Virus record (IMG/VR): IMGVR_UViG_3300017737_000037
Coordinates: 1-34,123 of that record
Direction: 5' to 3' (one strand)
DNA: 34,123 nt
Source: a virus
In this document: piece by piece, positions 1 to 34,123 of the stretch
Numbering within the stretch: the first letter of the stretch is position 1
How the letters are laid out: each line of letters begins with the position of its first letter
Translations under genes and position numbers: made by a program
Notes under the pieces: model-generated
Databases searched by the model: none
The model's input: the letters and a program-made list of their open reading frames with translations, nothing else
What the model was told of the DNA's origin: nothing

Positions 1-27
1 CTATCACGGGGTCGGTGGATTTGAACA

Positions 28-52
28 GTGGACACTTTATGAAACTGTCCAC
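28..52 (+). other. Inverted repeat (7-bp stem, 11-nt loop)
   Basis: GTGGACA (28-34) is matched perfectly by TGTCCAC (46-52), with an 11-nt loop. It is followed by CCCCTATTTT, so a weak terminator or an RNA-processing hairpin is possible. In frame 1 a stop codon (TGA, 22-24) lies three bases upstream, which would put the hairpin just after a gene entering from the left. The other two frames stay open through this stretch, so the hairpin could also be coding. Confidence 0.5.
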
Positions 53-103
53 CCCTATTTTGGCATCGGATGCTGTAGGATTACTTCAGTTGAGACCCAC
101 ACC

Positions 104-382
104 ATGACCGACTTCCACAACACCTCACTCGACGCCTACGAAGCACGGGTAAACCGGATCGAAGACCTGGACCTTCCCGCTATTCGGGAATTCATCCAGG
201 AGCACGCTGGATGCTCCTTGGATGATGCTATTGATTGGTATGAGCAGATCAGCGGGCGCAGCGTGCCAGAGGAGCAATGGAAGCAGATTGAAGAAGTTCT
301 GGATGAAGAAGCAGCAGATTGGGAACCTACCGACGATGAAATGATGAGCGCCTACGGCACGAAGTGGCATGACGGTTTATGA
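104..382 (+). CDS. Small acidic protein of unknown function
   Basis: A 92-aa, strongly acidic protein rich in Asp, Glu and Trp with no domain I recognise. It looks mostly helical, with no signal peptide or membrane segment. The base composition is GC-rich and unlike the virion genes further right: I count 37 G/C in bases 121-180. No Shine-Dalgarno sequence precedes the ATG at 104; the start sits in a CCACACCATG context much like that of the next gene. The same frame has no stop back to base 2, so the gene could begin left of the window. A perfect 8-bp inverted repeat follows the stop after 8 nt. Acidic small proteins of phages are often host-directed inhibitors or DNA mimics, but nothing here shows that. 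Confidence 0.6.
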   Translation: MTDFHNTSLDAYEARVNRIEDLDLPAIREFIQEHAGCSLDDAIDWYEQISGRSVPEEQWKQIEEVLDEEAADWEPTDDEMMSAYGTKWHDGL

Positions 383-390
383 AGACATTC

Positions 391-417
391 TGAAGGGATC
401 GCGATTCGGTCCCTTCA
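391..417 (+). other. Inverted repeat (8-bp stem, 11-nt loop)
   Basis: TGAAGGGA (391-398) pairs perfectly with TCCCTTCA (410-417) around an 11-nt loop that itself holds TCGCGA. It begins 8 nt after the stop of the 92-aa gene. No long T-run follows (the sequence continues TCCCTTATACTT), so it is not a textbook intrinsic terminator. TATACT at 423-428 could be a -10 box for the next gene, but I see no matching -35. Confidence 0.6.
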
Positions 418-452
418 TCCCTTATACTTAAGAAGTCAAGCAACCAACCACC

Positions 453-752
453 ATGTTCACCTCAATCACCAATCGCAAGTCCTTCGGGGCAACCTATCAA
501 TGGGCGATCCTTTCTGTCCTCCCCATGGATGAGGGATGCATTCTGACTCAGGATGGAATGCGCCCCACGGACATCAACGCCGCCCTGGGTCTTCCTAATG
601 AGGCGCGGACGGGTCTTGCAATGCTCCTTAAGGTCATGGCAAAGCAGGGTCTGATCAAGCGCCACGAATTGGGAGCACGTTGGGTAGAGTACACCCGTAT
701 CATGCCACTGCGGAAGCGTGAGCGCCTAGCACGGTGGATCCAGGGACAGTGA
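453..752 (+). CDS. Small winged-helix-like protein, putative regulator
   Basis: A 99-aa basic protein. Residues about 37-82 read like a winged helix-turn-helix: a helix with DINAALGL, a second helix with ARTGLAMLLKVMAKQGLIKR, then a short hairpin (ELGARWVEYTR) as the wing. This is the arrangement of MarR/ArsR-type DNA-binding domains, where the second helix would contact DNA. The Arg/Lys-rich C-terminal tail also fits nucleic-acid binding. The call rests on pattern only; I do not recognise the family. The gene is GC-rich like its left neighbour, lacks a visible Shine-Dalgarno sequence and starts in a CCAACCACCATG context. A 7-bp hairpin follows its stop. It could regulate phage or host transcription, or be a structural small protein. 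Confidence 0.6.
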   Translation: MFTSITNRKSFGATYQWAILSVLPMDEGCILTQDGMRPTDINAALGLPNEARTGLAMLLKVMAKQGLIKRHELGARWVEYTRIMPLRKRERLARWIQGQ

Positions 753-757
753 TCCCT

Positions 758-781
758 TGTGCCAGTCGTGGCGGTGGCACA
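758..781 (+). other. Inverted repeat (7-bp stem, 10-nt loop)
   Basis: TGTGCCA (758-764) pairs perfectly with TGGCACA (775-781) around a 10-nt loop, starting 5 nt after the stop of the 99-aa gene. The 3' arm runs into a second short palindrome, GGCACAGTGCC (776-786). No T-run follows; the sequence is GC-rich and leads into a C8 tract. Confidence 0.6.
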
Positions 782-898
782 GTGCCCCGCCGCCGCGCCG
801 CCCCCCCCGTATATAAAAGGCATGGGTCCCTCTAAGCTATAAAGTCTTGCTTTCGCGAGGTCTTTATATAACTCAAAGTTTTTCTATATAAAACAAAA
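782..898 (+). promoter_or_regulatory. Intergenic region with C8 tract and TATA-like boxes
   Basis: A non-coding gap between the GC-rich genes and the AbrB-like gene. A CCG/CGC-rich run ends in eight C at 801-808, immediately followed by TATATAAAA (811-819), TATATA (865-870) and TATATAAAA (876-884). A weak hairpin pairs CTTGC (846-850) with GCGAG (855-859) by a G-U wobble, extended by AAAG/CTTT. No convincing -35 partner is visible, so any promoter here is unproven. Base composition switches from GC-rich to AT-rich across this region. Confidence 0.35.
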
Positions 899-1096
899 AT
901 GAAAAATGAAATCCCTTGTATGAAAAAAAATCCCGGAGAAAATTTTACGACCGTAGAGGTTGATCCAGTAACTGGTGAGTATGTGCTTCAAGTACCTGAG
1001 TGGGTAATATCCGAGTTTGGGTGGTATGAAGGAACACAAATAAACATGGAAGTTGATGGAGGATCTATAGTAATAAGCGAGGTGGACATAAGTTAA
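899..1096 (+). CDS. AbrB/MazE-like small protein
   Basis: A 65-aa protein. Residues 28-62 (YVLQVPEWVISEFGWYEG, then TQINMEVDGGSIVISE) follow the pattern of SpoVT/AbrB-MazE swapped-hairpin domains: a strand, a 'P-x-x-h-x-x-x-h-G-h-x-x-G' turn, then two strands ending in IVI. Such domains bind DNA as dimers and act as transition-state regulators or antitoxins. No toxin partner is next to it, so a regulator, or a cyanophage relative that has kept only the fold, is more likely. An alternative start is Met8 at base 920; neither start has a Shine-Dalgarno sequence. The gene lies just right of the composition switch and is AT-rich. A sigma70-like promoter overlaps its last codons and drives the next gene. 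Confidence 0.6.
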   Translation: MKNEIPCMKKNPGENFTTVEVDPVTGEYVLQVPEWVISEFGWYEGTQINMEVDGGSIVISEVDIS

Positions 1097-1111
1097 TTCT
1101 CGTAGTATAAT
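1083..1111 (+). promoter_or_regulatory. Putative sigma70-type promoter upstream of glycosyltransferase gene
   Basis: TGGACA (1083-1088, five of six bases match TTGACA) and TATAAT (1106-1111, perfect -10) are separated by exactly 17 bp. The predicted start near 1118 leaves about 30 nt of leader before the ATG at 1150. This fits a host-polymerase promoter of the early/middle type rather than a T4-type late promoter. Confidence 0.6.
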
Positions 1112-1149
1112 TACTATTGAATGCATTCACATTTTAACTTGACCAAATT

Positions 1150-1914
1150 ATGGCAAAAGGATTTACAGTAAAAGCAAAAGCGCCCACTAAGGGTGATGGG
1201 GGAGGTGCTCCTCAGTATGATTACGACAAAGCAAGGGAGATGGTTCGTGGTAAGTCAGTAGTATTCTGTCTTCCTGGACGTGGAGTATCATACACATATT
1301 TGAAGAACTTTGTACAACTTTGTTTTGACATTGTACAAATGGGAGGTAGTATTCAGATCTCTCAAGATTACAGTTCCATGGTAAACTTTGCACGTTGCAA
1401 GTGTCTTGGAGCAAACGTACTGCGTGGACCTGATCAGATTCCCTGGGATGGAAAACTGAAGTATGACTGGCAACTGTGGATTGACAGTGATATTGTCTTT
1501 AACACAGAGAAGTTCCTACAATTGGTTCTGATGGACCAGGATATTGCATCTGGTTGGTATTGTACTGAGGATGGACAAACAACCTCTGTAGCACACTGGA
1601 TGGATGAAGATGACTTCCGTAGTAATGGTGGAGTGATGAATCATGAAACCTTAGAGACCATTGGTAAGCGTAAGAAACCATTCACAGTTGATTATGCAGG
1701 TTTCGGATGGTTGCTCATCAAACATGGTGTTTTCGAGAACGAAAAGATCAAGTACCCATGGTTCGCTCCGAAGATGCAAGTCTTTGAGAGTGGTGAAGTT
1801 CAGGACATGTGTGGAGAAGATGTGTCATTCTGTCTAGATGCTATCGAAGCAGGATATGAGATCTGGTGTGATCCTAACATCAGAGTTGGTCACGAGAAGT
1901 CTCGTATTATCTGA
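1150..1914 (+). CDS. GT-A fold glycosyltransferase (family 2 / Anp1-like)
   Basis: A 254-aa protein with the marks of a GT-A glycosyltransferase, which moves a sugar from a nucleotide donor to an acceptor. The nucleotide/metal-binding DSD is at residues 112-114 in the context DWQLWIDSDIVF. A G-E-D at 222-224 sits where the catalytic base is found in inverting enzymes, and a C-terminal His (H248, in VGHEK) is a typical third metal ligand. The N-terminal strand (VVFCLPGRGVS) and helix fit the donor-binding half. There is no signal peptide, so it should act in the host cytoplasm. It sits between small accessory genes and the baseplate block, behind its own sigma70-like promoter. Targets could be phage DNA bases, virion proteins or host envelope precursors; the sequence does not tell which. 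Confidence 0.8.
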   Translation: MAKGFTVKAKAPTKGDGGGAPQYDYDKAREMVRGKSVVFCLPGRGVSYTYLKNFVQLCFDIVQMGGSIQISQDYSSMVNFARCKCLGANVLRGPDQIPWDGKLKYDWQLWIDSDIVFNTEKFLQLVLMDQDIASGWYCTEDGQTTSVAHWMDEDDFRSNGGVMNHETLETIGKRKKPFTVDYAGFGWLLIKHGVFENEKIKYPWFAPKMQVFESGEVQDMCGEDVSFCLDAIEAGYEIWCDPNIRVGHEKSRII

Positions 1915-1916
1915 TT

Positions 1917-2081
1917 ATGGCTGACAAATACACAATCCTTATCAAGGGAGAAATTAAGTTCAAGAACTTGACAGAGGAAGAGTATTTTGATATTATAGAT
2001 GACCTGGCGATAGAATACTATCAAACAGGTCGTCCGCGTCCCTCGGACATTGAAACTAAAGTTTTTGGAGACTACTGCTAA
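1917..2081 (+). CDS. Small conserved phage protein, 54 aa
   Basis: It starts with ATG two bases after the glycosyltransferase stop and ends TAATG, overlapping the next gene by one base. The 54-aa product begins MADKYTILIKGEIKFKNLTE and continues with an acidic helix (EEYFDIIDDLAIEYYQTG) and a short tail. I recall similar small proteins from cyanomyoviruses, but the function is unknown. One beta-hairpin and one helix are likely; there is no membrane segment. Confidence 0.75.
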   Translation: MADKYTILIKGEIKFKNLTEEEYFDIIDDLAIEYYQTGRPRPSDIETKVFGDYC

Positions 2082-2224
2082 TGGCAATGCGCGTAATGAT
2101 TAAGGATGGGTGGATGCCCGGAAAACCGAAGAAGTCTCGTCAAGGATCGGGAAAGAATACAAAATATGCCGCGACTTCTCGTAATGGAAAACGTAAGGTG
2201 TATCGCGGACAAGGTAGAGGTTAA
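2081..2224 (+). CDS. Small basic conserved cyanophage protein, 47 aa
   Basis: A 47-aa, strongly basic Lys/Arg/Gly-rich protein that starts in the TAATG overlap with the previous gene. The core reads MIKDGWMPGKPKKSRQGSG and continues to a KVYRGQGRG end. I recall closely similar short basic proteins throughout T4-like cyanophages, always unassigned. The charge and the lack of hydrophobic core residues suggest nucleic-acid binding (DNA or RNA), which is inference. Codon 3 is a second possible start. Confidence 0.75.
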   Translation: MAMRVMIKDGWMPGKPKKSRQGSGKNTKYAATSRNGKRKVYRGQGRG

Positions 2225-2250
2225 TACATAGTTTAGATTTGTAAACACTT

Positions 2251-2931
2251 ATGGCTTGTTTGATTGCCAATCTTCCTTCACAGGAAGTATGGGTCCGTAA
2301 AGAATATCTAACAGATCATCAATCTGGGCATGGTGAGTTTGTAAAAGGCGTTTGGGTATCGGTTAAGTCGTTACCTGGACGCGCTTTTTATTTTGAAACT
2401 TATTTACCAGAATATGCGGCAATGTATGATAAGTTGCCGATTAGTGCATTCGTTTCAGACCCAGAGACTCCTACACCTGATATGGACCTTCCTAACCTAC
2501 AGTTTTGGAACTGTATGGACTATGGTGTGGTCAGTGTAGATAAAAAGTTCATTGGATCAATGGACTTTGAGTGTTACACCCGCGATCATGGTAATGTAAA
2601 GGGCACTTATGTCTGTACGATTGACAACTATCATCATGATCCAGACTACGTAGACTGGGCAACGAGTGAAAATCCTGCCGAACATAAGTCTCATAACCTA
2701 ATTGAACTTGAAAATGGACAGTATGCACTCTATCCAAATAATAGATTACGTATTTTTGATAATAGTTTGACACCTGTAGAACCTAAGATGCCTGATTTTA
2801 AAGTTTCTACTCAATATTATCAAGTTGAAAATGGTTACAAACGTCTTGGTATGGGTCGTGAAGATGAATACTTCTGGAAAACAGCAGACGAGCGTGAAAA
2901 TAAATACAATGAATCGCCCAAAGAGGACTAA
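2251..2931 (+). CDS. Conserved phage protein of unknown function
   Basis: A 226-aa protein rich in aromatic residues, His and Asp. No catalytic motif or membrane segment is visible. A central segment with Cys and His (FWNCMDYGVVSVDKKFIGSM, then CYTRDHGN and YHHDPDY) could bind metal but matches no pattern I know. The C-terminal 60 residues are charged and probably extended. The stop is followed directly by the next ATG (TAA-ATG). I recall homologues in cyanophages immediately upstream of gp25, so a role in the tail or baseplate is a reasonable guess from position only. Confidence 0.7.
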   Translation: MACLIANLPSQEVWVRKEYLTDHQSGHGEFVKGVWVSVKSLPGRAFYFETYLPEYAAMYDKLPISAFVSDPETPTPDMDLPNLQFWNCMDYGVVSVDKKFIGSMDFECYTRDHGNVKGTYVCTIDNYHHDPDYVDWATSENPAEHKSHNLIELENGQYALYPNNRLRIFDNSLTPVEPKMPDFKVSTQYYQVENGYKRLGMGREDEYFWKTADERENKYNESPKED

Positions 2932-3129
2932 ATGTCGGCAGAGCACATAAAAGAACTGTGGGGTGCACCAAATATCATGTCAGATTATTGGTCAAAACCA
3001 CATAAAACTGAAGATCCAGAGGAAAGATTAATACAAGAAGTTTATGGTGACCCTGCTACCATAAATAAAGTCAAGAAACCTACTGACCAATGGCAATTTC
3101 GCGGGAATCAAGAGCATTTAGAGACATAA
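2932..3129 (+). CDS. Small hydrophilic protein overlapping gp25
   Basis: A 65-aa hydrophilic protein rich in Lys, Glu and Pro, with no known domain. It begins right after the previous stop and its last 40 bases overlap the start of gp25 in another frame. A T4-type late-promoter sequence (CATAAATA) lies inside its 3' end. The overlap and tight spacing suggest translational coupling with gp25. It might be a small baseplate or assembly factor, but nothing in the sequence shows this. Confidence 0.65.
   Translation: MSAEHIKELWGAPNIMSDYWSKPHKTEDPEERLIQEVYGDPATINKVKKPTDQWQFRGNQEHLET
3060..3067 (+). promoter_or_regulatory. Putative T4-type late promoter before gp25
   Basis: CATAAATA matches seven of eight bases of the T4 late -10 element TATAAATA and lies 22 bp upstream of the gp25 ATG. 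It falls inside the coding sequence of the upstream 65-aa gene. NATAAATA is expected by chance several times in 34 kb of AT-rich DNA, so position is the main support. Confidence 0.4.
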
Positions 3130-3491
3130 GTCTATCTTTTGATCCACATCCTGTGACAAAAGACTTGCCAATTTTGAAGAATGCGAGAGCAATCACGCGA
3201 TCTGTTCAAAATTTAGTACAGACGATCCCAACAGAAAGGTTTTTTCAACCAATTTTAGGATCTGATGTACGGGCAAGTCTTTTTGATTTTGTTGATTTTG
3301 CTACTGCTAGTGTAATTGAAGAGCAAATCATCACCACAATTGATAATTTTGAACCTAGGGTTGCAAATGTGCAAGTTGATGTAGATCCTCAACCAGACAA
3401 TAACACATTTAATGTTACTATCTTTTATGATATTGTTGGTCAGGACTTTCCCATTCAAGAATTTTCATTTTTGCTAGAGGCAACAAGGTAA
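3090..3491 (+). CDS. 25: Baseplate wedge subunit gp25
   Basis: A 133-aa protein, almost the length of T4 gp25 (132 aa), with the GPW/gp25 lysozyme-like fold signature. The N-terminus has SLSFDPHPVTKDLP, followed by LVQTIPTERFF, then LGSDVRASLFDF, and an FSFLLEATR end. gp25 is the small wedge component that clamps gp6 dimers and helps attach the first ring of sheath. The ATG at 3090 is chosen because the MAISRESRAFRDISLSFDP start is what I recall for cyanophage gp25, despite a 40-bp overlap with the upstream gene. The gp6 gene follows one base after the stop. Confidence 0.92.
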   Translation: MAISRESRAFRDISLSFDPHPVTKDLPILKNARAITRSVQNLVQTIPTERFFQPILGSDVRASLFDFVDFATASVIEEQIITTIDNFEPRVANVQVDVDPQPDNNTFNVTIFYDIVGQDFPIQEFSFLLEATR

Positions 3492-3492
3492 T

Positions 3493-5373
3493 ATGCCTTT
3501 TACTAAATTTACAAATCTAGATTTTGACCAAATTAGGTCCCAAATCAAAGACTATCTCCGTGCAAACTCTACGTTTACGGACTTTGATTTTGAAGGATCT
3601 AATTTTTCTGTCTTAATTGACACGTTAGCATATAATACTTACATTACTGCCTATAACTCAAACATGATTGTGAACGAATCCTTCTTGGATTCGGCAACTT
3701 TGAGGGAAAATGTTGTTTCTTTGGCAAGAAATATTGGTTATGTACCTCGCTCTAGAAGCGCCGCTAAGGCACGTATCAATCTTAACATACAAACTAGCGG
3801 CACATCTCCTACAATGACCTTAAAAGCGGGTCTAGTGTGCGTAGGAAACGTCAATGAGAGCCAATTTGTCTTCTCAGTTCCAGAAGATGTTACCACTACA
3901 ATCAATTCCGGAACCGCAAAGTTTAATGACCTTGATATTTGTCAGGGAACTTACTTAAAAAAACAATTTGTTGTTGATGGATCATTGGATCAACGCTTTG
4001 TTTTACAAAATCCGTTCATTGATATCTCTACAATCGTTGTAAAGGTCAAAGGAGCATCTGATTCTGGTGAAGGAAAAGAATATGAACTTGCTCAAAACAT
4101 TTTAAACCTGAATAAGAACTCTGAGATTTATCTCATACAAGAAGTTCAAGACGAAAGGTATGAACTTCTCTTTGGAGACGGATTTTTTGGTAAAAAATTA
4201 GAAAATGGTGCAATAATTACCGTTTCTTACATTGTCACAGACGGTATTGATGGAAACGGAGCGAAAAATTTCGCATATTCTGGAAGAGTTGCCGATAATC
4301 TTGGAAATGTCATCGTTCCAAGCAGTGATGTTACAATTTCAACCACTTTAAAAGCACAAAATGGTGGAGAAATTGAAAGTATAGACTCAATCAAGTATTT
4401 TGCACCAAGAATTTATTCTTCACAGTATCGTGCAGTCACTGCTCGCGACTATGAGGCGATAATTCAGTCAATTTATCCAAATACTGAGTCTGTTTCTGTT
4501 GTTGGTGGTGAAGAATTGGATCCACCACAGTTTGGAAACGTTGTTATTAGTATTAAACCTAAAAATGGTGACTTTGTTTCGGATTTTGACAAAGAATCCA
4601 TTGCCACAAAACTCAAAAATTATTCTTTATCGGGTATAAATCAAAAAATTGTTGATCTTAAGGTACTTTTTGTTGAAATTGACGCTGCAGTCTACTACAA
4701 TAACGCAAAAGTTTCAAATGTCAATGATTTGAAGTCAAAAGTTTCGTCAACGCTGAATACTTTTGCCACAGCAAACATTAATCAGTTTGGTGGACGCTTC
4801 AAGTACAGTAAATTGTGTCAAACCATTGATAGTACTGATAGTGCAATCACTTCTAACATCACCAGAGTTAGAATTAGAAGAAATTTGAAAACTTTGATCA
4901 ATACTTCTGCACAATATGAACTTTGCTACGGGAACAAGTTCCGTATGGACAAAAATGGGTTCAACATCAAGAGTACAGGATTTGGACTCTCTGGAAGAAG
5001 CGGAACATTCTTTTTTACCGACACTCCAGGAGAAAATGGTAAGGGAACAATTTCCGTTGTTAAAGAAAGAAATGAAAAAGGTGAATATGACGTTACAATT
5101 AAGTCAGCAGGAACAGTTGACTATGTAAAAGGTGAAATATTATTGAATACAATTACATTCTCATCCACAATTAAAGAAAACAATGTTGTTGAGATTCAGG
5201 CAGTGCCTGATTCTAATGATGTTATCGGTTTGAAGGACCTTTACCTATCTTTCTCGGTTGCTGATAGTGAGATAAATATGATTAAAGATACTATTACATC
5301 TGGCGAACAGATCTCTGGCGTCGGTTATAAAGTTACTTCAAGTTACCTAAACGGAGAACTTAAGAGAGGATAA
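3493..5373 (+). CDS. 6: Baseplate wedge subunit gp6
   Basis: A 626-aa protein, near the length of T4 gp6 (660 aa), the main wedge subunit whose dimers form the inner iris of the baseplate and which belongs to the baseplate J-like family. The N-terminal part is the conserved gp6 segment: FTNLDFDQIRSQIKDYLRAN, then FEGSNFSVLIDTLAYNTYI, then NESFLDSATLRENVVSLAR. The mid-region segment YRAVTARDYEAIIQSIYPN with the following GG(E/D)E loop is typical of baseplate J proteins. It starts one base after the gp25 stop and is followed by the giant gene after 2 bp. GATAAATA at 5271-5278 near its end could be a late promoter for the giant gene. Confidence 0.92.
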   Translation: MPFTKFTNLDFDQIRSQIKDYLRANSTFTDFDFEGSNFSVLIDTLAYNTYITAYNSNMIVNESFLDSATLRENVVSLARNIGYVPRSRSAAKARINLNIQTSGTSPTMTLKAGLVCVGNVNESQFVFSVPEDVTTTINSGTAKFNDLDICQGTYLKKQFVVDGSLDQRFVLQNPFIDISTIVVKVKGASDSGEGKEYELAQNILNLNKNSEIYLIQEVQDERYELLFGDGFFGKKLENGAIITVSYIVTDGIDGNGAKNFAYSGRVADNLGNVIVPSSDVTISTTLKAQNGGEIESIDSIKYFAPRIYSSQYRAVTARDYEAIIQSIYPNTESVSVVGGEELDPPQFGNVVISIKPKNGDFVSDFDKESIATKLKNYSLSGINQKIVDLKVLFVEIDAAVYYNNAKVSNVNDLKSKVSSTLNTFATANINQFGGRFKYSKLCQTIDSTDSAITSNITRVRIRRNLKTLINTSAQYELCYGNKFRMDKNGFNIKSTGFGLSGRSGTFFFTDTPGENGKGTISVVKERNEKGEYDVTIKSAGTVDYVKGEILLNTITFSSTIKENNVVEIQAVPDSNDVIGLKDLYLSFSVADSEINMIKDTITSGEQISGVGYKVTSSYLNGELKRG

Positions 5374-5375
5374 GA

Positions 5376-8300
5376 ATGATACAAACAGGGTTTGAAAGAA
5401 GGGTTAAAGTACAACAAGTAATTGAGAGTCAGTTACCCGAATTTCTTAGATCCGAAAGTCCAAAATCTATTGACTTTCTGAAGCAATATTATATTTCTCA
5501 AGAACATCAGGGCGGTGCTACTGATATTGTTGAGAACTTAGACCAATATTTAAAATTTGATAACCTTACACCAGAGGTTGTCACTGGATACACCAGTTTG
5601 ACTGCTGGTATATCTTCTACTGCAGACACAGTTCAGGTTTCTACAACTAAAGGGTTTCCTGATGAATATGGTCTTTTTAAGATTAATGATGAAATTATCA
5701 CTTATACTGGAAAAACTGCAACTTCCTTCACTGGATGTGTAAGAGGTTTTAGTGGTATTTCTTCTTATCGTTCTTCTCTTGATCCTGAGGAACTGATATT
5801 CAGCGACACTTCAGAAGAAGTTCATGCTAATGGTTCTACTGTACAGAATCTCAGTGCTCTGTTTCTTAAAGAGTTTTACAGAAAATTAAAATATTCTTTT
5901 GCTCCTGGTCTTGAAGATGTTGATTTTGTAGATAATTTAGACGTTAATAACTTTCTTAAGGAGATAAGAAGTTTATATGAATCAAAGGGAACAGAAGATT
6001 CTTTCAAAATTCTCTTCAAAGTTCTTTATGGTGTAGATCCAAAGGTAATTGATTTAGAAGATTATCTAATAAAACCTTCAGCAGCAAAGTTTAAAAGAAG
6101 AGAAGAAGTTGTTGTTGAGAGAATTTCTGGTGATCCAAATAAGTTAGTTGGACAAACAATTAGAAAGTCTACTGATAGTGCAACTCAAGCTTCCATATCA
6201 GAAGTTGAAATTTTTACCAATTCTGGTATTAGCACATATTACAAACTTGGATTGTTTGTAGGTTTTGATGATAAAGATTTAATTGAAGGAACATTTAAAG
6301 TTCAACCAGCCACGAAAGTAGCAAATACTGTTAGTGTCGGTGCTTCTGTAATAACAGTTGATTCTACAGTCGGATTTGCCCAAACTGGAAAGATTATTGC
6401 TGGAGAAAATACAATTGAATATGCAGATAAAACTGTAAACCAATTTCTTGGATGTAGTGGTATTGGAACTGCAATTACCTCATCAACAGAACTTAGAACC
6501 GATGAAGTTTATATTGGTTATGAAGATGGTGATATTTCTAAGAAAGTAGAAGTTCGTATTGGTGGAGTTCTTTCTGAGTTCAAAGCGACGAATGACATTT
6601 TACTTTCTAATGAGGGTCAAAAGATATTTGTCAAAAATATTGGTGAAAGAATCAAAAATCCAGAACTGAATAAGACTGATAAGCAAATATTTGCTAATAG
6701 TTGGATTTACAACACAAGTTGTAGATTTGATGTAGAGAGCATCAACGGTGCCACAGTTCAATTGAAGAGTGAAATTGATGATTCTAGTCTCAAGGTTGGA
6801 GATACTGTAGATATTCTAAATGGATCTACAGAAACTGTTCTTCATGCAAACGCTGTAGTTGCTACGGTTAGTGCTACAAACAAACAAATTACCCTTGATA
6901 ATCTTGTAGGATTCACTGCTAATTCCACAATAATTTACACAATTAGAAGAAAACTTGAAACCGCTACCAGTAGTGGTACTCCACTGTTCTATGGTGATAA
7001 TACAGTCACCACTGATGTTCAGAATGTATATACGGATGACGCTCATGCATATGTTGCTTCAAACTCTTTACCTTCATATGACATTAGCGAAACTGCTCTG
7101 AGCGCAACTCTTGCGTCTGCTGCTGGTAATGCTCTCCAAGGATTTGATTCGTCAACACAGAAGTATAGTATTATCTCCTTTGCATCTCCAGTACCTTTCG
7201 TAACTGGTGATGAAGTCTTCTATAAAGCATCCTCAGACACCCTTGTAGGACTCCCTGAGGGCGTTTACTTTGTTGAAGTACTATCCACATCCAATCAAAT
7301 CAAACTCTTTGCCTCTAGGTCTCTGATTGAAGGGGGATCCTCTTTAGAATTTACCTCTGCTGGGGCAGGAACACACAAATTTGTTCTCGCATCTCAAAAG
7401 AGTGAAGCAATTTATCCTCAACAATTACTGAAAAAATTCCCAATCGTCAGAAATATCAAAGACGGTAAAGGGACATCAACTATTCCTGGTTCTACAGGAA
7501 TGTTAGTTAATGGTACTGAAGTTGTAAACTATAAGTCAAATGACAAGATTTACTTTGGTCCAATCAAAAATGTAAGACTTTATAATGGTGGTAAAAACTA
7601 CGATGTAATAAATCCACCAACTATTGAAATTGGTTCTCCTGGAGCTGCTTATACCACTGCTCTTGTAAGACCTGTGGTTCGTGGTAGTGTAACTGAAGTA
7701 CAAATTGACCCGCAAGATTTTGATTTAGTAGATGTTACTTCCATCACCATTGATGGTGGTAATGGATCTGGAGCAGTCTTGCAACCAATATTAGAGACCA
7801 GATATCGTGAGATTGAGTTTGATGCTCGTTTGACTTCTGGTGGCGGTGCTATTAGCAATACTAACGATACCATTACTTTTGTAAAACCACATAATCTGAG
7901 AAACGGTGATGCTATTGTCTATAGTAGAAATGGTAATAATGCAATTGGCATTGGAACTTTTGGTGGTTCAAACAGTCATCAAGATAAAGCATTAGCAAGT
8001 GGATCTGTATACTTTGCACAAATTGTCAACCCAACAACAATTAAGTTGTATGAAACTTTTGAAAATTACTCAAGTGGTATCAGCACAGTAGGATTTACTA
8101 CTACTTCTCAAGGTACTCATAAATTTAGATTATTTGATGGTAAGAAAAATATTAGTGCAATCAAAGTCACAAACTCTGGAAGTGGGTATGAGAACAGACA
8201 ATTAAAAGTTAAGTCTGAAAATATTTCTTCTGTAAGTGATTCAATTACTTTCAATAATCATGGATTCTTGGATGGAGATAAAATTCTCTATGCAACAGAT

Positions 8301-11300
8301 AATACTGCTGTAACTGGATTATCCACCAATGTGCAGTATCAAATATTAAAAATTGATGATCACTCTTTCAGACTTGCAAATGCTGGAGTTGGTGGAACAA
8401 ATACAACTGATTACACCAAGAGACAACATGTTAACATTACTGATGTAGGAATTGGAATTCAAAACTTTGCTTATCCTCCGGTAACAATTACCGTTAATGC
8501 AGAGTTTGATGGTGTATCTGGAGTTATCACAGCAACTCCATCTGTAAGAGGTGAGATTGTTGATCTTTACTTGTATGAAACTGGAACTGGTTATGGTTCA
8601 AAAATCCTAAACTTCCACAAAAAACCAGACATTAAAATTAAAAATGGTAAAAATGCCGAATTGAAACCACTTATTTCTGGTGGAAAAGTTGTTTCTGTAC
8701 AAGTTACTAATTCTGGCAGTGAATATTCATCTGCTCCAGATCTTAAAGTTGAGGGTGAGGGTGTTGGGGCAAAACTTAGAGCCATCGTTAGTGGTGGAAA
8801 AATTACTAATGTTGTAGTTCTCACTGGTGGTATAGGTTATTTTCAAAATACCACTTCAGTAGTCGTAACTTCCGCTGGTTCTAATAGTGTTGTTGATGTT
8901 GAAGTTAGAGATTTAGTTTGTAATTCTCATACTAGGTTTGGTGATGAAATTTTAGTTGAAACTGCAGAAAAACTTGAATATGGATTGGTAGGATATTCCA
9001 CTGCTATTGGTGCTGATACTTTTGGTGATATTGGCGGAACACATTCCCCAATTATTGGTTGGGCATATGATGGTAATCCGATATATGGTGGTTATGCCTA
9101 TACAGATCCTTCAGATGTAAACTCAGGTATCAAAATTTTAACAAGTAGTTACGAATTGGCAACTACGGAAGTTTCTGATAGACCTTCTGGATTTACTGCT
9201 GGATTCTTTGTAGAGGATTACAAGTTTACAGATTCTGGTGATCTTGATGAGCACAATGGAAGATATGCTAAAACCCCAGAATATCCTAATGGCGTTTATG
9301 CTTATCATTCTACAATTACTAGTGATGGAAAAAATAGTAAGTTCCCGTTCTTTATTGGTGGATCTTATTCTTCTGTTCCAGTAACTCAAAATATTAATCA
9401 AACATTTGACTTTAACTCTTCAGACTTACGAAGAAATACACTCCCTTATGTTGCTGGTGATAAATTTGCTACTAATGATTTTGTTTCTGAACCAAATGAA
9501 GTTCTGACTCAAAGTGCTGTTATTGATTCTATTGTCAGAGGGTCTGTAGACGGATTCAAGATTAATAATTCTGGTACAGATTACAGAGTTGGAGAAACTC
9601 TAACGTTTGATAATGAAGGGACTAGTGGTGGGGGACTGTCTGCATATGTTAGTAGAGTCACTGGTAAGTCTATCGTAGATGTGACTACTACAATTCAAAG
9701 TCATCAAAATGCGATTCTTGTTTGGGAGAAGAGTGGTGCAGTATCTGTCAACGTAGATCCATTCCATGAATACTTTGATAACGATCAAATTGCAGTTTCT
9801 GGACTTTCTACATTCATTTCTGGACTTACAAAATCTCACAAAATTGGAGTTTCGTCAGAAAGAACTCGCCTTTCAGTTCAAGTCGCGGCCAATTCCTCAG
9901 TTGGTTTTGTTACTGATATCTTCGTTAATAGAATTGTTGACTCCGTTTCTGTAGGTAGCACTCTGGGGATAGGCACAGAGACTTTATCTGTTTTGGGTAC
10001 ATATCCAGAGAAAAAAGTAATTAGAGTCTTGAGAGGCATTGTAGGTGCCGCACACACTGCAAACAGTGATGTATTTGTGTCTCCGAGTAAATTTACCTTA
10101 CCTGTAAATGTCTCATATTTTGACTCGTCTGTAAATGACAAAGTATTCTTCAATAGTATCCAATCTGTAGGTATCGGGACTACTACTGGAGCATCCTCTT
10201 CAAAAGGATATTTCACTGGAAGTCTCCATTATACAATTTCAGTACCAACTCAGGGGATTTACCTACCCAACCACCCCTTTAAAACTGGTGAACAAGTTAC
10301 ATTTGAAAGATTTGCAGGTTCACAAGGATTTACAGTTTCTAATACTAATACTAGCGCAACTTATAGTATTCCACAAAGTGGAAACACTCAAACCTTATTT
10401 GTAGTCAAAAAGACTGATGATATCATTGGTCTTTGTACTCAGGTTGGTCTTACCACGAATACTGAAGGTGTGTATTTCAGAAATATAACGTCCAACGCTG
10501 ACAGTAGGGACTACAGATATTCTCTTACCTCAAATAAAACTCAAGTAACTGCCAAAGTAGAAAAAATTAGAGCAAAAGTTGCCGTTTCTACAGCACATGG
10601 TCTTATTAATGGTGATGTTGTAAATCTGAGTGTAAATTCGGAACAATCAGTCGGAATTGGAACATCAGTTTCCGTATACCTCAAGTACAACTCTGCAAAC
10701 GATAAGTTACTTATTAATCCAATCGGATTCACTTCAACTGCGGTAAACACTTCTACAAATAGATTGACTCTCACTGAGCATGGTCTCAAGACAGGTGATA
10801 AGGTATTTTATGATTCTAATCTTATTATATCTGGTCTTTCTACCGGTTCTTACTTTGTTTATAGAATTGATGATAACACTATCAATCTTGCAAATACAAG
10901 GTTTGATACTATTTCTAACCCACCATCCGTAGTAAGTTTTGGATCTACTGGTGGTTCCAGTCAAGAGTTATCTGCAATCAATCCAAGATTAAATCTTGTT
11001 AGAGATAACAATTTGGTATTTAATGTAAATGATTCCTCCTTGAGTGGTTACAACTTTAGACTTTACTATGATAGTGATTTCAAGAATGAATTAGTTTCTA
11101 TTGGTTCTTCTACAACCTTTAGTACAGTGAGTGTTGGAACTGTTGGTATTGCCAATACAGTAACTGCATCAACAGTCACTCTTAACTTCAATAAGAACCT
11201 TCCATCTAAAGTTTACTATCAACTGGATAAGGCAGGATATATCAGTACTGCTGACACAGAAGTTACAAACTATTCTGAAATTAATTTCATTAATAGCACA

Positions 11301-14300
11301 TATTCTGGAACGTATAGTGTCACAGGAGTTGGTGAAACAGCATTTACTGTCTCGCTCAAGAACGTTCCGGAAGATCTTGACTATAATCAATCATCTACAA
11401 GTGTTCTTAAGTATTCCACCTCTTCACCAAGATCTCTTGGTGGTGTTGACAAACTGGAAATCACTTTTGGTGGAGCCAGTTATAAGAAACTTCCTAAGTT
11501 TGTAAGTATTGCATCCACTGCAGGTATCAACGCAGATATAATTCCTACATCCACAACTCTTGGTAGAATCAATCAAGTTACAATACAAGATACGGGATTT
11601 GATTTTTCTGCAGACAAGACACTCAGTCCAGAAGTTTATATTTCACCAAATATTACAGTTGTTAATAGAAATACCGTTTCTGGTATAACAATAACATCTG
11701 GTGGTTCTGGATTCACTTCCCCTCCAGATCTTGTTCTTGTTAATCCTGATACAGGATCTGCTTATGATAATGGAACTCTGATTGCAAAGATGCAGGGTTC
11801 ATCTATCAATAAAATTGAAATACTTGATGTTCCCAAGGGTCTTTCTGACACAGAATCTAAAGTATTCTCTGCAAATAATAGTAATGGTGTTGGTGTTAAT
11901 AGTGTTTTCTCGTCACCTGCAGGCGTTGTAACATGTGTTCTTGCAACTCCAACTCTCGGATTTACAACTTCTACGGCACCATTTTCTATAAACGACTTTG
12001 TATATGCCGAAAATATCTCCTTAGCATCTACTACAGGTACAGGATTCAATTCCCAAGATTATTCTTACAACTTCTTCAAAGTAACAGCATACAGAAATAC
12101 CAACCCTGCAGAGGTTGAATTTGATATTTCCCCATATGCAACTAATGCTGGTGTTGCTCAAACAGATGGACAAAGTACTTTTGCTACTCTTATTAATAGG
12201 AACGACTATCCAACATTTACTGTTGTACAAACTCCTTTAGAGTTTATTGTTGGAGAATCACTCTTTATTAAGTCTGGCAATACTTATATTGGAATAGATC
12301 TTATAGTCACCAATAATCTTAATGATGCTATTAAGGTTTATGGAACTTATGAATTAACTAAAAATGATGTGATTGTCGGAAAAAATTCCGGCACAATAGC
12401 AACTATCAATAAAATTGATGAAAATACTGGTATATTTGAAGTTGATTACTCTCTTGAGACTGATTATGGTTGGGCAAATGACACAGGTAAGTTAAATGAA
12501 GATTATCAAGTTATTCCCGACAACGACTATTATCAGAATCTTTCATATAGCATAAAGAGTCCAATAGAATTTGAGGACTGGGTAAATCCTGTTAATAGAA
12601 TGCTTCATTCCTCCGGATTGAAAAATTTTGCTGACACCGGAATTACATCAGAAGGAAAAGTCTCAGCAACGAGCAGATCTGCAAATAGTAGTGCTTTAAT
12701 TGATATTATCAATCTAAATGCTAACGGAACTACAATGAGAGTTGATGCTATCAACTTCTTTGATTTTGGTATTGACATTGATGTATCAAATAACAAGTCT
12801 AAGTTTATTAAGTTCCAAAATAAGAGACTTTCTGATTATATTGAATGTAAGACTAATAGGGTTCTGACGATTGATAACTTCAACAGTCAATTCTCTAACC
12901 AAGAGAATGCTAATACGACTCTGTATCGTGATATTGATAAGTTTATTGATAATGATGGATATAGTAGATATTTGATTCAGATGATCAAACCTAATAGCAA
13001 AGATCTTCAGGCAACTGAGTTAATTGTTGTTAATACAAAAAATGATGATTTGATCACTGTTGAGAAAGCATCTATTCATAACACGAAAGATGACCTTGTT
13101 GATATTGAAGCGATTAAAGATGCTTTTAATAACGTTTCACTGAGATTGACACCAGATGATCCTTTTAATGATGATATAGATGTTAAATTTATAAAGAACA
13201 ACTTTAACACCACTCTTGCGGGCATTTCTACACAATCTATTGGATTTGTCAATTTGATCGGAAATAATGTTTCTGTTGGTGTTGGTTTGACGGGATTAGT
13301 TTTTGAAGGTTCTTCAAGTGGAACTGAATCCATATTTGCAAATATTGAACTTATTGACACTGTTACTAACGATAAGACGATTGTTGATATGTTTGTTGAT
13401 CATGATGGAACTGATACTTACAGATCAGACTTTTTCTTTGATAACAGCACTTTAGGATACTCTCCCAAGTTTATTGGAACTTTCACCAGCAACATCGCAT
13501 CTGGTGTCCTTAAGTTGAATTTTGAGAACACCGAGTCTAATGATGTTCTTGTTCGCTCTAGGATTGTTGGATTCAATACAGTTGGTGCTGGAATTGGCAC
13601 TCATATATTTAAAGCAAGTGGTCAACCGGACAGTTCTGTTAAAGAGGGTCGCCTTGAAACGAAATTCTCCACATTCTCAGGAACTGGAATTTCTACAGTA
13701 TTGACTTATGATAAGGCAGATGTAACAACAGTGAAATCTACTGCAAAAGTATCTTATGGTAATACATCTGCATTACATCAAGTCTTATTTAATCATAATA
13801 ACATAAATGCCTTTACAGTACAATATCCACACCTTTCTATCGGTAGCACGATGGGTATTGGTACATTTGGTGCTGATATTAATGGTAGCAATTTCGTTCT
13901 AGTATTCCATCCAGATGCTAACATTAGTGATGATATTACTGTTCAAATTTACAGTGAAATCATTCAAACTGAGAAAGATTTGAATAATGTTCCGGCAACA
14001 TTAACTTACGGATCTGCAAATGAACAACTGAAAACTTCTCAGTATGATTCTATCAATGGTGATAGAACTAACAAGGTTGACTTTGATGTTAAGCACAACA
14101 GTGTTCCAGTATTTGAAAAGCAATTTAATCCCGGTACTTCTACTGTTGTCAATCTTGGAACAGGGGTATTCACAATTGCTGATCACTTCTTTAGTAACCG
14201 TGAAAAACTAACATACACGCCAAGATCTACTTTTGTAGGTGGTGCCTATACTTCCATGGTTATGTCCAATGGAAATGCTCTTCCTTCCACAGTTTACGCT

Positions 14301-17246
14301 ATTAAGACGAATAATAATGAGTTTAAACTTGCTACTAGTAAAACTGGTACAGCAGTTACATTCAACTCTGCTGGAAGTGGAAATGGACATACTCTTGAAA
14401 TGGAGAAGAAACTTGAGAAATCTTTGATTACCATTGATGGTGTCTCAAGATCCCCTCTGGCATTTACTTCAATCAACTATACTCTCAATAATAACGGTGG
14501 ATCTATCTCTATTGGTGCAACATATTTTGGTATTTCTGGAATCTCTTCCATTCTTCCAGGAGATGTTTTGAAAGTTGATGATGAGTTTGTCAAGGTTAAT
14601 GCTGTTGGTCTTGGAACTACAACTATTGGTCCTATTACAGGAACAGGTTCTTTCAACGTTGTCAAAACTGAAAGAGGATTTGTTGGAACTTTAGCAACCA
14701 CACACACTGACGGATCTGCCATCAGAGTTTTCCAAGGTTCTTACAATATGACTAGAAGTAAGATTCACTTCACTGAAGCACCTAGAGGTAATACTCAAGA
14801 ACTGGTTGATAATAGTAACATTCCATACCATAAGTCCACCTTTAACGGCAGAGTATATCTGAGAAATGATTATGCGTCCAACCAAATTTATGATGATATC
14901 ACTAGACAATTCACTGGTATTGGTGCGACCTATCGTCTGACGGTTGGTGGTGCTAATACAACAGGTATTGAAACTGGTAGTGGTTTGGTATTCATTAATA
15001 ATATGTTCCAAACTCCAACCACTGACAACAACACTGGAGGAAACTATAGTTTCACTGAAACTGGCAGCACATCTAATTTAGTGTTTACCGGAGTAAAAGA
15101 TTCAAATGATGATCTTATAATTTCCGAAACTGATGTAAACAAGAATCAACTTCCAAGAGGTGGGATGATTGTTTCACTTGGTTCCACACAGGGTCTTGGA
15201 GTTGCTCCTCTGGTTGGTGCCTCTGTAACTGCTTTTGTGTCTGGTGGTGTAATTCAGACTATTGGAGCTGGTGCTACTGATATTCTTGGTTCTGGATACC
15301 GTGGAACGGTTGCTATTGGAATCACTGATCCAAATCATAATGGTAACGCCGCTGCTGTTACCGTTACAGTTGGTGCTGGTGGATCTCTTGCATTCAATGT
15401 AACAAATGGAGGTACTGGATATAGTTACAATCCAACCATTAATATTCCATCTCCATCATACGAAAATCTTTCCATCACGGGCGTATCTCGTCTTGGTCAA
15501 GGTGCTACAACCGATACTGGCAGCGGTCTTCTACTTAATGTGGAAGTTGGTGCTGCTATAACATCAGTTGGAATTGGTTCTACTCTATTTGAAGTTAAAA
15601 ACTTTAAGATTGTTAGAAACGGATATGGATTTAGAATTGGTGATAAGTTTAAACCAGTGGGTCTTGTAACTGCCAAGGGTCTTCCTGCAATGGTCAATGA
15701 ACCAGAATTTGAAGTTCTGGATGTCTTTAATGATAAATTTGCCGCTTGGCAATTTGGCGAACTTGATTATATCGATTCAATCTCCAATCTTATTGACGGA
15801 TCTCGCGTCAGATTCCCGTTAAATTATAAAGGAGAACTTGTAAGTTTTGAAGTTGATAGGAATGATCCAGATTCTTCGGCGATTGATCTTGAAGCAGTCC
15901 TTCTGATCTACGTAAATGGTGTAATTCAGCAACCCAATGTTCACTATCAGTTCGTTGGTGGTACATCAATTGTATTCAAGACTGCGCCAACTGCAAACGA
16001 TAATATTGATATCTTCTTCTACAGAGGAACTAGAGGAACTGATAGTGTTAGCGTAAATGTTAACACTTCTGTTGAAACTGGAGACCTTCTGCAAATGCAG
16101 AAGACTGAAAACAGTCTTGCTCAAGATCCAAGAACAATTTACAACATCAATAACTCTGATAAGGTAGAAACTAATATCTACGCTGGTCTTGGCATCGATG
16201 AAACTAACTTCAAACCACTTAGTTGGATTAAGAAGAAGGTAGATCAGAGACTTGGTGGCGAACTTGTTAACAAGTCTAGAGATTCTATTGAAGGGCAGGT
16301 TTATCCTACCGCAAGAGTTATTGGAGATATTTCTGCATCTGCTACTGAAATATTTGTTGATGACGCACAATTCTTCAATTATGAAGAAAATGAATCTTCT
16401 ATTAATATCACCAGTGTCAATGGATTACTTGTTAATACATCAACAGAACATGTATCTGCTGCTGTCACTGCTGTAGTCTCTTCAACAGGAACCATTAGTT
16501 CCTTGGATGTTACTGAAGGAGGTGCTGGTTACTCTGGTTCAGCAACACTTAAGATCGCTGCACCGAAGGCAGTGGGTGTTGGTATTGGTACAACTGCTAC
16601 CGGTACGGTCGCTATTGTTAATGATTTTATCAACTCAGCATCTGTAACCAATGCTGGTTTTGGATATACCCGCACAGCACCTCCACAGGTTCTGGTTTCT
16701 GCTCCAGCACTTTCTGTTGAAACTTTAACTGGAATTACCGCTGTCGCTGGTTTTGCTGCGACAATAACTGGTATTTCCACAGCAGTTGGAACTGGTGGAA
16801 ATAATCTTGCCCTTGCGTTTAGTTTCACGGCATCTAACACTGCAGGACTTCAAGAAGGTTATCCAATCTTCGTTAAAAATACTAGTATTGGTAATGGTGT
16901 TAGATCCATTAACAGTTCCGATAATTCAATCGTAGCTATCGGAACAACATTCCTGGACAACGTTTACATCATCAACGACCTTCACACAACTGCGACGACT
17001 GGAGTTGCAACTTGTAACATTCTTTCTACTACTACGCATACGGGTCTTACTACGACAGGTAGTTTGACGGTTCCACAAGGAACACTCTCTTGGGGCAGAC
17101 TTTCTGGGTTTACCAGAGCATCTTCTCCAATCGCTATCGGTGTTACTGGTTTGAGAGTTGATGCTGGATTATCAACATTCCCCACTATCCAAAGACGGGG
17201 ATTCGGTTTGAGAGACAATGGATCTCTCAGAAAGGACCTGGGATAG
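5376..17246 (+). CDS. Giant modular baseplate protein (VrlC-like, gp7 position)
   Basis: A 3956-aa protein preceded by a good ribosome-binding site (AGAGGA, ATG after 8 nt). By position, between gp6 and gp8, it takes the place of T4 gp7 (1032 aa); cyanophage versions are often called VrlC. The N-terminus (residues 1-200) is a conserved helical head. Then come many beta modules. At least four clear HG/HN-x(4)-GD modules start at residues 839, 962, 1741 and 1802, with weaker ones near 610 and 2937. More than ten GxGY-type repeats are spread from residue 737 to the end. A YHYH-like domain lies at about 1222-1330 (GWAYDGNPIYGG at 1228). The segment at 2385 (YYQNLSYSIKSPI) is conserved in such proteins. 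The C-terminus ends GFGLRDNGSLRKDLG. No transmembrane segment is seen. It is probably the outer wedge scaffold or part of the fibre network; the role is inferred. Confidence 0.85.
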   Translation: MIQTGFERRVKVQQVIESQLPEFLRSESPKSIDFLKQYYISQEHQGGATDIVENLDQYLKFDNLTPEVVTGYTSLTAGISSTADTVQVSTTKGFPDEYGLFKINDEIITYTGKTATSFTGCVRGFSGISSYRSSLDPEELIFSDTSEEVHANGSTVQNLSALFLKEFYRKLKYSFAPGLEDVDFVDNLDVNNFLKEIRSLYESKGTEDSFKILFKVLYGVDPKVIDLEDYLIKPSAAKFKRREEVVVERISGDPNKLVGQTIRKSTDSATQASISEVEIFTNSGISTYYKLGLFVGFDDKDLIEGTFKVQPATKVANTVSVGASVITVDSTVGFAQTGKIIAGENTIEYADKTVNQFLGCSGIGTAITSSTELRTDEVYIGYEDGDISKKVEVRIGGVLSEFKATNDILLSNEGQKIFVKNIGERIKNPELNKTDKQIFANSWIYNTSCRFDVESINGATVQLKSEIDDSSLKVGDTVDILNGSTETVLHANAVVATVSATNKQITLDNLVGFTANSTIIYTIRRKLETATSSGTPLFYGDNTVTTDVQNVYTDDAHAYVASNSLPSYDISETALSATLASAAGNALQGFDSSTQKYSIISFASPVPFVTGDEVFYKASSDTLVGLPEGVYFVEVLSTSNQIKLFASRSLIEGGSSLEFTSAGAGTHKFVLASQKSEAIYPQQLLKKFPIVRNIKDGKGTSTIPGSTGMLVNGTEVVNYKSNDKIYFGPIKNVRLYNGGKNYDVINPPTIEIGSPGAAYTTALVRPVVRGSVTEVQIDPQDFDLVDVTSITIDGGNGSGAVLQPILETRYREIEFDARLTSGGGAISNTNDTITFVKPHNLRNGDAIVYSRNGNNAIGIGTFGGSNSHQDKALASGSVYFAQIVNPTTIKLYETFENYSSGISTVGFTTTSQGTHKFRLFDGKKNISAIKVTNSGSGYENRQLKVKSENISSVSDSITFNNHGFLDGDKILYATDNTAVTGLSTNVQYQILKIDDHSFRLANAGVGGTNTTDYTKRQHVNITDVGIGIQNFAYPPVTITVNAEFDGVSGVITATPSVRGEIVDLYLYETGTGYGSKILNFHKKPDIKIKNGKNAELKPLISGGKVVSVQVTNSGSEYSSAPDLKVEGEGVGAKLRAIVSGGKITNVVVLTGGIGYFQNTTSVVVTSAGSNSVVDVEVRDLVCNSHTRFGDEILVETAEKLEYGLVGYSTAIGADTFGDIGGTHSPIIGWAYDGNPIYGGYAYTDPSDVNSGIKILTSSYELATTEVSDRPSGFTAGFFVEDYKFTDSGDLDEHNGRYAKTPEYPNGVYAYHSTITSDGKNSKFPFFIGGSYSSVPVTQNINQTFDFNSSDLRRNTLPYVAGDKFATNDFVSEPNEVLTQSAVIDSIVRGSVDGFKINNSGTDYRVGETLTFDNEGTSGGGLSAYVSRVTGKSIVDVTTTIQSHQNAILVWEKSGAVSVNVDPFHEYFDNDQIAVSGLSTFISGLTKSHKIGVSSERTRLSVQVAANSSVGFVTDIFVNRIVDSVSVGSTLGIGTETLSVLGTYPEKKVIRVLRGIVGAAHTANSDVFVSPSKFTLPVNVSYFDSSVNDKVFFNSIQSVGIGTTTGASSSKGYFTGSLHYTISVPTQGIYLPNHPFKTGEQVTFERFAGSQGFTVSNTNTSATYSIPQSGNTQTLFVVKKTDDIIGLCTQVGLTTNTEGVYFRNITSNADSRDYRYSLTSNKTQVTAKVEKIRAKVAVSTAHGLINGDVVNLSVNSEQSVGIGTSVSVYLKYNSANDKLLINPIGFTSTAVNTSTNRLTLTEHGLKTGDKVFYDSNLIISGLSTGSYFVYRIDDNTINLANTRFDTISNPPSVVSFGSTGGSSQELSAINPRLNLVRDNNLVFNVNDSSLSGYNFRLYYDSDFKNELVSIGSSTTFSTVSVGTVGIANTVTASTVTLNFNKNLPSKVYYQLDKAGYISTADTEVTNYSEINFINSTYSGTYSVTGVGETAFTVSLKNVPEDLDYNQSSTSVLKYSTSSPRSLGGVDKLEITFGGASYKKLPKFVSIASTAGINADIIPTSTTLGRINQVTIQDTGFDFSADKTLSPEVYISPNITVVNRNTVSGITITSGGSGFTSPPDLVLVNPDTGSAYDNGTLIAKMQGSSINKIEILDVPKGLSDTESKVFSANNSNGVGVNSVFSSPAGVVTCVLATPTLGFTTSTAPFSINDFVYAENISLASTTGTGFNSQDYSYNFFKVTAYRNTNPAEVEFDISPYATNAGVAQTDGQSTFATLINRNDYPTFTVVQTPLEFIVGESLFIKSGNTYIGIDLIVTNNLNDAIKVYGTYELTKNDVIVGKNSGTIATINKIDENTGIFEVDYSLETDYGWANDTGKLNEDYQVIPDNDYYQNLSYSIKSPIEFEDWVNPVNRMLHSSGLKNFADTGITSEGKVSATSRSANSSALIDIINLNANGTTMRVDAINFFDFGIDIDVSNNKSKFIKFQNKRLSDYIECKTNRVLTIDNFNSQFSNQENANTTLYRDIDKFIDNDGYSRYLIQMIKPNSKDLQATELIVVNTKNDDLITVEKASIHNTKDDLVDIEAIKDAFNNVSLRLTPDDPFNDDIDVKFIKNNFNTTLAGISTQSIGFVNLIGNNVSVGVGLTGLVFEGSSSGTESIFANIELIDTVTNDKTIVDMFVDHDGTDTYRSDFFFDNSTLGYSPKFIGTFTSNIASGVLKLNFENTESNDVLVRSRIVGFNTVGAGIGTHIFKASGQPDSSVKEGRLETKFSTFSGTGISTVLTYDKADVTTVKSTAKVSYGNTSALHQVLFNHNNINAFTVQYPHLSIGSTMGIGTFGADINGSNFVLVFHPDANISDDITVQIYSEIIQTEKDLNNVPATLTYGSANEQLKTSQYDSINGDRTNKVDFDVKHNSVPVFEKQFNPGTSTVVNLGTGVFTIADHFFSNREKLTYTPRSTFVGGAYTSMVMSNGNALPSTVYAIKTNNNEFKLATSKTGTAVTFNSAGSGNGHTLEMEKKLEKSLITIDGVSRSPLAFTSINYTLNNNGGSISIGATYFGISGISSILPGDVLKVDDEFVKVNAVGLGTTTIGPITGTGSFNVVKTERGFVGTLATTHTDGSAIRVFQGSYNMTRSKIHFTEAPRGNTQELVDNSNIPYHKSTFNGRVYLRNDYASNQIYDDITRQFTGIGATYRLTVGGANTTGIETGSGLVFINNMFQTPTTDNNTGGNYSFTETGSTSNLVFTGVKDSNDDLIISETDVNKNQLPRGGMIVSLGSTQGLGVAPLVGASVTAFVSGGVIQTIGAGATDILGSGYRGTVAIGITDPNHNGNAAAVTVTVGAGGSLAFNVTNGGTGYSYNPTINIPSPSYENLSITGVSRLGQGATTDTGSGLLLNVEVGAAITSVGIGSTLFEVKNFKIVRNGYGFRIGDKFKPVGLVTAKGLPAMVNEPEFEVLDVFNDKFAAWQFGELDYIDSISNLIDGSRVRFPLNYKGELVSFEVDRNDPDSSAIDLEAVLLIYVNGVIQQPNVHYQFVGGTSIVFKTAPTANDNIDIFFYRGTRGTDSVSVNVNTSVETGDLLQMQKTENSLAQDPRTIYNINNSDKVETNIYAGLGIDETNFKPLSWIKKKVDQRLGGELVNKSRDSIEGQVYPTARVIGDISASATEIFVDDAQFFNYEENESSINITSVNGLLVNTSTEHVSAAVTAVVSSTGTISSLDVTEGGAGYSGSATLKIAAPKAVGVGIGTTATGTVAIVNDFINSASVTNAGFGYTRTAPPQVLVSAPALSVETLTGITAVAGFAATITGISTAVGTGGNNLALAFSFTASNTAGLQEGYPIFVKNTSIGNGVRSINSSDNSIVAIGTTFLDNVYIINDLHTTATTGVATCNILSTTTHTGLTTTGSLTVPQGTLSWGRLSGFTRASSPIAIGVTGLRVDAGLSTFPTIQRRGFGLRDNGSLRKDLG

Positions 17247-17247
17247 T

Positions 17248-17255
17248 TATAAATA
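17248..17255 (+). promoter_or_regulatory. T4-type late promoter TATAAATA before gp8
   Basis: A perfect TATAAATA begins one base after the stop of the giant gene and lies 19 bp before the gp8 ATG at 17275. In T4 this octamer alone is the late -10 element recognised by gp55. Its intergenic position supports function and also argues for the downstream gp8 start. Confidence 0.7.
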
Positions 17256-17274
17256 TAGAAAAAAGCTAGCAACG

Positions 17275-18822
17275 ATGGCGGCAATTGTAACCGATCAGTT
17301 TAGAATATTAAATGCGGGAAACTTTGTAGATTCCGTCACTAGTACTGATAATTCTTACTATATTTTTGTTGGTTTATCCAATCCTTCCATAGTTGGATTT
17401 GGAAGAACTACAGACTGGGATACAAATACTCCTAGTCCTATTGACAATATTGATTATGCCAATTTTATTGGTGACAATATGTCATTTGGTAAAAAAGTCT
17501 CCTCTGCTAATGTCAGAAGACTAGTAAGGAGAGTTGATTGGACTAGTGGGACGAAATATGAAATATATCGTCAAGATTATAGTCTCAAGAATCTTTCCCC
17601 AACTACAAAGTCTGCAAGACTTTATGATGCGAACTACTATGTAATGAACAGTGAGTTCAAAGTATATACTGTTATTGATAATGGATCTTCTGGAATTAGC
17701 ACAACAGGAAATGCTTCTATTGACGAACCAACTTTTACTGATCTTGAACCATCAAAAGCAGGAGTAAGTGGAGATGGATATGTATGGAAATATCTTTTCA
17801 CAGTATCTCCAAGTGATATTATTAAGTTTGATTCTACTGAATACATTTCTCTTCCAAATAACTGGTCTACATCAACAGATGCTCAGATAGTTGCTGTTAG
17901 AAATAATGGTGATTCTGATATTAATGAGAATCAGATTAAGAAAGTATATGTTGACCAGCAGGGATTGGGATATTCTCAGGGATCTCATGAAGTTAATATT
18001 TTGGGTGATGGAACTGGAGGTAAAGTTATTGTTGATGTAGATGTCAATGGTAAAATTACAAACACTATAGTTTCCTCTGGTGGAAAAAATTATAGTTATG
18101 GAATTGTAGATCTTGGATCTATCAATTCCAACTCAAGCACTAAAGCAAAACTAATCCCAATTATTCCACCATCAAAAGGTCATGGTCATGATCTTTATAA
18201 AGAACTTGGTGCAGATAAAGTACTTGTTTATGCAAGATTTGACGATTCTACCAGAGATTTTCCAACTGACATAACCTTTGCACAAATTGGCATAGTCAAG
18301 AATCCAACTTCTATAGGATCTACAACAGTTTTCTCCGAAAATCAGTTTTCTTCCTTCGGAGCATTAAAGTTTTCCTCAGTTACTGGAACAGTATCTGTTG
18401 GTGATAAGATTGGTCAAAGTGTCACTGGTGGAAAAGCAGTAGGTTTTGTTGCCTCGTTTGATAATGAAACTAAAGTATTGAAGTATTTTCAAGATAGAAA
18501 TGCTTTCCTAAATCAAACTACGTTTGATCAAACAGATTATGTCGGTGTTTCTACTAACGGTAAACTGTACGAGTTTGCTTCAAATACAAATGCAGTTACT
18601 ACCACTGGAGGTTTCTCTGGTTCTATTGATACTGGGTTCACTGGTATTACTACAAACCCATCAGGAACAAAACTTATTTCAATTGGCACCCAAATCACAA
18701 ACGGGATTGCCAATCCTGAGATAAATAAAGGGTCGGGAGATATTGTCTATATTGACAATCGTCCAGCAATCTCCAGAAACTCAAGACAAAAAGAAGACGT
18801 TAAAATCATCCTGGAATTCTAA
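17275..18822 (+). CDS. 8: Baseplate wedge subunit gp8, enlarged
   Basis: A 515-aa protein. The frame is open from 17218, but the ATG at 17275 is preferred: it gives the conserved MAAIVTDQFRILNAGNFVDS start and lies after the late promoter. gp8 dimers link gp6 and gp7 in the T4 wedge. Conserved features are the SYYIFVGLSNPS region, a WDxNTPSPIDN segment, the FGKKVS/RRVDW segment and a GDGYVWKYLFTVSPSD motif near residue 180. T4 gp8 has 334 aa. Part of the excess here is a GxGY module (GLGYSQGSHEVNILGDGTGG to SSGGKNYSYG, about residues 222-280), the same module as in the neighbouring giant protein. The next gene starts 3 bp after the stop. Confidence 0.88.
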   Translation: MAAIVTDQFRILNAGNFVDSVTSTDNSYYIFVGLSNPSIVGFGRTTDWDTNTPSPIDNIDYANFIGDNMSFGKKVSSANVRRLVRRVDWTSGTKYEIYRQDYSLKNLSPTTKSARLYDANYYVMNSEFKVYTVIDNGSSGISTTGNASIDEPTFTDLEPSKAGVSGDGYVWKYLFTVSPSDIIKFDSTEYISLPNNWSTSTDAQIVAVRNNGDSDINENQIKKVYVDQQGLGYSQGSHEVNILGDGTGGKVIVDVDVNGKITNTIVSSGGKNYSYGIVDLGSINSNSSTKAKLIPIIPPSKGHGHDLYKELGADKVLVYARFDDSTRDFPTDITFAQIGIVKNPTSIGSTTVFSENQFSSFGALKFSSVTGTVSVGDKIGQSVTGGKAVGFVASFDNETKVLKYFQDRNAFLNQTTFDQTDYVGVSTNGKLYEFASNTNAVTTTGGFSGSIDTGFTGITTNPSGTKLISIGTQITNGIANPEINKGSGDIVYIDNRPAISRNSRQKEDVKIILEF

Positions 18823-18825
18823 ACG

Positions 18826-21800
18826 ATGCCACAGAAAACTAATCTCAATATCAATCCTTATTTTGACGATTTCGATAAGGATGATAATTTTTACAAGGTT
18901 TTATTTAAACCAGGATTTCCAGTTCAGGCTAGAGAACTGACTACTCTGCAATCAATTCTGCAGAATCAGATAGAATCGTTTGGAAGTCATATGTTCAAAG
19001 AGGGGTCCATGGTGATCCCTGGAAATATTGCATTTGATCCTGAGTATTCTGCTGTTAAATTAAATGCAGACCACTTAGGAATTGATATTTCTGTATATGG
19101 GAAAAATCTTGTAGGGAATAGGTTAAGAGGACAAACATCTGGTGTTATTGCTAAAGTTGACAGATATGAGAATGTATCTGATTTAAATGGAATAACAAAC
19201 CCAACTATTTTTGTAAAGTATACTCAGTCGGGTGATAATAATCAAGTTGAACCTTTCCAAGATGGGGAAGTATTAATCACTGAAGAATCTTTCACTTATG
19301 GTAACACTTCTATAAATGCTGGTGAGACTATTGCTTCTTTGATATCTGAAGATGCTACTGGAGTTGGAAGTGCTGTATCTATTGCTCCGGGAGTATATTT
19401 TATTAGAGGATCTTTTGTAGATGTTTCTTCTGATAAAATTTTCTTAGATCCATATTCTAACACACCATCTTATAGAGTTGGATTAACTATTACTGAAGAA
19501 ATCATCACAGCAAAAGATGATGATTCTTTGTATGATAATGCAAAAGGATTTTCTAACTTTGCTGCTCCTGGAGCAGATAGATTAAGAATTAAACTTACAT
19601 TATCTAAGAAACTTTTAACTGATAATGATGATAAGACTTTTGTAGAAATTCTCAGAATAGATAATGGGGAAATAAAAAAACTTCAGAACAAATCTAACTA
19701 TAATCTCATCAGAGATTATTTTGCACAAAGAACTTTTGAAGAGTCTGGTAATTATGCTATTGATGATTTTCAAGTTGAAGTCAGAGAAAGTTTGAATGAT
19801 AGACTTGGAAATGAAGGAGTATATTTTTCTGGACAATCCACTGATCAAGGAAATAATCCTTCTGAAGATCTTATGGCAGTATCTGTTTCTGCTGGTAAGG
19901 CATATGTTAAAGGATTTGATGTAGAGAACAGTGCCACTAAAATTATTGATGTTGAAAAACCAAGAGATACTAAAACAATAACGAATGCTTTAGTTCCATT
20001 TGAAATGGGAACTCTAATTCGTGCTAATAATGTTCAGGGAACTCCATTATTTGGTGTCAATAATAATAGCAATATTGTAAAACTTCAAGGTCAAAGGAGA
20101 GGAAACTCCACAACTGCTGCTACTGGAACTGAAATTGGTCAAGCAAGAGTATATAACTTTAGTCTTACAGATTCTGTTCAAGTAGATCTTTCCACTTCTT
20201 GGGATTTGTATCTTTTTGATGTTCAGACATACACCACAATTAGTCTGAACGAAAACACTCTGACTGCTGACATACCTATCAGTTCTTACATTAGAGGTGT
20301 AAGTAGTGGTGCTTCTGGATATGTTCAGAGTGCTCCTGGCGGGACTACTGATATTACTCTGATGCAGACATCAGGAACCTTCATTGTTGGTGAACAACTT
20401 TTAATTAATGAGAGTAAAGAAATTTCTCGCTCGATTACAAGTCTCACAACTCATACTATTGAAGATGTCAAGTCAATTTATCAAGACTCCACAGCACTGA
20501 ATTCTGAACTCAAGAGAGATTTTATTGCTGATACCATCCTCGAAAGAAAACTCCTCACTGGATTTGGCATAGCAGACACTGTTAGTATCAGCAATGCTGG
20601 TGCTATGACTTCTCCAGGTAAGTTCTTTAACAATATAAAGGTTGGAGATATTGTTAGATATCAAATTGCTGGAACTAGTGATGAAACTTTTAACAGAGTT
20701 AGTGCGATCAATACTGCTAAAACACAAGTCACCTTAGTTGCTGAGCAGGATAGAACTAATGTTTGTGATGGTAGTCTTCCAAGTGGAACTTTCACCGGAA
20801 CATTTACATTAGGTGTGCCTGTTGTTAGAGAACGTGGTGGTTTGTTCGCACCTCTTGAAGAACAAAATATTTCTTCTGTTGACTTGGGATCTTCCAATCT
20901 CTTAGTTTCTAGTCAACTAAGAGAGCAAACCACAAGTGTTGCTGGAACTCTGGCTATTAATGTAACTGCAACTGGAATTAGTAGTTGTTTATTTGAATCC
21001 TTTGATCAAGAAAGATACAGTATTCATTACAATGATGGATCAATTGAAACTTTAACTGGAGATCAAGTATCTCTCAGTTCTGCAGGTCAAGTTATTACCT
21101 TTACTGGACTTACTGCGTCTCAATCTAGTAATGTAACGGTAAACACTACTGTTAAGAAAATTGGTATTACTAATAAAGATAAAGTGCTTACTAGAAGCAC
21201 TAAAGTTGAAGTAAATAAATCCGCTGCAGGTGTATCTACTTCTATATCCGCAACATCACAAAGTAATTTTTACGGAACAAGAATTCAGGATAGAGAAATT
21301 TCTCTTAATGTCCCAGACGTTGTTGAAGTTATTGCAGTATATGAATCATTAGGAACATCAGTTGCAACTTTAGATTCTCTAGAGTTTCCTGCAGGATTAG
21401 CACTCAACACAGCATCTATTCTTGGTGAAAGAGTTATAGGTAATACAAGTAATGCAATTGCTCAAATCGTTACACGATCATCAGCAACAAAAGTAGAAAT
21501 TGTATATCTGACAGATGATAAGTTTGTAGTAGGTGAAAACGTAACCTTTGAAGACTCTAAAATTATTGCCCCTCTTCAAGTTATTGGTCTTGGAAACTTC
21601 TCTAACGTAACTAATAATTACGCTCTTGATAAGGGAGTAAATACACAATTCTATGATTATTCTAGAATTGTTCGTAATGAAAAGAGTTCTTATGTACCTT
21701 CAAGAAAACTTCTGATTATTTACAATCATTATACAGTTCCATCTAATGATACTGGTGATGTTTACACAGTAAATTCTTATAATTCTGAAAGATTTGAGGA

Positions 21801-24800
21801 TGACATTCCTACAGTAGGAGGATTGAGAGCATCTGACACTTTAGATTTTAGACCTAGAGTATCCAATTTTACTTCTACGTCACTTTCACCTTTTGATTAT
21901 ACGGCAAGGACTTTTGCAACAACGGGAACTAATCCCAGTTTGTTAGTCGCACCAGATGAAAGTTCGTTGGTTGGATATAGTTTCTATCTTCCAAGAATTG
22001 ATAAGGTTGTTTTTAGTGCACAAGGTAATATTTCGGTAATTAAAGGGACTAGTGCTGAAGATCCTAAAGAACCACAAATTTCCTCAGATATGATGGAAAT
22101 TGGCACTATTGAACTACCAGCATATCTTTATGATACTTCTGACGCAGTGTTGACTTTGGTTGACAACAGAAGATATACGATGAGAGATATTGGAAAAATT
22201 GAAGATAGGGTTGAGAATTTAGAAACTCTTACCTCTTTATCTCTTCTTGAACTTGATACAAGAACTCTTCAAGTTAGAGATGCTGACGGACTTGATAGAT
22301 TTAAATCAGGTTTCTTTGTAGATGATTTTACAGATAGTCAAAGAATGGATCCTAACTCTGAAGCAGGCACCCAAGATAATGAGTTGAAACCTCCTGTTGA
22401 TTATTTTTCTTTGAAACCAGAGGTTGCTGCCGGTCTTCCCACTGTTGGTGGTTTTGATTTAGATTTTAAGCTTCTTGATCCAAATGTTCAAAAAACTGGC
22501 GATTTAATTACACTTAAATATAGTGATAAATCGTGGATCAAACAAACTCTTGCTTCTAGAGTTGAGAATGTAAACCCATTCAATATGATAGAGTTTAAAG
22601 GTAGAGTTGTAATTTCTCCATCTCAAGATAGTTGGATCAGAACAGTTACGATTGATGGCGGCAAAACACGGAGCGGAAGACGTGGTGGTGGAGGTACAAG
22701 GGATGCCTTTGCGAGAACATTAACAGCAGCAGGAGTTGAGTTTACACGAACAAGTAGTCAATTCTTCATTAACAGGGAAACTAAATTATCTTCTGAACCA
22801 GATAGACATATTAGATCTAGAAACGTAGCATTTAATGCTACTGGTTTGAGACCACTTGCAAGACACTATCATTTCTTTGATGGATCTACTAATTTAGATA
22901 TAATTCCTAAATTGATTGAAGTCACAATGACTTCTGGCGTTTTTAGTAATGGAGAAACAGTCAAAGGATTCGTTGGGTCTAGACAACTCTTCTCTGTCAG
23001 AATTTGTCAACCAAATCATAAAAAAGGTCCAATTATTAATCCAACCAATACATTCCGTTTCAATCCATATAATAAAACTGTAGAACTTCCAACAGTCTAT
23101 TCTGCATCTTCAACAGTATTGAACGTTGATATTAATTCTTTAATGGAAGATGTTCTTGGCAAGTTTAATGGACGTATTGTAAAAGATATGGTTCTTCTTG
23201 GTGAAACGAGCGGTGCACAAGCAAAAGTATCTGATATAAGACTAATTGCAGATGCTTTTGGTAGTATACAGGGATCCTTCTTCTTCAGAGACCCTCTTAC
23301 ATCTCCACCACCTCCTGTAAGATTTACAACCGGTAGAAAGACATTTAAGATTACTTCTAGTTCTACTAATGCAGAACCATTACCTGGTAGTTTAAAAATT
23401 AGTAGTGGTGAAAGCTCCTACAATACTTCTGGAATTGTTGAAACATTCCGTAGAACAACTAATATTGTTACATTCTGCGATCCCTTGTCACAATCATTTA
23501 CTGTTGATGAGACTGGAGCATTCTTAACCAAAATTGATGTTTATTTTGCAGCAAAGGATGAAAATGAGAGCATTAACTGTGAACTCAGAACTATGGAGTT
23601 GGGAACGCCAACTAATGAATTGGTAACAGAGTATTCTCAGGTTACTCTTGAACCAGAAGATATTCACACCTCTGCAGATGCATCTGTTGCAACTACGATA
23701 ACTTTCCCATCGCCCGTTTATCTGGAACCTGATCGTGAGTATTGTTTCGTTCTTCTTGCACCATCTTCAGATGAATATGAAGTTTGGGTAGCAAGAATGG
23801 GTGAGAAGACTGTCAATGCATCACAACTTCCCGATGCTGAAAGTGTTGTTGTAACAAAACAATATATTGGAGGAAGTTTGTTCAAGTCCCAGAATGGAAC
23901 AATTTGGACAGCAAGTCAGTTTGAGGATATGAAGTTTGATCTGTATAAAGCGGACTTTGTTAAAGATCCTGGAATTGCATACTTCTTCAATCCATCACTT
24001 GAAAATGGAAGTGACTTAAGCAGTAGACTCACGAATAATGCAATCAGGACTCTTCCAAGAAAACTTAAAGTTGGCATCACAACAACTTCTGCAATGGATA
24101 GTATTCTTACTATTGGCAAAAAGGTCAGTGATAATACATCTTCTACTGCAATCAGTGGTAACATTGAGCAGGTTGGTGGAAACATTGCTAACACGACCAA
24201 TAATTTAGTTGGTGCTGGATATAGTAATGGAACCTATACTGGAGTCAATTTTTACTCTGTTACCGGATCTGGGTCTGGATCTATTGGTATTGTTACATTT
24301 TCAAGTAATACACTTAGTGGAAATCCGCATGTTACAACTGCGGGTAATGGATATGTTGTTGGTGATGTTCTTGGAATTACAACTTCTGACGTTGCTAGAG
24401 GACGTGGGGCACAATTCTCTGTTAAAAACATTACAGGAAAAGACACCCTATATCTGACCAATGTTCAGGGTGAAGAGTTCACATCAGGTCAAGCACTTGT
24501 TGTTTATAGCTCTACCGATGTTGCAGTATCTTACGCAAACACAACCATCAGAAACTCTAGTACCATCAGCAATCTGTATGATGGAAGAGTGCTAGAAGTT
24601 GGACAAAGTAATCATGGTCTCCATGCTGACAACAATATTGTTACTCTTGCAGACATTGAACCCAATACATTACCAACTACACTCAATGCTAAACTTGGAT
24701 TGAGTGATACAACAATCTCCGTCGCAAATACATCACTATTTGCAACATTTGAAGGTATTTCTACTTCTACCGGTTATGCCAAGGTAAACAATGAAATTAT

Positions 24801-25920
24801 TTACTATAATGCTATCACTGCTGGATCTGGTGGTGCTGGAACACTCGGAATTGGTACACGAGGAATTGATGGTTCTCTTAAGAGAACTCATGATCTTAAT
24901 GATCAAATTTTCACCTATGAATTAAATGGAATCTCTCTCCATAGAATCAATAAGCAACATAATATGCCTAGTGATTCTACTTTGAAAAATGCTAGGGATC
25001 TTGATACTTATCACCTACAAATTGATCGCGGTTCTAGAACAACTGGAGACAATCAACTCAGTTTCATTGACGAAAATAGTCTTGGTGGTTTGGTAATATT
25101 CTCATCTAATAATATTCAATTTGATGAAATAACTCCAAGAATTAATTTATTCACACCATCTACAAGTACTAACGTAAATTCTCAAATTAGAACAGTTTCT
25201 GGAACTAGTTCTGGTGGTTCAGAAGTTTCGTTTATTGATCAAGGATATGTAAATGTATCTTTGAACAATCCAAATCCGCTGACCACTCCAAGAATTGTTG
25301 CGTCAAGAGTTAATGAAACAAGTAGACTTTCAAGTCTTCCTAATAGTAAGTCTTTAACTCTTGCAGTCAATATGAATACAACAGATTCAAATCTATCCCC
25401 AACAATTGATCTTCAAGGATCTAGTTTTAGATTTGGAAGAAATAGACTCAATAATCCAATTTCGGATTATGCAAATGATGGAAGGGTAAATTCTCTCACT
25501 GAAGATCCACATACTGGATATTATGTTTCAAGAAGAACAGATCTTGCACAACCTGCTACTTCTCTGAAGGTAATTGTTTCCGCATATCGCCATTCTTCAG
25601 CAGACTTTAGAGTACTTTATGAACTCTTCAGAGTTGATTCTAATGGTATTGAACAGGCGTTTGAATTATTCCCCGGATTTGATAATCTAAAAGACACTAA
25701 TGGTGATGGATTTGGTGATGAGGTAGTTGATTCTATCCTCAACAACGGTAAATCAGATGCCTTCGTTCGTGCAAGCGCGGATGGTGAATATATAGACTAT
25801 CAGTTTAGTGCTGATAATCTTTCTCAGTTCAATGGATTTAGAATTAAAATTGTTATGAGTGGAACAAATGAAGCGAGAGCACCAAGGTTTAAAGACTTTA
25901 GAGTTATCGCACTTGCATGA
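18826..25920 (+). CDS. Giant DUF4815-type baseplate/fibre-base protein
   Basis: A 2364-aa protein. The N-terminal third is a DUF4815-like region: the LFKPGFPVQARELTTLQSIL motif near residue 30, MVIPGN, a GVYFIRGSFVDVS segment, and a coiled-coil-like DIGKIEDRVENLETLTSL near 1120. The middle has FCDPLSQSF, and the later part a GxGY pair and a strand-rich 'NNEIIYYNAI...GTRGIDGS' module. The C-terminal domain ends with a jelly-roll-like segment holding D-x-N-x-D-x-F-x-D-E (D2290 to E2299), a likely calcium loop. It follows gp8 where T4 has gp9/gp10/gp11, so it probably forms the baseplate periphery that anchors fibres. A GATAAATA at 18720-18727 may act as a late promoter. It ends in an ATGATG overlap with the next gene. 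Confidence 0.85.
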   Translation: MPQKTNLNINPYFDDFDKDDNFYKVLFKPGFPVQARELTTLQSILQNQIESFGSHMFKEGSMVIPGNIAFDPEYSAVKLNADHLGIDISVYGKNLVGNRLRGQTSGVIAKVDRYENVSDLNGITNPTIFVKYTQSGDNNQVEPFQDGEVLITEESFTYGNTSINAGETIASLISEDATGVGSAVSIAPGVYFIRGSFVDVSSDKIFLDPYSNTPSYRVGLTITEEIITAKDDDSLYDNAKGFSNFAAPGADRLRIKLTLSKKLLTDNDDKTFVEILRIDNGEIKKLQNKSNYNLIRDYFAQRTFEESGNYAIDDFQVEVRESLNDRLGNEGVYFSGQSTDQGNNPSEDLMAVSVSAGKAYVKGFDVENSATKIIDVEKPRDTKTITNALVPFEMGTLIRANNVQGTPLFGVNNNSNIVKLQGQRRGNSTTAATGTEIGQARVYNFSLTDSVQVDLSTSWDLYLFDVQTYTTISLNENTLTADIPISSYIRGVSSGASGYVQSAPGGTTDITLMQTSGTFIVGEQLLINESKEISRSITSLTTHTIEDVKSIYQDSTALNSELKRDFIADTILERKLLTGFGIADTVSISNAGAMTSPGKFFNNIKVGDIVRYQIAGTSDETFNRVSAINTAKTQVTLVAEQDRTNVCDGSLPSGTFTGTFTLGVPVVRERGGLFAPLEEQNISSVDLGSSNLLVSSQLREQTTSVAGTLAINVTATGISSCLFESFDQERYSIHYNDGSIETLTGDQVSLSSAGQVITFTGLTASQSSNVTVNTTVKKIGITNKDKVLTRSTKVEVNKSAAGVSTSISATSQSNFYGTRIQDREISLNVPDVVEVIAVYESLGTSVATLDSLEFPAGLALNTASILGERVIGNTSNAIAQIVTRSSATKVEIVYLTDDKFVVGENVTFEDSKIIAPLQVIGLGNFSNVTNNYALDKGVNTQFYDYSRIVRNEKSSYVPSRKLLIIYNHYTVPSNDTGDVYTVNSYNSERFEDDIPTVGGLRASDTLDFRPRVSNFTSTSLSPFDYTARTFATTGTNPSLLVAPDESSLVGYSFYLPRIDKVVFSAQGNISVIKGTSAEDPKEPQISSDMMEIGTIELPAYLYDTSDAVLTLVDNRRYTMRDIGKIEDRVENLETLTSLSLLELDTRTLQVRDADGLDRFKSGFFVDDFTDSQRMDPNSEAGTQDNELKPPVDYFSLKPEVAAGLPTVGGFDLDFKLLDPNVQKTGDLITLKYSDKSWIKQTLASRVENVNPFNMIEFKGRVVISPSQDSWIRTVTIDGGKTRSGRRGGGGTRDAFARTLTAAGVEFTRTSSQFFINRETKLSSEPDRHIRSRNVAFNATGLRPLARHYHFFDGSTNLDIIPKLIEVTMTSGVFSNGETVKGFVGSRQLFSVRICQPNHKKGPIINPTNTFRFNPYNKTVELPTVYSASSTVLNVDINSLMEDVLGKFNGRIVKDMVLLGETSGAQAKVSDIRLIADAFGSIQGSFFFRDPLTSPPPPVRFTTGRKTFKITSSSTNAEPLPGSLKISSGESSYNTSGIVETFRRTTNIVTFCDPLSQSFTVDETGAFLTKIDVYFAAKDENESINCELRTMELGTPTNELVTEYSQVTLEPEDIHTSADASVATTITFPSPVYLEPDREYCFVLLAPSSDEYEVWVARMGEKTVNASQLPDAESVVVTKQYIGGSLFKSQNGTIWTASQFEDMKFDLYKADFVKDPGIAYFFNPSLENGSDLSSRLTNNAIRTLPRKLKVGITTTSAMDSILTIGKKVSDNTSSTAISGNIEQVGGNIANTTNNLVGAGYSNGTYTGVNFYSVTGSGSGSIGIVTFSSNTLSGNPHVTTAGNGYVVGDVLGITTSDVARGRGAQFSVKNITGKDTLYLTNVQGEEFTSGQALVVYSSTDVAVSYANTTIRNSSTISNLYDGRVLEVGQSNHGLHADNNIVTLADIEPNTLPTTLNAKLGLSDTTISVANTSLFATFEGISTSTGYAKVNNEIIYYNAITAGSGGAGTLGIGTRGIDGSLKRTHDLNDQIFTYELNGISLHRINKQHNMPSDSTLKNARDLDTYHLQIDRGSRTTGDNQLSFIDENSLGGLVIFSSNNIQFDEITPRINLFTPSTSTNVNSQIRTVSGTSSGGSEVSFIDQGYVNVSLNNPNPLTTPRIVASRVNETSRLSSLPNSKSLTLAVNMNTTDSNLSPTIDLQGSSFRFGRNRLNNPISDYANDGRVNSLTEDPHTGYYVSRRTDLAQPATSLKVIVSAYRHSSADFRVLYELFRVDSNGIEQAFELFPGFDNLKDTNGDGFGDEVVDSILNNGKSDAFVRASADGEYIDYQFSADNLSQFNGFRIKIVMSGTNEARAPRFKDFRVIALA

Positions 25921-26129
25921 TGAAAAAAGTAAAAGATCATAAGCACCTTTATCGTACCGATGTGGGTGCTATTGTCAATACTGATACCACTGGTTATAAT
26001 GAATATGTTAAGATGAAGTCCAACCGCGATCGTCAAAAACAAGAACTTGATGAAATGCGGAATGATATAGATGAAATCAAGTCACTTCTCATGGAGTTTA
26101 TTAATGGATCCCGATCAAATCAAACTTGA
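25917..26129 (+). CDS. Small coiled-coil protein, 70 aa
   Basis: It starts in an ATGA overlap with the DUF4815 gene; a second ATG follows directly at 25920. The N-terminal part (KHLYRTDVGAIVNTDTTGYN) is probably folded or extended, and residues 35-62 form a charged helix with heptad spacing of Leu/Met/Ile, a likely coiled coil. I recall similar short proteins after the large baseplate gene in cyanophages, without an assigned function. Its 3' end overlaps the next small gene by 26 bp. Confidence 0.7.
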   Translation: MMKKVKDHKHLYRTDVGAIVNTDTTGYNEYVKMKSNRDRQKQELDEMRNDIDEIKSLLMEFINGSRSNQT

Positions 26130-26280
26130 AACAATGTCTAAAATGTTTGCTTATGAGCAACAAGCTAGACTGATTGAAGAGTGTAATGATATTGATGAAC
26201 TTCAAAACATTTGCAAATCTTACGCAAAACTTTATTTCAAACAGCAGGAAGTTGTCAAGGCAATAGGACTACCTTCCTAA
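26104..26280 (+). CDS. Small helical protein, 58 aa
   Basis: The frame is open from 26071, but the ATG at 26104 is preferred because MDPDQIKLETMSKMFAYEQQ gives a clean amphipathic N-terminus; the upstream codons read as unrelated sequence. A third option is Met11 at 26134. The product is almost wholly helical and charged, ending YFKQQEVVKAIGLPS. The role is unknown. It is probably translated by coupling with the overlapping upstream gene, and possibly works with it, since both are helical and adjacent. Confidence 0.65.
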   Translation: MDPDQIKLETMSKMFAYEQQARLIEECNDIDELQNICKSYAKLYFKQQEVVKAIGLPS

Positions 26281-26283
26281 ATA
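26277..26283 (+). promoter_or_regulatory. Putative late promoter CTAAATA
   Basis: CTAAATA spans the stop of the 58-aa gene and lies 19 bp before the ATG at 26303. Cyanophage late -10 elements resemble TATAAATA, and CTAAATA is a common weaker form. The spacing to the start is like that of the perfect site before gp8 (19 bp), which adds support. Confidence 0.45.
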
Positions 26284-26302
26284 TTTAAAATACCTTTGAA
26301 AA

Positions 26303-26650
26303 ATGGCAGTATACGTCAGTAATATTCAAATTGATCAAAGCACTGATTTTAGTCAAGTCTTCACACTTGAAGACGGGACATCTAACTCTGTCCTGAACCT
26401 GACTAACTATACATTTAAATCTCAAATGAGGAAGCACCCTGCTGCTACTTCTGGTGTTACTACATTTACTTCATCCGTTTATGGTGCAGCAGCAAACGGT
26501 CAAGTTAAAATTGGTTTGACAACATCTCAGACGGTTAATCTGAAAGATGGTAGATATGTTTACGATGTTATTATGACTGATAATGCTGGTATTATGAGCA
26601 GAGTAGTTGAAGGTATGGTCCAAGTACGCGCTGGAGCAACGAAATTTTAA
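26303..26650 (+). CDS. Small beta-sandwich structural protein, 115 aa
   Basis: A 115-aa protein made mainly of predicted strands: IQIDQSTDFSQVFTLEDG, LTNYTFKSQMRKHP, VKIGLTTSQTVNLKDGRYVY, then MVQVRAGATKF. The pattern 'QG-like strand, LTGYTF-x-x-Q-x-R, DGRYVYDVI' resembles the N-terminal beta domain of BppU-type baseplate upper proteins and small fibre adaptors, so it is probably a virion adaptor or decoration protein. This is a fold-level inference, not a family match. Its stop overlaps the next start (TAATG). Confidence 0.65.
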   Translation: MAVYVSNIQIDQSTDFSQVFTLEDGTSNSVLNLTNYTFKSQMRKHPAATSGVTTFTSSVYGAAANGQVKIGLTTSQTVNLKDGRYVYDVIMTDNAGIMSRVVEGMVQVRAGATKF

Positions 26651-26919
26651 TGGCGAATATTAGAGTCAAAACTAATAACAATACAACAACTGTAAGGGTT
26701 GGGCAAACAAACGCTATAAAAGTAGTAGCATCAAATCAATCTGCTGCTACAACAACAGTTGATAATTTGGCAAACGTTGGTGATGTGAACACTAATGCTA
26801 GAGCAAATAACACTTTTATAATGTTTGATGGTTCTGAATATATTCATGTTCCAGCACATCAAATTGTTGATCTTTCTGATGGTAGTGATGATGAAGCATA
26901 TGATGCTGGAACTTTTTAA
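26650..26919 (+). CDS. Small structural-type protein, 89 aa
   Basis: An 89-aa protein with an N-terminal basic strand region (RVKTNNNTTTVRVGQTNAIKV), a Thr/Asn/Ala-rich linker and an acidic C-terminus. It contains the segment NNTFIMFDGSEYIHVP, which resembles the short repeat found in fibre proteins that describe an exposed strand and loop. It overlaps the previous stop by one base and precedes the tail-fibre gene, so a small fibre accessory or chaperone is possible. I do not recognise the family. Confidence 0.6.
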   Translation: MANIRVKTNNNTTTVRVGQTNAIKVVASNQSAATTTVDNLANVGDVNTNARANNTFIMFDGSEYIHVPAHQIVDLSDGSDDEAYDAGTF

Positions 26920-26920
26920 C

Positions 26921-26942
26921 TAGGTATTTTTTTACCTAAATA
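26921..26942 (+). promoter_or_regulatory. Hairpin with overlapping CTAAATA late-promoter-like box
   Basis: TAGGTA (26921-26926) pairs with TACCTA (26933-26938) around a T6 loop. CTAAATA (26936-26942) overlaps the 3' arm and lies 25 bp before the tail-fibre ATG. There is no T-run after the hairpin, so it is not a standard terminator. It may be a weak late promoter. Confidence 0.4.
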
Positions 26943-26967
26943 ATAAAAAAGGTAAGAAATTTACAAG

Positions 26968-29103
26968 ATGGCTGCTCCTGTATTACAGTTCAAGAGAGGT
27001 CTCTTTAGCAATTTGCCAGCATTAAGGGCAGGTGAGCCGGGATTTACAACCGACAAATATGACCTATATGTCGGGATTGACTCGACAACTTCAAATAATA
27101 AATTCGTAGGTTCAGGTAGATTCTGGACTGTTGAGGGTGCCACTAGTGGATCTGGTGTCAATCTTGTAGAGGGTACTAATAACGGTACGAGTTACATTAC
27201 GCTTGCATCTCCAGCATCTTTAGCTGGAATAGTAACGTACTATTTCCCCGGAACTCAAGGTGGGGCAAGTAGTGTTCTTACCAACGATGGAAGCGGAAAT
27301 TTAAGTTGGGGTGCTGGTTCTGCTAACTCAGTTCTGACTGGTGTTACTACAGTAACAGGTCACCTTGATATTGACTCTACAGTCGATATTTCTGGTATCA
27401 CAACATTCTCTAATACCACTGATAATACTCTTGGTAATGTCAACACTGGTAGTGTTCAACTTGATGGTGGTCTAGGCGTTGCCAAGAACGTTACTGTTGG
27501 TGGAAACTTAAACGTCCAGGGATATGCCGAGTTTGTTGGTGTTGCCACATTCAAAGGTGGAACAATCAACCTTGGTGATGCTGATACTGACGACATCAAC
27601 GTCGGTGGTGAGTTCATTTCAAGTCTTGTACCTAACGCAGACAAATCTGTTGATTTAGGTGAGTTTGATAAGCAGTGGAGAGATGTATATGCTGGTGGTT
27701 CTGTTTATGGATATGAAAGTTTAGTAAGCACTGAAGCTGCCAATACTACAGTTACATACACTGTTACTGTTGCCTCTAAGACTGCTAATCACAGATACAA
27801 CGGTAGTGGTTCTGGTTCCGGATACTATATTGATGGGTCTGAATCTCCATTCATTACTCTTGTACCTGGCGTAACTTATCGCTTTGATCAGGCAGCAGGT
27901 TCTAATAGCGGTCACCCACTTCGCTTCTATCTAGAAGCACAAAAAACCACTGGTTATACCACAAACGTAACAACTAGTGGTACTGCTGGTAATGCTGGTG
28001 CTTATACTGAAATTACAGTAACTGACACTACACCTCAGGTTCTTCACTATCAGTGTGCTTCCCACGGTTTGATGGGTAATGCTGTTTCCACCCAATCTAA
28101 CGTAGTTCATAATAACTTCCAAGCAACTTTCCTGGAAGGTATTGCTGTAACCGGTGTTTCTACCTTCACCGGTCAAATTGATGGTAATGGTGGTGCAAAT
28201 ATCTCTGGTGCAGAAACAGTTCTTTCTTCTGCAACTGTTAGTGACCTGACAGATAACAGAGTTGTCATTGCTGGTACTTCTGGTGCTCTTGAGGATAGTG
28301 CTAATCTCATATTTAACGGTTCAACTCTTGCTGTAACTGGTGATGCTACAGTTAGTGACTCCATTACGGTTACCAAAGATGGTAATATTGGTGCTGGTCT
28401 GACTGTCACTGGTGCTCTGGATGTTAACGGCGGTGCTAATATTGCTAGTGGACTAACTGTTACTGGTGGTTTAGTTGCTAACTCTGCACAAATTAGTGAT
28501 CTTACAAATAATAGAGTTGTCATTGCTGGTACTTCTGGAGAACTTGAAGATAGTGGCAATCTTACCTTTGATGGCACCACCCTTGCGGTTACTGGTGCTG
28601 CTACAGTTGATAACTTAAGTCTTAATGCAAACACAGTTACGACTTCCTCTGGTGGATTAACTCTTGATTCTGCTAGTGGTACAACCACAGTTGCTGATGA
28701 CCTGACTGTCAATGGCACATTTACCGTCCTAGGTTCTCAGTCAATTATCAATACTGAAACCTTAAAGGTTGAAGACTCTCTGATTGAAGTTGGTCTTGTC
28801 AACAGTGGTGGTAGTCTGGTAGCACCTTCTTCTGATGCCAACATTGACGTTGGTGTTGTAATGCACTACTACAGTGGTTCTGCTAAAACTGCCTCTATAT
28901 TCTGGGATGACAGTGCCGGAAGAATTGTTGTTGCTGATGCGGTAACTGAAAGTAATAGCGTAATGGGAAGTATCTCTTATGCTACTCTTGAGATTGGAGC
29001 ATTGACTGTTAGTGATTGTCAAGGAAACAGTCAAGCAGTTATTTCTTGTAGTGGATCTACAAGAAGTCTTGAAAATATAACTGTGGATGGTGGTTCGTTC
29101 TAA
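26968..29103 (+). CDS. Tail fibre-like protein with Mtd-type N-terminus and cupredoxin-like domain
   Basis: A 711-aa protein. Residues 1-55 match the major-tropism-determinant N-terminal pattern (LQFKRGLFSNLPALRAGEPG, then a YDLYVGID segment), which attaches fibres to the baseplate. Residues 55-250 are strand-rich 'ITTFSN...NVNTGSVQLDGGLGV' segments typical of phage fibres. Residues about 255-375 form a cupredoxin-like domain with ligand-type residues H316 (GHPLRF), C363, H366 and M369 (YQCASHGLM). Two 38-residue repeats, 31 of 38 identical and 85 codons apart, follow at 425-462 and 510-547. The C-terminal part (LKVEDSLIEVG, YYSGSAKTASIFWDDSAGR) is shared by many cyanophage fibres. It is bounded by a weak late promoter upstream and a strong terminator downstream. 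Likely role: a host-contact fibre at the baseplate. Confidence 0.82.
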   Translation: MAAPVLQFKRGLFSNLPALRAGEPGFTTDKYDLYVGIDSTTSNNKFVGSGRFWTVEGATSGSGVNLVEGTNNGTSYITLASPASLAGIVTYYFPGTQGGASSVLTNDGSGNLSWGAGSANSVLTGVTTVTGHLDIDSTVDISGITTFSNTTDNTLGNVNTGSVQLDGGLGVAKNVTVGGNLNVQGYAEFVGVATFKGGTINLGDADTDDINVGGEFISSLVPNADKSVDLGEFDKQWRDVYAGGSVYGYESLVSTEAANTTVTYTVTVASKTANHRYNGSGSGSGYYIDGSESPFITLVPGVTYRFDQAAGSNSGHPLRFYLEAQKTTGYTTNVTTSGTAGNAGAYTEITVTDTTPQVLHYQCASHGLMGNAVSTQSNVVHNNFQATFLEGIAVTGVSTFTGQIDGNGGANISGAETVLSSATVSDLTDNRVVIAGTSGALEDSANLIFNGSTLAVTGDATVSDSITVTKDGNIGAGLTVTGALDVNGGANIASGLTVTGGLVANSAQISDLTNNRVVIAGTSGELEDSGNLTFDGTTLAVTGAATVDNLSLNANTVTTSSGGLTLDSASGTTTVADDLTVNGTFTVLGSQSIINTETLKVEDSLIEVGLVNSGGSLVAPSSDANIDVGVVMHYYSGSAKTASIFWDDSAGRIVVADAVTESNSVMGSISYATLEIGALTVSDCQGNSQAVISCSGSTRSLENITVDGGSF
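28240..28608 (+). repeat. Pair of direct repeats within the fibre gene
   Basis: Two 114-bp units, 28240-28353 and 28495-28608, encode near-identical 38-residue segments (SDLTDNRVVIAGTSG... and SDLTNNRVVIAGTSG...). A shared run includes GTTGTCATTGCTGGTACTTC. Their 255-bp offset keeps frame, so recombination between them would remove exactly 85 codons. Confidence 0.85.
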
Positions 29104-29117
29104 GATTAAATACAACT

Positions 29118-29125
29118 TATAAATA
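29118..29125 (+). promoter_or_regulatory. T4-type late promoter TATAAATA before neck operon
   Basis: A perfect TATAAATA in the 57-bp gap between the fibre gene and the coiled-coil gene. With T4 spacing (octamer at -13 to -6) transcription would start at about 29131, which is inside the 5' arm of the adjoining terminator hairpin. Confidence 0.7.
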
Positions 29126-29126
29126 T

Positions 29127-29151
29127 AGGTGGGCTAGTCCCACCTTTTTTT
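29127..29151 (+). terminator. Rho-independent terminator after tail-fibre gene
   Basis: AGGTGGG (29127-29133) pairs perfectly with CCCACCT (29139-29145) around a 5-nt loop, followed at once by seven T (29145-29151). It ends the fibre transcript and begins 23 bp after the fibre stop codon. It is the only textbook intrinsic terminator I find in the window. Confidence 0.88.
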
Positions 29152-29160
29152 ATACCAATT

Positions 29161-29373
29161 ATGAATGAAAATGAGATCAAAAATTTGATAGTAACATATC
29201 AAAAAAAGGTAAATGATTTTTTATCTCAAACAATTGCTATGGAATCAAAGGTTCTAACTTTAACTCAACAAGTTGAATCTTTAACATCACAACTTACTGA
29301 ACAAGAGAATGAGTTGGTGAAGTTGAGAAAACCTAAAAGAACTACTAAAAATATAGACTCTGAGGCATTCTAA
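29161..29373 (+). CDS. Coiled-coil protein, 70 aa
   Basis: A 70-aa protein that is one long predicted helix from residue 3 to about 58. Heptad-spaced Leu/Ile/Val (LTLTQQVESLTSQLTEQENE) point to a coiled coil, and a basic tail (KLRKPKRTTKN) follows. It begins 10 bp after the terminator and ends TAATG, overlapping gp13 by one base. Its position at the head of the neck operon suggests a structural or assembly role in the neck, or a fibre-like oligomer. The family is not assigned. Confidence 0.7.
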   Translation: MNENEIKNLIVTYQKKVNDFLSQTIAMESKVLTLTQQVESLTSQLTEQENELVKLRKPKRTTKNIDSEAF

Positions 29374-30230
29374 TGGCAAAACCGTCAACACGCCAAGGGC
29401 TGATTGATTACTGTAAAAGACAACTTGGTGCTCCTGTTCTGGAGATCAACGTTGATGACGACCAAATTGATGATTTAGTTGATGATGCTATTCAGTATTT
29501 TCAAGAACGCCACTATGATGGTGTTGAGAGGATGTACCTCAAATATAAGTTTACGCAATCAGATATTGATAGAGGAAAAGCAACTAATAACTCTACAAGC
29601 ACAAATACTGCAGGTATTGTAACCACTAGTGCAACATCTACTTCCATTAGTGGATATGGAACAACAACTTCTAATTTTTACGAAACATCTAACTTTATTC
29701 AAGTACCAGATTCAGTTATTGGTATTGAAAAGATTTTCAAATTTGATACTAGTAGTATTTCTGGGGGAATGTTCAGTCTCAAGTATCAGTTGTTCTTAAA
29801 TGATATGTATTACTTCAACTCTGTAGAGTTGTTGCAGTATGCGATGACTAAAACTTATCTTGAGGATATTGACTTCTTATTAACTCCAGATAAGCAAATT
29901 AGATTTAACAAGCGTCAGGACAGGATGTATCTTGATATTGACTGGAGCAGTGTAAGTGAAGATGATTATATTGTTATTGATTGTCATCGCGCATTAGACC
30001 CACAAAATTTCACACAAATCTTTAATGATAGTTTTGTAAAGAGATATCTCACTGCATTAATTAAGAGGCAGTGGGGAGCAAACATGATTAAGTTTGGCGG
30101 AACTAAATTGCCAGGAGGAATTGAACTTAACGGCAGACAATATTATGACGACGGTGAAAGAGAAATTGCCGATATTCGTAGTCGTATGGCAATGGAATAC
30201 GAATTACCACCTCTTGATCTTATTGGCTGA
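29373..30230 (+). CDS. 13: Neck protein gp13 (head completion)
   Basis: A 285-aa protein close in size to T4 gp13 (309 aa), which with gp14 forms the collar joining filled head to tail. The N-terminal helix-rich segment (TRQGLIDYCKRQLGAP, then VDDDQIDDLVDDAIQYFQER) and the C-terminal KRYLTALIKRQWGANMIKF and GERE-ADIRSR segment fit the family. A low-complexity Ser/Thr insertion at residues 66-100 (NNSTSTNTAGIVTTSATSTS) probably forms a surface loop. It overlaps gp14 by one base (TGATG). Confidence 0.9.
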   Translation: MAKPSTRQGLIDYCKRQLGAPVLEINVDDDQIDDLVDDAIQYFQERHYDGVERMYLKYKFTQSDIDRGKATNNSTSTNTAGIVTTSATSTSISGYGTTTSNFYETSNFIQVPDSVIGIEKIFKFDTSSISGGMFSLKYQLFLNDMYYFNSVELLQYAMTKTYLEDIDFLLTPDKQIRFNKRQDRMYLDIDWSSVSEDDYIVIDCHRALDPQNFTQIFNDSFVKRYLTALIKRQWGANMIKFGGTKLPGGIELNGRQYYDDGEREIADIRSRMAMEYELPPLDLIG

Positions 30231-31615
30231 TGGCACTTAATCCCTTTTTCTTACAAGGTTCCTTTGGGGAACAAAGATTAGTACAGGAGTTGATTAACGA
30301 ACAACTCAAAATATATGGTGTTGAAGTAACATATATTCCTAGAAAATATGTTCGTAAACAGACGATTATTGAAGAAGTACAATCTTCCAAGTTTGATGAT
30401 AACTTCTTACTGGAAGCATATGTAAACACATATGATGGATATAGTGGTGCTGGTGACCTTATGACCAAGTTTGGTGTCAGTCTAAGAGACGAGTTGACAG
30501 TCACAGTATCTAGAGAGAGATTTGAAGATTTCATCTCACCTTTCCTGGATGATGAAAGTAATCAAGAAGTTGAAGTATCTGGAAGACCTAGAGAAGGAGA
30601 TTTAATTTACTTCCCACTAGGCAATCGTTTATTTGAAGTTAAATTTGTTGAGCATGAAAACCCATTTTATCAATTGGGTAAGAATTATGTTTATGAACTC
30701 AAGTGTGAACTCTTTGAGTATGAGGATGAAGTCTTTGACACCTCTATTGATGTCATTGATACTGTTCTTGAGGACCAGGGTTATATTCTTGACCTTACAA
30801 TGTTCTCAACGGGTTCTGGTGCCTCTGCGACAGCATCTGTAGGTACTGGATATATTCGGAAGATATTCCTGGATAATGATGGATCTGGATTCTCAAGCAC
30901 ACCAACGGTAGCGATCACAACAGCACCATCTGGTGGAACTGATGCTACAGCAGTGGCAATTACAACAACCAGAAATAATATCACATCTATATCTGAAATC
31001 TTGCTTACTAACGCAGGCGCAGGATATACACAAACACCAACTATTACAATTAGTGGTGGGGGTGGAACTGGTGCTGCTGCCACCTGTGGAATTATTACTG
31101 CTCATAGAGGTGTAATTTCCTTCACAATTACTAATGGTGGTACTGGGTTTACTACAGCACCTCCAGTAACAATTTCTGTGCCCCCTCTGTCTCCAGCAAT
31201 TAATGCTAGTGCTAAAACGATTGTATCTGCCGCAGGAACTATTAGTGAAATTAGAATTATAGATGCTGGTGCTGGATTCTTAGGATCTGCTCCAACCGTA
31301 ACTATTGGAACTGCCGCAACAACTGGTATTGGAACTTACTGGTTTAATGAGGTAATCACCGGGTCTAGATCTGGTATGTCTGCCAGGGTCAAGAGATGGG
31401 ATGCAGATACCAATATCCTTCGTGTTGGTCTTACATCTGGATATTTCTATGCTGGTGAAACTCTTACTGGAGCTAAATCTGGTGCTGCATACGTTATTAA
31501 AAATACTGGTGTGGCGAACACTGAGACGGATAAATACAGAGACAATGATGAATTTGAGGCGCAAGCAGATAGTCTAATTGACTTCAGCGAAATTAATCCC
31601 TTTGGAACATACTAA
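30230..31615 (+). CDS. 14: Neck protein gp14 with inserted GxGY repeat domain
   Basis: A 461-aa protein; T4 gp14 has 256 aa. Residues 1-195 are the conserved gp14 part: NPFFLQGSFGEQRLVQELIN, then VEVTYIPRKYV, and a REGDLIYFPLGNRLFEVKFV segment. After this come three GxG(F/Y) beta repeats (GSGFSSTPTVAI, GAGYTQTPTITI, GTGFTTAPPVTI and a fourth GAGFLGSAPTVTI) over residues 200-365. A further module follows (ITGSRSGMSARVKRWDADTN to TLTGAKSGAAYVI). The end, FEAQADSLIDFSEINPFGTY, is the conserved gp14 C-terminus. The repeat block therefore looks inserted between the two conserved ends. The gene has TGATG and TAATG overlaps on both sides. Confidence 0.9.
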   Translation: MALNPFFLQGSFGEQRLVQELINEQLKIYGVEVTYIPRKYVRKQTIIEEVQSSKFDDNFLLEAYVNTYDGYSGAGDLMTKFGVSLRDELTVTVSRERFEDFISPFLDDESNQEVEVSGRPREGDLIYFPLGNRLFEVKFVEHENPFYQLGKNYVYELKCELFEYEDEVFDTSIDVIDTVLEDQGYILDLTMFSTGSGASATASVGTGYIRKIFLDNDGSGFSSTPTVAITTAPSGGTDATAVAITTTRNNITSISEILLTNAGAGYTQTPTITISGGGGTGAAATCGIITAHRGVISFTITNGGTGFTTAPPVTISVPPLSPAINASAKTIVSAAGTISEIRIIDAGAGFLGSAPTVTIGTAATTGIGTYWFNEVITGSRSGMSARVKRWDADTNILRVGLTSGYFYAGETLTGAKSGAAYVIKNTGVANTETDKYRDNDEFEAQADSLIDFSEINPFGTY

Positions 31616-32415
31616 TGTTAGGAACTTACTACTATCACGAAATTATTAGAAAGACTATTATATCTTTCGGAACTTTGTTTAATGATTTAAATATCAAGCA
31701 CAAAGACTCAAGTGGTGGTGTTGTAAGTCAATTAAAAGTTCCTTTAGCATATGGTCCAACACAAAAGTTTCTGGCAAGATTAGAGCAGCAGGCAAATCTG
31801 GATAAACCGGTTCAGATTACGATGCCTAGAATGTCCTTTGAAATGACATCAATCGCATACGACTCAACTAGAAAATCTGGGATTACTCAGACTTTCAAAG
31901 CGGTTGATGAAAACAATAATATGAAGAAAGTCTTCATGCCTGTCCCATATAATATTGGATTTGAACTCAGCATCCTATCCAAATTAAATGATGATGCTCT
32001 TCAAATTGTTGAGCAGATACTTCCATATTTTCAACCATCTTTTAATATTACTGTTGATTTGGTTGAATCAATCGGAGAAAAAAGAGATATTCCTGTAGTT
32101 TTAAATTCAGTCAATTTTCAGGATGATTATGAAGGAGACTTCTCTACACGCAGATCTTTAATATATACTTTACGATTCACAGCAAAAACTTACCTCTTTG
32201 GTCCTGTTGCTGAGAATCCTGAAGGTCTTATCCGTAAGGTTCAAGTTGATATGTATGCTGACACCAATACTCAGACAGCGAAAAGAGAGGTAAGGTACAC
32301 TGCTGTGCCCGACCCAATTGATGCTAATCCGGGTGATGATTTTGGTTTCACTGAAACTTGGGAGACATTTACAGATTCTAAGTCATATAGTCCCACAAAA
32401 CAATCTGATATTTAA
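31615..32415 (+). CDS. 15: Tail sheath stabiliser / tail completion protein gp15
   Basis: A 266-aa protein, near the length of T4 gp15 (272 aa), which forms a hexamer capping the tail tube and sheath and binding the neck. Family features seen: YYYHEIIRKTIISFGTLFND at the N-terminus, VPLAYGPTQKFLARL, MPRMSFEM, then PVPYNIGFELSIL and NSVNFQDDYEGDF in the second half. Order gp13-gp14-gp15 is as in T4. It starts in the TAATG overlap with gp14, and gp16 starts 5 bp after its stop. Confidence 0.92.
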   Translation: MLGTYYYHEIIRKTIISFGTLFNDLNIKHKDSSGGVVSQLKVPLAYGPTQKFLARLEQQANLDKPVQITMPRMSFEMTSIAYDSTRKSGITQTFKAVDENNNMKKVFMPVPYNIGFELSILSKLNDDALQIVEQILPYFQPSFNITVDLVESIGEKRDIPVVLNSVNFQDDYEGDFSTRRSLIYTLRFTAKTYLFGPVAENPEGLIRKVQVDMYADTNTQTAKREVRYTAVPDPIDANPGDDFGFTETWETFTDSKSYSPTKQSDI

Positions 32416-32420
32416 TACTC

Positions 32421-32849
32421 ATGTCTGATTTTGATACGATTGATGATGCACTTAACGTAGAAAGTAGTATTATAGAAACAGAAAAACCATCTTTAATTAA
32501 GAGACCGGCAGAAAGTAACGATATTAAAAAAGACTATGAATATACAAGAGCCAATTTATATTCTCTAATTGAAAAGGGGCAAGAAGCAATAAATGGAATA
32601 ATGGAACTAGCAGGTGAAAGTGCTAGTCCTAGAGCATATGAAGTTGCTGGACAACTTATTAAGAGTGTGGCAGATACCACAGATAAGTTAGCAGATTTAC
32701 AAAAGAAAGTTAAAGACCTTGAGGAAGATGGAGCAAAAGGTCCTAATAGTGTTACTAATAATGCAGTGTTTGTAGGTTCTACATCAGAACTACAGAAACT
32801 TCTGAAACAAGGATTTCTAAATAGTAGTAACCCAGAAAAAGATAAATGA
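32421..32849 (+). CDS. 16: Terminase small subunit gp16
   Basis: A 142-aa protein, slightly shorter than T4 gp16 (164 aa), the ring-forming regulator of the packaging ATPase gp17. The central helical part (YEYTRANLYSLIEKGQEAIN, then SPRAYEVAGQLIKSVADTTD) and the coiled DKLADLQKKVKDLEED match the family. The C-terminal segment NNAVFVGSTSELQKLLKQG is the conserved tail I recall from cyanophages and T4-likes. It overlaps the next gene by 4 bp (ATGA). Confidence 0.9.
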   Translation: MSDFDTIDDALNVESSIIETEKPSLIKRPAESNDIKKDYEYTRANLYSLIEKGQEAINGIMELAGESASPRAYEVAGQLIKSVADTTDKLADLQKKVKDLEEDGAKGPNSVTNNAVFVGSTSELQKLLKQGFLNSSNPEKDK

Positions 32850-34123
32850 AGAAATGTAAGCAGGGGTATTACTACTGCTATAAAGATAAAAAGTGTAAGC
32901 GAATCCCTGGTGGATATCGTATAGGTCTGGGTGGGTATCTCCGTAGGGAGAAAGGAGAGGAGAAGTCTGAAGATAGTGGTGAAACTGAAACCAAGAAAAA
33001 TGGTAATGGTGGAAATGGTAATGGTGAAAATGGTAATGGTGGAAACGATGGCGGTAGTGTAAGCGAATCTAAAAGTGGTGATTCTTCTTTGCGTGACTGG
33101 TTTAGTAAGAGTAAGTCTAGTGATGGCAAACCTGGTTGGGTTCAATTGGGTGGGAAATACGCTGGAAAACCCTGTGCCAAACAACCAGGACAAAAGACTA
33201 AACCCAAGTGTGGATCCAGTAAAATGGCTGCAAATTTAGATGATAAAGAAGAGAAAAAGGCATTTAATAGAAAGCAACGTCAAGATCCAAATCCAAATAG
33301 AAAAGGGAAGGCAATCAACGTGAAAACAGAATCTTATTCAAACTGGAGACAAAATCTTCAAGAGAAACCAGGTGATGGATATCTTGGACTTAAAAATTCT
33401 TATGAACCAGAAGGTGAAGTGTTAGAAGGTATGAACGCAATCAGAGCTGATGCAGGTCCACCTAAAACGACTATGAGAATGTCTGCAAGTGGTCAAGAAC
33501 CAGCTGGTGATAAACTCTTGAGAAAGGCGAGTCAAGGTTTTAGTAACTTTATGAATAAACTAAATCCTAAAGCTATGCAGTCGAAACCTGCTGGACCCCA
33601 ACGTAAACCTCTTATCTCTACTCCAAAGGAAGAAGTTGAACTAACTGGAGAACTGGTTGACGAAGGTAAGAAAGATGCTTGTTACCATAAGGTCAAGTCA
33701 CGTTATTCTGTTTGGCCAAGTGCTTATGCTTCCGGTGCATTAGTTAAGTGTCGTAAAGTTGGTGCCAAAAATTGGGGTAACAAGACTAAAAATGAAAGTG
33801 TAGATTATTCCAACTGGAGAGATGATTTTGTCGCCACAGATTATGAAACTATTGATTTAATCAAGGCAGATCCTATCCAAGTCCCACCTTCCAATCTTCA
33901 AAAGATTGAAGAAGCAAAAAAATGCTGGAAGGGTTACAAAAAAACAGGAACTCAAAAACTGTTTGGTAAGACCTATAATCGCTGTGAAAAAATCAAGAAA
34001 GAACATTATGATTGGAGAGCAGAACTTGATGAAGGTTCTGCTTGGACAAAAAAGGAGGGAAAGAATGAAAAAGGTGGACTTAATGAAAAGGGAAGAAAAT
34101 CCTATGAGAAAGAAAATCCAGGA
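32846..34123 (+). CDS. Lys-rich multi-module protein of unknown function (3' end outside window)
   Basis: It starts in an ATGA overlap with gp16 and stays open for 426 codons to the window edge, so it is partial at the 3' end. Modules in order: a Cys-containing N-terminus (KCKQGYYYCYKDKKCKRIPG, residues 4-22) and a Gly/Asn repeat linker (52-71). Next is a segment with PGWVQLGGKYAGKPCAKQPG and CGSSKMAA (96-129). Then come KTESYSNWRQNL (160-171), a module DACYHKVKSRYSVWPSAYAS (278-297) with CRKVGAKNWG, a second ESVDYSNWRDDF (317-328), and HYDWRAEL (387-394). The final AWTKKEGKNEKGGLNEKGRK stretch is DUF6321-like from memory. I recall these modules from cyanophage and pelagiphage proteins of unknown role. 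It occupies the slot between gp16 and the expected gp17. A fusion to gp17 cannot be ruled out. DNA- or capsid-associated internal protein is a guess. Confidence 0.75.
   Translation, partial: MKKCKQGYYYCYKDKKCKRIPGGYRIGLGGYLRREKGEEKSEDSGETETKKNGNGGNGNGENGNGGNDGGSVSESKSGDSSLRDWFSKSKSSDGKPGWVQLGGKYAGKPCAKQPGQKTKPKCGSSKMAANLDDKEEKKAFNRKQRQDPNPNRKGKAINVKTESYSNWRQNLQEKPGDGYLGLKNSYEPEGEVLEGMNAIRADAGPPKTTMRMSASGQEPAGDKLLRKASQGFSNFMNKLNPKAMQSKPAGPQRKPLISTPKEEVELTGELVDEGKKDACYHKVKSRYSVWPSAYASGALVKCRKVGAKNWGNKTKNESVDYSNWRDDFVATDYETIDLIKADPIQVPPSNLQKIEEAKKCWKGYKKTGTQKLFGKTYNRCEKIKKEHYDWRAELDEGSAWTKKEGKNEKGGLNEKGRKSYEKENPG
32999..33043 (+). repeat. Three 15-bp tandem repeats (Gly/Asn linker)
   Basis: Three 15-bp units at 32999-33013, 33014-33028 and 33029-33043. 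The first and third are identical (AATGGTAATGGTGGA) and the second differs by one base. They encode NGNGG/E repeats, a flexible linker, and change in copy number would stay in frame. Confidence 0.85.

Follow-up and report, generated by a model that had tools for sequence, protein, structure and literature searches.

The window, by which we mean the whole stretch of DNA that was analyzed (34,123 nucleotides, positions 1 to 34,123 of the virus record IMGVR_UViG_3300017737_000037), carries a T4-like tail module. Its genes run in the order gp6-type baseplate wedge, 3956-aa wedge protein, gp8-type wedge, 2364-aa protein, fibre-assembly-like gene and tail fibre, with gp13, gp14, gp15 and then the small terminase lying 3′ of the fibre; gp names in the window were assigned through PHROG descriptions and T4 gene order. 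The fibre gene is thus flanked by a putative fibre-assembly gene on one side and by the gp13/gp14/gp15 neck genes on the other, and the Methylophilales phage Melnitz-3 has a comparable gene order around its fibre. The features of the fibre gene are listed below, where nr75 denotes a set of relatives sharing <75% identity.

26968..29103, + strand: tail fibre gene, an ORF of 711 aa (PHROG 30742 'tail fiber protein', 3.5e-57)
26986..27075, + strand: N-terminal Mtd_N domain of the fibre, residues 7-36 (Pfam PF18454, E 3.9e-8, above cut-off)
27748..28092, + strand: cupredoxin domain, residues 261-375 (AlphaFold2 pLDDT 94.7; structure matches; profile-profile match to plastocyanin-type proteins)
27913..27915, + strand: H316, predicted metal ligand just before strand beta-4 (96.8% conserved at nr75; codon differences all synonymous in 175 rows)
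28054..28056, + strand: C363, predicted metal ligand at the end of beta-7 (95.8% conserved at nr75; aligned with the cupredoxin Cys)
28063..28065, + strand: H366, predicted metal ligand in the beta-7/beta-8 loop (95.8% conserved at nr75; aligned with the cupredoxin His)
28072..28074, + strand: M369, predicted axial metal ligand in the beta-7/beta-8 loop (98.9% conserved at nr75)

Elsewhere in the window, the gp14-like neck protein (30230-31615) contains an inserted repeat-rich region (approximately residues 194-360) that, by PHROG matches, it shares with giant structural proteins. A 226-aa protein encoded at 2251-2931 carries the PHROG label 'ferredoxin' (phrog_3704), which looks doubtful, as Pfam shows the protein without a ferredoxin domain.

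A sequence-only reading of this DNA had placed at 27720-28100 a cupredoxin-like domain bearing the full H/C/H/M set. That interval spans the domain, whose body occupies 27748-28092, and a check of the sequence found H316, C363, H366 and M369 all at the residues originally given. The assignment itself is now backed by the predicted fold, profile alignment and conservation. The same reading proposed that a copper or other metal site might stabilize the fibre, sense redox state or bind host copper proteins; what the present data show on this point is selection for the ligand set. The domain is 12 kDa in size and contains the strings FITLVPGVTYRF and GHPLRF. C363 is its sole Cys; the fibre has two more, C684 and C694.

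Run with 60 relatives, AlphaFold2 modeled the domain at a pLDDT of 94.7 and a pTM of 0.88. The model is a Greek-key beta-sandwich that matches solved cupredoxins, as expected of the cupredoxin superfamily. H316 lies just ahead of beta-4, C363 closes beta-7, and H366 and the axial M369 fall in the beta-7/beta-8 loop, which is the usual cupredoxin arrangement and the placement expected of a type-1 site. When the model was compared with solved structures using Foldseek, rusticyanin was matched with an E of 2.4e-4, and the top matches (rusticyanin, nitrite reductase and laccases) were nearly all copper proteins. In VIA-align, the top match was the N-terminal cupredoxin domain of 2dv6, a three-domain nitrite reductase from Hyphomicrobium (Z 9.5, 2.5 Å, 99 residues), followed by small laccases (Z ~8), rusticyanin (Z 8) and plastocyanin (Z 7.4); the rows listed were cupredoxin-fold proteins. 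The Hyphomicrobium denitrificans domain and the small laccases are the closest solved folds, but they belong to enzymes with further copper centres and share only ~12-17% identity with the phage domain. From the topology and the profile alignment we infer that the four ligands would cluster in space, the AlphaFold2 model being metal-free.

Because Z values of 7 to 8 can by themselves reflect a common fold, sequence profiles were used as further support. The phage family was aligned by HH-align with 79 plastocyanin-, pseudoazurin-, azurin- and laccase-type stretches, which had been gathered from cellular genomes via PF00127. The match was 96%, and the family's His/Cys/His fell on the copper-ligand His/Cys/His. 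Masking of the four ligand columns lowered the match to 35% (P 4e-4) but left the register unchanged. Reversal of the family gave 4.2%, and 60 column shuffles gave at most 4.4%, with scores of at most 18 compared to 51 for the real alignment. The match to cellular cupredoxins thus goes beyond the motif, since the masked alignment keeps its register and the controls are low, although the weakness of the masked match (35%) indicates that the motif itself supplies much of the 96%. PF00127-type proteins (plastocyanin, amicyanin and pseudoazurin) share the fold, the topology and the aligned His/Cys/His/Met with the phage domain, and some also share its C-x2-H-x2-M spacing, which was present in 11 of 70 cellular cupredoxin sequences measured. 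However, they are periplasmic or lumenal electron carriers, whereas the phage domain belongs to a virion fibre, which lacks an evident signal peptide, and has its own stretch between the ligands, YTTGVTTSGTxGxxGAYTxI. We also considered a host plastocyanin acquired as a metabolic gene and rejected this identity, because the domain lies inside virion proteins and its sequence is far from plastocyanin.

In searches with HMMER, whose filters discard weak matches, neither the fibre nor its domain had a PF00127 (Copper-bind) or PF13473 (Cupredoxin_1) match at E ≤10, and neither family was among the matches of 60 family members. An NCBIfam scan gave nothing significant, and single-sequence Pfam and NCBIfam scans gave no copper-protein family. 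A single-sequence PDB search likewise had no significant match, the best being pseudoazurin 3tu6 (E 1.2), aligned across the CxxH loop. The best Pfam match of the domain is PF25489 (At5g54830-like), a domain named for an Arabidopsis protein; the likeness consists of this sub-cut-off match (E 5e-4 to 7e-4; 20.5 bits compared to a cut-off of 27), which might indicate a shared cupredoxin family. A weak PF25489 match was seen in 11 of the 60 family members.

We examined conservation of the four ligands in relatives pooled from a full-domain scan, an N-terminal-half scan, a cellular-genome scan with two ligand-free patterns, cultured phages and further scans, one of which was seeded with the CxxHxxM motif and is informative for H316 only, not for C363, H366 and M369. 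At nr75, 91 of 95 relatives had the complete H/C/H/M set; the median of their pairwise identities is 46%, and the counts refer to mutually related database sequences. Each of the four exceptions (HSDM, DATM, AATM and KGTL) lacks two or more ligands. Taken scan by scan, the set was complete in 27/27 sequences from the full-domain scan, 35/36 from the ligand-free N-terminal-half seed and 34/34 from cellular genomes with the ligand-free patterns. Retention of all four ligands with ligand-free seeds and across divergent relatives indicates that the H/C/H/M set did not arise by chance.

Codon comparisons point in the same direction. The first two scans gave 175 rows, in which the codon for H316 showed 7448 synonymous pair differences and no non-synonymous ones, compared to 6027 and 172 for C363 and 6912 and 172 for H366, with the non-synonymous pairs coming from one exceptional locus (L106). 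Pooled, the three codons gave 20,387 synonymous and 344 non-synonymous pair differences, whereas the rest of the domain gave 425,467 and 605,042; the pairs are non-independent, so that the direction of these differences counts and the size of the numbers does not. As judged from its conservation and these codons, the ligand site is under strong selection. A disulphide role for C363 was rejected: one Cys per domain is the rule (57 of 59 nr80 members), which argues against such a bond, and the fibre domain has just the one.

These data also bear on the possibility that an Ig-like domain of the fibre contains CxxHxxM by coincidence. Many phage fibres have beta-sandwich domains, but the fold, the conservation and the profile alignment with its controls leave this reading with almost no probability, and we regard a chance motif as refuted by the latter two.

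Related domains without ligands are also found, one of them in the window itself:

10977..11237, + strand: ligand-less related domain in the 3956-aa baseplate wedge protein encoded at 5376-17246 (profile match E 9.2e-7; ligand columns without H/C/H/M)

The corresponding copy in the giant baseplate protein lacks every ligand in all four phages compared (the window phage, P-SSM2, Bellamy and P-TIM68), and PSS2 gp080 (L233 2492-2830), a protein of 112 aa, consists almost wholly of the domain in a form without ligands. Relatives of marine origin are found at four loci (L319-L322). AlphaFold2 modeled one ligand-less relative close to PSS2 gp080 with a pLDDT of 88.5, and this model matched only generic beta-sandwiches (best Z 4.9; the cupredoxin AcoP, 4.4). 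Related domains can thus manage without the ligands, and something selects for them where they are kept. The four residues could in principle be retained for the fold or for assembly contacts in a metal-free domain, and the non-ligand residues F34, G70 and Y93 (profile numbering) are indeed conserved about as highly. We consider this improbable, because ligand-less relatives exist and because the ligands are lost in groups, as a single site predicts.

The sequence-only reading had described the motif as recurring in other marine phage and bacterial sequences. This recurrence was confirmed and proved wider than noted, extending to gp7, gp9, many fibres and giant bacterial proteins. Among cultured phages, the domain occurs in fibres of Bellamy, P-TIM68, P-SSM2, Melnitz and Mosig, in the fibre of Pelagibacter phage HTVC028P and in a structural protein of S-TIM5; in cyanomyoviruses it lies within gp7 and forms the C-terminus of gp9. 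Sequences flanking the domain are unrelated among many of the fibres, and some proteins have tandem copies. Searches of 50,697 phage records matched 191 with the family consensus and 329 with the gp9 domain, and the names of the matched records point to Synechococcus, Prochlorococcus, Pelagibacter or Methylophilales hosts, to cyanophages or to seawater. On this sequence evidence, the domain is a mobile module that has spread beyond the present fibre. No match was found in the plasmids searched for the domain. In cyanophage gp7 (L401, L403, L404, L234 and L235), there is one complete H/C/H/M copy, for example GHPMQFS...YYYCKVHRYMSG, and a second related domain further along has lost its ligands.

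Because gp9 is one orthologous gene, its body outside the domain could be used as a search query. The loci are:

168-1388 of L235, 1-525 of L402, 1-360 of L403, and 80 loci L407-L486: cyanomyovirus gp9

With a query comprising the first 301 residues, which lie outside the cupredoxin domain, gp9 sequences were found from the body alone, and H/C/H/M was present in 83 of the 83 that extend to the ligand columns (27 sequences at 90% non-redundancy). Aligned with the same cellular cupredoxins, the gp9 domain matched at 92% and had all four ligands in register; its match to the fibre-type family was 99.6%. In S-CAM22 gp9, the ligand Cys is the protein's only Cys. Like T4 gp9, the baseplate connector of the long tail fibres, cyanomyovirus gp9 has the N-terminal gp9/10 domain (PF07880), and its gene adjoins gp7; the likeness to T4 gp9 rests on this N-terminal domain, whereas the C-terminal domain is the cupredoxin module with H/C/H/M.

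Some of the 'cellular genome' matches lie on possibly phage contigs (Prochlorococcus single cells and metagenome bins), and the clearest cellular case is the flavobacterial chromosome locus L191. Flavobacterial/Bacteroidetes contigs (L191, L193, L197 and L180/L398) encode ORFs of >3400 aa (5494 aa at L398) with one H/C/H/M copy, and the giant protein of L191, the one scanned, has DUF7507 and DUF11 repeats and a C-type lectin domain. The domain was matched in just 3 of 198 genomes sampled from the Bacteroidetes phylum.

Taken together, these results favor a reading, to which we assign a probability of roughly 0.7, in which the fibre bears a copper-capable cupredoxin domain with an intact type-1 set, and the metal would lock the ligand loop at the virion surface. 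The predicted four-residue site H316/C363/H366/M369 very probably binds a transition metal, and the metal in the virion is probably, with less assurance, mainly copper. The inserted domain would fold metal-free in the host cytoplasm, and each chain would take up one copper ion. A secretion signal is not evident in the fibre, which begins with Mtd_N, and the metal would therefore have to enter in the cytoplasm, at lysis, or outside, in seawater. Once bound, it would tie strand beta-4 to the beta-7/beta-8 loop and so fix the domain at its exposed end. Locking a surface for assembly or cell contact is a likelier task for a metal in a static particle than moving electrons repeatedly. That structural locking of an exposed contact domain is the main role is our leading suggestion, held at somewhat less than even odds. 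T4 fibres are trimers, six per particle; if the same holds here, this fibre alone would provide 18 sites.

Free copper is scarce in the cytoplasm, and cytoplasmic synthesis under this scarcity makes zinc or an empty site possible. The virion site might accordingly hold zinc, another metal or none, with copper capability both ancestral and incidental and the site kept for stability. Synthesis in the cytoplasm, with Mtd_N rather than a signal peptide at the N-terminus, would fit this alternative, as would the zinc that cupredoxin sites can take up on expression in E. coli. Yet the soft Cys/Met set, whose axial Met is retained by 98.9% of nr75 members, suits copper more than zinc, and family members show no drift towards a zinc-like set, so that we consider this alternative unlikely.

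The metal could also be active, either as a cell-surface sensor of redox state or copper, or as copper bait for host metal-uptake receptors. The domain has a complete type-1 set and is located in the fibre and in gp9, the fibre-baseplate connector, where a switch could act. Moreover, iron-binding HxH motifs have been described in fibres of phage T4 (gp37) and alterophage R22Y, together with a Trojan-horse idea for fibre iron (PMC11705849). Those fibres bind iron by His pairs, whereas the present fibre has one predicted His/Cys/His/Met site within each chain. Our analysis turned up neither a partner protein nor a receptor, and the presence of the domain in giant bacterial proteins better suits a general building block; we therefore view an active metal as doubtful. 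The broader form of this idea seems to us comparably doubtful: many marine T4-like phages would carry type-1 copper sites in gp9, gp7 and fibres, tens per particle, with the metal as a working part that either triggers fibre deployment in response to redox state or copper, or baits host receptors. We think that locking by the metal is the likeliest role, followed by a site with a non-copper metal or none in vivo, and then by active redox or bait functions.

Cupredoxins are familiar as cellular electron carriers and enzyme domains. Cyanophages infect the main photosynthesizers of the ocean, where copper is scarce and also toxic. The analysis presents a copper-capable cupredoxin as a mobile building block of virus particles, seated in a core part of the cyanophage baseplate. 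If metal is bound, the machinery by which the phage infects gains a cofactor, and a connection arises between phage particles and copper. Marine virus particles may thus carry copper, and if the metal is active as outlined above, they would also represent a pool of organically bound copper. Our search of the open literature, with most subscription journals outside its reach, yielded no description of a phage fibre or baseplate that contains a cupredoxin domain; a cyanophage/cupredoxin paper that was considered (PMC9605863) proved unrelated, its subject being Borg elements. Cupredoxins themselves and iron in phage fibres are known already. Domain databases may already label these proteins cupredoxin-like, and BFVD already includes predicted models of these phage proteins. 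BFVD matches to the model also include A0A481Z6J5, A0A481Z7Q7 and A0A481YY19, Pithovirus and Marseillevirus 'beta-sandwich proteins' with TM ≤0.78 and ~20-25% identity.
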